Positions 1 to 60,683 of a DNA stretch of 60,683 nucleotides are shown in pieces; position 1 is the stretch's first letter; every line of letters begins with the position of its first letter. Source of the DNA: Gordonia polyisoprenivorans NBRC 16320 = JCM 10675 (GTDB lineage Bacteria; Actinomycetota; Actinomycetes; Mycobacteriales; Mycobacteriaceae); the NCBI RefSeq assembly GCF_000241325.1, contig NZ_BAEI01000007.1, forward strand, positions 1 through 60,683, written 5' to 3'. The notes beneath the pieces are model-generated. The model did no database searches and was not told the DNA's origin. It saw only the letters and a list, made by a program, of their open reading frames with translations. The position numbers and the translations under genes are program-made.

Positions 1-20
1 TACATTGCACGTCGTGGACA

Positions 21-758
21 ATGGGGTTCATGGCCGACGACGACCTCCACTTCTATTTCGACCCGGTGTGCCCGTTTGCCTGGATGACCAGCAACTGGGT
101 GCGTCAAGTGCAAGCGCAACGGAACTATTCGGTCGACTGGCGGTTCATCTCTCTACGCCAACTCAACGCGCACATCGACTATGCGGCCCACTTCCCGCCG
201 GAGTACGAGGCCGGGCACACCGCGGGGCTGCGGCTGCTCCGAGTGTGCGCGAGTGTCCGACGGGAGCACGGGCGCGAGCTGATGAACCCGCTGTATCAGG
301 CGTTCGGCAGGCGGATCTTCGACGAACACACCGGCACCTACCTCGTCGACGGTCGTGATGTCCGGGGCACCGAGGAGTTCCTCCGGCCCGTCCTGACCGA
401 ACTCGGGCTTCCCGTACACCATGTCGAGGCCCTCGACGACACCTCACTCGACGCCGAGATCGAAGCCGAGACCGACGAGGCCCTCGCACTGACCGGCCGC
501 GACGTCGGCACCCCGATCATCCATGTCGAACCACCCACGGGCGTCGCCTTTTTCGGACCGGTCATCAGCCGCCTACCCGACGACGCCGACGCCCTCGAGT
601 TGTGGGATCACGTGGTCGGTCTCGCGCGATTCCCGGGCTTCGCCGAGCTCAAGCGCAGCCTCCGAGAAAAGCCACAGCTCAGGAGTTTCGGTGTCGACGT
701 CGACGCCGTCGGCGACCAAGAAGACTGGCACGGCGGGTCTCGGCGGACCAAGCATTGA
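21..758 (+). CDS. DsbA-family / mycothiol-nitroreductase-like protein, monothiol variant
   Basis: A 245-residue thioredoxin-fold DsbA-family protein. The N-terminus (FYFDPVCPFAW, about residues 11-21) matches the pattern of the mycothiol-dependent nitroreductase family typified by mycobacterial Rv2466c, followed by the helical insertion (around 60-180) and a cis-Pro region near TPIIHVEP. The family's active site is CPWC; here it is CPFA, so the nucleophilic Cys17 is kept and the resolving cysteine is Ala20. A monothiol enzyme could form a mixed disulfide with mycothiol but not an internal disulfide. The ATG at 30 is an alternative start; neither has a convincing ribosome-binding site and upstream context is cut by the window edge. 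Function by family; substrate unknown. Confidence 0.75.
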   Translation: MGFMADDDLHFYFDPVCPFAWMTSNWVRQVQAQRNYSVDWRFISLRQLNAHIDYAAHFPPEYEAGHTAGLRLLRVCASVRREHGRELMNPLYQAFGRRIFDEHTGTYLVDGRDVRGTEEFLRPVLTELGLPVHHVEALDDTSLDAEIEAETDEALALTGRDVGTPIIHVEPPTGVAFFGPVISRLPDDADALELWDHVVGLARFPGFAELKRSLREKPQLRSFGVDVDAVGDQEDWHGGSRRTKH

Positions 759-779
759 CGGCCTGGTTACTGTTTGCTC

Positions 780-1121
780 ATGACGACCGACTGGCGAGCA
801 GCCCGCGCCGATGAGGTGCGCACCCTGATCCTGCAGGCCGACCCCGACATCACCGAAGAGATCAAGTGGCGCAAACCGTCCAATCCCGATGGCGTACCAA
901 CGTTTTCGCTCGACGGACTGGTCTGCACCCTGGAGACCTACAAGGACAAGATCAAGGTCACCTTTGCGCAGGGGGCTTCACTGCCCGACCCGGGACAGGT
1001 CTTCAACGCAAGCCTGACCGCCGGCACCCGACGGGCCGTCGACCTCAAGAAGAACGATCAACTCGATGCCGATGCGTTTGTCGAGCTGATCCGCGCGGCG
1101 GTGGCGTTCAACCGGAAGTAG
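780..1121 (+). CDS. DUF1801 domain protein
   Basis: A 113-residue cytosolic protein with the DUF1801 (YdhG-like) fold signature: an N-terminal helix leading to EIKWRKPS, then FSLDGLVCTLETYKDKIKVTF and a C-terminal helical part ending in an Ala/Phe-rich helix. Members are small single-domain proteins without an established reaction. The ATG at 780 is preferred over the in-frame TTG at 774, which would only add two residues. It lies 21 bp downstream of the DsbA-like gene on the same strand and may be co-transcribed with it. Confidence 0.75.
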   Translation: MTTDWRAARADEVRTLILQADPDITEEIKWRKPSNPDGVPTFSLDGLVCTLETYKDKIKVTFAQGASLPDPGQVFNASLTAGTRRAVDLKKNDQLDADAFVELIRAAVAFNRK

Positions 1122-1155
1122 ATCGTCCCCACCCGTGTTCATCAGACCTTCCCAT

Positions 1156-1174
1156 GCAGGGTAGCCTTAGCTAA
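1156..1174 (-). promoter_or_regulatory. IdeR/DtxR-type iron box upstream of the antiporter gene
   Basis: The reverse strand reads TTAGCTAAGGCTACCCTGC, matching 14 of 19 positions of the IdeR consensus TTAGGTTAGGCTAACCTAA, with the TAGGCT-like core intact. It ends about 18 bp before the ATG at 1193, so a bound repressor would sit on the promoter. A stronger copy of the same type is found at 46588-46606 in front of an iron gene, which supports the reading here. Confidence 0.5.
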
Positions 1175-1192
1175 TCTGAGGGAAGGGTGGTC

Positions 1193-2494
1193 ATGATCGA
1201 GGCCGCAGCGACCCCGGTGCCGTTCATCGGTGCCGGCGCATTGATGACGATGCTGCTCGCGCTCACCGTGCTGCTGGCCTCGGCAATTGCGTTGGGCTGG
1301 CTCGCCCGGCGAATCGGCCTGCCCGCGGTGGTCGGCGAGATCCTCGCCGGCGTCATTCTGGGTCCGTCCATCCTCGGGCAGGCGTGGCCATGGCTGCAGC
1401 ACACCCTCTTTCCGACCGATGCCGCCCGGTTGAACCTGATCGACGCCATCGGTCAACTCGGAGTCATCCTGCTCGTCGGATTGGCCGGCGCCGAACTCGA
1501 CCTCGCATTCGTGCGGCGCCGCACCAGCGTGGTGACCTCGGTCGGGGTGTTCGCGTTCGTCGTTCCACTCGCCGCGGGCATCGGGGCCGGATTCCTCATC
1601 CCCGCGAGCATGCGCGCCGACGACGTCTCCCCCACGGTGCTGGCGTTGCTGCTCGGGACCGCACTGTCGGTCAGCGCCATCCCGGTCATAGCGAAGATCC
1701 TCACCGAGATGGGGTTGTTGCACCGCAACATCGGCCAGTTGATCCTCGCCGTCGGCAGCACCAACGACGCCGTCGCCTGGGTCCTGCTGTCGGTGACGTC
1801 ATCGATGGCGACCGTCGGGTTGCGCAGCGGCAACGTCGCGGCGGCGCTCATCGCAACAGTCGGCGCGATCGGGGTTGCGGTGTTCGTCCTCAAACCGCTC
1901 ATCCGGCCGCTGCTGGACAAGCTCGAGAACACCGAGGCGGCAACGGGATACCTCGTCCCGGTCTGCGCGACCCTCGTCATCGCATGTGCTGCCGTCACCC
2001 AGGCACTGAACCTCGAGGCGATCCTGGGTGCCTTCCTCGCCGGCGTGGTGATCGGTCCGCGCCGACCCGCCCTCATCGAGCCGCTGCGTCTGGTCACGAT
2101 GACGGTGCTCGCGCCGATCTTCCTGGCGACCGCAGGTCTGCGGGTGGACCTGCGCCTGCTGGGCGACCCAACGGTCGCTCTCACCGCGGCGGTACTGCTG
2201 GTACTCGCCGTCACGTCCAAATTCGCCGGTGCCTACATCGGCGCGCGTCTGGCGCGGCAAACCCGTTGGGAATCGGTGGCATTGGGATCGGGACTGAACA
2301 CCCGAGGTGCCGTGGAGATCGTCATCGCGATGACCGGATTGCGCATCGGGGTGTTCTCGGCCAGCGTCTACACGGTGATCGTGCTGATCGCCATCGTCAC
2401 GTCCGTGATGGCACCGCCGATGCTCAAATACGCGATGTCCCGGATCACCAGCACCGAAGAAGAACACGTCCGTGAGGCGCTGCGGAGTGCGTGA
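1193..2494 (+). CDS. Cation:proton antiporter, CPA2 family
   Basis: About 433 residues with 12-13 hydrophobic segments and no cytosolic TrkA-N domain. The first third carries the Na+/H+ exchanger signature (LPAVVGEILAGVILGPS) and the later LNTRGAVEIVIA segment contains the conserved RG-x-EI motif of the CPA2 core. It should exchange Na+ or K+ for H+ at the cytoplasmic membrane. The start was set at ATG 1193 because GGAAGGG ends 5 nt before it; the GTG at 1187 overlaps that site. Just upstream is an IdeR-like box, so iron-dependent expression is possible. Cation specificity is not readable from sequence. Confidence 0.85.
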   Translation: MIEAAATPVPFIGAGALMTMLLALTVLLASAIALGWLARRIGLPAVVGEILAGVILGPSILGQAWPWLQHTLFPTDAARLNLIDAIGQLGVILLVGLAGAELDLAFVRRRTSVVTSVGVFAFVVPLAAGIGAGFLIPASMRADDVSPTVLALLLGTALSVSAIPVIAKILTEMGLLHRNIGQLILAVGSTNDAVAWVLLSVTSSMATVGLRSGNVAAALIATVGAIGVAVFVLKPLIRPLLDKLENTEAATGYLVPVCATLVIACAAVTQALNLEAILGAFLAGVVIGPRRPALIEPLRLVTMTVLAPIFLATAGLRVDLRLLGDPTVALTAAVLLVLAVTSKFAGAYIGARLARQTRWESVALGSGLNTRGAVEIVIAMTGLRIGVFSASVYTVIVLIAIVTSVMAPPMLKYAMSRITSTEEEHVREALRSA

Positions 2495-2588
2495 GTGCCG
2501 AGTGAGTCTCGTGGAGTCGTTCGCAGTGCGTAAAACGGGCCGGTATACCGATGTCGTTCGGGGGGTAGGCGGACAGGATGCGGCAATC

Positions 2589-3221
2589 TCAGCAAGTCGA
2601 CGCGTGTTCTGCCACCTGCGTGCCCTCACCGGCGTCCACCATCGGCTGTAGCCGCACAGGCAGATGCGGGCGCATCCATTCGATGACCGGGTCAACCACC
2701 ATCGGCGCCGCGAGGACCGACGCCAGGGCGACACCGACCGAGGCCAGGACATCGGTGCGCCAATGCGCACCCAGATAGAGGCGTGACGCGCCGACGGCAG
2801 CGGTCACAAGCGTGGCCGCAGCGATTGCCGCAATCCGCGCGCCACCGGCCGCAGTCGCGGCCACCGCAGCCGCAAAGACCAACGCGCAAATGCCCGTGAC
2901 GTGGCCCGACGGAAACGACATCGTCAGCTCGGGCGCCCCCACCTGATAAATCGCCGACGGCCGCAGCCGATCCACGCCGAGCTTCAGCGCCTCGGCCACC
3001 GCACCGGCGAGCATCACCGCCCCGAGAATGCGAGCTCCACGCTCCAGGCACCGGTCTCGGCGGATCAGACCGAAGGCACTGATCACCGTGGCGATCGCCA
3101 CCCAGATCGGTGCGAATACGGTGCTCAACGCCGACGCCGAGCGCGTCGCCCATGACGTCCGGTGATCGAGTACCCATCGCAGTGTCGAGCTGTCGACGCC
3201 GGCGGCAGGATAATGCTGCAC
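2589..3221 (-). CDS. PAP2-family membrane phosphatase (5' end apparently frameshifted)
   Basis: A membrane phosphatase of the PAP2 superfamily acting on lipid or isoprenoid phosphates outside the membrane. All three catalytic blocks are present: K80-x6-RP, PSGH at 104-107, and SR-x5-H-x3-D at 146-157. The open frame only allows a GTG start at 3221, which omits the first membrane helix. In another frame, from ATG 3297, a typical Met-rich helix is encoded; removing one base of the six-G run (3233-3238 on the plus strand) fuses it smoothly, giving ...VVGLGVSIAVQHYPAAG... A TTCAG box and -10-like hexamer precede ATG 3297 by exactly the spacing seen at other promoters here, supporting 3297 as the true start. 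Confidence 0.8.
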   Translation of the reverse strand: MQHYPAAGVDSSTLRWVLDHRTSWATRSASALSTVFAPIWVAIATVISAFGLIRRDRCLERGARILGAVMLAGAVAEALKLGVDRLRPSAIYQVGAPELTMSFPSGHVTGICALVFAAAVAATAAGGARIAAIAAATLVTAAVGASRLYLGAHWRTDVLASVGVALASVLAAPMVVDPVIEWMRPHLPVRLQPMVDAGEGTQVAEHASTC

Positions 3222-3320
3222 GGCGATCGATACCCCCCAGGCCCACTACCAGGACCATCAGGCCCAGAGCCACCATCATCCGCACGCGACCACTCATGCC
3301 GCCACCGTGCCTGGCTATCG

Positions 3321-3336
3321 CTGAGGAATCGCTGAA
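3321..3336 (-). promoter_or_regulatory. TTCAG direct-repeat box (site A), PAP2 promoter
   Basis: On the minus strand: TTCAG, six bases (CGATTC), CTCAG; then 11 nt, a -10-like CACGGT, 6 nt and ATG 3297. The first 12 bases are identical to site D at 19621. One of five similar boxes in the first 24 kb. Confidence 0.55.
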
Positions 3337-3466
3337 AGGCGATCGACAACCTCCCGTCCGACAACCCCACGTCGTGGCCGGCCGCATCCGAAAGTTGTTG
3401 CGCAGCAAGCCACCGGGATCACGTGACCGGTGGGCGGCGCCGACTGCGGCTCGTCGGCAGACAACA

Positions 3467-4612
3467 CTACCGTCGCAGAACGCCATCGACGATGACGGCG
3501 ACGGCAGCGATCGATGCCAATCCGGCCGGTCCGAACGACCAATGGGCTGATGCCACCAGGGCTCCCACCGCAACGCCGACCTGCGCAGCCGCGCCGAGTT
3601 GTGCCGCACGGCCCATCGACAATGCCCCGGCTGTATCCATGCTTCGTGAATTCATCAGCGGGAAGACCACGCCGACGCCGAGACCAAGCGGAATGGTTGC
3701 GAGCAAGAGCCATTGAGTCGAACCGAGGACGCCGGCCCACCAGGTGATCGCCGCCCCGCCGATGGCCAGTGCCGTCGCCCCGATGGCGGGCACTGCGCCG
3801 CCGGCACGATCAGACGATCTCGCCACCATCAAGGTGCCGATCGCGGCGGCGGCGTTGAGCGGCAGCAAGCCCACACCTGTCATCGCCGCAGACCATCCCC
3901 GATCGGCCTGCAGCGTGAAACTCGCGGTGATCACCGCAGCCGTGAGCAGCGCGTTGGTGGCCACGACAGCTCCCATCGCCGCCGTCGTTGTCGGATCGAT
4001 ACCCACCCACGGCACCACATCGCCGACACCGCCCGGTTGTGCGGACCTGGCGCGGGCACAAAGCTTCCACCACAGAGCACAAACGGCCGCGGCGGCACCG
4101 ATCCCCCAGAAACACCAGCGCCACGACACATCCGCGATCGGTCCCACCACGAGCAGGGCTGCCAGAGCCCCCGAGCCCGACAACAGAGAGAACCCGGCGA
4201 AGGCGCGCATGCGGCGAGGGTCGGCGCGGGTTGCCGTGTGCAGCGCGGCCAGCACCCCGGTGGTCACCATCGCGGCCGAGAACCCCTGCGCTGCACGAGT
4301 CACGACGAGTTGCGCGGTCGTCACCGCACATCCGCCGACCACCGCACTCACGGCGAAGGACACCACGGTCGGCGCGAGTGTCCGCACCGGGGCCACCCGG
4401 CGGAGCAGGAGTCCGGCCACCGGAAGTCCACACACGAACGCGCAGGCGAACGGTGTGATGAGAACATGACGGGCCGAGGACCCCAGGGAGAGATCGCGTG
4501 CGATCACCGGAGCCACCAGCCCCACCGTGGTCTCGTCGACGACGATCACGAATTGGACACAGGCCAGGATCGAGACGGCGACGAGCAGGTCTGCCCTCCA
4601 GCGCCGCGCCAT
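3467..4612 (-). CDS. MFS transporter
   Basis: A 381-residue integral membrane protein with about twelve hydrophobic segments and a major-facilitator layout: an acidic DETTVGLVAPVIARDL stretch after helix 1 as in drug:H+ antiporters, a basic loop (LLRRVAPVRT) between helices 2 and 3, and a second half beginning around residue 215. It is likely a proton-coupled exporter; substrate unknown. The start was set at ATG 4612 because GGGAG lies 5 nt upstream (on the coding strand) and the protein then begins with MARRWRADLLVAVSI; the longer frame adds 37 residues without transporter character. Divergent from the mycolyltransferase-like gene. Confidence 0.8.
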   Translation of the reverse strand: MARRWRADLLVAVSILACVQFVIVVDETTVGLVAPVIARDLSLGSSARHVLITPFACAFVCGLPVAGLLLRRVAPVRTLAPTVVSFAVSAVVGGCAVTTAQLVVTRAAQGFSAAMVTTGVLAALHTATRADPRRMRAFAGFSLLSGSGALAALLVVGPIADVSWRWCFWGIGAAAAVCALWWKLCARARSAQPGGVGDVVPWVGIDPTTTAAMGAVVATNALLTAAVITASFTLQADRGWSAAMTGVGLLPLNAAAAIGTLMVARSSDRAGGAVPAIGATALAIGGAAITWWAGVLGSTQWLLLATIPLGLGVGVVFPLMNSRSMDTAGALSMGRAAQLGAAAQVGVAVGALVASAHWSFGPAGLASIAAVAVIVDGVLRR

Positions 4613-4770
4613 CGCTTCTCCCACCAAGTTGGGTCCGGTCGACACCGTCGACCGACACGTGTGCTTACTATGGCAGAACTCGCGGCAGCCGGACTCCGTC
4701 CACCAGCCCGGTGACCGGTCCACCTCGGTCGCCTCCTCCGGCTCAGTCGCCGACCGTAATGGAGCCCGTA

Positions 4771-5862
4771 ATGTCTTACGCTGCCCTCAAATCCGCCCTC
4801 ATGGCCACGGCCGTCGTCATGATCTGCGCTCTGGGCGCCTGCGCATTGACGGCCGCCGCAGGCGGTGCGACGGCCGACACGCTCACCGGTGTGCGGTATG
4901 CGCGGGCCACGGCAGGCCAACCGTTCCGCGAAACGGCCACGTCACCGAGAAACTCTGTGGTGTCGGTGTGGTCGGGGTCCATGGCCACCCAGATTCCGCT
5001 ACTGGTGCAGTCCCCAGCCGACGGAGACCCCGCGGCACCAGTGCTCTACCTGCTCAACGGTTCGACCGGGGGCGAGCAAGGCGACGACTGGACGCATGCC
5101 ACCGACGCGAACGCCTTCTTCGCGGGCAAGAACGTCTGGACGGTGACGCCGATAGGCGGGGCGGCGAGCTACTACGCCGACTGGCGACACGTCGATGGCG
5201 CCGCGAATTTTCGATTCGGTGTGACAAGTAGTCGCCCGCTGAGGTGGGAGACCTTCCTGACCTCCGAGCTGCCGAGGATATTCGAAACCAGACACGGAGG
5301 TCGGACCGGAGCCGCCCGCGCCCGTGCGATCGCGGGCATCTCTATGTCGGGCACCGCGGTCATTCGACTCGCCGAGAATCACCCCGGACTGTATCGGGCG
5401 GTCGGTTCGTATTCGGGCTGCGCCGACACCGCGTCGCCGGCCGGCAACGCGATCGCACGTTCCGTCGCCCTCCTGCCCGGAGGCGCCGATGCGTCCAACA
5501 TGTACGGACCCCCTGGGGACCCGGAATGGGCCGCGCAGGACCCAGTGATCAACGCCTACAAGCTGGCCCGAGGCACGCCTGCGCTGTGGATCAGCGCCGC
5601 ATCGGGACTGCCCGGACCCCATGACACACCGAACGACCGCCGGATCGCGGGCAACGTCGGCGCCTTGGCCGACCAGATAGCGATCGGCGGAATCGACGAG
5701 GCCGCCTCACGCGCATGCACCGCAACACTTGTCCGCCGACTCGGTGAACTCAAGATCGCCGCGCACGTCCGTTTTCCCGGCACGGGCACGCATTCCTGGG
5801 GCTACTGGCAGGATCAACTGCACCAATCCTGGCCCGTGTTCGCTCGCGCACTGGGCATCTGA
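4771..5862 (+). CDS. Antigen-85-like mycolyltransferase / secreted esterase
   Basis: A 363-residue exported alpha/beta-hydrolase of the esterase D / antigen 85 family. It has a signal peptide (charged start, hydrophobic 11-30, small-residue cleavage region near 34-36), the strand VLYLLNGSTGG forming the oxyanion side, the nucleophile elbow GISMSG with Ser191, and a C-terminal catalytic His at about 341 in THSWGYW. In mycolic-acid bacteria such enzymes move mycolates between trehalose mycolates or onto arabinogalactan in the cell envelope. ATG 4771 is preferred because GGAG stands 6 nt before it; ATG 4759 is the alternative. It is clearly in the family, but which acceptor it uses is not visible. 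Confidence 0.85.
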   Translation: MSYAALKSALMATAVVMICALGACALTAAAGGATADTLTGVRYARATAGQPFRETATSPRNSVVSVWSGSMATQIPLLVQSPADGDPAAPVLYLLNGSTGGEQGDDWTHATDANAFFAGKNVWTVTPIGGAASYYADWRHVDGAANFRFGVTSSRPLRWETFLTSELPRIFETRHGGRTGAARARAIAGISMSGTAVIRLAENHPGLYRAVGSYSGCADTASPAGNAIARSVALLPGGADASNMYGPPGDPEWAAQDPVINAYKLARGTPALWISAASGLPGPHDTPNDRRIAGNVGALADQIAIGGIDEAASRACTATLVRRLGELKIAAHVRFPGTGTHSWGYWQDQLHQSWPVFARALGI

Positions 5863-5890
5863 CCACTCGGACCCGCCCCCGTCCTGCATT

Positions 5891-5906
5891 TTCAGGTCTC
5901 TTTCAA
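5891..5906 (+). promoter_or_regulatory. TTCAG direct-repeat box (site B), NRPS promoter
   Basis: TTCAG, six bases, TTCAA, then 11 nt and a good actinobacterial -10 hexamer TAGGCT at 5918-5923. A start point near 5930 would leave about 60 nt of leader before the NRPS start at 5992, unlike the nearly leaderless arrangement at sites A, C, D and E. Confidence 0.5.
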
Positions 5907-5991
5907 CTCACCGGCCGTAGGCTGTCGACGACGCTGTGCGAATACTGGGAGGGCATCTGTACGAATCAGCGAAAGCGGCTCGCGAAAGAGC

Positions 5992-8900
5992 ATGCGGGCA
6001 ATGACCATTACCCGGCGGGCTCTGTGGCTCGCACAGTTGTTGCGACCGCACACCTCTCACGTCATCGCATTCGGCATCGACCTCGACGGACCGCTCGACC
6101 TACCCCGTCTGCGCTCTTCGGTCGACTCCGTTCTCGCCCACATCGGCTGGGCCGGCGTCCACATCCCGGCGCATCTGTCACCCGCCGATCCGTCGTGCAT
6201 CGATCCCCTGCGGCAGGCCGAAACACCTGTGCCGTCGATGGTGGTCGAGGATCTCCGGGATCACTCGCACCCCGATGACGAGAGCCGCAGACGAGCCGAG
6301 CACTTCATTGATTGCGCCGATGCCCGTGACCTCAGCTCGCCGTTGTGGGCCAGTCGGCTACACATCCTGGCATCCGATCGGCACCGCTGGATCCTTCGTG
6401 TGCACCACGTCCTGACCGATGGCGCCGGTGCACAACGCCTCATGCGCCACATCGGCGAGGTGTACGCCGGATCTGCACAACCGGGCGACCTTTCGGTACC
6501 GACGACCGACGAGCTCATGGCAATCGATCACCGGTACCGCAACTCGCCACGTTTCACCGCCGATGCCATGTATTTCGAGAAGGCCCTCGAGCACCACAGT
6601 CCCAGTCTGCTGTGCGCCACTCCCACCGGGCCCACCTCCGACGTGGTTCGGGTCACGCGTCGGCTCGGCGTCGCACGGTCGCCGGAGACACCGGAGATCC
6701 TGGCCGCCTTCGCGTGTCTGTGCGCCCGGTTGCTCGACACACCCGACGTCGGCTTCTCATTGCCGGTGGCCGCCCGCACCACCTTCGTGCGGCGACGCGC
6801 TCTGGCGCCGTTGTCGACCGTTGTGCCACTGACTCTGCCGGGGATCGGCGACTGCGCCGCAACCGACGCCCGCAACCGCATGACCACCACAGTCGTCCGG
6901 ACACTGCGTCACCAATTGCACCACCGCGAGGACATCCTGCGACACCGCGAGGACCTCACCGACTTCGGCGCAGTGGCGAACATCCTGCCGGCTTTCGAAC
7001 CACCGGCGGGGACGGGGCTCTCCTGGACGGTGGAGGTGATGCGGACCGGCCCGGTCAGTGACGTGGCGATGACGCTTCATCCCGACGCCACCGACGGCTT
7101 GCGGGCGCTCACCTGGGAGGCGCCGGCGGCGGCGTTCGACACCACGCGACTATCTGCACTGGCCGCTCGCTTCGACGGGTTTCTCGGCTCATTCCTCCAC
7201 GAACTCGACACCCAGACGCCGATGGCACCGGAGGCGATCTTCATCGGCGACGAATGGGCCAGGTTTCGCCATCGATCGGGGCCACCCGCGCCGGAATTCA
7301 CGCCCACCGCAGCTCTTCTCGACGAGGTGTGCCGGTCCGATCCGAACGCGCCGGCACTGATCGAACCACAGCACGACGCCGACCCGAGGGTCCTGAGCTG
7401 GTCGGACCTGCGTGCCGCGGCCGACCGCGGAGCGCAACTTCTCCTCGATGCCGGCGTCGCACCGGGCGATCGGGTTGCGGTGTGTCTCGAGCGTTCGGCG
7501 TCTTCGGTGATCGCATTCTGGTCGGTGATCCGCGCCGGCGCCGTGTGGGTGCCGGTGGGCGATGCGTTCTCCCCCGACACCAGAACCAACGACATCATCA
7601 CGCGCGCAGGGGTATCGGCGATCATCGGCGCTCCCGGCGTCATCGGTGACGGGTCGAGGTCGCCCGCCGCAGACCTCCGATGGCTCGACCTCTCCGTCGC
7701 CGAGACGGCCGACGTCACCGAATCGAGCTGTCCCGAAAGACTTCCCGGCCTCGACCGCGGACCCGACGACCGTGCCTACATTTTGTTCACCTCGGGTTCG
7801 ACCGGGATACCCAAGGGCGTGGACATGCCACACCGCGGTCTCCCGGCGCTGGTTGCCGAGATCAGGAATTCGTATGCGCTGAAGCGTGACTCGCGGATGC
7901 TTCACGCCTCGGCACCCACTTTCGACACCGGACTGGTCGAAGTGTTGTCCGCGGCGGCGACCGGCGCGGCCCTCGTCGTCGCCCCGACGGGGATTCGGGG
8001 CGGGGACGCGATGACGCGATTGATACGCCGGTACCACCTCACCCACATCATCGTCACCCCATCGGTACTCGACACGCTGGACCCGGCGATCGCCGATCAA
8101 CTCGACCAGGTGGTTCTCGGCGGCGAGCCGGTACCAGCGCATCTCGTCGACCGGTGGGGCACTCTGGTGCCCCTGCGAAACGCCTATGGACCCACCGAAA
8201 CCCGCTGCAGCATCAACTTTTCCGCGAGACTGCGTGGGCAAGCAGCGGTGACGGTCGGCCCGCCGATGACCGGGGTGACCGAGGCCGTCCTCGATCGACT
8301 CGGACGCCCTCAGCCGCCGGGGGCATGGGGAATCCTGCATTGTTCCGGGCCGCAGGTGGCCAACGGCTATCTCGACGCACCCGACCTCACCGCGACCGTG
8401 TTTCGGCCGAGCACCATCTCCGACGACGACGTCATGTACTGCACAGGAGATATCGCCAGTTGGACCGCCGACGGCGAGATTCGTCTCCGGGGTCGGCGCG
8501 ATGGTCAGGTGAAGCTTCGCGGGTTGCGCATCGAACTCGGCGAGATCGACGCGGTGCTCGGCAGGCACGACACTGTTGCACGGTGTGCCACGCAACTGCG
8601 AACACTGGCGTCCGGGCGGCCCGCATTGGTCACCTATGTCGTTGCCGCCGAGGGAACCTTGGTCGACCCCGCCGAGCTACGACGCGCGGTCGGCGCAGTG
8701 TTGCCGGCGTACATGGTGCCCTCGGTGTTCGTCGACATTGACGAGTTGCCGCACACCGCCAACGACAAACTCGACATCGCGGCGTTGGCGGCCATTCCGC
8801 TACCCACTCGTCGAGGCAGATCGGCACTCGATGCCAGGGAGGCCGCTCTGATCTCCGCGGTCTCCGAAGCACTCGGGGTCGAGTCGGCGGATCCCGATGC

Positions 8901-10362
8901 CGCCTTCCTCGATCAGGGCGGCGATTCGCTCGCCGTGATGACCGCGGCGGCGCTGCTGAGAATGGCCGGGCATCCCGAGATCACCGCCAATGATCTACTC
9001 CTCGCCGACACGCTCGCCGATGTGGCCACCCGCATGAGCGATCCCTCGGCGGCCCTCGCAGCCGACACCCGACCTCGCCTCTCCGCGCGATGCGCGGGTG
9101 ACCGCCCGACCCGGCCCAACTCCGATGCCGACTCCGTGATCGCGTTGACCGCTGCCCAGCGCAGCGTCGTTCGCGATCCGGATGACCCGTGCGCTCAGTT
9201 GATCCGATTCGCGTGGGTCGTCCCCCAGGGGACGTCACTGCGGTCCGAGGCCGACGTATCGCGACTGATCACCGAACTCACCTCCGCACACCCCACATTG
9301 CGCTCGACCCACCCCGACACAGCGACAGGGCCGGTTCGACACGTGCACCGCTCGTGGCCCACGACCAGGGTGTTACGAGTGGCCGCCGTCGACGGCGTGG
9401 ACCGCGACGGTTTACAGCGCATCGTGGAGGACACCACCGCCCGACTCGACGTACGATCGCAGGCTCCGATCGCGGTGACCGCGGCGACCGATCCGGCCGG
9501 GCGGATCGTCGCCGTGGTTACCGTCCTCCATCACATCGCCGTCGATGGCAGGTCGCTGCTCCTACTCGCCGGTGATGCGGCTCGGCGGGTGTTCGGCGTC
9601 CCGGGCGACTTCGCGCAGAGTACCCCTTCGACGATTCGACCAGCGCAGCCGACAACGACTTTCACCAACGCGAACGCTCTCGACGACGAGCAGGAGCGCT
9701 TCTGGTGTGATCTGCTGACCGGCGCCGAAGGGTCTGTCTGGACGCTGGGTGGCATCACACCCACCGATGTGGCCGTGGCAGCCGCGACCCGGTTCTCGGC
9801 GACCATCCCGGCGGCAGTGACCGCTGCGTTCACCCGTCGCGCAGCGCAGGATTCGGTCACCGCCTTCGAGGCCTTCCATGCGGCGGTCGCCACGGCACTC
9901 GCCGAGGTGACCGGCGATCACCGAACGCTGAGCGCCACCCCGATATCGCGACGCACCCTCGACGATGCCGATGTGGTCGACGATTTTGTCGTGACGGCCA
10001 TCATTCCACTCACCACCGACAGATCTCCGCACCGCGTCGCCGCAGAGACCCGGCGGTGTCGCGATGCGGCCGTGATCCCGATGGAAGAGGTGCTCTCCCT
10101 CGTCGGGCGCCCGGTCGACCCGGATCGTCTCTTTCCCGTCCCCGTTCTGATCGGTTGGGACCTCTCGCCACCACATCTCGACGGCATCGGAAGGATCCAT
10201 GTGTTCCCACCCAAGAACACCCGGTGGCTACTCCAGGTCGACGGTACGATCATGCCGTCAGGTGACCTGCGTGTTCTGGTGACGGGCGCCGCCGACACAC
10301 TCGGAACTGAGCGCCTCGAACGCATCCTGGCGGCCACCGTGGAGGCGGTGAGCGCGTCGTGA
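5992..10362 (+). CDS. Non-ribosomal peptide synthetase, C-A-T-C
   Basis: A 1456-residue single-module NRPS. Domains in order: N-terminal condensation domain (HHVLTDG at 138-144); adenylation domain, about 440-930, with the core motifs LFTSGSTGIPKG, NAYGPTE, YCTGDIASW, GRRDGQVKLRG and the lysine motif NDKLDI; a carrier domain with the phosphopantetheine serine in GGDSL (about 977-981); and a second condensation domain with HHIAVDG near 1180. There is no thioesterase or reductase, so release is probably by the terminal C domain onto an amine or alcohol. The first C domain could load an acyl group (lipo-initiation), but only its HHxxxDG motif is certain. Start ATG 5992 or 6001. It is preceded by a TTCAG box and followed by redox genes. 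Product unknown. Confidence 0.9.
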   Translation: MRAMTITRRALWLAQLLRPHTSHVIAFGIDLDGPLDLPRLRSSVDSVLAHIGWAGVHIPAHLSPADPSCIDPLRQAETPVPSMVVEDLRDHSHPDDESRRRAEHFIDCADARDLSSPLWASRLHILASDRHRWILRVHHVLTDGAGAQRLMRHIGEVYAGSAQPGDLSVPTTDELMAIDHRYRNSPRFTADAMYFEKALEHHSPSLLCATPTGPTSDVVRVTRRLGVARSPETPEILAAFACLCARLLDTPDVGFSLPVAARTTFVRRRALAPLSTVVPLTLPGIGDCAATDARNRMTTTVVRTLRHQLHHREDILRHREDLTDFGAVANILPAFEPPAGTGLSWTVEVMRTGPVSDVAMTLHPDATDGLRALTWEAPAAAFDTTRLSALAARFDGFLGSFLHELDTQTPMAPEAIFIGDEWARFRHRSGPPAPEFTPTAALLDEVCRSDPNAPALIEPQHDADPRVLSWSDLRAAADRGAQLLLDAGVAPGDRVAVCLERSASSVIAFWSVIRAGAVWVPVGDAFSPDTRTNDIITRAGVSAIIGAPGVIGDGSRSPAADLRWLDLSVAETADVTESSCPERLPGLDRGPDDRAYILFTSGSTGIPKGVDMPHRGLPALVAEIRNSYALKRDSRMLHASAPTFDTGLVEVLSAAATGAALVVAPTGIRGGDAMTRLIRRYHLTHIIVTPSVLDTLDPAIADQLDQVVLGGEPVPAHLVDRWGTLVPLRNAYGPTETRCSINFSARLRGQAAVTVGPPMTGVTEAVLDRLGRPQPPGAWGILHCSGPQVANGYLDAPDLTATVFRPSTISDDDVMYCTGDIASWTADGEIRLRGRRDGQVKLRGLRIELGEIDAVLGRHDTVARCATQLRTLASGRPALVTYVVAAEGTLVDPAELRRAVGAVLPAYMVPSVFVDIDELPHTANDKLDIAALAAIPLPTRRGRSALDAREAALISAVSEALGVESADPDAAFLDQGGDSLAVMTAAALLRMAGHPEITANDLLLADTLADVATRMSDPSAALAADTRPRLSARCAGDRPTRPNSDADSVIALTAAQRSVVRDPDDPCAQLIRFAWVVPQGTSLRSEADVSRLITELTSAHPTLRSTHPDTATGPVRHVHRSWPTTRVLRVAAVDGVDRDGLQRIVEDTTARLDVRSQAPIAVTAATDPAGRIVAVVTVLHHIAVDGRSLLLLAGDAARRVFGVPGDFAQSTPSTIRPAQPTTTFTNANALDDEQERFWCDLLTGAEGSVWTLGGITPTDVAVAAATRFSATIPAAVTAAFTRRAAQDSVTAFEAFHAAVATALAEVTGDHRTLSATPISRRTLDDADVVDDFVVTAIIPLTTDRSPHRVAAETRRCRDAAVIPMEEVLSLVGRPVDPDRLFPVPVLIGWDLSPPHLDGIGRIHVFPPKNTRWLLQVDGTIMPSGDLRVLVTGAADTLGTERLERILAATVEAVSAS

Positions 10363-10376
10363 CCGGCAGCACCGGC

Positions 10377-10613
10377 TCATTCGCCGCGGATCGGCGATCG
10401 GCCGATCGCGTGACTGCCGTCGCAGTACGGTTGGATTCCCGAACGGCCACAACGACACAACGCCACGGTCGCGCGCCGTCGTGGAATCGGATTACCTTCG
10501 GTATCAACGATCTCCACGTCGCCGCGCACCACCAGCGGTCCGGCCGGGGTGACCGTGATACTGGCCGGGTTGCGGCGATCGACGGGATGAGAACCGGACT
10601 CCGGGGTGGTCAT
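10377..10613 (-). CDS. CDGSH iron-sulfur domain protein
   Basis: A 78-residue protein ending in a CDGSH-type [2Fe-2S] site: CRCGRSGIQPYCDGSH, with the three cysteines and one histidine that ligate the cluster. Proteins of this type shuttle electrons or clusters. It is convergent with the NRPS and divergent from the oxidase-like gene, only 29 bp separating the two start codons. A CACAAT hexamer lies 6 nt before its ATG, suggesting a leaderless transcript; the sequence from that hexamer through ATGACC closely resembles the ApbE-operon promoter at 23.33-23.345 kb. Confidence 0.85.
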   Translation of the reverse strand: MTTPESGSHPVDRRNPASITVTPAGPLVVRGDVEIVDTEGNPIPRRRATVALCRCGRSGIQPYCDGSHAIGRSPIRGE

Positions 10614-10642
10614 TCATCCATTGTGCGCGACGGAGGCAGCTG

Positions 10643-11665
10643 ATGTCAGGCCCGGCACCGGCCTCGGGTTGTCCGATGCTCGAACCTGTTGGCGCACTGG
10701 GTGAGACCGTCGCCGCGATGCTCCGCCGGGACCCACCCGCCCGGCGCTCGAGGATGCGCTCCATCGACACAGCTCTCGACGACCTGCCCACGGGCACAGA
10801 CCTGCTGGCCGACCTCGACGCGCAGCGCACCTGGTTCGTACTTGCCGAGCTCGACGGGCGCGGCGTCGTCGGTGTGTCCGACAGGTGGAATGAGCATCCT
10901 GATGTGGCCGCCGTGCGTCACCGCCTCGGCGACGCGCTGGAGTGGGCGATCCGTGAGCGCGTTGGTCCGGTGATGCATTGCAGTGCAGACGATCTCGCGT
11001 CGAGGATCAGCCAGGACCTGTCCGAGCTGGACGCACCCCCGCTGTCGGCGCATCTGCGCAGCCACGGAACCGTCGAACAGTACCGGGACTTCTTGAGGCA
11101 CCGATCGCTCTATCACCTGCGCGAAGCCGACCCGCACACCACCGCCATCCCCCGCCTGACCGGACAGGCCAAAGCCGGTTTGGTGGAGATCCAGAACGAC
11201 GAGTACGGCGACGGGCGGATCGAGCGCATGCACTCCACGCTCTTCGCCCGGTCGATGGCGGCGCTGGGACTCGACACCGATCACGCGGCGTACCTCAACG
11301 CCGTCCCCGCGGTCACGCTGGCCTGGATCAACTCCCTGACGTTGTTCGCCTCGCGGCGTCGGCTCAAGGGTGCCATCGTCGGGCACCTCCTCGCCTTGGA
11401 GTGCACCTCGTCGTTGCCCAACAAGCGCTACGCCGAGGGTTTGCGCCGTCTGGGACTCGGTTCGGCGGCGACCGACTTCTTCGATGAGCACGTCGAAGCC
11501 GACGCAGTACACGAACAGATAGCACTCCACGACATGGCAATTCCGTTGTTGCGCAGCGAGCCCGCGCAATCGGTGGAGGTGCTCACCGGTTTCCGCGCGG
11601 CAATCCACTTCGACGCCGACGTCGGCCGCCACCTGCTCCGGTCGTGGAGTGTCGCAGGCGCCTGA
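10643..11665 (+). CDS. Haem-oxygenase-like iron-containing redox enzyme (HDO-type)
   Basis: A 340-residue protein of the haem-oxygenase-like fold that binds a non-haem di-metal centre (Haem_oxygenas_2 / iron-containing redox enzyme family). Likely metal-ligand segments are EIQNDEYGDGRIERMHS, HLLALECTSSLPNKRY and FFDEHVEADAVHE, giving the Glu/His/Asp pattern of the family. Characterised relatives are oxidases or N-oxygenases acting on fatty acids or amino acids. The start has a strong GGAGG 6 nt upstream. Divergent pairing with the CDGSH protein suggests the latter supplies electrons. Placement between the NRPS and the two-component system suggests, but does not prove, a role in tailoring its product. 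Confidence 0.75.
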   Translation: MSGPAPASGCPMLEPVGALGETVAAMLRRDPPARRSRMRSIDTALDDLPTGTDLLADLDAQRTWFVLAELDGRGVVGVSDRWNEHPDVAAVRHRLGDALEWAIRERVGPVMHCSADDLASRISQDLSELDAPPLSAHLRSHGTVEQYRDFLRHRSLYHLREADPHTTAIPRLTGQAKAGLVEIQNDEYGDGRIERMHSTLFARSMAALGLDTDHAAYLNAVPAVTLAWINSLTLFASRRRLKGAIVGHLLALECTSSLPNKRYAEGLRRLGLGSAATDFFDEHVEADAVHEQIALHDMAIPLLRSEPAQSVEVLTGFRAAIHFDADVGRHLLRSWSVAGA

Positions 11666-11758
11666 GCGGGCCGCGGTTTCGCGCGCACCGGTCCCGTCTG
11701 CGGTCGATAGTAGAGTTGGATGGGTCGGGGGTCGCGGGAACACACAAGTGGAGGCTGC

Positions 11759-12430
11759 GTGCGGGTGCTGGTCGTCGACGACGACGCGAATGTGGCCGAG
11801 ACCGTCCGCCGGGTACTCACCACCGCCGGGTGGAACGTCACGGTCAGCGGCGACGGTGTGGACGCCCTGGCCCAGGCGAGCGCCGAGGAGTTCGATGCGA
11901 TCGTGCTCGACATCATCCTGCCCGGCCTCAACGGGTTCGAGGTGGTTCGCGAGTTGCGGCGACGTGAGGTCTGGACACCGGTGGTGATGCTCTCGGCCAA
12001 GGACGGCGAATACGACCAGGCCGAGGCCCTCGATTTCGGCGCCGACGACTACCTGGTCAAACCCTTCTCGGTGGTGGTGCTCAACGCGCATCTGCGGGCC
12101 GTGGTGCGGCGCGGCGGCCGGGAGCGCCCCGCCGTGCTCACCGCCGGAACGCTCAGTCTCGACCCGGCCCAGCGGGTGGTCACCCGCTCCGGGCAGGTCA
12201 TCACGCTGACACCCCGGGAATACTCGGTACTCGAACACCTGATGCGCCGCAAGGGCACCGTCGTGTCCAAACATTCCATCCTGCAATCGGTCTGGGATGA
12301 GAACTACACCGGAGACGAGAACATCATCGAGGTGTACATCGGCTACCTCCGCCGGCGCATCGACCAGCCGTTCGGGGTGTCATCCATCGAAACCGTGCGC
12401 GGAGCCGGCTATCGGCTGCGGGAGGACTGA
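11759..12430 (+). CDS. OmpR/PhoB-family response regulator
   Basis: A 223-residue two-domain regulator: receiver with acidic pocket D7-D9, phospho-acceptor Asp51 (IVLDIILPG), Lys at about 100 in YLVKPF, then a winged-helix DNA-binding domain (TLTPREYSVLEHLM ... VWDENYTGDENIIEVYIGYLRRRID ... VRGAGYRL). The GTG at 11759 is used because GGAGG stands 5 nt upstream and the receiver begins directly; a longer frame from 11720 adds no domain. Its 3' end overlaps the convergent kinase gene by 22 bp. OmpR-type dimers bind direct repeats with 10-11 bp periodicity, which fits the TTCAG boxes found around this locus. Confidence 0.92.
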   Translation: MRVLVVDDDANVAETVRRVLTTAGWNVTVSGDGVDALAQASAEEFDAIVLDIILPGLNGFEVVRELRRREVWTPVVMLSAKDGEYDQAEALDFGADDYLVKPFSVVVLNAHLRAVVRRGGRERPAVLTAGTLSLDPAQRVVTRSGQVITLTPREYSVLEHLMRRKGTVVSKHSILQSVWDENYTGDENIIEVYIGYLRRRIDQPFGVSSIETVRGAGYRLRED

Positions 12431-13893
12431 GCAGGGCCTTGGTCCGCCGAAGAGAGATTCTCGGCCGCCGGCATCGGTAGTCGCACAACGAAGTCGACAC
12501 CGCCACCGGTTCTCTCGGCCACCACGACGCTGCCGTCGTGGGCACGAACGATCTCCCGCACGATGGCCAGGCCGAGCCCGGCACCGGATCCCTGACGCCG
12601 GTCGGCGTCAACTCGGGCGAACCTGTCGAAGATGCGCTCGCGCTGCGCTTCCGGGATACCCGGACCGTCATCGCCGACGGTGATCACCGCGTCGTCTCCG
12701 TCGGCGCGCAACGACAACGTCACCAGGGAGCGAGCGTACCGGGCGGCGTTGTCGGTGAGGTTGCGGACGGCGCGCGCGATCATCTCCCGGTCACCGACCA
12801 CTCGAACAGGCGCCAGATGCGGTTCCACCACAACGGTGTTCGACGATTTGAGCCGAGCGATCTCGGCGCCGACGATGTCGTCGAGGTCGACCTCGATCCG
12901 CTGCAGCGGCAGCCCACGTTCGTCGGCTCGGGCCAACAGCAACAGGTCGTCGACGATGTGTTGCATTCGTCGTGCCTCGGGAAGCAGCACGGCCCGAACC
13001 GTTTCCGTGTCGATCGCGGTGTGGGAATCGTCGGCGAGGTCGAGGAGTCCGACGACGGTGGTCAGTGGGCTGCGCAGTTCGTGGGAGGCATCACCGACGA
13101 AGCGCAGTTGTGCGTCGTGGCTGGACTCCAGTCGGCGCAGCATCCCGTTCATCGTCACTGCCAGCGCTCGGATCTCGTCGTGCGCTTCGGGTACCGGTAC
13201 GCGTTGCCCGAGACGGCTCGCACTGATCTCATTGACCCGCCGGGAGATTCGTGACACCGGCCGCAGGGACCGGCCGACGAGGAGGTAGACCGCCCCGGCG
13301 CCGAGGATCACGACCATCGGCAGTTCGACGGCCATGATCGAGGCCATCGTCCATTCACTGCTGCGAATGCCGCTCGCGCGGTCGAGCGCGATGACCGAAT
13401 AGCGTTGTCCGGCATACCTGGCCGTCACCGCGGTCGCGCAGTACTCGCCATGGAATCCGGGGATGTAGACGTCGTCGGCGTAGACCGGCGAGTCGTCGGC
13501 CGGTACGGTGCCCGCCCCGGCCGACTGGTATCCGGCGAGTGTCACCGCGCCGGTCGGCGCCCCCGGTGAGGCCACCACGACCTCGCCCTGCTCATCGAGC
13601 ACCTGCATCACATCCACACCGGCGCCGGGGGCGAGATCGTCGGAGTCAACGGCGGCGGGTCCGCCGTGGGTGATGGCGGTGGCGATCTGGTAGGCCTGCC
13701 GGGCGGTGGATCGATACATCGCGTCGGTGTTCGCGCGGTGCAACATGTACAGCGTCACCGCGCCGCCGATCCCGAGAGCGACGGCCACCACGATCGCCGC
13801 GATCACCGTCGACTGCACTCGCACACCCCATCGGGCGATGGGCGACGACAAAGTTCTCTTCACTGCTCGGTCCGTCCCGCGTCCGGCGGTCAC
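12409..13893 (-). CDS. Sensor histidine kinase
   Basis: About 494 residues: N-terminal membrane helix (27-50), extracytoplasmic sensor region (about 51-183, without a recognised domain and containing a single Cys in GEYCATAV), second helix (185-207), HAMP linker (208-260), dimerisation/phosphotransfer domain with His271 in DASHELRSPL, and a catalytic domain with N box NLTDNAARYA, G1 DDGPGIP and G2 GSGAGLGLAI. It is the evident partner of the convergent response regulator. The GTG at 13863 is an alternative start. Its promoter region is shared with the divergent ThDP operon and contains TTCAG box C, so feedback control is possible. The signal is unknown. Confidence 0.9.
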   Translation of the reverse strand: MTAGRGTDRAVKRTLSSPIARWGVRVQSTVIAAIVVAVALGIGGAVTLYMLHRANTDAMYRSTARQAYQIATAITHGGPAAVDSDDLAPGAGVDVMQVLDEQGEVVVASPGAPTGAVTLAGYQSAGAGTVPADDSPVYADDVYIPGFHGEYCATAVTARYAGQRYSVIALDRASGIRSSEWTMASIMAVELPMVVILGAGAVYLLVGRSLRPVSRISRRVNEISASRLGQRVPVPEAHDEIRALAVTMNGMLRRLESSHDAQLRFVGDASHELRSPLTTVVGLLDLADDSHTAIDTETVRAVLLPEARRMQHIVDDLLLLARADERGLPLQRIEVDLDDIVGAEIARLKSSNTVVVEPHLAPVRVVGDREMIARAVRNLTDNAARYARSLVTLSLRADGDDAVITVGDDGPGIPEAQRERIFDRFARVDADRRQGSGAGLGLAIVREIVRAHDGSVVVAERTGGGVDFVVRLPMPAAENLSSADQGPAQSSRSR

Positions 13894-13977
13894 GAGTCGG
13901 CTGGTAAGGGCATCGGTCCGCGTGGAACGCTGGTCGCACAGTCTATTCGATGCCCCTGGCGTCGACCAGTGTCGGCT

Positions 13978-13993
13978 TTCAGCGGCTCTTCAG
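13978..13993 (+). promoter_or_regulatory. TTCAG direct-repeat box (site C), ThDP-operon promoter
   Basis: TTCAG, six bases (CGGCTC), TTCAG, then 11 nt, -10-like AAGAGT at 14005-14010, 6 nt, and ATG 14017. The spacing to the ATG equals that at sites A and E and supports a leaderless start at 14017. The box also lies about 85 bp upstream of the divergent kinase gene. Confidence 0.55.
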
Positions 13994-14016
13994 GTGATCC
14001 GGCGAAGAGTGCAGAG

Positions 14017-15681
14017 ATGGTTGCCGCAGGTACCGTCGCCGAGTGCATCCTCGAGGCCGCACGTGAGCACGGAATCAGCGCGGTGTTCGGGGTCCACGGC
14101 GCCAACATCGAGGACGTGTACGCCACCGGAGCGGTGATCGGCATGCCGATGGTGGTTGCCAAACACGAGTTCGCGGCGGGCGCGATGGCCGACGGGGTGG
14201 CGCGGATGACCGGGCGGCCGGGCATGGTCGTGACCACATCCGGCGGGGGCGCGCTGAATGTGGTTGCCGCGCTGGCGGAATCCTACGACAGCCGGGTTCC
14301 GGTACTCGCGGTGATCGGTGCACCCCCGACACCACTGACCGGGCGCGGTGCCTTCCAGGACATGCTCGATCCCCCCGACACCATCGATCTCACCGCCGTC
14401 CTCGGCGGCATCACCGGATACTGTGCGGTGGTGCGCTCGGCGGCCGACCTCGGGTCCGCACTCGCCCAGTCGTTCGCCGCGCTGCGCCGCGGCCTGCCCG
14501 CCGCCCTGATCGTGCCGAAAGACGTTCAGACGCAGCCGTATGACGGAGCGGCCGGCGCCACCGGGACAGCTGCCGATTCGGCGGAGCAGGCGTCTGCTTC
14601 CCTCGACACCCTGGCCACGTTCCTCGCCGAGCGCGTCACCGCAGGCGCACACACGTGTGTGTGGGTCGGCGACGAGGTGTCGCGCTCCCATGCGGGCGAG
14701 ACCGTCAGCGCGATCGCGACGATGCTCGGTGCCACGATCGTCGCCGCTCCCGGTGGCGCCGATGCCGTCACCGACCTCACCACGCACGCAGGGGTCACCG
14801 GGGTGATGGGCCATCCGTCGGCACGGCAGGCCCTCGCCGACGCCGACGTGTGTCTGGCGCTCGGCACTCGGATGACGGTCACCGATCGTGGTGGCCTCGA
14901 CGACCTGCTCGACGGTATCGAGCTGTATCACGTTGGCGAACAGCCTCCTCGGTATCCCAGCAAGACCGTCGCGGTCACCTCGATCGCCACGGCGCTCATC
15001 CATCTCGCGGAGTCCGCGTCCCTGCGTCGGCTCCCGCCGCGTCGCCCGCCGCGTGCGGTTGTCGAATACCTGACGACACCGCCGGCCCCCGATCCGCATC
15101 TGCCGGGCCTACCGGCACTCATGACGGAGATCGACGCACACCTACCCCACGATGCGCACGTCTTCGCCGACGCAGGCAACGCCGGAGCCGCTGCGTTACA
15201 CCATCTGACGCCGCGCCGCTCCGGCCGCTTCACCGTCGCCCTCGGCATGGGCGGCATGGGATACGCGATCGCGGCGGGGATCGGGGCCGCCATCGACGAT
15301 CCGTCCCGGCGAAGCGTGGTGATCGCCGGCGACGGTGCGTTCTTCATGCACGGCATGGAGTTTCACACCGCCGTGGAGCACGACGCCCCGGTCACCCTGA
15401 TCGTCCTCAACAACAACGCCCACGGCATGTGTGTGACGCGGGAGAATCTGTACTTTCCGGAGACGGTCGGTGTCAACCGATTTCGCACGTCGGATATCGC
15501 CGGCGCCGTGTCGGCGCTGTATATCGGCGTGACGGTCCGCCATCCCCACGATGCGGCCGGCACGAGCGCCGCCTGCGCGGCGCTCTTCGCCGAGCGCGGA
15601 CCCAATTGTCTTGTCGTCGAATGCCACAGCGATGAGGTTCCACCGTTCGCTCCCTTCCTGCCCCGAGAGGACTCCGCATGA
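14017..15681 (+). CDS. Thiamine-diphosphate-dependent enzyme (acetolactate synthase / benzoylformate decarboxylase-like)
   Basis: About 554 residues with the three-domain layout of the ThDP-dependent decarboxylase/ligase superfamily: N-terminal pyrimidine domain with the cofactor-activating Glu51 (AKHEFAAGAMADGVAR), central transhydrogenase-like domain, and C-terminal pyrophosphate domain with the GDG...NN motif (GDGAFFMHGMEF ... VLNNNAHG, about 437-470). Such enzymes decarboxylate a 2-oxo acid and transfer the acyl group to an aldehyde, ketone or thioester. ATG 14017 is chosen because it is placed exactly like other leaderless starts under TTCAG boxes; GTG 13969 would extend it. Its stop overlaps the next start (ATGA), so it heads a coupled operon. 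Substrates unknown. Confidence 0.85.
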   Translation: MVAAGTVAECILEAAREHGISAVFGVHGANIEDVYATGAVIGMPMVVAKHEFAAGAMADGVARMTGRPGMVVTTSGGGALNVVAALAESYDSRVPVLAVIGAPPTPLTGRGAFQDMLDPPDTIDLTAVLGGITGYCAVVRSAADLGSALAQSFAALRRGLPAALIVPKDVQTQPYDGAAGATGTAADSAEQASASLDTLATFLAERVTAGAHTCVWVGDEVSRSHAGETVSAIATMLGATIVAAPGGADAVTDLTTHAGVTGVMGHPSARQALADADVCLALGTRMTVTDRGGLDDLLDGIELYHVGEQPPRYPSKTVAVTSIATALIHLAESASLRRLPPRRPPRAVVEYLTTPPAPDPHLPGLPALMTEIDAHLPHDAHVFADAGNAGAAALHHLTPRRSGRFTVALGMGGMGYAIAAGIGAAIDDPSRRSVVIAGDGAFFMHGMEFHTAVEHDAPVTLIVLNNNAHGMCVTRENLYFPETVGVNRFRTSDIAGAVSALYIGVTVRHPHDAAGTSAACAALFAERGPNCLVVECHSDEVPPFAPFLPREDSA

Positions 15682-16343
15682 CCAGTCAGCCCGCCCCGCT
15701 CGCCGACCTCGGGGACCGCATCGCCGATATCGACGGGCTCATCCGCGTCGAGAGCCACCCCCGCACGGTGGCGACCCCGATCATCGTCGACATGCTGCGC
15801 TCGGTGTACCCGCACGACAAGATCTTCGGGCAGTTCTGCCCGATCCAGGGGTACGTGGACGCACCGCCCCGCGAGCTGTTCTCCTGGCTCTCCGACACCC
15901 GCTCGCTGGAGGAATGGACCTACAGTCTGCGCGGATTCACCGAAACCGACGAACCCGGCCTGTGGGTCGCCCAGGACCGGCTCGGTGACAACACCGACAT
16001 CTACACCCGCACCATCTCCGACCCGAATGCGATGACCGTCGACTACCACTGTGCATGGGATCAGGGCGAACACCTGTGGATGATCTACCTGATGCGGGTC
16101 GTCGATGCGCAGGTGGTGTTGAATCGTCCGGGTTCGGTGGTGCTGTGGAACAACTGCCGGCATCCCTTCTACGACGAGAATCCCTACCCCGACACCGCGC
16201 CGCCCGATCGCCCGGTATGGGTCGGCGATTTCTGGGAGATGTTCTCTGCCGGACACCAACTCGAGCTCGACAATCTCACGGCGATCGCCGAGTTCCGCCA
16301 CCACAACAACCTGCCCCTCACCCCGGAATGGATGACGTCATGA
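15678..16343 (+). CDS. SRPBCC / START-domain protein
   Basis: A 221-residue protein with a helix-grip (SRPBCC) domain: GYVDAPPRELFSWLSDTRSLEEWTYSL near residues 58-85 is the typical opening strand-helix-helix, and WEMFSAGHQLELDNLTAIAEF forms the long C-terminal helix. Such domains hold hydrophobic ligands and in biosynthetic clusters act as aromatases/cyclases or ligand carriers. It overlaps the ThDP gene by four bases and the KAS III gene by four, so the three are co-translated. A role in handling or cyclising the operon's intermediate is inferred from context only. Confidence 0.7.
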   Translation: MTSQPAPLADLGDRIADIDGLIRVESHPRTVATPIIVDMLRSVYPHDKIFGQFCPIQGYVDAPPRELFSWLSDTRSLEEWTYSLRGFTETDEPGLWVAQDRLGDNTDIYTRTISDPNAMTVDYHCAWDQGEHLWMIYLMRVVDAQVVLNRPGSVVLWNNCRHPFYDENPYPDTAPPDRPVWVGDFWEMFSAGHQLELDNLTAIAEFRHHNNLPLTPEWMTS

Positions 16344-17386
16344 CCGCCTCGACCAGACTTGATCCGACCCGCTCACCGGTGGTCCTGCGTGATCTCGCAG
16401 CCTATCTCCCCGACAACCGGGTCCCGGCCGACTATTTCGCCCGGTACGCCGCCGACGACGACCTTGCGGGCAACGTGATGTTCGCGGCACCCGCTTTTCG
16501 CCATCACGCCGCCGACGGTGAGACGTCGGCGGACATGATGGTCTCGGCGGCAGGCGTTCTCACCGATCGCCACGGGTCCGAGTACCTCGATGAGGTGAGC
16601 ATCGTACTCACCCACAGTCAGCTGCCCGAGGTCCCGGTGCGGGGGTGTGGTGGCGAGTTGGCGCATCGGCTGGGATTGCGGCCCCGGACCGTCCTCGACG
16701 TCCACAACGCGGGGTGTGCGGCGTTCATGCACATGATCGACATCGCCGGTTCGTTGCTTCGCGCCGGCGGTGGTGGAGCGGCGTTGATCGCGCTCGCACA
16801 GAACAGTGCGGCACAGATCTTCACCCAGGAGCAGGTGCGGGGCAAAGCCCAGGCCGCCATCCCCGGCGATGGTTCGGCCGCAGCACTGTTGACCCTCGGT
16901 GACGACGGGTCGCCGATTCTCGGGTCGGCCGCCCACTCCTTCGGTGAGTACTCGGCGGACATGGCGTCGGTGTCGTCTCCTTCTCGCAAATACTGGGAGG
17001 CCGGACCCGGACAAATCCACATCGGCTTCACCGAGTCGCGCATCACCAAGGTGCTCGCGCGCGGCAACCGCATGGTCCCCGAGGTGGCGATCGAGGTGGC
17101 CGATGCGATCGGTATCGCTCCGTCGGCGCTGGATTGGTTCATCACCAATCAGCCCAATCGAATCTTCTTGCGCAACTGGCGCGAAGCGCTCGAACTCCCC
17201 GCCGAGCGTCACCCCGACACCTTCGACGAGTGCGGCAACCTGTTCGCGGTCGGTGTTCCCACCACACTCGACACCGCGATCGACGACGGACGTGTCCGAC
17301 CCGGCGACGTGGTGATGATGTCGGCGTTCGCCCACGCCGGCGACTTCGCTGCGGCCACCGCCATCCGCTGGGCCGGCAGACGATGA
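16340..17386 (+). CDS. KAS III-like (FabH-family) ketosynthase with altered active site
   Basis: A 348-residue thiolase-fold protein aligned to FabH/KAS III. The nucleophile Cys126 (DVHNAGCAAFMHMI) is present, and the catalytic Asn is present near 298 (CGNLFAVGVPTTLD, matching FabH's GN-T/S-A). The middle residue of the triad, His in FabH's HQAN, is Asn here (TNQPN, near residue 270). Without that His, decarboxylative condensation should be weak; acyl transfer from Cys, as in KAS III-like acyltransferases, is a plausible alternative. Start overlaps the upstream stop (ATGA). A C-terminal GD-Phe-Ala-Ala-Ala-Thr tail completes the fold, so the gene is intact. Confidence 0.82.
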   Translation: MTASTRLDPTRSPVVLRDLAAYLPDNRVPADYFARYAADDDLAGNVMFAAPAFRHHAADGETSADMMVSAAGVLTDRHGSEYLDEVSIVLTHSQLPEVPVRGCGGELAHRLGLRPRTVLDVHNAGCAAFMHMIDIAGSLLRAGGGGAALIALAQNSAAQIFTQEQVRGKAQAAIPGDGSAAALLTLGDDGSPILGSAAHSFGEYSADMASVSSPSRKYWEAGPGQIHIGFTESRITKVLARGNRMVPEVAIEVADAIGIAPSALDWFITNQPNRIFLRNWREALELPAERHPDTFDECGNLFAVGVPTTLDTAIDDGRVRPGDVVMMSAFAHAGDFAAATAIRWAGRR

Positions 17387-18456
17387 CCCGTCACCTGCGC
17401 CCGGCTCCCGACCCACCCCTTCAAATCTCATCACAGAGATCTGCTGCACCGCAACGAGTCCGGCTCGATCTCAACGAATCCGCATACGGGCCGCTGCCGA
17501 GCCTGGCGCGCGCCCTGACCGATGCGGTGCCCTCGCTCAACCGCTATCCCGAGTTCCTGCCGCACCGCACGCGCCGCACCATCGCCGGACATCTCGGCGT
17601 CGACGACGACGCGGTGACGGTGGGTCCGGGTGCCACCGGCGTGCTCGCCGCCGCGCTGCACTGCGCCGTGCGACATGGTGCTCGACGCGGCGTATCGTCA
17701 CCCGAATTGCTGACGCCGATACCCACGTTCGGTGGCTACCCGATTCTCGCCGGCAGCCTCGGGCTACGGCTCCGCGGCGTGTCCCTCGACGTGCGCGGTC
17801 GCCCCGATCTGCAGAAACTGTACGAGCGGGTCGGCCCCGAGACCGTCGCGGTCGCAGTGTGTTCACCGCACAATCCGACCGGCGCGGTACTCGATTGCTC
17901 GGAATTACTCGACTTCTGTACCGCGCTACCCGACGACGTGACCGTGATCATCGATCAGGCCTATCTCGAATTCTCGGATACCGCACCGGATCTCGCAGAG
18001 CTGCTCGCGGCACATTCACGTGTCGTCGCGGTCCGGACCTTCAGCAAGGCCCATGGCCTTGCCGGATTGCGCGTCGGGTATGGGGTGGGACCGATTCCGT
18101 TGATCGACGAATTACGTTCTCACGAAGTGCCTTTCGCCGTCGGATCGCTCGCCGAACTCGCGGTTCCACTGACCCTGGACTTGTCCGACGAGTTGTCGGA
18201 GCGGGTGCGGCGGATGCGGATCGAACGCAGATATCTCGCCACCAGACTACGAGCCGTAGGCGCCAACGCGTTACCCAGTCAGGCCAACTTCTTGTTCCTG
18301 CCCGGCGCCGAGGGTGTCGCTCTCGGCGAGATCCTCGGCGCGTGCGGCATTTCGGTCACACCGTATCGGCCACACGGTCTGCGGATCACCATCGGCGATC
18401 GGTACGACACCGAGCGCGTGATCCGAACCCTGGAAACGGTGGCGGCCTCGGCGTGA
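17383..18456 (+). CDS. HisC-like PLP aminotransferase (class I/II)
   Basis: A 357-residue fold-type I aminotransferase resembling histidinol-phosphate aminotransferase: LDLNESAYGP opening, CSPHNPTGAVL, the Asp-Tyr pair in IIDQAYLEF, and the PLP lysine (about 222) in TFSKAHGLAGLRVGYG. It is coupled by ATGA overlap to the KAS III-like gene. No other histidine gene is nearby, so it more likely aminates a ketone or aldehyde made by the operon. It is the last gene in the tight block; the membrane protein follows after 67 bp. Confidence 0.85.
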   Translation: MTRHLRPAPDPPLQISSQRSAAPQRVRLDLNESAYGPLPSLARALTDAVPSLNRYPEFLPHRTRRTIAGHLGVDDDAVTVGPGATGVLAAALHCAVRHGARRGVSSPELLTPIPTFGGYPILAGSLGLRLRGVSLDVRGRPDLQKLYERVGPETVAVAVCSPHNPTGAVLDCSELLDFCTALPDDVTVIIDQAYLEFSDTAPDLAELLAAHSRVVAVRTFSKAHGLAGLRVGYGVGPIPLIDELRSHEVPFAVGSLAELAVPLTLDLSDELSERVRRMRIERRYLATRLRAVGANALPSQANFLFLPGAEGVALGEILGACGISVTPYRPHGLRITIGDRYDTERVIRTLETVAASA

Positions 18457-18523
18457 CACGCACGCGCGTGCCCGGTTGGTCTGACTCGCGCGCGAAGACC
18501 ACCGGCTCCCCTACGCTGGGACG

Positions 18524-19561
18524 GTGCGCATCCTGGAGCAGACCGCCGAGAAGTGGCGTCGTTTCCGCGGGTCGCGTTTCCTCCCGGCGACCGTGGTCAC
18601 CCTGCTGTGCAGTGTGGCGGTAGCCCTGTTCGTCGGTTCCTACACGTACGCGACGGCCAATCCCCGGCCGGAGACCATCCCGATCGCCATCGTCGGCAGC
18701 CTTCCGACCGCACAGTCACGAATGCTCGAGAGTGATCTCGAGGACGCGATCGGCAGCTCGCTCGACATCACCTCTGTGGCCGACCGGGCGAGCGGCGCCG
18801 AGCAACTGGCCGAGCAACGGGTGTTCGCGATCGTGGAGATCTCGACGCCGAATCGGCTGATGACCCTTGATATCTCGAGTGCATCGGGTCAGGCGGTGGC
18901 ATCACTGCTCACCGATACCCTTCCGCCCGCCGCACAGCGGGCCGGGTACACGGTCACGGTTCGGGACCTGCATCCGTTGCAGGACGGCGACCCGCATGGT
19001 CTGACGGTCTTCTACATGACGATCGCGGCGGTCGTCGTCGGATTCGTCGGCGCCATCCAGCTCGGTGTACACGCGGCCGCGCTGAAACCCTGGGAGCGCA
19101 TCGGATTCACGGGCGCCTACTCTCTTCTGGGCGGGCTGTTGGTGACCTTCACCGTCGACCGGGTGGTGGCCACGCTCGATCTGCCGTTCTTCGAGGCCTG
19201 GTTCATCGTGGCGTTCACCATGTTCACGTGCGGCATGATCTTCACGATGTTCAGTTCGCTGATGGGCCGGTGGGCGATCCTGCCGACCTGGGCGGTGATG
19301 ATCCTGCTCGGCAACCCGTCGTCGGGCGGTTCGGTGGCGTGGCCGCTGCTGCCGCGCATCCTGGCGAGCATCGGTGGGTGGCTTCCGCCGGGTTCGACGG
19401 TCAGTGCCTTGCACACCGCCATCTACTTTCCCCATCACCAGCACGCGGCACCCTTCGTGGTGCTCACGGCGTGGACCGTGTTGAGCACCGCAGTCTATCT
19501 GGTCCAACAACGCCGCTCCCTTGCTGTGGTGACCGCCGCGTCCGCCGACGCCGCGGCCTGA
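18524..19561 (+). CDS. Membrane protein, YhgE/DUF3533-like (ABC-2-type)
   Basis: A 345-residue protein with one N-terminal membrane helix (about 24-46), a soluble outside segment of about 120 residues (PIAIVGSLPTAQS ... LHPLQDGDPHGLTV), and five to six C-terminal helices ending near residue 335. This layout is that of YhgE/Pip or DUF3533/SNG1-like proteins related to ABC-2 permeases. The GTG start lacks a strong ribosome-binding site. Being directly behind the ThDP-KAS III-aminotransferase block, it may export or protect against the product; that is inference. Confidence 0.6.
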   Translation: MRILEQTAEKWRRFRGSRFLPATVVTLLCSVAVALFVGSYTYATANPRPETIPIAIVGSLPTAQSRMLESDLEDAIGSSLDITSVADRASGAEQLAEQRVFAIVEISTPNRLMTLDISSASGQAVASLLTDTLPPAAQRAGYTVTVRDLHPLQDGDPHGLTVFYMTIAAVVVGFVGAIQLGVHAAALKPWERIGFTGAYSLLGGLLVTFTVDRVVATLDLPFFEAWFIVAFTMFTCGMIFTMFSSLMGRWAILPTWAVMILLGNPSSGGSVAWPLLPRILASIGGWLPPGSTVSALHTAIYFPHHQHAAPFVVLTAWTVLSTAVYLVQQRRSLAVVTAASADAAA

Positions 19562-19620
19562 CGGCCGGTCACCCCGAGCGGATTCACCGGATCGCCGAAA
19601 CCAGCTGTGGGTATCGGCTT

Positions 19621-19636
19621 TTCAGCGATTCTTCAG
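19621..19636 (+). promoter_or_regulatory. TTCAG direct-repeat box (site D), DUF2231 promoter
   Basis: TTCAG, CGATTC, TTCAG, then 11 nt, -10-like AACACT (19648-19653), 8 nt and ATG 19662. The most perfect of the five boxes; no ribosome-binding site follows, consistent with a leaderless mRNA. Confidence 0.6.
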
Positions 19637-19661
19637 CGGACGAGCGCAACACTTCTGGCCC

Positions 19662-20135
19662 ATGGACACGATCAATGGCATCCCTGCTCATCCCCTGTTC
19701 GTTCACCTCGCGGTCGTGGCGATTCCGCTCGCCGCACTACTCGCCGGCGCCAGCGCGGTCTGGCCGAGCGCTCGCCGCCGTCTCGGCATCCTGCCGCCAC
19801 TCGTCGTCACGATCGCCGTCGTCGTGACCCCGCTGACCACCTCGGCGGGCGAAGCCTTGCAGAAACGTGTCGCCGCCAACCCCGATCTCCTCCGCCATGC
19901 CGAGCTCGGCGATCAGATGATCGCTTGGGTGGCAACACTGTTCGCGCTCACCGTGCTGTGGTGGGCGGCGCATGACGAGCGCATCCTGGCCCGTGTGCCG
20001 TGGCGGCCGTCGGCTCGGGTCATCCGGATGACGACGGTCATCCTGGCGGCGGCGACCGTCGTCGTCGCCGTCGGCACGCTCGTGATGGTGGTCCTGGTGG
20101 GCGACGCCGGCGCCCGGTCGGTGTGGGTGGACTGA
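19662..20135 (+). CDS. DUF2231 membrane protein
   Basis: A 157-residue protein with four membrane helices and the DUF2231 hallmark near the N-terminus, GIPAHPLFVHLAVVAIPLAAL, containing two closely spaced histidines in the first helix, plus RHAELGDQM before helix 3. Members are small redox-associated or haem-associated membrane proteins in some reports, but no reaction is settled. It is convergent with the ferredoxin that ends the ApbE operon, and both units have a TTCAG box, suggesting joint control. Confidence 0.8.
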   Translation: MDTINGIPAHPLFVHLAVVAIPLAALLAGASAVWPSARRRLGILPPLVVTIAVVVTPLTTSAGEALQKRVAANPDLLRHAELGDQMIAWVATLFALTVLWWAAHDERILARVPWRPSARVIRMTTVILAAATVVVAVGTLVMVVLVGDAGARSVWVD

Positions 20136-20147
20136 GCACCAGGCGGT

Positions 20148-20375
20148 TCACCGCCAACGCAACGCCCGCACCGGACACAGCCGGATCGCGGTCGCACCGA
20201 GGTCGGCGTCGACGTGCTCGTCGTGCACGACGGGGTATCCCCACTCGTCCGAGGTGAAGGCCGGCGCCAGCAGCTCCGAACAGATCCCGCGCCCCTCGCA
20301 GGCGATCCGGTCCACGGCGAGCCGGGCATCGGTATCTGGTGCGGCGACTCCGGCGAGACGATCACGGATCGACAT
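20148..20375 (-). CDS. Ferredoxin, [3Fe-4S]-type
   Basis: A 75-residue small ferredoxin: CEGRGICSELLAPAF supplies two cysteines spaced C-x5-C, and CPVRAL supplies the third with its following proline, the pattern of actinobacterial [3Fe-4S] ferredoxins. Its ATG overlaps the stop of the NuoF-like gene (ATGA), and it is the last gene of the operon that begins near 23.3 kb. It would carry electrons to or from the NuoF-like subunit in the cytosol. Confidence 0.85.
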   Translation of the reverse strand: MSIRDRLAGVAAPDTDARLAVDRIACEGRGICSELLAPAFTSDEWGYPVVHDEHVDADLGATAIRLCPVRALRWR

Positions 20376-21457
20376 CACGCGACCTCGCCATCGGTGGTGG
20401 TCGAGAACGCGGCGGGCGCCGGTAGACGGTGACCGGCCACTCGCAACGCGGATTCGACGAACCCGGCCACACCGTCGGGATGGCGGCATGCCCCGCGCCC
20501 GTGCAGCAACGACAGTCGCCGGGCGAGCAGTCGGCGGTCCGCGACGGTTCCGCGACCTTCGATCACCCGGTGCACGACCTCGGCCAGTGCGGGTAGACCG
20601 AACACGCAGGGACCGCACTGTCCCGCGGAGTCGCCGATCGCCCGTGCCACCACACCGGCCACCAACTCCCAGATGTTCGTGTGGGCGGGAACCGCATGGA
20701 CGATCGCCGGACCGACTCCCAGACCGTGCGGACGCAGACCTGCGCGTGACCATCGCACCGTCTGCGCCGCCTGAGTCGGGATCAGACCACCGCCGACTCC
20801 GTTGAGCCACAGGAACTCCGAAGGCCCCGTCGGCCCGCCCGCCAGATCGAGTAGGTGGGCGAGGCTCACCCCGGCCGCCGTCTCGTACACACCCGGGCGA
20901 CGGACCGCGCCACCGATGGTGACCAGCCGAGGCCCCGGTTCGTCGTCGGTACCGTACGACCGGAACCACTCCGGTCCACGACGCGCAATCTGCTCGATAC
21001 GCCATACCGTTTCGGCGTTGAGCACCACGGTGGGGGCGATCGGACGGCCGGCGGCGTCGCGAGCGCCGGAGGTGATCGGCGCGAATCGCATGAGGGGCTG
21101 TGCGGGGCCACCGGCGGCGAGTGATGCCAACGACGATTCCTCGGAGGCCACATAGCGATTGGGCACCTCAAGCCACCTCGCTCCGGCGGCCTGCAGCCGG
21201 GCGAGTGTATCCGATCCTCGGTGAGCGGCGATCAACGTGTTGTCCGCGGCAATGCGGTGCGCGGCCGCGTGCACCTCGTCGAGATGTCGCGCGATCACCG
21301 CGCCGTCCTTGGCCGCCTCCGGCTCCCCATCACAGGCGTTGATCACCACCACGGCGTTGCGTTCCTGTGCGGCACGCAGTTTGACCGCTGTCGGGAAACC
21401 CGCGCCGCCGCGACCGCCGAGCCCTGCGCGGGACACCAGGTCGATGAGATCGGTCAT
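20375..21457 (-). CDS. NuoF-like / SLBB electron-transfer protein
   Basis: A 360-residue protein resembling the flavin/NADH subunit of complex I (NuoF) and RnfC: Gly-rich GLGGRGGAGFPTAVKL near the N-terminus for FMN/NAD binding, ACDGEPEAAKD, a soluble-ligand-binding (SLBB) segment around LVTIGGAVRRPGVYE, and a C-terminal cluster region GQCGPCVFGLPAL ... GRGACRHPDG, with the CGPC-type cysteines for an iron-sulfur cluster. In the operon it should pass electrons between NAD(P)H/ferredoxin and the membrane subunit. ATGA overlaps on both sides show tight coupling. Confidence 0.8.
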   Translation of the reverse strand: MTDLIDLVSRAGLGGRGGAGFPTAVKLRAAQERNAVVVINACDGEPEAAKDGAVIARHLDEVHAAAHRIAADNTLIAAHRGSDTLARLQAAGARWLEVPNRYVASEESSLASLAAGGPAQPLMRFAPITSGARDAAGRPIAPTVVLNAETVWRIEQIARRGPEWFRSYGTDDEPGPRLVTIGGAVRRPGVYETAAGVSLAHLLDLAGGPTGPSEFLWLNGVGGGLIPTQAAQTVRWSRAGLRPHGLGVGPAIVHAVPAHTNIWELVAGVVARAIGDSAGQCGPCVFGLPALAEVVHRVIEGRGTVADRRLLARRLSLLHGRGACRHPDGVAGFVESALRVAGHRLPAPAAFSTTTDGEVA

Positions 21458-22029
21458 GTCCACTCCCGCATCGGAATCGCCGATCGTGACGGTCGGCTGT
21501 GCGCTGTCAGCGCGGGTTTCAACAGGCGCCACACCACGGCCAGCGCGGCGAGCACCGTGGCGCCGATGGTGATCCCGGTGAGCACCGGGGTATCGGAGGC
21601 CGCCATCAGGAGTCCGTGGGTGAGTGCGCACACCGCCACCGCATAGGTGGCCCAGTGGATGGAGCGCCACCACCGTTCGGGAATTCGGTACCGCAGAACC
21701 GAACTCACGATCACGGCGAGTGCGAGGTCGGCGGCAACGGTTCCGAACGCCACGTCCATCCGCTGATAACCCGACGCCAGCGGCACCAGCGTGGCCCACC
21801 AGCCGACATGCACATAGGTGTCGAGGACCGCGGTGAGCACGTGCACCCCGAGGAACACGATGGCCGCCATCGCAAGTGCACGATGCACCGCGGTCACGAC
21901 CGTCGTCGTGCGCGCCGACCGGATGCCATTGCCCGCGGTGAGTACGCCGAGTACGAGCACACCGGTGAACATCAGCAGGGTGATCACCCCGGCGGCTCGC
22001 GAGAAGTACCACAACCAGGTGCTGTCCAT
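21454..22029 (-). CDS. Ferric-reductase-like transmembrane protein
   Basis: A 191-residue protein with five to six helices of the ferric-reductase-like/cytochrome b family: helix 1 LWYFSRAAGVITLLMFT, histidines in VHRALAMAAIVFLGVHVLTA, and a further HWATYAVAVCALTHG, giving the paired His set for two b haems. It would carry electrons across the membrane. Neighbours on both sides overlap by four bases, so it forms a unit with the NuoF-like protein and the ApbE-type flavin transferase. Confidence 0.8.
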   Translation of the reverse strand: MDSTWLWYFSRAAGVITLLMFTGVLVLGVLTAGNGIRSARTTTVVTAVHRALAMAAIVFLGVHVLTAVLDTYVHVGWWATLVPLASGYQRMDVAFGTVAADLALAVIVSSVLRYRIPERWWRSIHWATYAVAVCALTHGLLMAASDTPVLTGITIGATVLAALAVVWRLLKPALTAHSRPSRSAIPMREWT

Positions 22030-23000
22030 CAGATCGCCTCACCGGTCGAGGTCTCCGGCGGCCATCCGGCGACCCGATACTCGTGACCGTCGTGGTCGAC
22101 GAGAAGTGCCGGTATTCTCCTGCGCGTCAACCACTCCGGTGCGTCGTCCGCGGCGATCACCGCTGCCGTCGAGGCAGCGTTGGCGAGGACGGTGTCCGCG
22201 GCCATACATGTGACCTGCGCCCACGGGGTTCGCGCCGGTGTGCCGGTGCGGGGATCGATGATGTGGTGCACGATCCGTGCGCCACGCCGCCAGGTCCGCA
22301 CGCGAGTGGACGAGGTGGCGAAGGCCTGATTGGCATGGACACGCACCGTCTGTCGGGTGCGGCCGGTCCAGTCACGCACGCCGATCCGCCATCCGTCGCG
22401 CGGAGGTGTTCCGGCACAGCCGATGTCGCCGCCGAGATCGACCAGCACGCCGACACCGACGTACTCGGCGATCCGATTCGCACTTCGTTGCGCGGCATGG
22501 GCCTTGGCGCTGGACCCGAGGTCGAGCATCGTGCCCGCCGGCAGGGTGAGTCGACATCCGGTGAGCCTGATGCGGGGTGCCGGAATGGACTGGGGGCGAA
22601 CGGGTTCCGTCGTGGGCTCTCTACCGCGCACCACGTCGAGGTCGACGTCATATCCAGCGGCCACCAGGGCAGCACCGGTCGCGGGACTCACCAGGCCGTC
22701 GGTCAGGTTCTCCACGCGCTGCGCGACGGTGAGGAGTTCGGCCAGTTCGGGTGACACGGTCACCGTCAGCTGTTCGCGCCCACAGCCTGCCCCCGCCGCT
22801 GCCAGACCGTTGGTGCGAGACAGTTCGGATTCGGGACGAAACCGCGAGGCGACCAGGTCGAGCTCTGCGAGCGCGACGACGAGGAACTCGCGTGCCTGCG
22901 GCAGGGCCGCCGGCTCGGTCACGACCACCCGTACGTCGGTGCCGATCGCGCGCAGCGATGTCGCGTACACCGGCGGTCCGACGTCGGTGGTGGCGGTCAT
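22029..23000 (-). CDS. apbE: FAD:protein FMN transferase (ApbE family)
   Basis: A 323-residue ApbE-type enzyme, which covalently attaches FMN from FAD to Thr/Ser of exported redox proteins. Recognisable parts are the opening GTDVRVVV, SRFRPESELSRTN, the LDLGSSAKAHAAQR segment (family LGxxAKGYA), VDLGGDIGCAG, and the C-terminal HHIIDPRTGTPA with metal-binding residues. No signal peptide is seen. Start ATG 23000 overlaps the stop of the small upstream protein. No canonical FMN-binding (NqrC/RnfG-type) substrate is encoded beside it, so its target is open. Confidence 0.88.
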   Translation of the reverse strand: MTATTDVGPPVYATSLRAIGTDVRVVVTEPAALPQAREFLVVALAELDLVASRFRPESELSRTNGLAAAGAGCGREQLTVTVSPELAELLTVAQRVENLTDGLVSPATGAALVAAGYDVDLDVVRGREPTTEPVRPQSIPAPRIRLTGCRLTLPAGTMLDLGSSAKAHAAQRSANRIAEYVGVGVLVDLGGDIGCAGTPPRDGWRIGVRDWTGRTRQTVRVHANQAFATSSTRVRTWRRGARIVHHIIDPRTGTPARTPWAQVTCMAADTVLANAASTAAVIAADDAPEWLTRRRIPALLVDHDGHEYRVAGWPPETSTGEAI

Positions 23001-23281
23001 GACGCACCCGTGTGTGCGTGCGGGGCGCTCTCGGTGGTCTGCGCGGGAGCGGTCGGCGTCCACCCCGATCCGTCGTTGTCACCGGTGTCCGGTGACGACG
23101 ACGTGGTCGGGGCGGTGGTGCCGGTCGGGGCGGTGGTGACGGTCGAGGTGGTCGCGGCGTGCGAATCGCCGCTCAAGGCCAGTCCGCCGGCGATGGCGCC
23201 GGTGGCGACGACTGCACCGGCGCACACCCCGGCGGTGATCCAGCGGGCATGGACAAGGGGTGGTGGGGTGGGCACGGGCAA
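22997..23281 (-). CDS. Small membrane-anchored Ser/Thr-Pro-rich protein heading the ApbE operon
   Basis: A 94-residue protein: short cytosolic start, one membrane helix (about 14-36, AGVCAGAVVATGAIAGGLAL), then a low-complexity exported tail rich in Thr, Ser, Pro and acidic residues, ending in HAHTGAS. The last four residues TGAS resemble the core of ApbE flavinylation sites (S/T-G-A-S/T), but the usual upstream Asp is absent. No FMN-binding domain is present. A GTG start with AGGAG 6 nt upstream is used; an in-register ATG at 23333 behind the promoter could add about 18 residues if one base is removed. Family unknown. Confidence 0.6.
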   Translation of the reverse strand: MPVPTPPPLVHARWITAGVCAGAVVATGAIAGGLALSGDSHAATTSTVTTAPTGTTAPTTSSSPDTGDNDGSGWTPTAPAQTTESAPHAHTGAS

Positions 23282-23355
23282 CTCCTGGCACCGCCGGGTC
23301 GTTCACCGTGATCGACAGGTCACCGGCGGTCATCCACTCATTGTGCGAAGCGTTG

Positions 23356-23371
23356 CTGAAGGGTCGCTGAA
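23356..23371 (-). promoter_or_regulatory. TTCAG direct-repeat box (site E), ApbE-operon promoter
   Basis: On the minus strand: TTCAG, CGACCC, TTCAG, 10 nt, -10-like CACAAT (23345-23340), 6 nt and an ATG at 23333. The -10 to ATG segment closely matches that before the CDGSH gene at 10.61 kb. Confidence 0.55.
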
Positions 23372-23417
23372 TGCGACGTTCCAGCTTGCTGTCCTCCCCG
23401 GCCTCTCGGTCCCACGG

Positions 23418-23849
23418 TCAGTCGGCGGTCGGCGACGCCTGGTCGTTGTCCTGCATGGCGCCCCAGCCGTACCACCGCTGCACGGCCATCACCGCAGTCG
23501 TCCGGGGCCGCTCATGGTCGGGGTACGGCTGTCCACCGTAGTGCCGGGAGATGCGGTCGATGTCGGTGAACCCGTCATCGGCGCGGAAGTCGACGACCTC
23601 GCCGATCAACGTCACGTGCGTGTACCAGCTGTCTTCCGCGAGGACTGTCAACGTGACCCGCGGGTCGTTGCGCAGATGCCGCAATCGGACGCGTTCGTCG
23701 TCCATGTTGAGCAGCACATGGTCGCCGTCGAGGAGGTACCACGTGGCCGCCGACACGGGTGCGCCGTCGGATCGGACGGTCGCCATGACCGCGGGGTTGG
23801 CCTTGGCCAACAGCTCGCGGGCGGACTCGGGAAGCGGTGGACGGGACAT
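23418..23849 (-). CDS. PPOX-class F420/flavin-dependent oxidoreductase
   Basis: A 143-residue split beta-barrel protein of the pyridoxamine-phosphate-oxidase-like class: ARELLAKANPAVMATVRSDG opening, AATWYLLDGDHVLLNMD, and a basic RVRLRHLRNDPRVTLTVL strand typical of the F420-binding subgroup in actinobacteria. Such proteins reduce or oxidise small substrates with F420 or FMN. A single-gene unit; the ApbE-operon promoter lies downstream of its stop. Cofactor assignment is by resemblance only. Confidence 0.75.
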   Translation of the reverse strand: MSRPPLPESARELLAKANPAVMATVRSDGAPVSAATWYLLDGDHVLLNMDDERVRLRHLRNDPRVTLTVLAEDSWYTHVTLIGEVVDFRADDGFTDIDRISRHYGGQPYPDHERPRTTAVMAVQRWYGWGAMQDNDQASPTAD

Positions 23850-23888
23850 CTGATCTCCTCGGAGTGGTTGGTGTCATGGTGGGAGCGG

Positions 23889-24725
23889 TCAGCCGGGATC
23901 GACCCCCACCAATTGTGCCGACGCCGACCACAACCCGTCGATCAGTTGCTGGTCGTGAGCCTGACGGTTCTCGGGTCCCTTGGCTTTGTGCCGATGAAAG
24001 TACACCCCGTTGATGTCCGGGTCGGGGCCGCGGCGGGCCAACTCGATCAGCGGTTGCGCACCCTTGTCGGGCGTGATGGTCCCGATGTGGCGCAGCGGCG
24101 TGCGATACAGGAGTCCGACGACCGCCGAGTCACGACCGAAACTCGTCGCCGCGGGACCGGGATGTACTGCGGCGGAGACGATCCCGTCGTCACTCCAGCG
24201 TTGGGCGATGCCACGGGTGAACAGGATGTTCATCAGCTTCGCGGTGCCGTAACAGCGCAGGCCGATGGGGCGTCGGCGTCGGTGGTCCAGATCGGAGAGA
24301 TCGACGTGACCCGCCAGGTTGCCGACGCTGGCGGTGTTGACCACCAGGCAGGCGCCCGGCGCCGCCAGCCGATCGCGGAGCAGGTTGGTGAGCAGAAACG
24401 GTGCGAGATGGTTGATCTGGAAGTTGGGTTCGTGCCCGTCGGGCGTGGGGTGCCGTGGATCGAAGGTACCGCCGGCGTTGTTGAGCAATACGTCGATGTG
24501 GTCGGTGTGCTCGCGGATCCTCTCGGCGAGCCGGCGGACGTCGTCGAGTTCCGCATAGTCCGCGGTGAATCCCACCGCACCGGTGTCGGCGGTGACGGCG
24601 TCGAGTTTGTCGGCGGAGCGTCCGACGAGGATCAGGTCGACCTCGGGTGCCGCGAGGGTTCGGGCGGTGACCGCCCCGATGCCGTCACTGGCACCGGTGA
24701 TCACGATGGTTGTGCGCGGACTCAT
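23889..24725 (-). CDS. Short-chain dehydrogenase/reductase
   Basis: A 278-residue classical/extended SDR: NAD(P)-binding TGASDGIG (about 10-17), LLNNAGG strand, catalytic Ser in VVNTAS, and Y-x3-K in CYGTAKL. Resembles retinol-dehydrogenase/WW-oxidoreductase-like bacterial SDRs with a long C-terminal tail. Substrate unknown. It is 39 bp upstream of the PPOX gene on the same strand and may be co-transcribed with it. Confidence 0.82.
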   Translation of the reverse strand: MSPRTTIVITGASDGIGAVTARTLAAPEVDLILVGRSADKLDAVTADTGAVGFTADYAELDDVRRLAERIREHTDHIDVLLNNAGGTFDPRHPTPDGHEPNFQINHLAPFLLTNLLRDRLAAPGACLVVNTASVGNLAGHVDLSDLDHRRRRPIGLRCYGTAKLMNILFTRGIAQRWSDDGIVSAAVHPGPAATSFGRDSAVVGLLYRTPLRHIGTITPDKGAQPLIELARRGPDPDINGVYFHRHKAKGPENRQAHDQQLIDGLWSASAQLVGVDPG

Positions 24726-24773
24726 GGTGGGGCAATCACTTTCGGTGATGAGGATGCCGGATACGGGAGGCGG

Positions 24774-25235
24774 TCAGCGCGGAGCGTCGCATGCCGGTGC
24801 GGGCGCATCCTCGAACAAGGGCTTGCCCAGGGGGATCAGGTAGAGCACGTCGAGCACCACCGGTTCGGTACCGAGGTTTCGACCGATGTGAGTATTCACT
24901 TGTCCTGCAGGCTCTTTGATGATGTCGCCGGTGTGGTAGACGACGGGTGCGCAATCGGCGCCCGGGTGGGTGAGCGTGCCGGCCCGCACCAAACCGATCA
25001 GTTCTCCGTCGTGATAGTGCCAGCCGGTGCTGCCACCGGGCGCGATGGTGATCTCCCGGACCGCCACATGTACCCCGCGCGGCACGAACGGCAGCAGGCC
25101 GGCGGGTATGTCACCTTCGGCCAGGGTCACCGCCGTGACCCCGGTCGACGGCGTCGCGTGCGCTGCTGCGGGCGTCATCGCCCCGAGCGTGGCGAACGCG
25201 GCGAGGACGACCAGGACGCGCGTGAGTGACCTCAT
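24774..25235 (-). CDS. Exported cupin-domain protein
   Basis: A 153-residue protein with a cleavable signal peptide (MRSLTRVLVVLAAFATLG, Ala-rich cleavage near residue 25) and one cupin fold: metal-ligand motif 1 GWHYHDGE and motif 2 around GDIIKEPAGQVNTHIGRN. ATG 25235 is used since it gives the complete signal peptide; the open frame extends to 25319 without signal-like sequence. Two histidines and a glutamate for a metal are present, so enzymatic or binding roles are both possible. Confidence 0.72.
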   Translation of the reverse strand: MRSLTRVLVVLAAFATLGAMTPAAAHATPSTGVTAVTLAEGDIPAGLLPFVPRGVHVAVREITIAPGGSTGWHYHDGELIGLVRAGTLTHPGADCAPVVYHTGDIIKEPAGQVNTHIGRNLGTEPVVLDVLYLIPLGKPLFEDAPAPACDAPR

Positions 25236-25372
25236 GTACGGACCGTACCCGGACACAATCGGCAGCGGGAGCGATTGACGGGGCCGATGCGCGACCACCG
25301 GCCCTGTCCTCGTACGCACCGGTGCCTACCATCGCTGGAGAAGCGACCATCACCGCCCAACGGAGGACCACG

Positions 25373-26380
25373 ATGCCGAGCACGCCCGAGAACTTCACCG
25401 CCCTGCTGGCCACCGAGGCCGACGGGGAGATCTCCCTCGACCGAACCACGTTGTCCGCGAAAGATCTTCCCGACGGCGAGGTGACGATCGCCGTGCACTA
25501 CTCGGGCGTCAACTACAAGGACGCGCTCGCGGTGACCCCGCGCGGCGGGGTGGTCCGCACGTATCCGATCGTCCCGGGGATCGACGTCGCCGGGGAGGTC
25601 GTGGCCTCCGATCACCCCGATTTCGCCCCCGGTGATCGGGTCGTCGCGCACGGCGGACCGATCGGCACCGAGGCCAGCGGCGGTTACGCCGACTATGCGC
25701 GCGTACCCGCCGCGCAGGTGGTTGCGCTGCGGTCACTGAGCACCCGCGAGGCCGCCGCCATCGGGACCGCGGGCTTCACCGCGGCGATGAGCGTCGCCGC
25801 GCTGCTCGATCACGGTGTGCGCCCGGACGACGGACCGGTGCTCGTCACCGGCGCCTCCGGCGGTGTCGGCGCGGTGAGCGTCGATCTTCTCGCCGGGGCC
25901 GGCTTCACCGTCACCGCGTCGAGCGGCAAACCCGACGCCGCACCCCTGTTGCGCGAACTCGGGGCCACCGAGGTCATCGGACGGCTCGTCGACGAGGAGA
26001 CGAAGATCCGGCCGCTCGGCAAGTCGGTGTGGGCAGGTGCGGTCGACTGCGTCGGCGGCAAGACCCTGGCGTACGTCCTGAGCACCATGAACCACAGTGG
26101 CGCGGTCGCCGCGAGCGGCCTCACCGGCGGTGCGGACCTGCCGACCACGGTGATGCCGTTCATCCTCCGCGGGGTCGCACTACTCGGAATCGACTCGGTG
26201 CTCATCGGCGCGGAGCTGCGCCGGTCGATCTGGTCACGCATCGAAAGCGATTTGCGCCCATCGCATCTCGACCGCGTCATCAGCGAGATCGGTCTCGACG
26301 ACCTGCCCGCGGCGCTCGAGCAGATCAAGGCCGGCAAGCTCACCGGCCGCACCGTCGTGCGGGTCCTCGGCGACGACTGA
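25373..26380 (+). CDS. MDR-family quinone oxidoreductase / acryloyl-CoA reductase-like (AcuI/YhdH)
   Basis: A 335-residue zinc-less medium-chain reductase of the YhdH/AcuI type, NADPH-dependent: VHYSGVNYKDALAVT, PIVPGIDVAGEVV, GDRVVAHGG, then the cofactor motif LVTGASGGVGAVSVDLL and a C-terminal TGRTVVRV ending. AcuI members reduce acryloyl-CoA to propionyl-CoA. ATG 25373 follows GGAGG by 6 nt. The stop codon lies inside an exact 16-bp tandem duplication (26374-26405). Confidence 0.85.
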   Translation: MPSTPENFTALLATEADGEISLDRTTLSAKDLPDGEVTIAVHYSGVNYKDALAVTPRGGVVRTYPIVPGIDVAGEVVASDHPDFAPGDRVVAHGGPIGTEASGGYADYARVPAAQVVALRSLSTREAAAIGTAGFTAAMSVAALLDHGVRPDDGPVLVTGASGGVGAVSVDLLAGAGFTVTASSGKPDAAPLLRELGATEVIGRLVDEETKIRPLGKSVWAGAVDCVGGKTLAYVLSTMNHSGAVAASGLTGGADLPTTVMPFILRGVALLGIDSVLIGAELRRSIWSRIESDLRPSHLDRVISEIGLDDLPAALEQIKAGKLTGRTVVRVLGDD

Positions 26381-26405
26381 CACCGGCGGCGACTGACACC
26401 GGCGG
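26374..26405. repeat. Exact 16-bp tandem duplication across a stop codon
   Basis: CGACTGACACCGGCGG occurs twice head-to-tail. The first copy contains the stop codon of the AcuI-like gene, so the second copy repeats the last codon pair and stop; it looks like a recent slippage duplication without coding effect. Confidence 0.8.
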
Positions 26406-26417
26406 CGAAAGCCCGCG

Positions 26418-27500
26418 TCACGGGGGCGGGGTACCCGCCAGATCCACGCTCTCGACGCGCGCCCCACCCAGCGCTTTCGCCCGATACATCGCCTCGTCCG
26501 CGGCGGCCAGTAGACGCCAGGCGGTCGAGGCGTCCATCTCCTGCGGTGCCCGGATAGACACGGACGCCACCCCGATGCTGAGGCCGACCGGCGCGATCCC
26601 GGGAACCGTGACGCGCACCGGCATGAGTGCTGTCGTCGCATCCAGTTCGTATGCGGCGTCGAGGGCGAGGTACACTGCGAACTCCTCACCGCCGTTACGC
26701 GCGACGGTCCCGGCATCTCCGACGGCCTCGACGAGCGCCTGCGCCACGGCTACCAGCACTCGGTCACCGGTATCGTGGCCGTACTCGTCGTTGACCGACT
26801 TGAAGTAGTCGACGTCGATGACCATCGCGCCGAGGACGCCACGGGGCTGCGTCCGGGACACGGATTCGACGTATCGGTCGAGGCCACGGCGGTTGGCAAT
26901 GCGGGTCAGTGCGTCGACCTCCGACAGTCGGGCGCGACGCCGTTGGGAGGCCCACACGATCTGGATGGTCATCGGTAGGCCGAGTACACCGGCGATCACC
27001 ACGTCGGTGCGGGCGATGACGGTCGGCCAGTTCATGCCGTCGCGCACCGAGAGCGCCGCCATCAGCAAGATGAACCCGAGGACGAAGACAACGTGGATGC
27101 GCATCCACGAACGCGGCAGATAGAACGTGAAGAACGCCCCGGTCACGGCAAACAGGACACACCCCACCAGCGCCTCACCCGGATCGGCGAAAGTGATCAA
27201 CACCGATGCGGTCCCGACGTCCGCCCAGATCCCGAAGGCTCGTGCGGCCACGCCGTGTGTCATGACGTCGCTGACAAACCAGACCATCGCCACGACGGCA
27301 TCGGCGACGATGCACGCGATGACCCATGTACGTGCGAGGTCCCCGACCGGCCCGCGCGTCGGATCGAGCAGCGTCACCGCCGCCACCACCGCGAAGTTCA
27401 GCGTCGACAAACCCACCGTCGTGCGCGTGATCCTCTGGAGTGTGGAACTCACCGTCTCCCCGTCGGCCTGATGATGGGCTAGACGATAGCGAACCACCAA
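26418..27500 (-). CDS. Membrane diguanylate cyclase (GGDEF)
   Basis: About 360 residues: six membrane helices in the first 190 residues followed by a GGDEF domain that makes cyclic di-GMP. The substrate helix VDALTRIANRRGLDRY, the metal-binding IDVDYFKSVNDEYGHDTGDRVL, and the signature as GGEEF (RNGGEEFAVYL) are intact, so it should be active. No obvious I-site RxxD just before the signature. GTG 27452 with GGGGAG just upstream is an alternative start. Monocistronic; no effector gene is nearby. Confidence 0.85.
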   Translation of the reverse strand: MVVRYRLAHHQADGETVSSTLQRITRTTVGLSTLNFAVVAAVTLLDPTRGPVGDLARTWVIACIVADAVVAMVWFVSDVMTHGVAARAFGIWADVGTASVLITFADPGEALVGCVLFAVTGAFFTFYLPRSWMRIHVVFVLGFILLMAALSVRDGMNWPTVIARTDVVIAGVLGLPMTIQIVWASQRRRARLSEVDALTRIANRRGLDRYVESVSRTQPRGVLGAMVIDVDYFKSVNDEYGHDTGDRVLVAVAQALVEAVGDAGTVARNGGEEFAVYLALDAAYELDATTALMPVRVTVPGIAPVGLSIGVASVSIRAPQEMDASTAWRLLAAADEAMYRAKALGGARVESVDLAGTPPP

Positions 27501-27542
27501 TGTGCGGACGTATAGACGACTTTATTCACAGCGTGAGGACCG

Positions 27543-28403
27543 TCACGGGGTGGCTGTGGAGTACCTGTGCGATGTCCGCAGAGGTTGATCCCGTTCTCGC
27601 GCGGCCCGTCCGACGCGTCGTGACGAGAGGACGCCGGCAAGACGTCCGACGATGTACATCGCGGCACAGATCGCGGTGACGAAGAACCCGATCGGCCAAT
27701 CGGTCTGCACCGACAAGGCGATGGCGGCCCACACCGCACCGACCGACAGCACCACCGAGACCGCGATCGACCGACCCGGGCTGCGGGTGAAGCACCGGGC
27801 CGTCGCCGCCGGACCCACGAGCAGGGCGAACATCAGCAGAGCACCGACGATCGGCACACTCATCGTGGTCGCGCATGCCAGCACCAGCGCGATGGCCATC
27901 GAGGTGTACCGGGTGTCGACGCCGTGACCGGCCGCCATGTCGGGTAGCACCGAGGCGAGCAGCAGCGGCCGATACACGACGGCCACCGTCAGCACACACA
28001 GCGCACCGAGAACCACCATCGGGACAATGGCGATCGTCGACACTCCGAGGATCTGCCCGAACAGCAGGGCATACACCTGCGACGAGTACTGGTCGCCGCG
28101 GCTGAGGAAGAACTCACCGAGACCCAACATGAGCACGAGGCCCAGCGCCGTCGCCACGTCACGTCGGGCGCGCGCCCCCAGCGCGGAGATCGTCATCGCA
28201 CCGGCGGTGGCGGCGACACCCAGACCGAGAAGGGGATTGGCGCCCACCAAGACCGCGGCCGCGGCGCCGGCGAAGGCACCGTGCGGAACGGCATGCGCCA
28301 GAAACGAATCCCCGCGCAGGACGACGAAGAACCCCACCACACCCGCGATGATCCCGACCAGGGTACCGGCGATCCAGGCATTGATCAGAAACGGCTCGAA
28401 CAT
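27543..28403 (-). CDS. Metal ABC transporter permease 2 (ZnuB/MntB-type)
   Basis: A 286-residue ABC-3 family permease with about eight helices: GVVGFFVVLRGDSFLAHAVPHGAFAG near the start is the family signature, and helix-rich SIAVSVVLSVGAVWAAIAL near the end, with a basic C-terminal tail of about 30 residues. It forms the channel with the permease upstream. ATG 28403 overlaps that gene's stop (ATGA). Confidence 0.87.
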   Translation of the reverse strand: MFEPFLINAWIAGTLVGIIAGVVGFFVVLRGDSFLAHAVPHGAFAGAAAAVLVGANPLLGLGVAATAGAMTISALGARARRDVATALGLVLMLGLGEFFLSRGDQYSSQVYALLFGQILGVSTIAIVPMVVLGALCVLTVAVVYRPLLLASVLPDMAAGHGVDTRYTSMAIALVLACATTMSVPIVGALLMFALLVGPAATARCFTRSPGRSIAVSVVLSVGAVWAAIALSVQTDWPIGFFVTAICAAMYIVGRLAGVLSSRRVGRAARERDQPLRTSHRYSTATP

Positions 28404-29296
28404 CAGCTCGGCACCGGTATTGCGATGGTGACGTGGCGTCGGCGGCCGGCCGACAGCACGCGCGCGAGGAGATAGGCGAGGAACACCAGTGTCACGATGC
28501 AGAAGCTGACCGGCCAATTGCCGTGCGTACCAGCCCAATAGTGGCTCTCATAGGAGAGCAGACAGCCCAGCCAGGTGGCGGCCACGCCGAGAACGACCGA
28601 GAGCAGGATCGCGGTGGAGAACCGCCGGGTCACCAAAAGCGCGGTGGCCGGTGGCCCGATGAGCAGCGCGGTGGACAGGATGACGCCGATCGTCAGCGAC
28701 GACAACTCCACCGCCAGGGCCAAGGCGATCAGGAAGGCGCAGCCGGACAACCGAACTCGCACGCCGGCGGCGGTGGCGAGGTCATGGTCGACGAGGTCGA
28801 GTTGCAGCCACCGGTACATGGCTGCCACCAGGGCGAGTGCGACGAGGCCGAGGGCGACGACGACCGGCACCAGTGCCCGATCGATGACGAACAGCGATCC
28901 GAACAGCACCGACACCGTGGCGTCGTGTGACGCACCGGAACCATTGGTGGTCGCCAGATACAACAGCAGCGAGGTCAGGCCCAGACCGAGCCCGAGGATC
29001 ACCCCGGTGGCCACGTCACGACCCTGGATGCGGCGAATCCCGATGACCTCCATCAGGAGTGCCGCGAGCACGCCGGCCCCCACGAATCCCCACAGCTGGC
29101 TGATACCGAGGAGGAACGACGCCGAACCGCCGACGGCGCCGAGGTCGGCGAGCGCGTGACCGGCGAAGGACTGCCCGCGCACGACGGTGAAGACGCCCAC
29201 GACGGCGGCGACCGCGGCGACGAAGCCACCCACCAGCAGTGCGGTCTGGACCGATTCGGTGACGAAGAATCCGGTGAGCCACTCGTCGCTACTCAT
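28403..29296 (-). CDS. Metal ABC transporter permease 1 (ZnuB/MntB-type)
   Basis: A 297-residue ABC-3 family permease: VVGVFTVVRGQSFAGHALADLGAVGGS signature, then alternating helices up to residue 290. Two different permease genes in one operon suggest a heterodimeric channel, as in some manganese/zinc importers of actinobacteria. It follows the ATPase gene by 7 bp. Confidence 0.87.
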   Translation of the reverse strand: MSSDEWLTGFFVTESVQTALLVGGFVAAVAAVVGVFTVVRGQSFAGHALADLGAVGGSASFLLGISQLWGFVGAGVLAALLMEVIGIRRIQGRDVATGVILGLGLGLTSLLLYLATTNGSGASHDATVSVLFGSLFVIDRALVPVVVALGLVALALVAAMYRWLQLDLVDHDLATAAGVRVRLSGCAFLIALALAVELSSLTIGVILSTALLIGPPATALLVTRRFSTAILLSVVLGVAATWLGCLLSYESHYWAGTHGNWPVSFCIVTLVFLAYLLARVLSAGRRRHVTIAIPVPS

Positions 29297-29303
29297 GCGG
29301 CCC

Positions 29304-30107
29304 CTAGACCCCGAGCTCGTCGGGTGCGACGAGCCCGGGCGAGGACATCCGATCGTCGGCGAGCACGAGGACTCGCCCGTCGGTGCGGATGACGCGGATG
29401 GGCCGTCCGTAGAGTCCGCTGAGCACCTCGGTGGTGATCACCTCGCCGGGGCGGCCGTCGACGGCCTTGCCGCCGGCGAGGTAGACGACGCGATCCATCA
29501 CCGGCAGGAGCACATTGATGTCGTGGGCGGTCATGACGATGCTGACCCCCGTGGTGCGGCGCAGGGTGTCGAGGAGGTCGACGATGTCCGAGGCGCTGCC
29601 GGGGTCGAGGCCCGCCAACGGTTCGTCGAGGAGTAACAGTTGCGGTTTCCGGATCAACGCGTGCGCGAGCAGGACGCGTTGCTGTTGTCCCCCGGAGAGC
29701 TCGCCGATGCGCTTGTCGGCGAAAGCCTGCGCGTCCACCGCCTCGAGCGCCTCGTCGACGACGGGCCGTAACCTTCTGCGCCGCAGCGGTATACCGAGTC
29801 GTCCGCCGTCGATGCCGAGGGCCACGATGTCGCGGGCACGCAGCGGGGTGTCGGCATCGACGCCGACCTTCTGCGGGAGGTACCCGATTCCGCCGCGCGA
29901 GGGCCGATGCACCTGCCCGGAGTTCGGCCGAAGCACTCCGAGCAGCACGCGCAGCAGCGTCGTCTTCCCGGCACCGTTGGCGCCGATCAGTCCCACGAAC
30001 TCTCCCGGCGCCACCTCGACGGAGACGTCGTCGAGCACCGGTTGGCCGCCAAGGCTCACCCGGATGTTGTGCGCGGCGAGAACGATCGAGTCCGCGGGAC
30101 CTCCCAC
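29304..30107 (-). CDS. Metal ABC transporter ATP-binding protein
   Basis: A 267-residue ABC ATPase: Walker A GANGAGKTTLL (about 42-52), Q loop GYLPQKVG, signature LSGGQQQRV, Walker B LLLLDEPLAGLD, H-loop MTAHD. It is the motor of the Zn/Mn-type importer. The GTG start lies 4 bp after the binding-protein stop; no separate promoter is seen. Confidence 0.9.
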   Translation of the reverse strand: MGGPADSIVLAAHNIRVSLGGQPVLDDVSVEVAPGEFVGLIGANGAGKTTLLRVLLGVLRPNSGQVHRPSRGGIGYLPQKVGVDADTPLRARDIVALGIDGGRLGIPLRRRRLRPVVDEALEAVDAQAFADKRIGELSGGQQQRVLLAHALIRKPQLLLLDEPLAGLDPGSASDIVDLLDTLRRTTGVSIVMTAHDINVLLPVMDRVVYLAGGKAVDGRPGEVITTEVLSGLYGRPIRVIRTDGRVLVLADDRMSSPGLVAPDELGV

Positions 30108-30111
30108 CTGC

Positions 30112-31032
30112 TCAGAGTTTCTCGGTCGAGGTGCCGTCGGTGACGGCCTTGGACATGGCGTCGAGTTCGGCGGTCATCCAGCGCTGGTAGGTGTAGCCGG
30201 TGGGCATCGTCTCGTACACGCCGACCACCGGGATGCCGTGTGACTTGGACAGCGCCAGGTACTTGCTGGTGGTGTCGTCTGTGACCTGCTGGTTGTAGAG
30301 GAAGACCTTGACCTGCTTGCCGTTCAGCAGCGAGTCCTGCAGCGTCGAGTCCTGGGGCGACGGATCGGTGTCGTTCATGATCGCCGCCTGCAGCGTCCAG
30401 GGGGTCTTGATATCGGTGCCTGCCGCCTGCAACAAGTAGTCGGCGACCGGCTCGGTGACGGCAACCGGTGTCGCGGGATGGGTCTTGGCAAAGCTCGCCA
30501 GCGCGGTCAGCCAGGGCTGCAGCGAGGCGGTGAACGCCGCCGCGTTCTTCTCGAACTCGTCCTTGTGGGCGGGTTGCAGCGTGCCGAGATCATCGGCGAT
30601 GGCCTTGGCCACCGCGGGCATCGTCTTGGGGTCGTACCACAGGTGCGGATTGGGGGTGGAGTCGGGCAGTCCGAGCACTTGTTGGGCCACAACGACTTTA
30701 CGCCCGTTGACCGGAGACGCCTGCTCGAGCTTGGACATGAAGTCGTCGTAGCCGAGCCCGTTCTGTACGACCAGGGTGGCGTCGCGGAGCTCTTTGGCCA
30801 CCGACGGGCTCGCCTCGTAGGTGTGCGGGTCGGTGTTGGGATCGCTCATGATCGCCGAGACCGATACGTAGTGCCCGCCGACCTGCGAGAGCACATCGGC
30901 GTACTCGTTCTCCGCCGCCACGGCGTGGATCGTCGAGTCGTCGGTCCCGCTCGACGAACTCGAACATCCTGCGATACCGATCACCACCGCCGCGGCAGCC
31001 ACCGCCGCCACCGCCATTCTGCTGATGCGCAC
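30112..31032 (-). CDS. Metal ABC transporter substrate-binding lipoprotein (Zn/Mn type)
   Basis: About 306 residues with a lipoprotein signal peptide ([18 protein letters not shown], lipobox IAGC) and TroA-like fold. Likely metal ligands: His in DPHTYE, His in NPHLWYDP, Glu in VTEPVADYL, and an acidic residue in the C-lobe near [15 protein letters not shown]. Zn and Mn binders differ in the third and fourth ligands; these residues do not settle it. GTG 31032 is used; a TTG at 31074 extends the frame. First gene of a four-gene importer; the promoter should lie in the region upstream. Confidence 0.85.
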
Positions 31033-31448
31033 TCTCGATCCGTCCCGGGCTTCACGCCCTACTGGCAACGACAACCATTAACACGAGGAGGGTACGACGC
31101 GAACCGAGCGGCAGCTACCCCGTCGGGCGATTTGCGAAGAAGATCGTCTATCGGGCGATAAGTACCAGATGCGCTGGCGCGCATGAATTTTCACCGGGGA
31201 TTCGGACCCGGGCCGGGGCTCGGCGGGCGGTCGTCGTCGATCCAGACGGCCTTAGGGACGCCATAGTGCCTCCCATCGTCTGCGCAATCACCGCATCATG
31301 GGCGATTACGGCTTTTCCGGTGGCGTGCGCTGCGAGTATGCGAGCGCGGCCATATGTGGAGCACAATGGATGGTGCAGGCAATCGATCAGAGCCGCGCCA
31401 CTCCCCCGACATCCCCCGGGTTGCGGCGTGCGCTCGGGAAGGACACCC
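31033..31448. other. Non-coding divergent promoter region with a small palindrome
   Basis: About 0.4 kb between the metal importer (minus) and the alcohol dehydrogenase (plus). No gene-like reading frame is seen. The palindrome TATCGGGCGATA (31149-31160; 5-bp arms, 2-nt centre) lies about 117 bp upstream of the binding-protein start and could bind a metalloregulator, but no Zur or MntR consensus is recognised. SD GGAAGGA for the dehydrogenase is at the right end. Confidence 0.35.
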
Positions 31449-32498
31449 GTGACGACAACCGTCAACGCCTACATCGCCACCGCACCCGACCAGCCGCTGT
31501 CGAAGACCACCATCGAACGTCGGGACCTCGCGCCGCGCGACGTCCTCATCGACATCGCCTACGCGGGCATCTGCCACTCCGACATCCACACCGCCCGCAA
31601 CGAATGGGGCGGCACCACCTACCCGGTGGTGCCCGGCCACGAGATCACCGGCACCGTCTCCGCGGTCGGTTCCGAGGTCACCCGGCACAAGGTCGGCGAC
31701 CGCGTCGGCGTCGGCTGCTTCGTCCAGTCCTGCGGCGAGTGCGGCCCCTGCAAGGACGGCGACGAGCAGTACTGCGTGAAAGGTGCTGTGGGAACCTACA
31801 ACTCCACCACCTACGAGGGCGAATTCACCCACGGCGGCTATTCACAGCAGGTCGTGGTGACCGAGGACTTCGTGCTGCGGATTCCCGACGGCCTGGAGCT
31901 GGACGTCGCCACTCCCCTTCTGTGTGCGGGCATCACGCTGTACTCGCCGTTGAAGCATTGGGGCGCCGGGCCGGGCAAGAAGGTCGCCATCATCGGCATG
32001 GGCGGGCTCGGGCACGTGGGCGTCAAGATCGCCCACGCCCTCGGCGCCGAGGTGACCGTGCTCAGCCAGTCGATGCGAAAAGAGGAGGACGGCAAGCGGT
32101 TCGGTGCAGATCACTATTACGCGACCAGTGACGAGTCGACCTTCCGCACGCTGCGCAACGAGTTCGATCTGATCCTGAACACGGTGTCGGTGAACCTCGA
32201 CCTCAACCAGTACCTCTCGTTGCTCGCGGTCAACGGCACCTTCGTCGAACTCGGACTGCCCGAACATCCCCTGCAGCTCAAGGCATTCCCGCTGCTGAAC
32301 AATCGGCGCTCGCTGGCCGGGTCGATGGTCGGCGGGATCGCCCCGACCCAGGAGATGCTCGACTTCTGCGCCGAGCACGGCATCGGCGCAGAGATCGAGA
32401 CGATCAGCGCCGACGGGATCAACGAGGCATACGATCGCGTCGTCGACAGCGACGTGCGCTACCGCTTCGTCATCGACGCGGCGACCTTGGCCGACTGA
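31449..32498 (+). CDS. Zinc-dependent NAD(P) alcohol dehydrogenase (YahK/AdhC type)
   Basis: A 349-residue medium-chain dehydrogenase: catalytic-zinc Cys in [17 protein letters not shown], the four-cysteine structural zinc loop [15 protein letters not shown], and the cofactor site [13 protein letters not shown]. Matches the YahK/cinnamyl-alcohol-type group that reduces aldehydes with NADPH. GTG 31449 is preceded by GGAAGGA at 5 nt. A perfect 18-bp hairpin follows its stop, so it is a single-gene unit. Confidence 0.88.
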
Positions 32499-32527
32499 TC
32501 TGCCGCATCGCGACCGCGTAAGGGAAA

Positions 32528-32567
32528 CAACTGCGGGGCACCGGTTCACACCGGTGCCCCGCAGTTG
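32528..32567. terminator. Bidirectional hairpin terminator
   Basis: Perfect 18-bp inverted repeat with a 4-nt TCAC loop (arms 32528-32545 and 32550-32567, left arm starting CAACTGCGGGG). It lies between the convergent alcohol dehydrogenase and glutathione peroxidase genes and probably ends both transcripts. Confidence 0.85.
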
Positions 32568-32601
32568 TCGTACCAGGAATTCTTGTTCGGTGCGCCGCCG
32601 G

Positions 32602-33078
32602 TCAGAGTACTTTGTCGATGTCGTCGGTGAGCTTCTCCGGCTTGACCGTCGGCGCGAACCGCGCCACCACCGCACCCGACTTGTCGACGAGGAATTTGGT
32701 GAAATTCCATTTGACCCGGCTGCCCAGGATTCCCGACTTCTGTTGGCGCAGCCACTGATACAGCGGATGGGCGTCGTCGCCGTTGACGTCGACCTTGGCG
32801 AACATCGGGAAGGTCACGTCGTAGGTCAACGAGCAGAAGTTCTTGATTTCGTCCTCGTCACCGGGCTCCTGGTGGGCGAACTGGTCACACGGGAATCCGA
32901 GGACCACCAGCCCCTGGTCGGCGTACTCGCGGTGCAACTTCTCCAGACCCTGGTACTGCGGGGTGAATCCGCATTTGGATGCGGTGTTCACGATGAGCAG
33001 CGGATGGCCGCGATAAGTGCTCAGATCGACGGGATTGCCATCGATATCGGTGGCGGTGAAGTCGTAGGCAGTGGTCAC
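32602..33078 (-). CDS. Glutathione-peroxidase-family peroxidase
   Basis: A 158-residue thioredoxin-fold peroxidase: peroxidatic Cys in TASKCGFTPQY (about 36), second Cys in GFPCDQF (about 64), Gln in the tetrad, and WNFTKFLVD with the conserved Trp and Asn. Members in bacteria lacking glutathione generally use thioredoxin; that fits a mycothiol-using actinobacterium. It reduces hydrogen or lipid peroxides in the cytosol. Single-gene unit between two hairpins. Confidence 0.9.
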   Translation of the reverse strand: MTTAYDFTATDIDGNPVDLSTYRGHPLLIVNTASKCGFTPQYQGLEKLHREYADQGLVVLGFPCDQFAHQEPGDEDEIKNFCSLTYDVTFPMFAKVDVNGDDAHPLYQWLRQQKSGILGSRVKWNFTKFLVDKSGAVVARFAPTVKPEKLTDDIDKVL

Positions 33079-33141
33079 GAGATCCCCCGGGGTCGTATGT
33101 CGGTGACGTCACATCGAGCGTACGCCCGCCGGTTCATACGG

Positions 33142-33185
33142 CGATGGCGGTGGCGACACCGTTGTCGGTGACGCCACCGCCATCG
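33142..33185. terminator. GC-rich hairpin, probable terminator
   Basis: Perfect 14-bp arms (33142-33155, CGATGGCGGTGGCG; and 33172-33185) with an inner 5-bp extension and a TTGT loop. It sits after the small acidic-protein gene and before the peroxidase start, both on the minus strand. Confidence 0.7.
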
Positions 33186-33217
33186 ATTACCGCGTCGGCG
33201 ACACGAGCTCCGTGCGC

Positions 33218-33397
33218 TCAGCGCGAACCGGGCGTGCGCTGCTCACCCGGAGTCGGCCCCTCCTCCGTGTCGGGACCGTCATCGTGGGGCGTGTACGGAT
33301 ACTCGTCGACGCCGGAGTCGTCGGTGACCTCGACGGTCTGTTCCACCCAGTCGGCCTCGTCGGCCTTCGGAATCGGTTCTTGCGCGGGCATGTTCAT
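33218..33397 (-). CDS. Small acidic protein of unknown function
   Basis: A 59-residue hydrophilic protein with 18 acidic residues (EADWVEQTVEVTDDSG, DDGPDTEEGP) and no cysteines or hydrophobic stretches. The ATG at 33397 has AGGAGG 5 nt upstream, a strong sign of real translation; the GTG at 33400 is the only extension. It lies 67 bp downstream of the Hsp20 gene on the same strand and may share its heat-shock transcript, ended by the hairpin at 33142-33185. Confidence 0.6.
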   Translation of the reverse strand: MNMPAQEPIPKADEADWVEQTVEVTDDSGVDEYPYTPHDDGPDTEEGPTPGEQRTPGSR

Positions 33398-33463
33398 CAC
33401 AACCTCCTGCGTTGTCCTCGGTTCCCCGGCCGGCCATGGGTTGCCTCGGCCCGACCGGTTGTC

Positions 33464-33910
33464 TCAGCCCGATGTTCCGGCCGCGATCGCGTGCGGATCG
33501 CTCTTGGTCTCGACGGCGATCTTGCGCGGCTTGGCCTCCTCTGCGAGCGGGATGCTCACATGCAGCACACCGTTATCGTAGGTCGCCGAGATGCGCGCCG
33601 GGTCGATGCCGTCGCCCAGGGTGATCTGGCGGCGATAGCTCCCCGAGAACCGCTCACTGGCCAGCCATTGCACTCCGTCGTCGGACGGGGCGCTGCGCTG
33701 CGCCGAGAGGGTCAGCACGCCGTTGTCCACGTTGACGTCGATCGATCCGGGATCGGCGCCGGGCATGTCGGCGATCAGCATGTAGTGATCGCCGACCTTG
33801 TACAGATCCAGCGGCATGAACCGCGGGGCGCGCTGACTACCGACCATCGAGCCGGTCATCAATCCACGAGCAAGCGCGTCGACATCACTGAACGGATCAA
33901 AACGAAGCAC
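33464..33910 (-). CDS. Hsp20 / alpha-crystallin small heat-shock protein
   Basis: A 148-residue small heat-shock protein: N-terminal LRFDPFSDVDAL, alpha-crystallin domain from about 40 (PLDLYKVGDHYMLIADMPG) to about 130 (HVSIPLAEEAKPRKI), including the IxV-like VSI motif. It holds unfolding proteins soluble. GTG 33910 is used because AGGAGG lies 8 nt upstream and the protein then begins with the usual MLRFDPF; longer frames run through the binding site. A CIRCE element 97 bp upstream predicts HrcA repression released by heat. Confidence 0.9.
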   Translation of the reverse strand: MLRFDPFSDVDALARGLMTGSMVGSQRAPRFMPLDLYKVGDHYMLIADMPGADPGSIDVNVDNGVLTLSAQRSAPSDDGVQWLASERFSGSYRRQITLGDGIDPARISATYDNGVLHVSIPLAEEAKPRKIAVETKSDPHAIAAGTSG

Positions 33911-34006
33911 AGCACTCACCTCCTGAAGACCAGGCTGCCTGCCACCCTTTGACAGGCAGCTCTCACGCTGTACGGGTCCCAATATAACCCCGCTGCGCGC
34001 GCTCGT

Positions 34007-34033
34007 CTAGCACTCGAAGCAAAAGAGTGCTAA
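34007..34033. promoter_or_regulatory. CIRCE element (HrcA operator)
   Basis: CTAGCACTC, nine bases, GAGTGCTAA: 17 of 18 arm positions of the CIRCE consensus TTAGCACTC-N9-GAGTGCTAA. It lies between the Hsp20 gene (minus, 97 bp away) and a 53-codon reading frame (plus, 57 bp away), so it could control either or both. Confidence 0.9.
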
Positions 34034-34090
34034 TAGTCTTCAACGACGTCGTCATCGATCGTCTCACGGCGAAAAGACAAGGAGGACAGC

Positions 34091-34252
34091 ATGACCGACC
34101 GTGAACACGATGCACCCGCCCGCACCGACGTGGTGTGGCCCGAGCCGTCGCCGCTGTCGACCTGGTGGTCGACGGTGATGGCGACGCCGGTGCGCGGCGA
34201 TCACCGCAACGAGTCGACGAAGACCGCCGCGATGGCCTCCAGTCCGCGCTGA
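34091..34252 (+). CDS. Possible 53-residue protein with strong ribosome-binding site
   Basis: A short frame, MTDREHDAPARTDVVWPEPS at the N-terminus and ending in ...AAMASSPR, opens with an ATG that has AAGGAGGA 4 nt upstream, the strongest such site in this stretch. It stands 57 bp downstream of the CIRCE element on the plus strand. Its last 52 bp overlap the 3' end of the convergent methionine-sulfoxide reductase gene. No family is recognised; the mid-part has a Trp pair (STWWSTVMATP). It may be a heat-induced small protein or a chance frame. Confidence 0.4.
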   Translation: MTDREHDAPARTDVVWPEPSPLSTWWSTVMATPVRGDHRNESTKTAAMASSPR

Positions 34253-34680
34253 TCGTCGGCGGTGAAACGCTCCGGTACCGGGCTGTCGAGGTCGAAGACG
34301 CCGATCAACTCGTCGTCGGCGCCGACGAGGGGCACGACGAGTTCCGAGCGGCTCTGCGCGTCGCAGGCGATGTGGTCGGGGACCGCGTGGACATCGGCGA
34401 CGCGCTGCGTCGTGCGGGTGCGTGCCGCTGCGCCGCACACTCCGCGGTCGAGACCGATACGCACGCAGGCGGGCTTGCCCTGGAACGGCCCGACGACCAG
34501 CTCGGTACCGTCGAAGAAGTAGAAGCCGACCCAGTTCAGCTGGGGCAGTGAGTGATACACCAGCGCTGAGATATTGGCCGCGTTGGCGATACGGTCGTGC
34601 TCGCCGGCGACAAGGCCTGCTGCGGCCTCGGCGAGCTCGGTGTAGGTGCCGGTCTGGGCGGTCGCGATGTCGAAGCTCAT
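34201..34680 (-). CDS. msrC: Free methionine-(R)-sulfoxide reductase (GAF domain)
   Basis: A 159-residue single-GAF-domain enzyme reducing free Met-R-sulfoxide. The whole family signature is present: LNWVGFYFF near 50, VGPFQGKPACVRI, GVCGAAART and HIACDAQSRSELVVPL, giving the three catalytic cysteines. The ATG at 34680 is preferred over the extended frame. Part of the oxidative-stress set around the peroxidase and Hsp20. Confidence 0.9.
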   Translation of the reverse strand: MSFDIATAQTGTYTELAEAAAGLVAGEHDRIANAANISALVYHSLPQLNWVGFYFFDGTELVVGPFQGKPACVRIGLDRGVCGAAARTRTTQRVADVHAVPDHIACDAQSRSELVVPLVGADDELIGVFDLDSPVPERFTADDQRGLEAIAAVFVDSLR

Positions 34681-34826
34681 CACTCCATCATGGACTCCGC
34701 CCGGATGGTTCCGGGTGATGTTGTACCCGGATGCCGGGCATAAGATCACCCGCGATCCGAACTGAGCGTGCGGGAACGGATGAGCACTTAAGACCCGTTC
34801 TGCGGTAGTGTTCGCGGCAACTTGCC

Positions 34827-35972
34827 ATGATTGTCTTCTTCGCCGCATTCCTCGCGCTCATCACCTTCTGGCTGCATCGTCGCCTCGTGCGGGCCACAGC
34901 GCTGCCGCGCCCCTGGTCGGTGATCGCCGACGCCCTGCTCGTCGCGTTCTGGGCGTTGGCCGTCGTCGGTATCGCCACCGGGCGCGGACTGAATCCCTCG
35001 ACCTTTCGTCCCCTGGCGTGGCTCGGGCTGACCTGGCTGGCGACGGTGTTGTACCTGGTGCTCGGGTTGGCGGTGGTCGGTATCGGCGCGTTCATCTGGC
35101 GGCTGGTCATCCGGCGGTCATCGAGTGAACTCGCCGAGCCGAGACGCCGGCGCCGCCTGCAGGCGGTCCGCGCGGCGACCGGGGCCGTGGCCGTCACGTC
35201 AGTCGCACTCACCGCGTACGGGGTGGTCGAGGCGGCCGACCCGCGGGTCACCCACACCGAGATCCGACTCGCCGACCTCCCCGAATCCTTCGACGGCACG
35301 CGGGTGGCGCTCATCTCCGATCTGCACGTCGGACCGGCCCGCGACGGCGACTTCACCCGGCGCGTCGTCGACCTGGTCAACACGCAGCGGCCGGACCTGA
35401 TCGCGATCGCCGGTGACCTCACCGACGGAACGGTCGCCGAACTCTCCGGCGATCTCGCACCGTTGACCGCACTTCGCGCACCACTCGGGGTATTCGGGGT
35501 CAGCGGCAATCACGAGTTCTACAGCGACGACGGCGGACGATGGCTCGACGAGTGGGAGCGGGTGGGCGTGACCACGCTGCGCAACCAGCGAGTCGCCGTC
35601 AGCCGGGGCGGGGCGACGATCGACGTGGTCGGCATCCACGACCACAGCGCGCCCGAACCCTACCGGCCCGACCTCGAGGGCGCCCTGGCCGGCAGTGACC
35701 CGCAACGCTTTCGCCTGTTGCTCGCCCACGAACCCCGACAGGCATTGCAGGCCTCGGATCTCGGTGTGGATCTGCAACTCTCGGGTCACACCCATGGCGG
35801 TCAGATCTGGCCGATCCGCTACCTCGTGCCGCTGCAGCAGCCGTCGGTCGAGGGCCTCGACCGGGTCGGCGAGACGACGCTGTACACGACGCGCGGCGCC
35901 GGCGCCTGGGGCCCACCGGTGCGGGTCGGTGCGCCACCCGAGGTGGCGATCCTCACGCTACGACGCGGGTGA
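34827..35972 (+). CDS. Membrane metallophosphoesterase (YkuE-like)
   Basis: A 381-residue protein: three to four membrane helices in the first 130 residues, then an extracytoplasmic or membrane-facing calcineurin-like phosphoesterase domain with the dimetal motifs ISDLHVG, AGDLTDG, SGNHEFY, LLLAHEP and LSGHTHGGQ. Relatives hydrolyse phospholipid-type or nucleotide-lipid phosphates. The 3' end overlaps the convergent amino-acid permease by 15 bp. Confidence 0.87.
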   Translation: MIVFFAAFLALITFWLHRRLVRATALPRPWSVIADALLVAFWALAVVGIATGRGLNPSTFRPLAWLGLTWLATVLYLVLGLAVVGIGAFIWRLVIRRSSSELAEPRRRRRLQAVRAATGAVAVTSVALTAYGVVEAADPRVTHTEIRLADLPESFDGTRVALISDLHVGPARDGDFTRRVVDLVNTQRPDLIAIAGDLTDGTVAELSGDLAPLTALRAPLGVFGVSGNHEFYSDDGGRWLDEWERVGVTTLRNQRVAVSRGGATIDVVGIHDHSAPEPYRPDLEGALAGSDPQRFRLLLAHEPRQALQASDLGVDLQLSGHTHGGQIWPIRYLVPLQQPSVEGLDRVGETTLYTTRGAGAWGPPVRVGAPPEVAILTLRRG

Positions 35973-37493
35973 CTCCTCGGCCCGGACCGACGAATCCCGG
36001 TTCGCACGAGCCAGATTGGAGTGCGTGCGGCCGTAGAAGAAGTAGATACCCAAACCGATCACCAGCCAGACCACGAACCGTATCCAGGTCTCGATCGCAA
36101 GGTTCACCATCAGCGCGGCGCAGCAGATCGCCGAGATGATCGGCAGTACCGGCGACCACGGAACCCGGAACGGACGCTTCATCTCCGGTTGGGTTCGGCG
36201 CAGGACGGGGACGGCGACGGACACGACCAGGAATGCGAAAAGCGTACCGATGGAGACCATCTCGGCAAGCGCGGAGAGCGGGACGAAGGCACCGAGGAGC
36301 ACGACGACCGCGGTGGTCAGCATCGTGATGCGGTACGGCGTCTGCCATTTCGGGTGAATCTTGCCGGCCGAGTGCGGCACCAGACCGTCACGGGCGAGCG
36401 CGAACCCGATCCGCGACATACCGACGATGTCGACGAGGATCACCGACGTCAGGCCGGCGACCGCAGCGATTCCGACGAGCACGCCCGCCCAGCTCAAGCC
36501 CACCTGATTGAACGCATCCGAGAGCGGCGCACCCTCACTGAGGTCGGTGTAGTGCACCATGCCGACCACGACGAAACACACCCCCACGTAGAGCACCGTG
36601 CAGATGAGCAGGGTGCCGAGTAATCCACGGGTCATGGCGCGGGCCGGATTCTTGGTCTCCTCCCCGAGATTCGCGACGATCTCGAATCCGCTGTAGGAGA
36701 AGAACACGACCGCCGAGGCGAACAGTACTCCGGCCACACCGAACGCCGTCGCCTCGACGCCGGTGGCCCACTGCCACAACGGTTGTCTCAACCCACCGTC
36801 CCCGCCGGTCGGCTGTGCAGGCGGAATGAACGGGGTGTAGTTGGCGGCCTTGATGAAGAACAACCCGGCGATGATGATGAACACGCAGATGCTCACCTTG
36901 AGATACACCAAAGCGTTGGTGAGCCAACCGGATTCCTTGATGCCGATGGTGGCGACCACGCCGAGCACCAGAGCGATCGCCACCGCTCCGAGGTTGACCG
37001 TCGAGCTCTCGCCAAAGAAGGTCGTCGGCAGATTGAACACATCCTGCAGATATCCGGACCAGCCGCGCGAGACCACCGCCGCGCCGAGGGCGAACTCCAG
37101 GATGAGGTCCCAGCCGATGATCCAGGCGATGATCTCGCCGAGCGTGGTATAGGCGTAGGTGTAGGACGACCCCGCGGTCGGTACCGCCGAAGCCAGCTCG
37201 GCGTAACAGAATGCGGCGAACAACGCGATCACACCGGCCACGACGAACGAGATCATGATCGCGGGACCGGCGTTGTTCTTGGCCTGCACGCCGGTGAGGG
37301 TGAAGATGCCGGTGCCGATGACCATTCCGACGCCGAACCCGATCAGGTCACGGGTCCGCAGCGCCTGCTTGAGTCGCCCGCCCTCGAGCTGATGCCCCTC
37401 GTCGTTCTGGTGGATGACCGTATCGACCGACTTCTTCCGGAAGATCCCCCGGCTCTGCGTCCTTGGTCTCTCGGTCGACGGTCTCTCAGTCAT
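35958..37493 (-). CDS. APC-family amino acid permease (cationic amino-acid transporter type)
   Basis: A 511-residue permease with 12 or more helices: after a 45-residue cytosolic N-terminus come GFGVGMVIGTGIFTLTGVQA (helix 1, substrate-binding GTGIF), AGVIALFAAFCYAELASAVP, and the FFSYSGFEIVANLGEETKNPAR motif of the CAT/YfnA branch. Imports basic or neutral amino acids with protons. ATG 37493 gives a normal start; upstream frame is not conserved-looking. Confidence 0.87.
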   Translation of the reverse strand: MTERPSTERPRTQSRGIFRKKSVDTVIHQNDEGHQLEGGRLKQALRTRDLIGFGVGMVIGTGIFTLTGVQAKNNAGPAIMISFVVAGVIALFAAFCYAELASAVPTAGSSYTYAYTTLGEIIAWIIGWDLILEFALGAAVVSRGWSGYLQDVFNLPTTFFGESSTVNLGAVAIALVLGVVATIGIKESGWLTNALVYLKVSICVFIIIAGLFFIKAANYTPFIPPAQPTGGDGGLRQPLWQWATGVEATAFGVAGVLFASAVVFFSYSGFEIVANLGEETKNPARAMTRGLLGTLLICTVLYVGVCFVVVGMVHYTDLSEGAPLSDAFNQVGLSWAGVLVGIAAVAGLTSVILVDIVGMSRIGFALARDGLVPHSAGKIHPKWQTPYRITMLTTAVVVLLGAFVPLSALAEMVSIGTLFAFLVVSVAVPVLRRTQPEMKRPFRVPWSPVLPIISAICCAALMVNLAIETWIRFVVWLVIGLGIYFFYGRTHSNLARANRDSSVRAEESPAS

Positions 37494-37676
37494 CGCTCGA
37501 CGGTAACCCGCCGCCGGGGTTGGCGTCACCGAACACGCCGTGGGCGGTGTATCGCGCCACACGAATCCGACATGGCCCGACTCACGCACTCGGGGTTGAC
37601 CCCGACAACGATTCCGGGGTGCGATCCCGGGGTTCGACCGGATGTGTCACGGTGGGCATCGGCCGAGGATGAGTGC

Positions 37677-38753
37677 ATGACAGCACGCGCGTCCACCGCT
37701 CTGGGTATCGCCGCCGTCCTCGGTCTCGTTCACGCCGGGGCCAGTATCTACTGGGGTCTGGGTGGCGACGCTCTGCTGAACACTGTCGGGCAGACTGCGG
37801 ACAGAATCTCCGAGGGCCAATTCGCCGACGGCCGTTGGCTGTTGGTCCTCATCGGGATGGCCAAGGCAGTTCTGGCCATGGCACCCGCACTGACTGCTCG
37901 ACGACCAGGCGCCGGCGTGCTTCGGCCCGGCTACTGGCTCGGTGCCACGGCGCTGATCGCCTGGGGCGCCATCAACACCACCACGGCGGGGCTGCTGCTC
38001 CTCGGAGTGTTACCCCGGCCCGAGCCGTTCGACAGCGCGGCGGCCGTCGGCCACGCATTGCTCTGGGACCCACTGTTTCTCGCGTGGGGTGTGGCGTTGG
38101 CGGCCGGAATGTGGCTCACCGCACCGGCGGTGACCGATCTGTGGCGCCTCGAGTCACGCGGTGGTGGCGAGCCGACCGAATCCGCTGCGGTGGAAGATGA
38201 GCGGGCTGCCGGTCTCGGGGTGGTCGACGCCGTGCAGCTCAAGCAGGACGATGATGTGGTCACCGGCCTCGACCTCGCGATAAACAGTGCAATCGAATTG
38301 CGCGAGACCGTCATCGAGGGTGACAGCCCCTTCGTCGGACGCGTTGAGGAGTACCCCGTCGAATCGCTGGGCCACCGGACCGGCGAGCTGGCGGCAGAGG
38401 ACGTCCTGATGGTCGGCGAGCACGGTGACCCCGAGATGATCGGCGCGACGCAGATCCGGCCAGGTCTTCGAGGTGTTCGCGATCGACACCGACACCAGCG
38501 GCGGATCGAGGCTGACACTGGTGAACGAGCTCGCGGCCAGACCGATCACCGCGCCGTCGACCTCCGCGGCCACCGCGACGACGCCGGTGGGGAAGATCCC
38601 GAACGCCTTGCGAAGTCGCGCGGCGTCGAGGTCCTGGTTGGTTCGGAAGCCGCTCACGCATGCACCTCCAGCAATCGGGATACGACCGGCGCGGTTGCCG
38701 CCAACCAGTCGGCGTACGCCTCCGGATCGTCATGGCGGGAATCGACGACGTAG
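37677..38753 (+). CDS. DUF3995 membrane protein with abnormal run-on frame
   Basis: The first 150 codons encode a typical DUF3995 protein: LVHAGASIYWGLGGDALL, then helices ending with HALLWDPLFLAWGVALAAGMWL, and GAGGA 7 nt before the ATG. Such proteins normally stop here, yet the frame stays open for 600 more bases, crossing all of the antisense flavin reductase gene and into the FMN reductase. The tail is hydrophilic antisense-like sequence. A TGA at 38131-38133 lies one frame away, so a one-base indel near 38110-38125 would restore a normal end 21 bp before the neighbouring stop. Function of the family unknown. Confidence 0.6.
   Translation: MTARASTALGIAAVLGLVHAGASIYWGLGGDALLNTVGQTADRISEGQFADGRWLLVLIGMAKAVLAMAPALTARRPGAGVLRPGYWLGATALIAWGAINTTTAGLLLLGVLPRPEPFDSAAAVGHALLWDPLFLAWGVALAAGMWLTAPAVTDLWRLESRGGGEPTESAAVEDERAAGLGVVDAVQLKQDDDVVTGLDLAINSAIELRETVIEGDSPFVGRVEEYPVESLGHRTGELAAEDVLMVGEHGDPEMIGATQIRPGLRGVRDRHRHQRRIEADTGERARGQTDHRAVDLRGHRDDAGGEDPERLAKSRGVEVLVGSEAAHACTSSNRDTTGAVAANQSAYASGSSWRESTT
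38154..38657 (-). CDS. Flavin reductase-like domain protein
   Basis: A 167-residue flavin reductase of the HpaC/DszD type: FGIFPTGVVAVAAEVDG, ASSFTSVSLDPPLVSVSI, HLGVTVLADHQ and FDCTVYREVEAGDHIIVLLELHGV. Supplies FMNH2 to a two-component monooxygenase. GTG start overlaps the stop of the FMN reductase gene (GTGA); the third gene of the sulfonate operon. Confidence 0.88.
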   Translation of the reverse strand: MSGFRTNQDLDAARLRKAFGIFPTGVVAVAAEVDGAVIGLAASSFTSVSLDPPLVSVSIANTSKTWPDLRRADHLGVTVLADHQDVLCRQLAGPVAQRFDGVLLNASDEGAVTLDDGLAQFDCTVYREVEAGDHIIVLLELHGVDHPETGSPLIFHRSGFGRLATTA

Positions 38754-39151
38754 AGCCCGCGACCGGGGACGGTCCCGCCGATCTCGGTCAACACCGGTCG
38801 CAGGGTGAGCTCGGGTGCAAGCGAGTGCGCGGGCGAACCACCGAGCATGAGGGGAATCGCGATACCGGAAAGCCCTGTGCCACCAGCGAACCGATCGAGG
38901 AACAGTTTGAGCAGTCCGGTGTAGGCGGCCTTGTAGGTCGGGCTGGCGAACACGACGAGATCGGCGGCGCCGACCTGCGTCACCAGCTCGCCGATCCCCG
39001 GGTCGGACCAGTCGAGAATCGCCGTACCGAGGGTCGCGAGGTCGACGACGAGATCGGGTGCGCCACCGGCGAGTTGGGTGGCCACATACGTCGCGGCATC
39101 CAGGGTTCGACTGGCCGGCTTGGGATTTCCGACGACGACGGCCGTCGTCAC
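38654..39151 (-). CDS. NADPH-dependent FMN reductase (SsuE/MsuE-like)
   Basis: A 165-residue flavodoxin-like reductase: GNPKPASRTLDAA at the phosphate loop, VVFASPTYKAAYTGLLKLFLDRF, and PLMLGGSPAHSLA. It gives reduced FMN to the sulfonate monooxygenase. GTG 39151 overlaps the upstream stop (GTGA). Two reductases for one monooxygenase is unusual and may reflect use of different conditions or partners. Confidence 0.85.
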   Translation of the reverse strand: MTTAVVVGNPKPASRTLDAATYVATQLAGGAPDLVVDLATLGTAILDWSDPGIGELVTQVGAADLVVFASPTYKAAYTGLLKLFLDRFAGGTGLSGIAIPLMLGGSPAHSLAPELTLRPVLTEIGGTVPGRGLYVVDSRHDDPEAYADWLAATAPVVSRLLEVHA

Positions 39152-40302
39152 GAGGCCGACACCGCTTTGACCGGCGCACCGAAGGGCACTGCGGCGCGAG
39201 CGGCGCGCGGCGGCGCCGGATGCTCCCACAGTCCACGACGGGTCAGCTCCGGCAGCACGCCCTCGCCGAACCAGTACGCCTCCTCGAGGTGCGGATACCC
39301 CGACAACACGAACTCGTCGATACCCACGTCGCGGTAGGCCTCGATGAGGTCGGCGATCTCGGTGTAGGAACCGACCATCGCCGTACCCGCCCCACCGCGC
39401 ACCAGGCCGACACCGGCCCACAGATTCGGATAGATCTCCAGGCCGTCCTTGGAACCCTTGTTGAGCGCGAGCATTCGCTGCTGACCTTCCGACGCCGAGC
39501 GCTTCAGGCCGGCCTGGATGCGGGCGATGTCCTCGGCGGAGATGTTCTCCAGCAACCGATCCGCCTCGGCCCACGCCTCTTCCGAGGTCGCGCGGGCGAT
39601 GGTGTGCAATCGGATGCCATAGGTCAGTTCCCGCCCCTGCTCTGCGGCCGCCCGACGAACGCGCGCGATCTTCTCGGCCACCGCCTCGGGCGGTTCACCC
39701 CAGGTGAGGTAGACGTCGGCGTGCTTGGCGGCCACCGCAATTCCGGCCGCCGACGAACCACCGAAGTAGATCTCGGGAAGCGGGTCCGGGATCTGATGCA
39801 GGGTCGCGTTCTCCACCGAGAGGTACTTGCCCTCGAAGGTCAGCGTCTCCCCGGTCCACAGGCGCCGGACGATCTCGAGGAACTCGTCGGCGCGGGCGTA
39901 GCGCTCCTCCTTGGTACTGAAGTCACCGAACATGGCCTGCTCGGCATCCTCACCACCGGTCACCACATTCAGCAGCAAGCGTCCGCCGGAAAGATTCTGG
40001 AAGGTACCGGCCATCTGCGCAGAGAGGAACGGAGCGGTGACACCGGGCCGAAAAGCCACCAGGAACTTCAGCCGCTCGGAAACGCTGCTGAGCATGGCCG
40101 TCGACACCCATGCGTCCTCGCACCACGCCCCGGTCGGGGTGAGCGCCGCCTCGAAGCCGAGTTGTTCGGCACTGCGCGCGATCTGTCCGAGGTAGGGCAC
40201 CGACGCCGGTCGCGACGAGGCCTGCGCCGCCACCCCGTGGCCGCCGCCGACCACCGTCCGACCGTCGCCGCCGTTGGTGGGGAGAAACCAATGAAACTTC
40301 AC
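39148..40302 (-). CDS. ssuD: FMNH2-dependent alkanesulfonate monooxygenase-like (LLM class)
   Basis: A 384-residue luciferase-like monooxygenase closely patterned on SsuD: MKFHWFLPTNGGDGRTVVG start, GAWCEDAWVSTAML, FRPGVTAPFLSAQMAGTFQNLSGGRLLLNVVTGG, and VLSGYPHLEEAYWFGEGVLP near the end. It splits alkanesulfonates into aldehyde and sulfite to provide sulfur. First gene of a three-gene unit with two flavin reductases; no sulfonate ABC importer is present next to it. Sulfone-monooxygenase-type activity is an alternative. Confidence 0.85.
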   Translation of the reverse strand: MKFHWFLPTNGGDGRTVVGGGHGVAAQASSRPASVPYLGQIARSAEQLGFEAALTPTGAWCEDAWVSTAMLSSVSERLKFLVAFRPGVTAPFLSAQMAGTFQNLSGGRLLLNVVTGGEDAEQAMFGDFSTKEERYARADEFLEIVRRLWTGETLTFEGKYLSVENATLHQIPDPLPEIYFGGSSAAGIAVAAKHADVYLTWGEPPEAVAEKIARVRRAAAEQGRELTYGIRLHTIARATSEEAWAEADRLLENISAEDIARIQAGLKRSASEGQQRMLALNKGSKDGLEIYPNLWAGVGLVRGGAGTAMVGSYTEIADLIEAYRDVGIDEFVLSGYPHLEEAYWFGEGVLPELTRRGLWEHPAPPRAARAAVPFGAPVKAVSAS

Positions 40303-40540
40303 GCCTGATCAATCCACTTCCGAATCGGGGATACCGTGCACAACCACACCATTGCACCCGACCCGCTCGGCTCACCCAAGAGTTTTCCGCGCGGTGAGTC
40401 AATCCCCGCGGCTCGGCGACCCGAGGGGCTACCGGGTGACGACCTCCCACCCGCCCCAGTGGTCGAGGTGGGCACCCCCGACCGACACGCGACGCTCCTA
40501 CGCACCACCCCACCCCCAACCCGTGCGACGAGCGCTCCCC

Positions 40541-40654
40541 TCCCGGTGGTCGAGGTGCACGCCCAGCCGACGTGCGACGCACCCATTCCCGGTGGTCGAG
40601 GTGCACGCCCAGCCGACGTGCGACGCACCCATTCCCGGTGGTCGAGGTGCGGAG
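40541..40654. repeat. 46-bp tandem repeat, two copies plus a partial third
   Basis: A unit beginning TCCCGGTGGTCGAGGTGCAC is repeated exactly at 40541-40586 and 40587-40632; a third copy begins at 40633 but diverges after 18 bases into the dispersed element at 40637. A degenerate earlier copy lies near 40459. No gene-like frame covers the repeats. Confidence 0.85.
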
Positions 40655-40782
40655 GAGCGCTAGCGACGGAGCCTCGAGACCTCTTGCGCCGGTGCTGGTT
40701 TCGGGTTTCAGCGTCGGCGTTCAGGGGTCTCGAGACGCTTCGTGCTCGCTGCGCTCGCGCGAGGCTCCTCGACCACCGGGGA
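40637..40782. repeat. Dispersed palindromic repeat element, copy 1
   Basis: The part 40637-40700 (GGTGGTCGAGGTGCGGAGGA onward, through AGCCTCGAGACC to GGTGCTGGTT) matches 60286-60348 with few changes. At 40731-40782 follows a mirror-like half containing GGTCTCGAGACG and GAGGCTCCTCGACCACC, so the whole can fold into a long imperfect hairpin. Elements of this kind are dispersed, non-coding intergenic repeats. Confidence 0.7.
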
Positions 40783-40840
40783 AGGACCACCGGGGAAGGA
40801 CCACCGGGGAAGGACCACAGGGGAAAGGGACCACCGGGGC
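40773..40840. repeat. 14-bp tandem repeat, three exact copies plus degenerate ones
   Basis: CCACCGGGGAAGGA is repeated at 40773-40786, 40787-40800 and 40801-40814, then decays to CCACAGGGGAAAGGGA and CCACCGGGGC. It ends 10 bp before the stop of the metallopeptidase gene. The region 40303-40850 otherwise holds no gene. Confidence 0.85.
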
Positions 40841-40850
40841 TTGCCCCCGC

Positions 40851-41861
40851 TCAGTCGTCGGAGGTGATCAGTTCGTGGATGAACTCCATCTTCTCCAGGA
40901 CCTTCGGCGGCAGCACGAAGGGATAGAGGTCCTGATGGCCCATCGAGCGGTTGATCTGGTTGAGCGCCCAGGTCAGCGGCAGCCACCATTCGATGATGCG
41001 ATCGAAGCCCACCTGACCGGGGAGGTCGGCGTCGAGAGTGGCGCCGGCCGGGGCCAGGGCGAACGCCGCCGCCGTGTCGAGGGTGTCGCGGATGTGGAGG
41101 TAGTGGGCGAAGGTCTCGGCCCAGTCCTCGGCGGGATGCATGGTCGCGTAGGACGAGACGTAGTCGTCCTTCCAGTTCTCCGGCGGCCCGTCGCCGTAGT
41201 GGCGATCGAGCGCGGCCTGATAGTCCTGGTCGGGATCACCGAACAGCTCCTCGTAGCGCCCGCGATTGGGGCCGTCACCGACGAGCACCATCTGATAGAA
41301 GTGCCCGATCTCGTGACGGAAGTGGCCGATGAGGGTGCGGTAGGGCTCGTCCATCGACACCCGCAGCTGTTCGCGGTGGACGTCGTCGCCCTCGGCGAGG
41401 TCGAGGGTGACGACGCCGTTGGCGTGCCCGGTGATGACCTGCTGGGTGGCACTGGAGAGCAGATCGAAGGCCAGGCCGATCTCCGGGTCCTCGTCCTTGC
41501 CGAAGATCGGCAGTTGGAGTTCGTCGAGTTCGACGATGACGCGCCGCTTGGCGAGTTCGGCCTCGGCGAACGCGGCCATGGCGTCGGTGTCGGAGTCGTC
41601 GGGACGGGTGCGGGTCAGCCGGCACGACTCGCACAGCGCGGGCAACCCCTCACCGATCTCGACGAGCCAGTTGCACGCTGCAACGCCGCTGTTGGCGCAG
41701 CGACCGATCAACGCATCGTCGACCTGGGCCTGCTCGTTGTCGTCGAGGACCTGGACGGTTCGGGAGGGCAGATGGAAGCCCAGCTTGCTCTCGCAGTTCA
41801 GACACAGCGAGTTCTCGAAAATCAGCTGCTGGCCGCATTTACGGCAGTGGAAATCGCGCAA
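40851..41861 (-). CDS. Putative zinc-binding metallopeptidase (DUF2248-type)
   Basis: A 336-residue protein: two N-terminal zinc-ribbon-like pairs (FHCRKCGQQL and LCLNCESKL) plus CANSGVAACNW and CESC, then a metallopeptidase-like core with HEIGH (FRHEIGHFYQ) and a downstream Glu/Asp-rich EDWAETFAHYLHI. Fits the DUF2248 family of putative zinc metallopeptidases. TTG 41861 is chosen because AAGGAG lies upstream at 8 nt and the protein begins directly at the first CxxC; upstream frame has no domain. Function unknown. Confidence 0.75.
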   Translation of the reverse strand: MRDFHCRKCGQQLIFENSLCLNCESKLGFHLPSRTVQVLDDNEQAQVDDALIGRCANSGVAACNWLVEIGEGLPALCESCRLTRTRPDDSDTDAMAAFAEAELAKRRVIVELDELQLPIFGKDEDPEIGLAFDLLSSATQQVITGHANGVVTLDLAEGDDVHREQLRVSMDEPYRTLIGHFRHEIGHFYQMVLVGDGPNRGRYEELFGDPDQDYQAALDRHYGDGPPENWKDDYVSSYATMHPAEDWAETFAHYLHIRDTLDTAAAFALAPAGATLDADLPGQVGFDRIIEWWLPLTWALNQINRSMGHQDLYPFVLPPKVLEKMEFIHELITSDD

Positions 41862-42024
41862 CGTTGCACTCCTTGGGTGAATTCGAGCTCGTGGATCGCG
41901 GGGTCGCGTGGATCTCAGATCGGCCCGGGTGCGGCCCCCGCACATGCTCGACGCGGACCTGGCCCATCGATCGTTCTGTCGGAACACATGGCCCAATGTG
42001 CACATGTGAGTGCCCGACATCACA

Positions 42025-42891
42025 CTACGGAGTGGGGCCCACCGCCGCAGGCAACTCCGGATCGGCGGACCACTGCGACCACGACCCCGGGAACAAGGTG
42101 CCCGAGAACCCGGCGATGGCCAGCGCCGCGAGCTCGTGCGCGGCGTTGATTCCCGATCCGCAGTACGCGATGACCTGCGCATTCTCGGCGACCCCGGCCT
42201 CGGTGAACCGTTCGCGCAGCTGCTCGGGCGACAGGAACCGCCCGTCGTCGGCGAGATTCCCGGCCGTCGGGACGCTGACGGCGCCGGGCACATGTCCGGC
42301 GCGGGGATCCATCGGTTCGGTCTCCCCGCGATACCGTTCGCCGGCGCGGGCATCGAGGATGACAACGTCGTCGCGGCCGTCCCGGATCTCCGAGGACAGT
42401 CGCGCGACCTCGTCGAGCGACACCTGCGGGAGTTCGCCGCCGGTCAGGGTGACGGTGCCGGGACGCGCGGCGGTGTCGCCGGCGGAGACACGCATCCCGG
42501 CCGAGCGCCAGGCGTCGAGCCCGCCGTCGAGCATCCTGACGTCGGTGTGCCCGGCCCAGGTCAGCAACCACCATGCGCGGGCCGCCGCCAGGTTGCCGAT
42601 GTCGTCGTAGACCACCACCGGCGACAAGTCGTCCACACCCCAGCGTCGCGCGGCGTCCTGCAGGCGATCCGACGACGGCAGCGGATGGCGCCCGAGTTCG
42701 GCCGACGGCGGGTCGGCCAGTTCGGAATCGAGATCGACGTAGACGGCTCCGGGGATGTGGCCCTCCCGATACCGCTCACGCCCATCTGTCCGCCCCAGCG
42801 CCCAGCGGACGTCGAGGATCACCGGCGGACGGTTCGAGAGCATCTCCTCGGTCAGTGCGTCGACGTCGATCAGGTTCTGCGCCATGAACAT
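42025..42891 (-). CDS. Thiosulfate/3-mercaptopyruvate sulfurtransferase (two-domain rhodanese)
   Basis: A 288-residue tandem rhodanese. The N-terminal inactive domain has ILDVRWALG and GHIPGAVYVDLDSEL; the C-terminal catalytic domain has DARAGERYRGETEP and the active-site loop YCGSGINA with the catalytic Cys. Transfers sulfane sulfur from thiosulfate or mercaptopyruvate. It starts directly after the TetR stop (TGA-ATG), so the two are one transcript and GAGGAG in the TetR end is its ribosome-binding site. Confidence 0.9.
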   Translation of the reverse strand: MFMAQNLIDVDALTEEMLSNRPPVILDVRWALGRTDGRERYREGHIPGAVYVDLDSELADPPSAELGRHPLPSSDRLQDAARRWGVDDLSPVVVYDDIGNLAAARAWWLLTWAGHTDVRMLDGGLDAWRSAGMRVSAGDTAARPGTVTLTGGELPQVSLDEVARLSSEIRDGRDDVVILDARAGERYRGETEPMDPRAGHVPGAVSVPTAGNLADDGRFLSPEQLRERFTEAGVAENAQVIAYCGSGINAAHELAALAIAGFSGTLFPGSWSQWSADPELPAAVGPTP

Positions 42892-43527
42892 TCACTCCTC
42901 TGTCGTCGGGGTGGCAGCCGACTCCGTTTCGCCGCCGCGGGCCGCGATGACCGCGGGGGCCATGACCGCAGCGAGGTCGGCGGCGACATCGCGGTCGCTC
43001 TCGGGCGGCATCGCCACGTAACTCAGCGCCATGCGCGTGATCGCCCGCGCGATACACACCGCGTCGTCGTCGGCGAGACCAAGCCACGAGGTGGTGAGCA
43101 TGTCGGTGAGACGCGCGCTCGCGGTCGTGATCAGCGGCGCGGCATCGGTGGTGATCAGCCGCAGCAGATCCGGCTTCGCCTCACCACGCTGCAGCGAGGT
43201 GATGAGCGGGTCGGCCGCGGCCACGGCGAAGAAGGCGGCGAATGCATCGTGCAATGCGCCATGGATATCGTGTGGGCGCTCGGCAACCGTCGACGCGACG
43301 ATGCCGGCGAATTCCGTGGCCAAGCGCATCGCATACGCCTGCGCCAGTCCGTGGCGGGAACCGAACTCGTTGTACACGGTTTGCCGTCCGACGCCCGATT
43401 TCCGGGCGACGTCGGCCATCGTGATCGACGGCCAATCCTTTTCGACCAGCAGATCTCGCAGACCGTCGAGCAGAGTTGTGCGCAGGAGCGCCCTACTCGC
43501 CTCCGCATAGGTCTGTCGGGTGGTCAC
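42892..43527 (-). CDS. TetR-family transcriptional regulator
   Basis: A 211-residue TetR regulator: N-terminal helix-turn-helix ITMADVARKSGVGRQTVYNEFGSRHGL (about 35-62), then an all-helical ligand domain. Divergent from the CYP153-reductase gene, with a perfect 9-bp-arm palindrome in the 210-bp gap, so it most likely represses that gene and itself until a hydrocarbon or related ligand appears. It is coupled to the rhodanese gene downstream. Confidence 0.88.
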   Translation of the reverse strand: MTTRQTYAEASRALLRTTLLDGLRDLLVEKDWPSITMADVARKSGVGRQTVYNEFGSRHGLAQAYAMRLATEFAGIVASTVAERPHDIHGALHDAFAAFFAVAAADPLITSLQRGEAKPDLLRLITTDAAPLITTASARLTDMLTTSWLGLADDDAVCIARAITRMALSYVAMPPESDRDVAADLAAVMAPAVIAARGGETESAATPTTEE

Positions 43528-43657
43528 CTCGACGAGGTTACCGAGCCGGCCCCGCGTGCCGATCGCGAGAGTCGAGGTCCCACGGGCCGGTACGAATTCC
43601 GCGCGGCGGTCTCATCGATCTCCTGTCGATGGCCGAACCCGATCTGGGTTCGACCTC

Positions 43658-43682
43658 AAGACAAATAATCACAATTTGTCTT
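43658..43682. promoter_or_regulatory. Palindromic operator between TetR and CYP153 fusion
   Basis: AAGACAAAT, seven bases, ATTTGTCTT: a perfect inverted repeat with 9-bp arms. A further half-site GAGACAAAT lies at 43688-43696. The AT-rich site stands out from the GC-rich surroundings and lies 56 bp upstream of the P450 start, where the TetR regulator is expected to bind. Confidence 0.75.
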
Positions 43683-43737
43683 CGTAAGAGACAAATACTC
43701 TGCTATTGTCGAGCAACACCGAAACCCAGCGAAAGCG

Positions 43738-46206
43738 ATGGTTGTCATGCGCGTTGTCGATCGACTCATCAACAAAGCCCAGGTAGTGGTACCGATGGAA
43801 CGCCAAATCCAGGGTCTGCATCTGTTCCAGCGCGCCAAACGGCTGATGGTGGACGATGGCCAGCCACGCTTCGAGGCGTCGGAAATCCCCGACGTTGCGG
43901 ACTTGGATCTCACCGAGATCGACGTCAGCAATCCGTTCTTGTGGCGTCAAGGGCAGTGGCAGCCCTACTTCGCGAGGCTGCGAGACGAAGCGCCCGTGCA
44001 CTTTCGGGCTGACAGCGCTTTCGGTCCGTTCTGGTCGGTGACCCGCTACGACGACATCGTCTCCGTCGACAAGGACTTTCAGACCTTCTCTGCCGAACCC
44101 CAGATCATTCTCGGCGCGCCGCCCGAAGGACTCGATATCGAGATGTTCATCGCGATGGACCCGCCGCGCCACGACCAGCAACGCGCCGCGGTTCAGGGCG
44201 TTGTCGCTCCGCAGAATCTGGAGGAGATGGAGGGCCTGATTCGTTCGCGGGTCCAGGATGTCCTCGACGCGCTGCCGGTGGGTGAGCCGTTCGACTGGGT
44301 CGACCGGGTCAGTGTCGAGCTGACCTCACGGATGCTGGCCACACTGCTGGACTTCCCGTACGAGGACCGACGCAAGCTGGTGCAGTGGACCGACTTGGTG
44401 GCCACCAGTTCATCGGCCACCGGCGGGGTCAACAACACCGATGAGATCTATCGGGGCGCCGCCGACATGGCGCGGAGTTTCAGCGCACTGTGGCACGACA
44501 AGGCGGCTCGTCTGGCGGCCGGCGAGAAGCCCGGGTACGACCTGATCACACTCATGCAGCTCTCCGAAGACACCAAGGACCTGATCAACCGCCCGATGGA
44601 GTTCCTCGGCAACCTCGTGTTGCTGGTCGTGGGTGGTAACGACACCACACGCAACTCGATGACCGGCGGTGTGCTCGCGCTCAACCAGTTCCCGGAACAG
44701 TTCGACCGCCTTCGCACCAACCCGGGGCTCGTGCCGAAGCTGGTCCACGAGATCCTTCGATGGCAGACCCCGCTGGCCTACATGCGTCGGGTCGCCACCC
44801 GCGACACCGTGCTGAACGGCCAGTTCATCCGTCAGGGCGACAAGGTCGTGATGTGGTACGCCTCGGCGAATCGGGACGAGCGCACGTTCGACGACCCGGA
44901 CAGCTTTGTGATCGACCGGCGCAACGCCCGCCACCACCTTGCCTTCGGGATCGGCACGCACCGCTGCATGGGGAGCCGGCTGGCGGAGTTGCAGTTGCGC
45001 ATTCTGTGGGAGGAGCTGCTGACCCGATTCGACGACATCGAGGTCCTCGCGGAGCCGGAGCGCGTGCAGTCGAACTTCGTGCGGGGTTACAGCTCGATGA
45101 TGGTGCGCCTCACCCCGATCGGCGGTCGGCGGCCGGAGCCGGGCCCCTACCGCACACATCTACGCGAGGCCGGCGACAACGACTCTGCAGCACGCAGTTC
45201 GGCGGCACGCAGTTCAGTTCCCATGCCCGCACGGCCATCTCGTGGAAACCGTGGTGCAGCAATGCAGACGCTCGATCTGCGGGTGGCCCGCCGGCGGACC
45301 GCGGCCGAGGGTGTCGTCGAGCTCACCCTGACCGATCCCGCCGGCGGTTCGCTACCCGCCTGGACTCCGGGCTCGCACGTCGAGCTCCTGTTGCGTCCGG
45401 GGATGTCGAAGCACTACTCCCTGTGCGGAAATCCCGCAGACCGATCGTCATGGACTGTCGCGGTTCTGCGTGAACGCAACGGCCGCGGTGGATCCGAGTT
45501 CGTTCACGACGAGCTGACCGAGGGGTCGCACCTGCAGGTCAGGGGTCCCCGCAACCACTTCGCGCTCGTCGGCTCACCGCGATATCAGTTCATCGCCGGC
45601 GGCATCGGCATCACCCCGATACGCACCATGATCGCGGCGGCTCAGGCGGAAGGGGCCGAATGGAACCTGTTGTACTGCGGTCGGTCTCGGGACTCAATGG
45701 CATTTCTCGACGAACTGGGGGCCGACGATCGGGTGACGGTCTGGGCCGGTGACGAACACGGCGGGCGGTTCGATCTCGATGCGATCCTCGGCGAGCCGCG
45801 GGCCGACACCCTGGTCTACTGCTGCGGACCCGCCGCGCTGATGGACGCCATCGAGGAGAAGTGCGCAGCATGGCCGGACGGAAGCCTGCACCTCGAGCGG
45901 TTCGTGGCCGCGACCGGCGACGCACCCGAGGGCGCACTCGACTCCTTCGAGGTCGAGTGCGCGGTCTCGGGGGTGACTGTCACGGTCGAACAGGGCACGA
46001 CGATTTTCGCCGCGGTCGAGGAGGCCGGTGTCGACGTCATCGGGTCGTGCATGGAAGGAATCTGCGGTACATGTGAGGCCGATGTTCTCGGCGGCGCCCC
46101 CGACCATCGCGACTCCGTGCTGTCACGTGCCGAACGCGAACGCGGCGACACGGTCATGACCTGCGTCTCCCGATCACTCTCGCCGAAGCTGGTGCTCGAC
46201 CTGTAG
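43738..46206 (+). CDS. cyp153A: CYP153A-type P450 fused to a phthalate-dioxygenase-type reductase
   Basis: An 822-residue two-part protein in one uninterrupted frame. Residues 1-470 are a CYP153A alkane/fatty-acid terminal hydroxylase: VVPMERQIQGLHLFQRAKRL, IDVSNPFLWRQGQWQPYF, MFIAMDPPRHDQQRAAVQG, I-helix GGNDTTRNSMTGG, TPLAYMRRVATRD, and heme Cys410 in FGIGTHRCMGSRLAELQ. A Ser/Ala/Pro-rich linker (about 475-508) leads to a reductase from Met509: FMN-binding YSLCG region, NAD-binding GGIGITPIRTM near 620, and a C-terminal [2Fe-2S] plant-type cluster C771-x4-C-x2-C and Cys near 809. CYP153 enzymes normally need separate ferredoxin and reductase; this one should be self-sufficient. Controlled by the divergent TetR. 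Confidence 0.93.
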   Translation: MVVMRVVDRLINKAQVVVPMERQIQGLHLFQRAKRLMVDDGQPRFEASEIPDVADLDLTEIDVSNPFLWRQGQWQPYFARLRDEAPVHFRADSAFGPFWSVTRYDDIVSVDKDFQTFSAEPQIILGAPPEGLDIEMFIAMDPPRHDQQRAAVQGVVAPQNLEEMEGLIRSRVQDVLDALPVGEPFDWVDRVSVELTSRMLATLLDFPYEDRRKLVQWTDLVATSSSATGGVNNTDEIYRGAADMARSFSALWHDKAARLAAGEKPGYDLITLMQLSEDTKDLINRPMEFLGNLVLLVVGGNDTTRNSMTGGVLALNQFPEQFDRLRTNPGLVPKLVHEILRWQTPLAYMRRVATRDTVLNGQFIRQGDKVVMWYASANRDERTFDDPDSFVIDRRNARHHLAFGIGTHRCMGSRLAELQLRILWEELLTRFDDIEVLAEPERVQSNFVRGYSSMMVRLTPIGGRRPEPGPYRTHLREAGDNDSAARSSAARSSVPMPARPSRGNRGAAMQTLDLRVARRRTAAEGVVELTLTDPAGGSLPAWTPGSHVELLLRPGMSKHYSLCGNPADRSSWTVAVLRERNGRGGSEFVHDELTEGSHLQVRGPRNHFALVGSPRYQFIAGGIGITPIRTMIAAAQAEGAEWNLLYCGRSRDSMAFLDELGADDRVTVWAGDEHGGRFDLDAILGEPRADTLVYCCGPAALMDAIEEKCAAWPDGSLHLERFVAATGDAPEGALDSFEVECAVSGVTVTVEQGTTIFAAVEEAGVDVIGSCMEGICGTCEADVLGGAPDHRDSVLSRAERERGDTVMTCVSRSLSPKLVLDL

Positions 46207-46276
46207 GCCTGCAGCCGCAACCCGAGATCACCGCAGGGCAGACGGCGGTCGGCGCCGTGGCCGTACGATCGGGCGT

Positions 46277-46568
46277 ATGAAGCAGGCTGACGGCGAGTAC
46301 TACGTGACCGCGCAAGAAGTGGCGGCGTTCGAGGAATCGCGGCAAGCGCTACTGGTACATGCGGGAGGACGGATCGACCGACCTCTACCTCGACGATCTC
46401 GAGATCACCCACGGCTGGCCGATCTTCCTGATGGAACGCGACGCCGCATGGTTCGCCAAGTGGGACGGCGACTACGAGAAGGCCGTCGAGACCGATCTGA
46501 ACCCGCACCTCATCAAGAACTTCGAGGAACTCCTGACGCAGGGCAACTGGCCGCACGACCAGGACTGA
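46277..46568 (+). pseudogene. Small hypothetical gene, apparently frameshifted
   Basis: Two overlapping frames look like halves of one 97-residue protein: MKQADGEYYVTAQEVAAFEES (from 46277) and RGKRYWYMREDGSTDLYLDD up to TQGNWPHDQD (ending 46568). They join if the sequence TCGCGGC at about 46338-46344 were two bases longer (an extra CG). The second half alone could start at ATG 46359 but has no ribosome-binding site. No domain is recognised. Whether it is a mutation or an assembly error is open. Confidence 0.45.
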
Positions 46569-46587
46569 CCAGCGACCGTCGACGAAG

Positions 46588-46606
46588 TTGGGGTAGCCTA
46601 ACTTCA
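46588..46606 (-). promoter_or_regulatory. IdeR/DtxR iron box at the siderophore-interacting protein gene
   Basis: The reverse strand reads TGAAGTTAGGCTACCCCAA, matching 15 of 19 positions of the IdeR consensus with the GTTAGGCTA core intact. It ends 2 bp before ATG 46609 and therefore covers the promoter of what appears to be a leaderless transcript. Predicts repression by IdeR with iron. Confidence 0.75.
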
Positions 46607-46608
46607 TC

Positions 46609-47493
46609 ATGGGTTTCTCGTTCGCGACAGTCACCGGTACCGACGACCTCACCCCGCACATCCGGCGGGTACACCTGCACGTCGAAGATCTCGCCCGTCT
46701 ACCACTGCCCGGCGGGCCCGACGACGCCGTGGGCCTCTACTTTCCCGAACCCGGCCGAAACCGCCCTCCCGCAATGGAATTACGCGACGAGGTGTGGGGA
46801 TATCACGACCTCGACCAGCCGCCGGAGGGCCGTAACTACACCATCCGTTCCGTCGACCACCGAACCGCGACCGTCGACGTCGACTTCGTCATCCACTCGC
46901 GTGGTCCGGCGACGCTCTGGGCCCAACGAGCCGACATCGGTGACGCGGTGGCGATGTCGCACGCGCGCGGCTGGTACCGGCCCGCGCCGGGCACCGACTG
47001 GCTCCTGCTGGGAACCGATCTCGCCGGATTACCGGCCGCCGCCCGCATTCTCGACGAGCTCGCCACCGATCCGCGGCCGGTGACCCTGGTGGTCGAGGTG
47101 ATCGACGAGGACGACCTCGCCTATCTGGGCCGACCCACCGACGGCGTCGAGGTCATCAGCCTGATCGGCAGCGGCAACGGTATCTCGGCGAGCCGCTTGG
47201 GCACGACCATCGCCGCACTCGACTTTCCCGCCGGGAACGGATACTGCTGGTTCGCCGGCGAGGCCGCCGAATCCCGAACGGTGCGCAAACACTTTCGCCG
47301 CGAACACCATTGGCCCGCCGACCGCTACGACATCATCGGCTACTGGCGCTACGACGGTGAGGCGTGGGCCCGACGCTACGCCGAGCACGGCGACGAGCTG
47401 CTCGCGGTGTATGAGCAGGCGATCGCCGACGGCAAGGGCGAGAAGCGCGCTGCCGAGGAATTCGACGAGGCGCTCGAACGGGCCGGACTGTGA
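46609..47493 (+). CDS. Siderophore-interacting protein (FAD ferric-siderophore reductase)
   Basis: A 294-residue SIP-family flavoprotein that frees iron by reducing ferric siderophores: FAD-binding barrel with PPEGRNYTIRSVD (the R-x-Y-S/T family motif), then an NAD(P)-binding half with LLLGTDLAGLPAAARIL and GYCWFAGEAAESRTVRKHF, and GYWRYDGEA near the end. No ribosome-binding site; an IdeR box lies over the promoter, so expression should rise in iron starvation. No siderophore synthesis or uptake genes are beside it. Confidence 0.9.
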   Translation: MGFSFATVTGTDDLTPHIRRVHLHVEDLARLPLPGGPDDAVGLYFPEPGRNRPPAMELRDEVWGYHDLDQPPEGRNYTIRSVDHRTATVDVDFVIHSRGPATLWAQRADIGDAVAMSHARGWYRPAPGTDWLLLGTDLAGLPAAARILDELATDPRPVTLVVEVIDEDDLAYLGRPTDGVEVISLIGSGNGISASRLGTTIAALDFPAGNGYCWFAGEAAESRTVRKHFRREHHWPADRYDIIGYWRYDGEAWARRYAEHGDELLAVYEQAIADGKGEKRAAEEFDEALERAGL

Positions 47494-47522
47494 ACCCCGC
47501 ACCCGTTGGAGTACCTGGCGAT

Positions 47523-48386
47523 TCAGTACCTCGCGATCTGACCGTCCTTGGGGGCGCGATACATTCGCCACAGCACTCGTGGGACAGCCCGCAATGGCGC
47601 GGCCCGCGGCCAGTCCCGGGCGCGCAGCAATGCCTCGGTACCACCGTCGACGGTGATCACCGATCCGGCCATGAAATCCGCGGCAGGTGAGAGCATCAGC
47701 ATCACCCACTGCGTGATCTGCTCCGGTGTTCCATACTCGCGCAACGGAATCGGGAAGGACCGGACGTTCTTCGACGACGCGCCGGTCAGTTGCGACTGTA
47801 GCAGCGGGGTCATCACCGGCCCGGGGGCGATGATGTTGACCGCGATCCCCTCCCCCGCCCATTCGGGGCGGGTGCCGTGCACGCGACACCATCGGGTGAC
47901 CGCGATCTTCGACGCCGCGTACGCCGCGGGACCCGACAGCGCCTTACCCCGCCTGCGCAGGATCCGGGTGGCCCCCTCGGTGTCGCCGGCCTCGAGTCGG
48001 GCGACCGCGCGGCGTGGGACGAGCGGCGTCGCGGTCGTCGAATTGGAACCGAAGACAACCACTTTCGACTTCTCACCGGTGGCGAGCAGTGGGCGAAAGG
48101 CGGTGAGCAGGTCGGTCACCCCGAGGAGGTTCACCTCGACGATGGTGCGTTCGGCCCCGCGCGCCGGGCCGAGACCGGCCGCGAGGACGGCTCCGGCGAG
48201 TGCGCCCTCGGCCCGGTCCAGGACCGCGGCGATCGCCGACGCACGCCCGTGCGGCGTCGAGAGGTCCGCGGTCACCTCGGCGCCGTCCCGATCGATCCCG
48301 ATCACGGTGTGCCCGGCCGCCCGCAACGAATCGGCAACCGCCGCACCCATTCCCGACGCCGATCCGCTCACCACGTATGTCCCCAC
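47523..48386 (-). CDS. Short-chain dehydrogenase/reductase (hydroxysteroid-dehydrogenase-like)
   Basis: A 287-residue SDR: SGSASGMGAAVADSL cofactor motif, acidic Asp-37 region IDRDGAEV favouring NAD, catalytic Ser in VFGSNST, and Y-x3-K in AYAASKIAV. A C-terminal GSVITVDGGTEAL strand and a basic tail complete it. Resembles 3-alpha-hydroxysteroid-type SDRs. Convergent with the siderophore-interacting gene. Confidence 0.82.
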   Translation of the reverse strand: MGTYVVSGSASGMGAAVADSLRAAGHTVIGIDRDGAEVTADLSTPHGRASAIAAVLDRAEGALAGAVLAAGLGPARGAERTIVEVNLLGVTDLLTAFRPLLATGEKSKVVVFGSNSTTATPLVPRRAVARLEAGDTEGATRILRRRGKALSGPAAYAASKIAVTRWCRVHGTRPEWAGEGIAVNIIAPGPVMTPLLQSQLTGASSKNVRSFPIPLREYGTPEQITQWVMLMLSPAADFMAGSVITVDGGTEALLRARDWPRAAPLRAVPRVLWRMYRAPKDGQIARY

Positions 48387-48396
48387 ACGTTCTCCC

Positions 48397-48969
48397 TCAG
48401 CCGTGGTTGCGCGAACGCGCTCCCCGTTGTTCTGCTCGCAGCGTACGGTCGTAGGCCTCGTTGAAAGCGCGCAGTTCGCGCAACAGGACTTCCGGGGTAC
48501 CGGGGTCGAGATCGGCGAAGACCTGTTTGAGGCGACTCACCCGCAGCATGCCGTCATGGGTGAATGCGGCCCGTCCGCTTTCGGTCGGGCGGATGAGCCT
48601 GCTCATCGAGCCCTCGACGTCGAAGCGTTCGAGGTAGCCGAGTTTGATCGCGGCGTTGACCTGCCGGTTGACCGTGGACTGTTCGAGGTCGAGTTCGTCG
48701 GTGAGTTCCCGCAGGGTCCGTGCACGGCCGTCGGAGAGGACGAGCAGGATCGCGAACGCCGAGCTCTCGAGTACCGACTCGGCGGGGTGTTCGCTCTTGC
48801 GTCGATGAAAGCGGCTGAGTTCCTCGACGATGTCGCGGTAGAGCGGGGACGGCCACGGTGCGTGGTCGGCCCCGTCGAAGGTCACCGGCGCCGGACGTGA
48901 CGTGCCGTTGCGCTCACCCTCGCGGAATCCGCCCACTGCGACCTCTTTCGACATCCGGCTCACCGACAT
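48397..48969 (-). CDS. MarR-family transcriptional regulator
   Basis: A 190-residue regulator with a MarR winged helix: FAILLVLSDGRARTLRELTDELDLEQSTVNRQVNAAIKLGYLERF and wing DVEGSMSRLIRPTESG. The first 30 residues are flexible; ATG 48954 is an alternative start. It is divergent from the MFS exporter, with a double palindrome in the gap, so it most likely represses the exporter until a drug-like ligand binds. The SDR gene follows 10 bp downstream and is probably co-transcribed. Confidence 0.87.
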   Translation of the reverse strand: MSVSRMSKEVAVGGFREGERNGTSRPAPVTFDGADHAPWPSPLYRDIVEELSRFHRRKSEHPAESVLESSAFAILLVLSDGRARTLRELTDELDLEQSTVNRQVNAAIKLGYLERFDVEGSMSRLIRPTESGRAAFTHDGMLRVSRLKQVFADLDPGTPEVLLRELRAFNEAYDRTLRAEQRGARSRNHG

Positions 48970-49027
48970 TCTGCCGCAGCCGCCCGGTATGTCCGATTGA
49001 GGAGCCTCACGAGCTGCGCGGCTTGCA

Positions 49028-49055
49028 TATGTACCTTACATATGTACGCTACATA
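49028..49055. promoter_or_regulatory. Double palindromic operator between MarR and MFS genes
   Basis: Two perfect 6-bp inverted repeats, TATGTA-CCT-TACATA (49028-49042) and TATGTA-CGC-TACATA (49041-49055), sharing two bases with centres 13 bp apart. They end 16 bp before the exporter's ATG, just upstream of its AGGAGG. Expected to bind two MarR dimers side by side. Confidence 0.8.
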
Positions 49056-49071
49056 CAGCTTAGGAGGTGCG

Positions 49072-50622
49072 ATGTCAGACACCAATTCGTCGCCGGCAGC
49101 AGAGAACCCGGCACCAGTAGAGTCCGTTCCGCGCAACGGGTCGTCCAATGGCGCCGCGATCGCCACCGTCATCGCGCTGTGTTTCGGTGGCCTCGTCGCG
49201 TCCTTGATGCAGACGCTGGTCATCCCGATCCAGCCCGAGTTGCCCACCCTGCTGGGCACCTCCCATTCCAACGCGTCGTGGGTGATCACCGCGACATTGC
49301 TGGCCGCCGCGATCGCGATGCCCATCGCCGGCCGCCTCGGCGACATGTTCGGCAAGCAGCGCGTCCTGCTGGGCAGCGCCGCGCTCCTCGTCGCCGGTTC
49401 CATCGTGTGTGCCCTGAGCAGTTCGGTCATCCCGATGATCGCCGGCCGCGCGATCCAGGGCCTGGCCATGGGCTTCATCCCCGTCGGCATCAGCCTCATG
49501 CGTGAGGTCACCCCACCCAAGATCACCTCGATGGCGATCGCCGCGATGAGCGCAACGCTCGGTGTGGGTGGTGCGATCGGTCTGCCGCTGTCGGCGTGGA
49601 TCGCGCAGAGCTGGAACTGGCACGGCCTGTTCTGGGTGTCGGCGATCCTGTCGTTGGCAGTCCTCGCCCTGGTCGTCGTGGTGGTGCCGCACGTACCCGA
49701 CGCGGTCGGTGGGCGTCTGGACGTCGTTGGCGCGATCGGCCTGGCCATCGGCTTGTCGGCCGCACTCATCGCCGTGTCCAAGGGCAACGACTGGGGTTGG
49801 ACGTCGGGCACCACGCTCGGCACGCTGATCGGCGGTCTCGTCGTGCTCGGGGCGTGGGGTTTCTATCAGCTGCGAACCCCCGAACCGCTCGTCGACCTGC
49901 GGACCACCGCACGTCCGGCGGTCCTGCTCACCAACATCGCCGCCGTCGCCATCGGCTTCGGCATGATGGCGCAGTCGATCGTCATCCCGATGCTGCTCGA
50001 GATGGACGTGCGCACCGGAGTCGGACTCGGCCAGACCATGCTCGAGGCCGGCCTGTGGATGGCGCCCGGCGGACTGATGATGCTGGTCTTCGCCCCGGTC
50101 TCGGGCACGTTGATCAACAAGATCGGTGCCAATTACACCTTGGCCATCGGCGCGACGGTGCTCGGTGTGGGCTATCTGCTCGCGATGTTCCTGATGAACT
50201 CGCCGTGGCAGCTGATGATCGCGTCGATCATCGCCGCGTCGGGCGTCGGCATCGGCTATGCGGCGATGCCCACCTTGATCATGGGCGCGGTGCCGATGAC
50301 CGAGGCCGGTGCGGCCGTCGGACTCAACGGATTGATGCGCTCGATCGGCACCACCGTCTCCTCGGCGGTGATGGCGGTGCTGCTCACCACCTCGACGATC
50401 AGCATGGCGGGCAACGACATTCCCACCCATACGACGTTCAAGTGGTGCTTCCTGGTGGGTGCCGTCGCCGCGTTCGTCGGTGTGGCCATCACGCTGTGTA
50501 TCCCCAAGCGCGGCCCCAAGCCGACGCCGACGGGCGTGGTGATCGCCGACTCGGCAGCATCGGGCTCGGCGACACCAGGCTCGGCGACACCGGGCTCGGC
50601 AGCACCGGCCACCTCGCACTGA
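49072..50622 (+). CDS. DHA2-family MFS drug exporter
   Basis: A 516-residue exporter with 14 membrane helices of the EmrB/QacA type: after a 30-residue cytosolic start, QTLVIPIQPELPTLLGTS, the loop GRLGDMFGKQRVLLGS (motif A), and RAIQGLAMGFIPVGISLMREV (motif C area). It should pump hydrophobic compounds out with protons. ATG 49072 follows AGGAGG by 5 nt. The last 25 residues are a low-complexity SATPGSATPGSAAP tail. Controlled by the divergent MarR regulator. Confidence 0.88.
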   Translation: MSDTNSSPAAENPAPVESVPRNGSSNGAAIATVIALCFGGLVASLMQTLVIPIQPELPTLLGTSHSNASWVITATLLAAAIAMPIAGRLGDMFGKQRVLLGSAALLVAGSIVCALSSSVIPMIAGRAIQGLAMGFIPVGISLMREVTPPKITSMAIAAMSATLGVGGAIGLPLSAWIAQSWNWHGLFWVSAILSLAVLALVVVVVPHVPDAVGGRLDVVGAIGLAIGLSAALIAVSKGNDWGWTSGTTLGTLIGGLVVLGAWGFYQLRTPEPLVDLRTTARPAVLLTNIAAVAIGFGMMAQSIVIPMLLEMDVRTGVGLGQTMLEAGLWMAPGGLMMLVFAPVSGTLINKIGANYTLAIGATVLGVGYLLAMFLMNSPWQLMIASIIAASGVGIGYAAMPTLIMGAVPMTEAGAAVGLNGLMRSIGTTVSSAVMAVLLTTSTISMAGNDIPTHTTFKWCFLVGAVAAFVGVAITLCIPKRGPKPTPTGVVIADSAASGSATPGSATPGSAAPATSH

Positions 50623-50638
50623 CCCCGCGCTCGGCCCG

Positions 50639-51745
50639 TCAGACCAGCCGGTCGCCGGTCTCGGGGTGGAACAGGTGAACCGCGTTGTCGGCCTGCCGCA
50701 ACCGGATTCCCTCTCCACGCTTGGCCGGCGCCCGCTGTGAGGAGCGTGCCACCACGACCATCGGATCACCGTCGAGGTTGTGGACCGACTCGTCGGCCAG
50801 CGAGGCGTAGACGTAGGTTTCGCTGCCGAGCTCTTCGAGAAGTGCGACGTCGGCGTTGAGTCCGGTGCCATCGTCGGAGAGCGCGAGGTGCTCGGGCCGG
50901 ATGCCGACGACGACCGAGCTCAGCCCGGACTTGCGTACTGCTGCCTGCGATGTGGCGTCGATGTCGATGTCGGCTCCGGCGATCGAGATGGCGCCGTCGC
51001 GGATCGGCGCGGTGAACAGGTTCATGGCCGGCGATCCGATGAAGCCGGCGACGAAGGCGTTGACCGGGTGGTCGTAGAGTTCGGCCGGGGTGGAGAACTG
51101 CTGGAGTACACCGTGTTTGAGCACGGCGACGCGGTCGCCCATGGTCATCGCCTCGACCTGGTCGTGGGTGACGTAGACGGTGGTGGTGCCCAGTCGGCGT
51201 TGCAGCGCGGCGATCTGGGTGCGTGTCTGGACCCGCAGTTTGGCGTCGAGGTTCGACAGCGGCTCGTCCATGCAGAACACCTGGGGTTCGCGCACGATCG
51301 CGCGGCCCATGGCGACGCGTTGACGTTGTCCGCCGGACAGTTTCGCCGGCTTGCGATCCAGGTAGTCGGTGAGGTCGAGGAGTTTGGCGGCCTCGGCGAC
51401 CTTGCGCTTGCGTTCGTCGGCGGGGATGCCACGCATCTTCAATGCGAATCCCATGTTTTCCCCGACGGTCTTGTTGGGGTAGAGCGCGTAGTTCTGGAAG
51501 ACCATGGCGATGTCACGGTCCTTGGGCGCGACGCCGACCATGTTGTCCCCGCCGATGCGGATCTGCCCGGAATCGATCTCCTCGAGTCCGGCGAGCATCC
51601 GCAGTGCCGTGGATTTGCCGGAGCCCGACGGTCCGACGAGGACCACGAACTCGCCGTCGGCGATGTCGAGGTCGAGGGAGTCGACGGCCAGTGACTCGGC
51701 GCCCGGGTAGACGCAGCAGGCCTTGTCGTAGGTGATGGTTGCCAT
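50639..51745 (-). CDS. Sugar/polyol ABC transporter ATP-binding protein (UgpC/MalK type)
   Basis: A 368-residue ATPase: Walker A GPSGSGKSTALR, Q loop VFQNYALYPNKTV, signature LSGGQRQRVAMGRA, Walker B MDEPLSNLDAKLR, H loop VTHDQ, then a C-terminal MOP/TOBE regulatory region (from about 240, GIRPEHLAL). Powers the polyol importer encoded upstream. Placed 52 bp after the second permease gene. A LacI-like palindrome in that gap hints at extra control. Confidence 0.92.
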   Translation of the reverse strand: MATITYDKACCVYPGAESLAVDSLDLDIADGEFVVLVGPSGSGKSTALRMLAGLEEIDSGQIRIGGDNMVGVAPKDRDIAMVFQNYALYPNKTVGENMGFALKMRGIPADERKRKVAEAAKLLDLTDYLDRKPAKLSGGQRQRVAMGRAIVREPQVFCMDEPLSNLDAKLRVQTRTQIAALQRRLGTTTVYVTHDQVEAMTMGDRVAVLKHGVLQQFSTPAELYDHPVNAFVAGFIGSPAMNLFTAPIRDGAISIAGADIDIDATSQAAVRKSGLSSVVVGIRPEHLALSDDGTGLNADVALLEELGSETYVYASLADESVHNLDGDPMVVVARSSQRAPAKRGEGIRLRQADNAVHLFHPETGDRLV

Positions 51746-51766
51746 GGGGTTCTCCTGTTGATACGA

Positions 51767-51774
51767 AAGCGCTT
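51767..51774. promoter_or_regulatory. Possible LacI-type half-palindrome AAGCGCTT
   Basis: An 8-bp palindrome with a central CG within GAAAGCGCTTGG, in the gap before the ATPase gene. LacI-type operators share an AAAGCGCTTT-like core, but a single short site can occur by chance. Confidence 0.25.
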
Positions 51775-51797
51775 GGGTGAGTGGGTGACCGACGCGA

Positions 51798-52673
51798 TTA
51801 CTTGATCGCGCCGAAGGACAGGCCGCGGACGAGTTTGTTCTGGGCGATCCAGCCGCAGATCACCACCGGCAGCGCGGCCAGGACCGACGCCGCCGACAGT
51901 TGCGCCCAGTACAGGCCCTGCCCGGACATGAAGCCGGTCAGGAAGACCGGCATCGTCTGCCCGTTGACGGCGGTCATGTTGACGGCGAAGAAGAATTCGT
52001 TCCACGAGAAGATGACACAGATCAGTGCGGTGGCAGCGATACCCGGGGAGATCAGCGGCAGGATAACCTCACGGACCGAGGTCCACAGACTCGCACCGTC
52101 GATGCTGGCGGCCTCGAGCAATTCGCCGGGCACCTCGAGGAAGAACGACCGCATCATCCACACCGCGATCGGCAGATTCATTGCGGTGTAGAGGATCACC
52201 AGGGTCCACACGTTGTCGAGCATCCCGATCTTACCGACGATCACATACAGCGGGATGATCGCGGCCACGATGGGCAGCATCTTGGTGGAGATGAAGAAGA
52301 ACAGCGCGTCCTTGGTCTTGCGTACCGGGCGCAGCGATAATGCGAATGCCGCCGGCACACCGAGGACCAGAACCAGAATCGTCGAGACGATGGTGGCGAA
52401 CAACGAATTGAGCAGTGGCGTACCGATTCCGGCGTCGAAGACGTTGCGGAACTGCTGCAGGGTCGGGGCGAAGAAGAACGTCGGCGGGTTGGTGGCGGCG
52501 TCGCTTTCCTTCTTGAATGCGGTCAGCACCATCCACAGCACCGGGAAGAAGAACCCGATGGCCAGGATCCAGGTGAGTGCGGTCAGCCCCATCTGGCGTG
52601 GGTTGCGGCTGCGGCGTACCTCCGGCGTCGACGCCGGAGTGGTGGTCGGGGCGGGGCGGGTGTCGGTACTCAT
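51798..52673 (-). CDS. Polyol ABC transporter permease (MalG-like)
   Basis: A 291-residue permease with six helices after a Pro/Thr-rich N-terminus: FFFPVLWMVLTAFKKESDA at helix 1, and the EAA loop ELLEAASIDGASLWTSVREVILPLISPGI that contacts the ATPase. Partner of the MalF-like permease, whose stop overlaps this start (ATGA). Member of the sorbitol/mannitol-type importer. Confidence 0.9.
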   Translation of the reverse strand: MSTDTRPAPTTTPASTPEVRRSRNPRQMGLTALTWILAIGFFFPVLWMVLTAFKKESDAATNPPTFFFAPTLQQFRNVFDAGIGTPLLNSLFATIVSTILVLVLGVPAAFALSLRPVRKTKDALFFFISTKMLPIVAAIIPLYVIVGKIGMLDNVWTLVILYTAMNLPIAVWMMRSFFLEVPGELLEAASIDGASLWTSVREVILPLISPGIAATALICVIFSWNEFFFAVNMTAVNGQTMPVFLTGFMSGQGLYWAQLSAASVLAALPVVICGWIAQNKLVRGLSFGAIK

Positions 52674-53632
52674 CAGGCCGGCTCCTCTGTTCCGGTGAAT
52701 GACTTGAAGATCAGGCGCAGGGCCAGGGACGCGACGACGATCGTGCCGATCACCGTGACCACGCCCATCGCGGCGGCCTGCCCGATGTCGAATCCGAGGA
52801 AGGCACGCTGATAGATGTAGTAGGACAGGTTGGAGCTGGCCACACCCGGTCCGCCGGAGGTCATCATGTAGACCGCGTCGAAGGTGTTGACCAGGTAGAT
52901 GGCGCCGAGCACCGTGCCGAGTTCGATGAACCGCCGCAGGTGCGGCAGGGTCAGTTCGCGGAAGAGCCGGAAGCTGGTGGCGCCGTCCACGCGTGCGGCC
53001 TCCTGGATGTCCCGGGGCATCGACTGCAGTCCGGCGAGGATCAGCAACATCATGAAAGGTGTCCACTGCCAGACGAGTTCGGCCATCACACTGGCGAGCG
53101 GGAATTCCGAGAGCCAGTCGGTGTGAATGCCGAATGGGCTCAACGCCCAGTTGACCAGGCCGTTGGTCGGCGAGAGCAGGCTCGTCTTCCACAGCAGCGC
53201 CGCGGCGACCGGTGTCACCAGGAACGGGGTGATCAGCAGGGTCCGAACCACGCCGCGCCCCAAGAATTTCCGGTCGAGCAGCAGGGCGAAGATCAGTCCG
53301 AGCACCACCGAGATGATGACGGTGCCCACGATCAGCAGGATGGTGTTGAGGGTGACCGTCCAGAATTGGCTGTCACCGAACACCTCGACGTAGTTGTCGA
53401 ATCCGACGAAGCGACGTGAGCCCGGGCGAACCAGGTTCCACGACTGCGTCGAGTAGTAGAGCGTGAACACGAACGGCACCTGGGTGACCACGATCATGAA
53501 GATCAACGCGGGCAACAGGGGTCCGCGTCGACGCCAGCCCTCGGCGCGACTGATCTGGTCTTTCTTCGAGGTCACCGGCCGCCCCTGATCGGGGGGCACC
53601 TGCGCGCCTCGCGTGGATACTGCGGTGGCCAT
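52673..53632 (-). CDS. Polyol ABC transporter permease (MalF-like)
   Basis: A 319-residue permease with six helices: PALIFMIVVTQVPFVFTLYYS near 37-57, and the EAA loop DIQEAARVDGATSFRLFRELTLPHLRRFI. Forms the membrane channel with the MalG-like protein. ATG 53632 lies 2 bp after the binding-protein stop, so the transporter genes are one transcript. Confidence 0.9.
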   Translation of the reverse strand: MATAVSTRGAQVPPDQGRPVTSKKDQISRAEGWRRRGPLLPALIFMIVVTQVPFVFTLYYSTQSWNLVRPGSRRFVGFDNYVEVFGDSQFWTVTLNTILLIVGTVIISVVLGLIFALLLDRKFLGRGVVRTLLITPFLVTPVAAALLWKTSLLSPTNGLVNWALSPFGIHTDWLSEFPLASVMAELVWQWTPFMMLLILAGLQSMPRDIQEAARVDGATSFRLFRELTLPHLRRFIELGTVLGAIYLVNTFDAVYMMTSGGPGVASSNLSYYIYQRAFLGFDIGQAAAMGVVTVIGTIVVASLALRLIFKSFTGTEEPA

Positions 53633-53634
53633 CT

Positions 53635-55029
53635 CTACTGCTCCCTCTGGTAGGACTTGCCGACGACCTCGGCGTACTGCTGGGCCTGTTCGAGTGCGTC
53701 GTGAACGCTGATCTGCCCGGCGATCGCCGCCGAGATCTGTTGGCTCACGCGGGTTCCGAGATCCTGGAACTCGGGGATCGCCAGGAACTGGATTCCGGTG
53801 TAGGGCACCGGCTCCAGCGTCGGCTTGTTCTGATTCGCCGCCTGCATCGCCTGCAGGGTCTGCTGGGCAAAGGGCCCGGAGATCTTCTGATAGGCTGGCA
53901 GCTGGTAGGTCGAGAGCCGACTGCCGGGCGGGACATGCGTGGCCCCCAAGGTGTTCGCCACATGTTCGATGTACTTGCGGTTGGTCATCCAGTCGATGAA
54001 CTTCCACGCGTCGTCGCGGTGTTTGCTGCTCGACGGGATCCCGAGCGACCAGGTGTAGAGCCAACCGTTGTCGCCCTTGGCCATTCGCGGAGCCGGCAGG
54101 TAGCCGACGTCGCCGGCGATGGTCGAGGTGTCCGGGCTCTCGAGCACCGACACCGCCGAGGTCGCGTCGTACCACATCGCCACCTGGCCCTGCGACATCA
54201 GGTTTCCGCATTCCTGGAAGCCCGACGACGACGCACCGGCCTCCCCGTACTTGCGCACCGTGTCGACGTAGAACTGGACGGCGGCCTCGACCTGCGGACT
54301 GGTCAGCTGGGCATTCCAGTTCTCGTCGTACCAGCGACCACCGTAGGCGTTGATGACGGTGTTCAGCGGGGCGAGCACCTCACCCCAACCGGGCTTGCCG
54401 CGCAGGCAGATTCCCGCGGTACGGTCGTTGGTGAGCTTGCGAGCGGCGTCGGCGACCTGCGGCCAGGTGGGGTCCGCGGGCAGCGTCACACCGGCCTGCG
54501 AGAAGAGCTTCTTGTTGTACATGAGGAACGACGACTCGCCGTAGAACGGGGCCGAGTACATCGAACCCTGATACGAGAGCGCCGATTTCAGCGTCGGAAT
54601 GAAGTCGTTCGCGTCGTAGGAGGGGTCGGCGTCCATGTACGGGGTGAGATTGACCAGCCACCCGTTCTTCGCCCACATGGGTGTCTCGTAGTTACTGATC
54701 ATCACCACGTCGAACTCACCACCGCCGGTGGCCACCGACGCGGTGATCTTCGCGCGCGCTTCGTTTTCCGAGAGCGTGACGAAGCGGACCTTGGTACCCG
54801 GGTTCTCCCGCTCGAACTGGCCGGACAGCTTGATCGCGTCCTGCATCTGCGAATTCGAGACCATCGCGACCGTCACTTCGCGGTCACCGCCACCGGTGAG
54901 TGAACCGGCACCGGCGCATCCGGTGGCCAGCAGACCGATCGTGGCGGCCAAGGCCACCAGACCGGCCTTGCCGCGACGGGGCGACGGGGAGAGATGCCCG
55001 CGCGGGAATCTCGCTCGTAGGGATCTCAC
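53635..55029 (-). CDS. Polyol ABC transporter substrate-binding lipoprotein (SmoE-like)
   Basis: A 464-residue extracellular solute-binding protein of family 1: signal peptide with lipobox LLATGC (Cys about 38), then two lobes: VAMVSNSQMQDAIKLSGQFERENPGTKVRFV, MYNKKLFSQAGV, and WKFIDWMTNRKYIEHVA. Resembles sorbitol/mannitol-binding proteins. GTG 55029 with GGAAGG upstream overlaps the regulator stop (GTGA), so regulator and transporter are co-expressed. Confidence 0.9.
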   Translation of the reverse strand: MRSLRARFPRGHLSPSPRRGKAGLVALAATIGLLATGCAGAGSLTGGGDREVTVAMVSNSQMQDAIKLSGQFERENPGTKVRFVTLSENEARAKITASVATGGGEFDVVMISNYETPMWAKNGWLVNLTPYMDADPSYDANDFIPTLKSALSYQGSMYSAPFYGESSFLMYNKKLFSQAGVTLPADPTWPQVADAARKLTNDRTAGICLRGKPGWGEVLAPLNTVINAYGGRWYDENWNAQLTSPQVEAAVQFYVDTVRKYGEAGASSSGFQECGNLMSQGQVAMWYDATSAVSVLESPDTSTIAGDVGYLPAPRMAKGDNGWLYTWSLGIPSSSKHRDDAWKFIDWMTNRKYIEHVANTLGATHVPPGSRLSTYQLPAYQKISGPFAQQTLQAMQAANQNKPTLEPVPYTGIQFLAIPEFQDLGTRVSQQISAAIAGQISVHDALEQAQQYAEVVGKSYQREQ

Positions 55030-56090
55030 TGCTGACCTTCCTGTTGTGAGACAAGCCATTCCGCGGTCGGGACGTCGGTGACCAGGATGGTCGCGTAGCC
55101 GCCGCGGAGTGCGCCGAGAATGGATTCGGCCCGGTGGGTGCCACCGGATATCAAGATCGCCGTGGGGCAGGCCTTCACCGCGTCGAGGGGGACCGAGACG
55201 GTCCGCTCCACCAGACTCGATTCGACGGCGATGCCCTGTGCGTCGTAGAAGCGCCCGCCGATCTCGCCGACCGCGCCGAGTTCGAGCAGTTCGTCGAGGA
55301 CGATCGCATCGATGAATGCGCCCTCGAACAGGGTCGTCGATGTCGACACCGAACCCACTCCGAAGAGCATCACCTGCGCGCCACGTGCTGCCGACAGAGC
55401 CTGAGAGACAACCGAATCACGATTGAGGGCGGCGACGGTGTCGGGGTCGACGAACAAGGGTGCGACCAGGCGCAGCGGCTGCGCGTGCAGACGCTCGGAG
55501 AAGCGGGCCAGCGCGTGGTCGACGCCGGTGTGGTATTCGACGGAGGTCATCGAGCCGTCCATCTGCACCACGCGTTGCGCCGCCGCGTTGGCGGTCATCG
55601 CGTCGGCGGTCGCGACCTGCTCCGGACCCCAGGTGAAGCCGAAGGTGTCGGCGGGTTGGATGCGCCGCGACAGGACCGACGCACCCGCGCGGCCGAGAGC
55701 GGCATTGCCCGACGCGGTGCCGTCGGCGACCTCGTCGATGATCAGCACCTCGTCGAGACCGAAGATCTGCTCCACCGTGCGTTCGAGGTCGGGGTGAATC
55801 GACGCCGACAGATGCTCGGGAGCGGTCACCGACACCTGGACGAGCCCCTGGGCACGGGCTCGCGCGATGAGCCGTCCGGCCGTCGGACGTGACACCCCGA
55901 GCCGGCCGGCGATGTCTGCCTGCGTCAATCCCTCGAGGTGATACATCGTCGCGGCGCGCACGAGCAGCCGCAGATCCTGACCGGTGTCGGCGGCGGGCCG
56001 GCCGGCTGACCCACGCCCGGTGGCCGGTCGTTTCGGTGGACCGTCGGGCACGTCCTTCGCGGCATCTGCCACATCTTTGCGAGAAGGCAC
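55026..56090 (-). CDS. SorC-family sugar-binding transcriptional regulator
   Basis: About 354 residues: N-terminal helix-turn-helix HLEGLTQADIAGRLGVSRPTAGRLIARA (about 50-78), then a SorC/DeoR-type phosphosugar-binding domain (FGFTWGPEQVATAD, VMLFGVGSVSTS, GIAVESSLVERTVSV, SGGTHRAESILGAL). It should sense a phosphorylated polyol and control both the importer and the divergent catabolic genes. GTG 56090 is preferred: CGGAGT is well placed and the palindrome at 56131-56146 then lies upstream; the ATG at 56138 would overlap it. Confidence 0.88.
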   Translation of the reverse strand: MPSRKDVADAAKDVPDGPPKRPATGRGSAGRPAADTGQDLRLLVRAATMYHLEGLTQADIAGRLGVSRPTAGRLIARARAQGLVQVSVTAPEHLSASIHPDLERTVEQIFGLDEVLIIDEVADGTASGNAALGRAGASVLSRRIQPADTFGFTWGPEQVATADAMTANAAAQRVVQMDGSMTSVEYHTGVDHALARFSERLHAQPLRLVAPLFVDPDTVAALNRDSVVSQALSAARGAQVMLFGVGSVSTSTTLFEGAFIDAIVLDELLELGAVGEIGGRFYDAQGIAVESSLVERTVSVPLDAVKACPTAILISGGTHRAESILGALRGGYATILVTDVPTAEWLVSQQEGQQ

Positions 56091-56130
56091 TCGTCGACTC
56101 CGTTCGATCTCGGTGGTCCTGTGGAGCGTT

Positions 56131-56146
56131 GTGAGCATCTGCTCAC
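56131..56146. promoter_or_regulatory. Palindromic operator of the polyol locus
   Basis: GTGAGCATCTGCTCAC: perfect 7-bp arms around a 2-nt centre, in the gap between the SorC-type regulator and the dehydrogenase. Further half-like TGTGCTCAG and GATGTGAGC lie nearby on the dehydrogenase side. Expected SorC-type regulator site serving both directions. Confidence 0.65.
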
Positions 56147-56183
56147 TAGCCGTTCATGTGCTCAGTACGCTAACATCCTCGAT

Positions 56184-57278
56184 GTGAGCCACGCAACAAT
56201 GATCGAGAAACGTGATGCGCTGTCCGAAACCATGCGCGCCGGCGTTCTGCATCCCGACCTCCATCTGTCCGTCGAGGAGCGCCCCGTACCCACCCCGGCC
56301 GTCGGCGACGTGTTGGTGCAGGTCAGCGCGGTCGGAATCTGCGGGTCGGACACCCACTACGTGCGGCACGGACGTATCGGCGACTTCGTCGTCCGCGAAC
56401 CCCTGATCCTCGGCCACGAGGCCTCGGGCACGATCGTCGCCGTCGGCGCAGACGTGGATGCGGCACGGATCGGCGAGCGCGTATCGATCGAACCGCAGCG
56501 GCCCGACCCGGCGTCGGCGGAGTCGATGCGCGGTGCATACAACCTGTGCCCGCACATGCGCTTCTACGCCACCCCACCGGTCGACGGCGCTCTCGCCGGG
56601 TTCGTCACCATCGGCGCCGCCTTCGCCCACCCGATTCCCGACGAGATCAGCGACGAGGCGGCCGCACTCTTCGAGCCGTTGTCGGTGGGCATCGCCTCGA
56701 TGCGCAAGGCGGGCGTGGGCCCCGGTGACGCCGTGCTCATCGCCGGGGCGGGCCCGATCGGACTGATGTGCGCCCAGGTCGCCCGCGCGTCCGGGCTGAC
56801 CCGCATCGTGCTCAGTGAACCCGATCCCGAACGTCGCACGCGAGCACTGGATTTCGGTGCCACCGAGACAACTGCCCCCGGCACCGGGTTGGCGCCGGTG
56901 GATGCCTTCATCGATGCCAGCGGTGTCGCGGCCGCGGTCACCGCGGGTCTGCGTGCGTTGCGTCCCGGCGGACGGGCCGTGCTGGTCGGCATGGGCTCCG
57001 ACACCATGGACCTGCCGGTCTCACTGATCCAGAATCGTGAGATCGTACTGACCGGGGTCTTCCGCTACGCCAACACCTGGCCGACCGCGCGAGCGTTGGT
57101 GACGTCGGCCGCCGTCGATCTCGACGCGATGGTCACTGCCCACTACGGGCTCGACGAGATCGCCGAGGCGCTGGACTCCGATCGCATACCCGGAATGATC
57201 AAAGCGGTTGTCCATCCGCAGGTTTCGCGATACCGCACAGGTACCCGACCCGAACCGACCCGAAAGGACCGTTCGTGA
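56184..57278 (+). CDS. Sorbitol-dehydrogenase-like alcohol dehydrogenase
   Basis: About 364 residues of the medium-chain polyol-dehydrogenase group: catalytic-zinc Cys in VGICGSDTHYVRHG, GHEASGTIV, FEPLSVGIASM and cofactor motif AGAGPIGLMCAQVA. The structural-zinc loop that normally carries four cysteines reads PDPASAESMRGAYNLC with only one left, so the structural zinc is absent. Oxidises a polyol to a ketose. GTG 56184 is placed as a leaderless start 7 nt after a TAACAT -10 hexamer; ATG 56199 is the alternative. First gene of the catabolic operon. Confidence 0.85.
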   Translation: MSHATMIEKRDALSETMRAGVLHPDLHLSVEERPVPTPAVGDVLVQVSAVGICGSDTHYVRHGRIGDFVVREPLILGHEASGTIVAVGADVDAARIGERVSIEPQRPDPASAESMRGAYNLCPHMRFYATPPVDGALAGFVTIGAAFAHPIPDEISDEAAALFEPLSVGIASMRKAGVGPGDAVLIAGAGPIGLMCAQVARASGLTRIVLSEPDPERRTRALDFGATETTAPGTGLAPVDAFIDASGVAAAVTAGLRALRPGGRAVLVGMGSDTMDLPVSLIQNREIVLTGVFRYANTWPTARALVTSAAVDLDAMVTAHYGLDEIAEALDSDRIPGMIKAVVHPQVSRYRTGTRPEPTRKDRS

Positions 57279-58756
57279 GCACTCTCGCCGACGCCCTCCC
57301 GCTCAACACCACCATGCTGGGTTCTGTCGGTGACGTGCCGACGCCGCGCTACGACCGGGCCACGGTCACCACGGGCATCGTGCACTTCGGAGTCGGCGGC
57401 TTCCATCGTGCCCACCAGGCCTTCTACGTCGATCAGCTGCTCGCATCCGATCCGTCATGGGGAATCTGCGGTGTCGGCGTGCGGCCTGCCGACGCGCGGA
57501 TGCGGGATGCGCTTGTACCACAGGACGGTTTGTACACCCTGACCCTCAAGCATCCCGACGGTGCGGTGGAGACATCGGTGATCGGCTCGATCGTCGAGTA
57601 CCTCTATGCACCCGACGATCCGGAGGCCGTTCTCGAGAAACTCGCCGATCCGGCCGTCCGCATCGTGTCCCTGACGGTCACCGAGGGCGGCTACAACTTC
57701 TCGGCGGCCACCGGCGAGTTCGATGCCGACAACCCGGAGATCGTGGCCGATCTTGCCGGAACCGCGCCGCCGACAACCGTCTTCGGACTCGTGGTGGAAG
57801 GTCTGGCCCGACGCCGCGAGCTGGGCGTGCCCTCGTTCACCGTGATGTCCTGCGACAACATCGCCGGTAACGGCCACATGGCGCATTCGACGTTCCTCGC
57901 GTACGCCCGGCTACGCGATCCGGAGCTGGCGGCGTGGATCGACGAACACACGCGGTTCCCGAATTCCATGGTGGACCGCATCACCCCGGCCACTCCCCCC
58001 GAGCTGGCCGGCGAGGTTGCTGAGCGCACCGGGATCGCAGACGCCTGGCCGGTGGTGGCCGAACCCTTCACCCAGTGGGTACTCGAGGACGATTTCTCCT
58101 GCGGCAGGCCGGCTCTCGAGAACGTGGGCGTACAGGTCGTCGCCGACGTCACCCCGTATGAGCTGATGAAGCTCCGGCTGCTCAACGCCGGACATCAGGC
58201 ACTGTGCTACTTCGCCCATCTGCTGGGGTACCGCTACGTTCACGACGCCGCGGTCGATCCCGATCTACGGGAGCTGATGCGCCGCTATATGTCCGAGGAA
58301 GGAAAGCCGACGCTCGCGCCCTTGCCCAACGTCGACGTCGACGCCTACATCGACACTCTGCTCGAGCGATTCGGCAATCCGGCCATCGCCGACACGATTG
58401 CCCGGCTGTGTCAGGACTCCTCCAACCGCATCCCGAAATGGCTGGTACCGGTGATCCGGGACCGTCTCGCGCAGCGTGGTTCCGTGAGACTTGCGGCCGC
58501 GGTGGTGGCGAGCTGGACGCGCTACGCCGAGGGTGTCGACGAGCACGGCGATGCGAGCACCGTCGACGACCCGCTGGCCGACCGCCTCGTCCCGCTGGCG
58601 CAGCGCTCACGCACCGAGCCCCTGGCATTCCTGTCCGAGACGTCACTGTTCGGCAATCTCGCCGAGCACGAGGCCTTCACCGAACCGTACCTGTGGGCGT
58701 TGGAATCGTTGCGCAGCAAGGGTGCTCGGGCCACACTCCAGGAGCTGCTGTCATGA
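57275..58756 (+). CDS. Mannitol/polyol 2-dehydrogenase (long-chain family)
   Basis: A 493-residue long-chain polyol dehydrogenase: NAD-binding [54 protein letters not shown], and the catalytic Lys segment [22 protein letters not shown]. Converts mannitol to fructose or arabitol to xylulose. GTG start overlaps the stop of the previous gene, with GAAAGGA upstream. Feeds the kinase downstream. Confidence 0.92.
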
Positions 58757-60150
58757 CCCTCGTCGCCGGCGTCGACTCCTCGACACAGTCGTGCAAGGTG
58801 GTCATCTGCGACGCGGATACCGGCGCCGTGGTGCGCTCGGGCAGCGCGCCACATCCGGGCGGTACCGAGGTCGACCCCGAGGACTGGTGGCTGGCGCTGA
58901 TCGCGGCCATCAGGGCGGCGGGCGGTATCGACGACGTCGCCGCGCTGTCGGTCGCCGGGCAGCAACACGGGATGGTGTGCCTCGATACAGCCGGGCACGT
59001 GGTGCGGGAAGCTTTGCTGTGGAACGACACTCGTTCGGCCGGTGCCGCCGACGATCTCATCACCGAGCTCGGCGGCCCACATAAGTGGGCGGAGGCTGTC
59101 GGCGTCGTGCCGGTGGCGGCGATCACGGCCGCCAAGCTGCGATGGCTGGCCGACCACGAACCCGACCATGCCGACGCGACCGCGGCCGTCTGCCTACCCC
59201 ATGATTGGCTCACCTGGAAACTCGCCGGCGGCACCGACATCGGCGCTCTGACGACCGACCGCAGCGATGCGTCAGGCACCGGCTACTTCTCCGCCGCTGA
59301 CGAGGAGTATCGAACAGATCTGCTGCAATTGGCTTTTCGCGATCGATTACCGGGGATTCCGCGGATCGTCGGACCCGGTGAGGCTGCTGGGAAGACATCC
59401 GGCGGTGTCGTGCTCGGGGCCGGTGTCGGCGACAACGCCGCCGCGGCACTGGGTTTGCACGCGGGTCCCGGTGACGGGATCGTGTCGTTGGGAACTTCGG
59501 GTGTCGTCAGCGCTGTCGGCGAGGTCCCGCCGTGCGATGCGTCAGGTATCGTCGCCGGATTCGCCGATGCGACCGGACGGCACCTTCCGCTGGTGTGCAC
59601 ACTCAACGGCGCACCGGTGTTGGCGGCGACCGCGCAGATGCTCGACGTCGATCTGGCGAGGTTCGCCGACCTCGCGCTGTCGGCTCCCGCAGGCGCCGAC
59701 GGCCTGACGATGGTGCCCTACCTCGGTGGTGAACGCTCCCCCAATCTGCCCGCGGCGACGGGAACGCTGGCCGGGATCACCCCCGCCAACTTCAGCCCCA
59801 CCCACGTCGCACGTGCCGCCGTCGAGGGCCTGCTCTGTTCGCTCGTCTACTGCCGCAACCGGATCGAGGATCAGGGCATCAACGTGCATCGGTTCCTGTT
59901 CATCGGCGGGGGCACCAAGTCGTCGGCGGTACGCGCGATCGCTCCCGCCTTGTTCGACGGCACGGTTGTGCTGCCCACCGACGGTGAATACGTGGCACTC
60001 GGCGCCGCCCGCCAGGCCGCGTGGGCACTGATCGGCGAGCTCCCGGAGTGGCGCGTCGAGTCCGAAACGATCACGGCTACACCAACTCCAGAAGTATTCG
60101 CGCAGTACGCCGCCGCAGCGAAGTGGTACTCGGCGGCTGTCGGCGGGTAA
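58753..60150 (+). CDS. xylB: Xylulokinase
   Basis: A 465-residue FGGY-family sugar kinase: [21 protein letters not shown] phosphate loop, [55 protein letters not shown], and the C-terminal [14 protein letters not shown] adenosine motif. Phosphorylates D-xylulose for the pentose-phosphate pathway, matching arabitol or xylitol as operon substrate better than mannitol alone. ATG overlaps the upstream stop (ATGA). Confidence 0.92.
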
Positions 60151-60201
60151 CACCCGAGGCTTGCTGTTCGAGGCGTGTTGCGTCCACTCACCGGTACGGC
60201 G

Positions 60202-60348
60202 GGTCTCGAGGCCTCGTCGCTGGCGCTCCCTTTTCTCCCGCTGGTCGAGGTGCCGAGGACCGCTAGCGGAGTTCCCTTTTCTTCCGGTGGTCTAGGCGCC
60301 GAGGAGCGTTAGCGACGAGCCTCGAGACCTGTTGCGCCGCTGCTGGTT
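60202..60348. repeat. Dispersed palindromic repeat element, copy 2
   Basis: Outer arms GGTCTCGAGGCCTCGTCGC (60202 onward, to 60229) and the near-complement at 60303-60329 (ending AGCCTCGAGACC) form a long hairpin. Inside are two direct copies of a CTTTTCT...GGTCGAGG...CGCTAGCG-type unit. The part 60286-60348 is shared with 40637-40700. It follows the polyol operon and may also end its transcript. Confidence 0.7.
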
Positions 60349-60377
60349 CCGACCCCGAACGGAAGCACGCCCCGGGT

Positions 60378-60683
60378 CTAGAGTCCGCGGTCACCGAGCA
60401 GTCGGGCGAGTTGGGTGTCGATCGGCGAGTCCGGGCCAGGGTCGGGGGTGAGGATCTCGACGAGATCGTAGTAGCCGTGCCCGAGCGGGATTCGGCTGCG
60501 GCGTATTCGGTTGGTGGGCAGCATCGATCCCCGGTCGTCGCGCTCGGCGAGATCGGTATCGGCACTGGCAGAGGCCCCACTTGGTGGTGGGTCGGGTGGT
60601 GGATGTAATTCCGCGCGGATGCGGGCCAGCGCGTCGGCATAGGTGACCCCGACGTCGGGGAGTGCGTTGGTGCGTTTCGGGTT
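60378..60683 (-). CDS. C-terminal part of an unidentified protein, cut by the window edge
   Basis: A frame open from the right edge to a TAG at 60378-60380 gives 101 residues, including TNALPDVGVTYADALARIRA, a Pro/Ala linker, and MLPTNRIRRSRIPLGHGYYD followed by an acidic ending TQLARLLGDRGL. Codon usage is like that of real genes here (GC-rich third positions). No family is recognised from this part; the N-terminus is outside the window. Confidence 0.5.
   Translation of the reverse strand, partial: NPKRTNALPDVGVTYADALARIRAELHPPPDPPPSGASASADTDLAERDDRGSMLPTNRIRRSRIPLGHGYYDLVEILTPDPGPDSPIDTQLARLLGDRGL

Follow-up and report, generated by a model that had tools for sequence, protein, structure and literature searches.

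The window analyzed in this work, a stretch of 60,683 nucleotides from Gordonia polyisoprenivorans NBRC 16320 = JCM 10675 [NCBI RefSeq: GCF_000241325.1, contig NZ_BAEI01000007.1], carries a gene in which a cytochrome P450 domain of the CYP153A type is continued through a linker by a complete PDR/VanB-type reductase (PFOR). The features of the locus are collected in Table 1.

Table 1 Organization of the CYP153A-PFOR locus (positions in the window)
Feature	Position	Strand	Remarks
TetR-family regulator (TetR_N, TetR_C_35)	42892..43527	-	divergent from the fusion gene
Operator-like half-sites AGACAAAT / ATTTGTCT, 7-base gaps	43658..43710	.	promoter region; first three computed, to 43696
CYP153A-PFOR fusion gene, 822 amino acids + stop	43738..46206	+	open frame, ATG to TAG
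CYP153A heme domain, residues 1-461	43738..45120	+	
Heme-ligating Cys410 codon (FGIGTHRCMG)	44965..44967	+	C in 112/112 aligned sequences
Linker, residues 462-508	45121..45261	+	predicted helix 470-492, then disordered Ser/Ala/Arg/Pro-rich part
PDR/VanB-type reductase (PFOR): FMN, NAD(P) and [2Fe-2S] parts, residues 509-822	45262..46203	+	
Met509 codon, supposed former start	45262..45264	+	M in 2/112, not conserved
[2Fe-2S] cysteines C771, C776, C779, C809	46048..46164	+	each C in 112/112

The heme domain contains the motifs GGNDTT at residue 299, EILR at 338-341 and FGIGTHRC with Cys410, and the signatures typical for P450 enzymes, i.e. the heme-Cys loop (C410), ExxR (E338/R341) and the acid-alcohol pair (D302/T303), are present in all 112 aligned sequences. 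Members of a CYP subfamily share more than 55% identity; the heme domain has 305 of 454 aligned residues (67%) in common with the Marinobacter CYP153A structure 5fyf, which places it in the CYP153A subfamily. In the reductase part the motifs KHYS (558), GGIGITP (621), CCGP (695) and C771-x4-C776-x2-C779 followed by Cys809 have been recognized. The Pfam scores exceeded the gathering thresholds for p450, NAD_binding_1 and Fer2. The order of FMN, NAD and [2Fe-2S] domains with the C-x4-C-x2-C-xn-C pattern is that of PDR/VanB-type reductases, and 2pia and 7ylr were matched over nearly the full length. As a whole the protein has the class VII layout, a single frame encoding first the heme domain and then the FMN, NAD(P) and [2Fe-2S] domains, and among the 60 chains listed in the structure-sequence comparison only the self-sufficient P450s 6kbh and 6laa matched both domains. 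The original prediction of a natural CYP153A joined in frame to a full reductase has thus been borne out by the 822-residue frame, the complete set of motifs and the many relatives described below. The proposed Ser/Ala-rich linker between the domains has also been found, approximately at residues 484-508 as read from the translation.

The AlphaFold2 model, whose mean pLDDT rose from 64.7 with the first alignment to 83.9 with a more diverse one, represents the domains well individually; residues 492-505 of the linker have pLDDT under 50. The predicted packing of the heme domain against the reductase domain is not reliable, because pTM was 0.63 and the whole-chain matches gave rmsd values of 19.5 Å against 6kbh and 16.5 Å against 6laa. 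The VIA-align comparison tested mostly the heme part, and none of its 50 rows was a CYP116B chain.

A search of protein databases, in which relatives were counted as clusters at 90% identity, found 1400 relatives among the 7987 best candidates scored. Heme, nucleotide and cluster signatures occurred together in 113 of the best 120 listed; six of the other seven have the heme signature only and one lacks the cluster motif. In the alignment of the query with 111 relatives D302, T303, E338, R341, C410, G621, C771, C776, C779 and C809 were identical in 112/112 sequences. Mean identity of the 111 aligned relatives to the query amounted to 81% in the heme domain, 26% in the linker and 70% in the reductase, and their linkers range from 38 residues shorter to 13 residues longer. 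Invariant key residues combined with a freely varying linker are what would be expected if selection acts on a functional enzyme of two parts.

Source names of the carriers include Gordonia, Williamsia, Rhodococcus, Skermania, Tsukamurella, Nocardioides and Solirubrobacteraceae and, outside the phylum, Solimonas fluminis. The fusion is present in 8 of 59 genomes of the host genus (own included), four of which also encode a standalone CYP153A. In evenly sampled genomes searched with a strict threshold it was detected in 2 of 121 from the order and 2 of 118 from the class, own included, so its distribution across order and class is patchy. The Solimonas fluminis protein (P0057, Gammaproteobacteria) is 70% identical and lies beside a Gordonia fusion in both trees described below; horizontal transfer is a possible reading of this placement.

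CYP153A hydroxylases of class I, e.g. CYP153A of Marinobacter aquaeolei (5fyf/5fyg), consist of one domain, and genes for a ferredoxin and a ferredoxin reductase usually lie nearby; the fusion, by comparison, has its reductase in the same chain and of another type. In a scan of genome contigs the best 80 of 578 loci were kept, comprising 70 standalone CYP153A loci and 10 fusions (the window locus is outside these 10), and at most 7 kb on each side was searched by tblastn with the ferredoxin and ferredoxin reductase of a standard CYP153A operon (L021). A ferredoxin gene was found in 64 and a ferredoxin reductase gene in 51 of the 70 standalone loci within these best 80 of 578, and one standalone locus had the ferredoxin reductase alone. 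Neither gene was detected within that distance at any of the 10 fusion loci, and the separate partner genes nearby that mark a class I three-component system were thus missing from the fusion loci examined. Both partners were likewise missing from L017, L019 and L020 (74%), the closest standalone loci of the best 80 of 578, as well as from L064 and from L060, where the contig is cut at the CYP153 gene. The host genome also encodes a ferredoxin - CYP153A - ferredoxin reductase set accompanied by an AraC-like gene as judged by eye (G000:C79, L002). The heme domain of this CYP153A is 66% identical to that of the fusion. Beside the class I set, the fusion may be used for chains of a different length or under different conditions.

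Phylogenetic trees were constructed for the two domains with hand-selected rows. The heme tree (70 rows) comprised 32 of the 112 fusion proteins (query included), 3 fusion loci, 20 standalone proteins and 15 standalone loci; all 35 fusions fell on one side of a branch supported at 100/99. In the reductase tree (53 rows: 23 fusion proteins, 3 loci, 20 of the 120 listed reductases, 4 reductases of the host genome, 6kbh, 6laa and 2pia) the 26 fusions were separated by a branch supported at 100/100, with 6kbh and 6laa outside the fusion clade. Because the fusions cluster in both trees, a single origin is the simplest reading, and the fused reductase represents a lineage distinct from CYP116B. The comparison made in the original prediction with CYP116B thus applies to the order of the domains and fails for the descent of the reductase.

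The first trees did not include the short sequences P0164-P0174 (reductase side) and P0115, P0117-P0119 and P0124 (heme side). When they were added later, together with P0112 and P0113, all short sequences were placed within the fusion clade, from which every other reductase remained separated at 100/100. Five of the 11 short reductase sequences are taken as cut fusions, because they start with a CYP153A tail. The remaining six, of reductase length, and P0119 (461 amino acids, full heme length) come from contigs of 1.5 to 3.4 kb and could be unfused adjacent pairs, later splits, products of wrong starts or cut fusions. P0119 ends and P0165 starts near the domain border; P0115, P0117, P0118, P0119 and P0165 would be broken, misread, cut or split copies.

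Two rival explanations concern the nature of the locus itself. An assembly error or a read-through would have joined two genes by a stop lost in this assembly only; that P0115, P0117 and P0118 cease to follow the fusion within the linker, much as a frameshift would cause, could be taken in its favor. The same unbroken frame is, however, found in a 97% copy from a one-contig genome (G031), in Gordonia oryzae (L009; 97% heme identity, and probably the same strain as G027 because the fusion proteins are identical) and in the 111 aligned relatives. An accident of this assembly has therefore been ruled out on the strength of 113 fused relatives among the 120 listed, the one-contig copy and the ten invariant residues, and its probability is practically negligible. 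It is also very improbable that the protein represents a divergent CYP116B-type enzyme and not a CYP153. Its domain order equals that of 6kbh and 6laa, but the heme domain scored 704 bits against a CYP153A chain, compared with 373 bits for the whole protein against 6kbh, and in the tree 6kbh and 6laa are separated from the reductase, which groups with standalone VanB-type ones. Since the best heme matches are CYP153 chains and the reductase lies outside the 6kbh/6laa lineage, membership in CYP116B was rejected.

Unfused relatives of the reductase have been found in operons of Rieske oxygenases. A search of 151 family genomes with a standalone reductase gave 35 places, from which 30 loci were taken, 19 with fusions and 11 with unfused reductases. 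Nine of the latter (L118-L126) are 56-61% identical to the window reductase, which is up to 65% identical to other standalone reductases of the tree. A gene for a VanA-like Rieske protein lies downstream of the unfused reductase in 8 of the 11 loci and a P450 gene upstream in 5, both being present in 4; L144 and L147 have a VanA-like gene upstream of the reductase, with an identity of 31-32%. The P450 and reductase genes overlap by ATGA in L119 and L126 and are approximately 10 bases apart in L125. These upstream P450s are only 35-37% identical to CYP153A, with CYP125 and CYP124 types as the best solved relatives, and no such P450 was found in wider stretches around L118, L120, L122 and L123. 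The reductases adjoining VanA-like genes (57-61% identical) are separate proteins, unlike the fusion. In the host genome a P450 (27% identical to the query heme domain) and a PFOR (49%) are encoded as separate neighbors at G000:C71:21641-23834 (L004).

Of 35 fusion loci, 14 also have a VanA-like gene (VanA_C and Rieske domains) immediately after the fusion; several of the loci probably represent a single strain present in two collections, as their proteins are identical. At the three junctions inspected the two genes overlap by ATGA. A single change on the tree accounts for the presence of the VanA-like gene, and the order of its gain or loss at the base of the fusion clade is weakly supported (61/83). 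No VanA-like gene was found after the fusion in the window or in its clade, and the host genome has no close VanA-like gene, the best match being 40% identical over half of the query. The usual iron motif of Rieske oxygenases is D-x2-H-x4-H. In the VanA-like proteins of L118-L123, L125-L130, L091, L092, L095, L015, L016 and L052 its first histidine is replaced by N (D in L118), and the same altered proteins share EHYLD just before the motif (20 rows aligned), so that their iron site may be rearranged. The more distant VanA-like proteins of L144 and L147 keep the usual motif.

The intergenic region upstream of the fusion contains, besides the three computed half-sites, a fourth one, ATTGTC, noticed by eye at 43705-43710. 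A comparison of four related loci, two of which have the same sequence, shows that the half-sites are largely kept while several bases between them differ. The divergent TetR protein is a candidate repressor of the fusion gene, and its position together with the repeated AGACAAAT half-sites suggests that the fusion gene is under its own control. The TetR gene is found in the same place in L009 and L164; among 19 loci these two near relatives and the window locus were the only ones with this divergent TetR, and regulation conserved throughout the family was not seen in that set, in which each of the pairs L014/L163 and L052/L160 apparently represents one strain counted twice. At 12 of the 19 loci another TetR gene, convergent, stands behind the fusion or the VanA-like gene, an arrangement that suggests a single ancestral module, which either does or does not include the Rieske gene; this convergent TetR gene was not found beside the unfused reductase operons examined. 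Within 42025-43527 of the window the TetR gene is adjacent to a rhodanese-domain gene on the minus strand, and the two may be co-transcribed. Downstream of the fusion a stretch of 97 amino acids (46277-46567), present also in L164, gave no Pfam match. No alkane-catabolism gene was identified adjoining the fusion among the window neighbors inspected.

As to its origin, an orphan CYP153A probably became part of a shared-reductase operon and so gave rise to the fusion; this is supported by the lack of ferredoxin at L017, L019 and L020, by unfused reductases encoded in P450/VanA operons and by the VanA-like gene kept at 14 of 35 fusions. A CYP153A lineage would have lost its neighboring ferredoxin genes, then replaced the P450 of a P450-reductase-Rieske operon and been joined to the reductase encoded there, after which the clade of the window would have lost the Rieske gene, leaving the reductase domain to the heme alone. 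How the genes were joined had been predicted as the loss of a stop between neighbors, with Met509 as the relic start of the reductase. The old start codon was rejected, as methionine occupies this column in only 2 of the 112 aligned sequences. The other part of that proposal may hold in a changed form: a CYP153A gene adjoining a separate close PFOR was not found among the 70 standalone loci (L047, L059 and L064 have a weak PFOR-like match of 25-30%), but stop loss after CYP153A had taken the P450 place is possible, because overlapping P450-PFOR gene pairs exist with a different P450. Extended to function, this scheme leads to a tentative model, in which a self-sufficient CYP153A was made by splicing onto an operon reductase; in the sister lineages the fused reductase would feed the heme in cis and the Rieske enzyme in trans, and the clade of the window, having lost the Rieske partner, would possess a dedicated hydroxylase.

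Our preferred explanation, with a probability of roughly 0.8, is that the CYP153A domain, the linker and the reductase make up one enzyme with the operon origin outlined above, which most likely uses NAD(P)H to hydroxylate the chain ends of alkanes or fatty acids in a self-sufficient manner. By analogy with the families of the two parts, NAD(P)H would reduce FMN in the reductase domain, electrons would travel one at a time over the [2Fe-2S] cluster to the heme bound by Cys410, and splitting of O2 at this heme would hydroxylate the chain end. It could be argued that the fused reductase serves mainly other oxygenases in trans, e.g. VanA-like Rieske enzymes, with the heme poorly reduced in cis. 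The VanA-like genes directly behind 14 of the 35 fusions, the ATGA overlaps at the inspected junctions and the existence of PFOR-VanA pairs without any fusion point in this direction; yet in the window and its host genome, which have no close VanA-like gene, the protein keeps all tested reductase and heme residues, and such a role in trans seems improbable. Somewhat unlikely, though a more serious concern, is a self-sufficient enzyme acting on a substrate other than alkanes or fatty acids, such as an aromatic methyl group or a terpenoid. The sister-lineage operons hold an oxygenase of a type named after an aromatic demethylase, and CYP153A13 is reported to be active on aromatic compounds (PMC12416667). 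Set against this are the 67% identity to a CYP153A acting on fatty acids and alkanes and the conservation of the segments around the heme.

Several known systems are close to the protein. With CYP116B enzymes (class VII; 6laa is CYP116B46, and 6kbh is of this type) it shares the order of heme, FMN/NAD(P) and [2Fe-2S] domains in one chain, and differs from them by a heme domain of another family and by a reductase only 45% (6kbh) and 42% (6laa) identical to theirs. Laboratory-built fusions of CYP153A with the reductase of P450RhF or CYP116B3, described in PMC3815936, have the same overall design, whereas the window fusion is natural and has a VanB-type reductase and its own linker. The AlkB-rubredoxin fusions reported from Gram-positive bacteria (PMC3604635) likewise join a natural alkane hydroxylase to an electron carrier, but the enzyme is an unrelated integral membrane protein and the carrier comes without a reductase. 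LumU of Nocardioides simplex is another single-chain P450 with a reductase. In the titles, abstract openings and passages of the open-licence literature no natural CYP153-PFOR fusion was found, and the CYP153 fusions described there were engineered only. Public database names for relatives include 'cytochrome P450/oxidoreductase'. An earlier published mention of a natural CYP153 fusion is possible, since Nie et al. 2014 reportedly described gene fusions among alkB and CYP153 genes. Within the open-licence literature searched, what seems unreported is that these proteins, whose sequences are already public, are CYP153A fusions of natural origin and that they are linked to Rieske operons.

Terminal C-H hydroxylation makes CYP153 enzymes attractive, and because they depend on separate partners, foreign reductases have been fused to them in the laboratory. 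A natural, conserved CYP153A-PFOR family, which looks like a second origin of the P450-PFOR design apart from CYP116B, offers ready linkers, matched domains and a test case for the evolution of coupling, in which the proposed steps of orphan P450, shared-reductase operon, fusion and loss of the second oxygenase are open to test. For the bacteria that carry it, the single-chain fusion likely frees the oxidation of alkanes or fatty acids from the separate partner proteins usual for CYP153.
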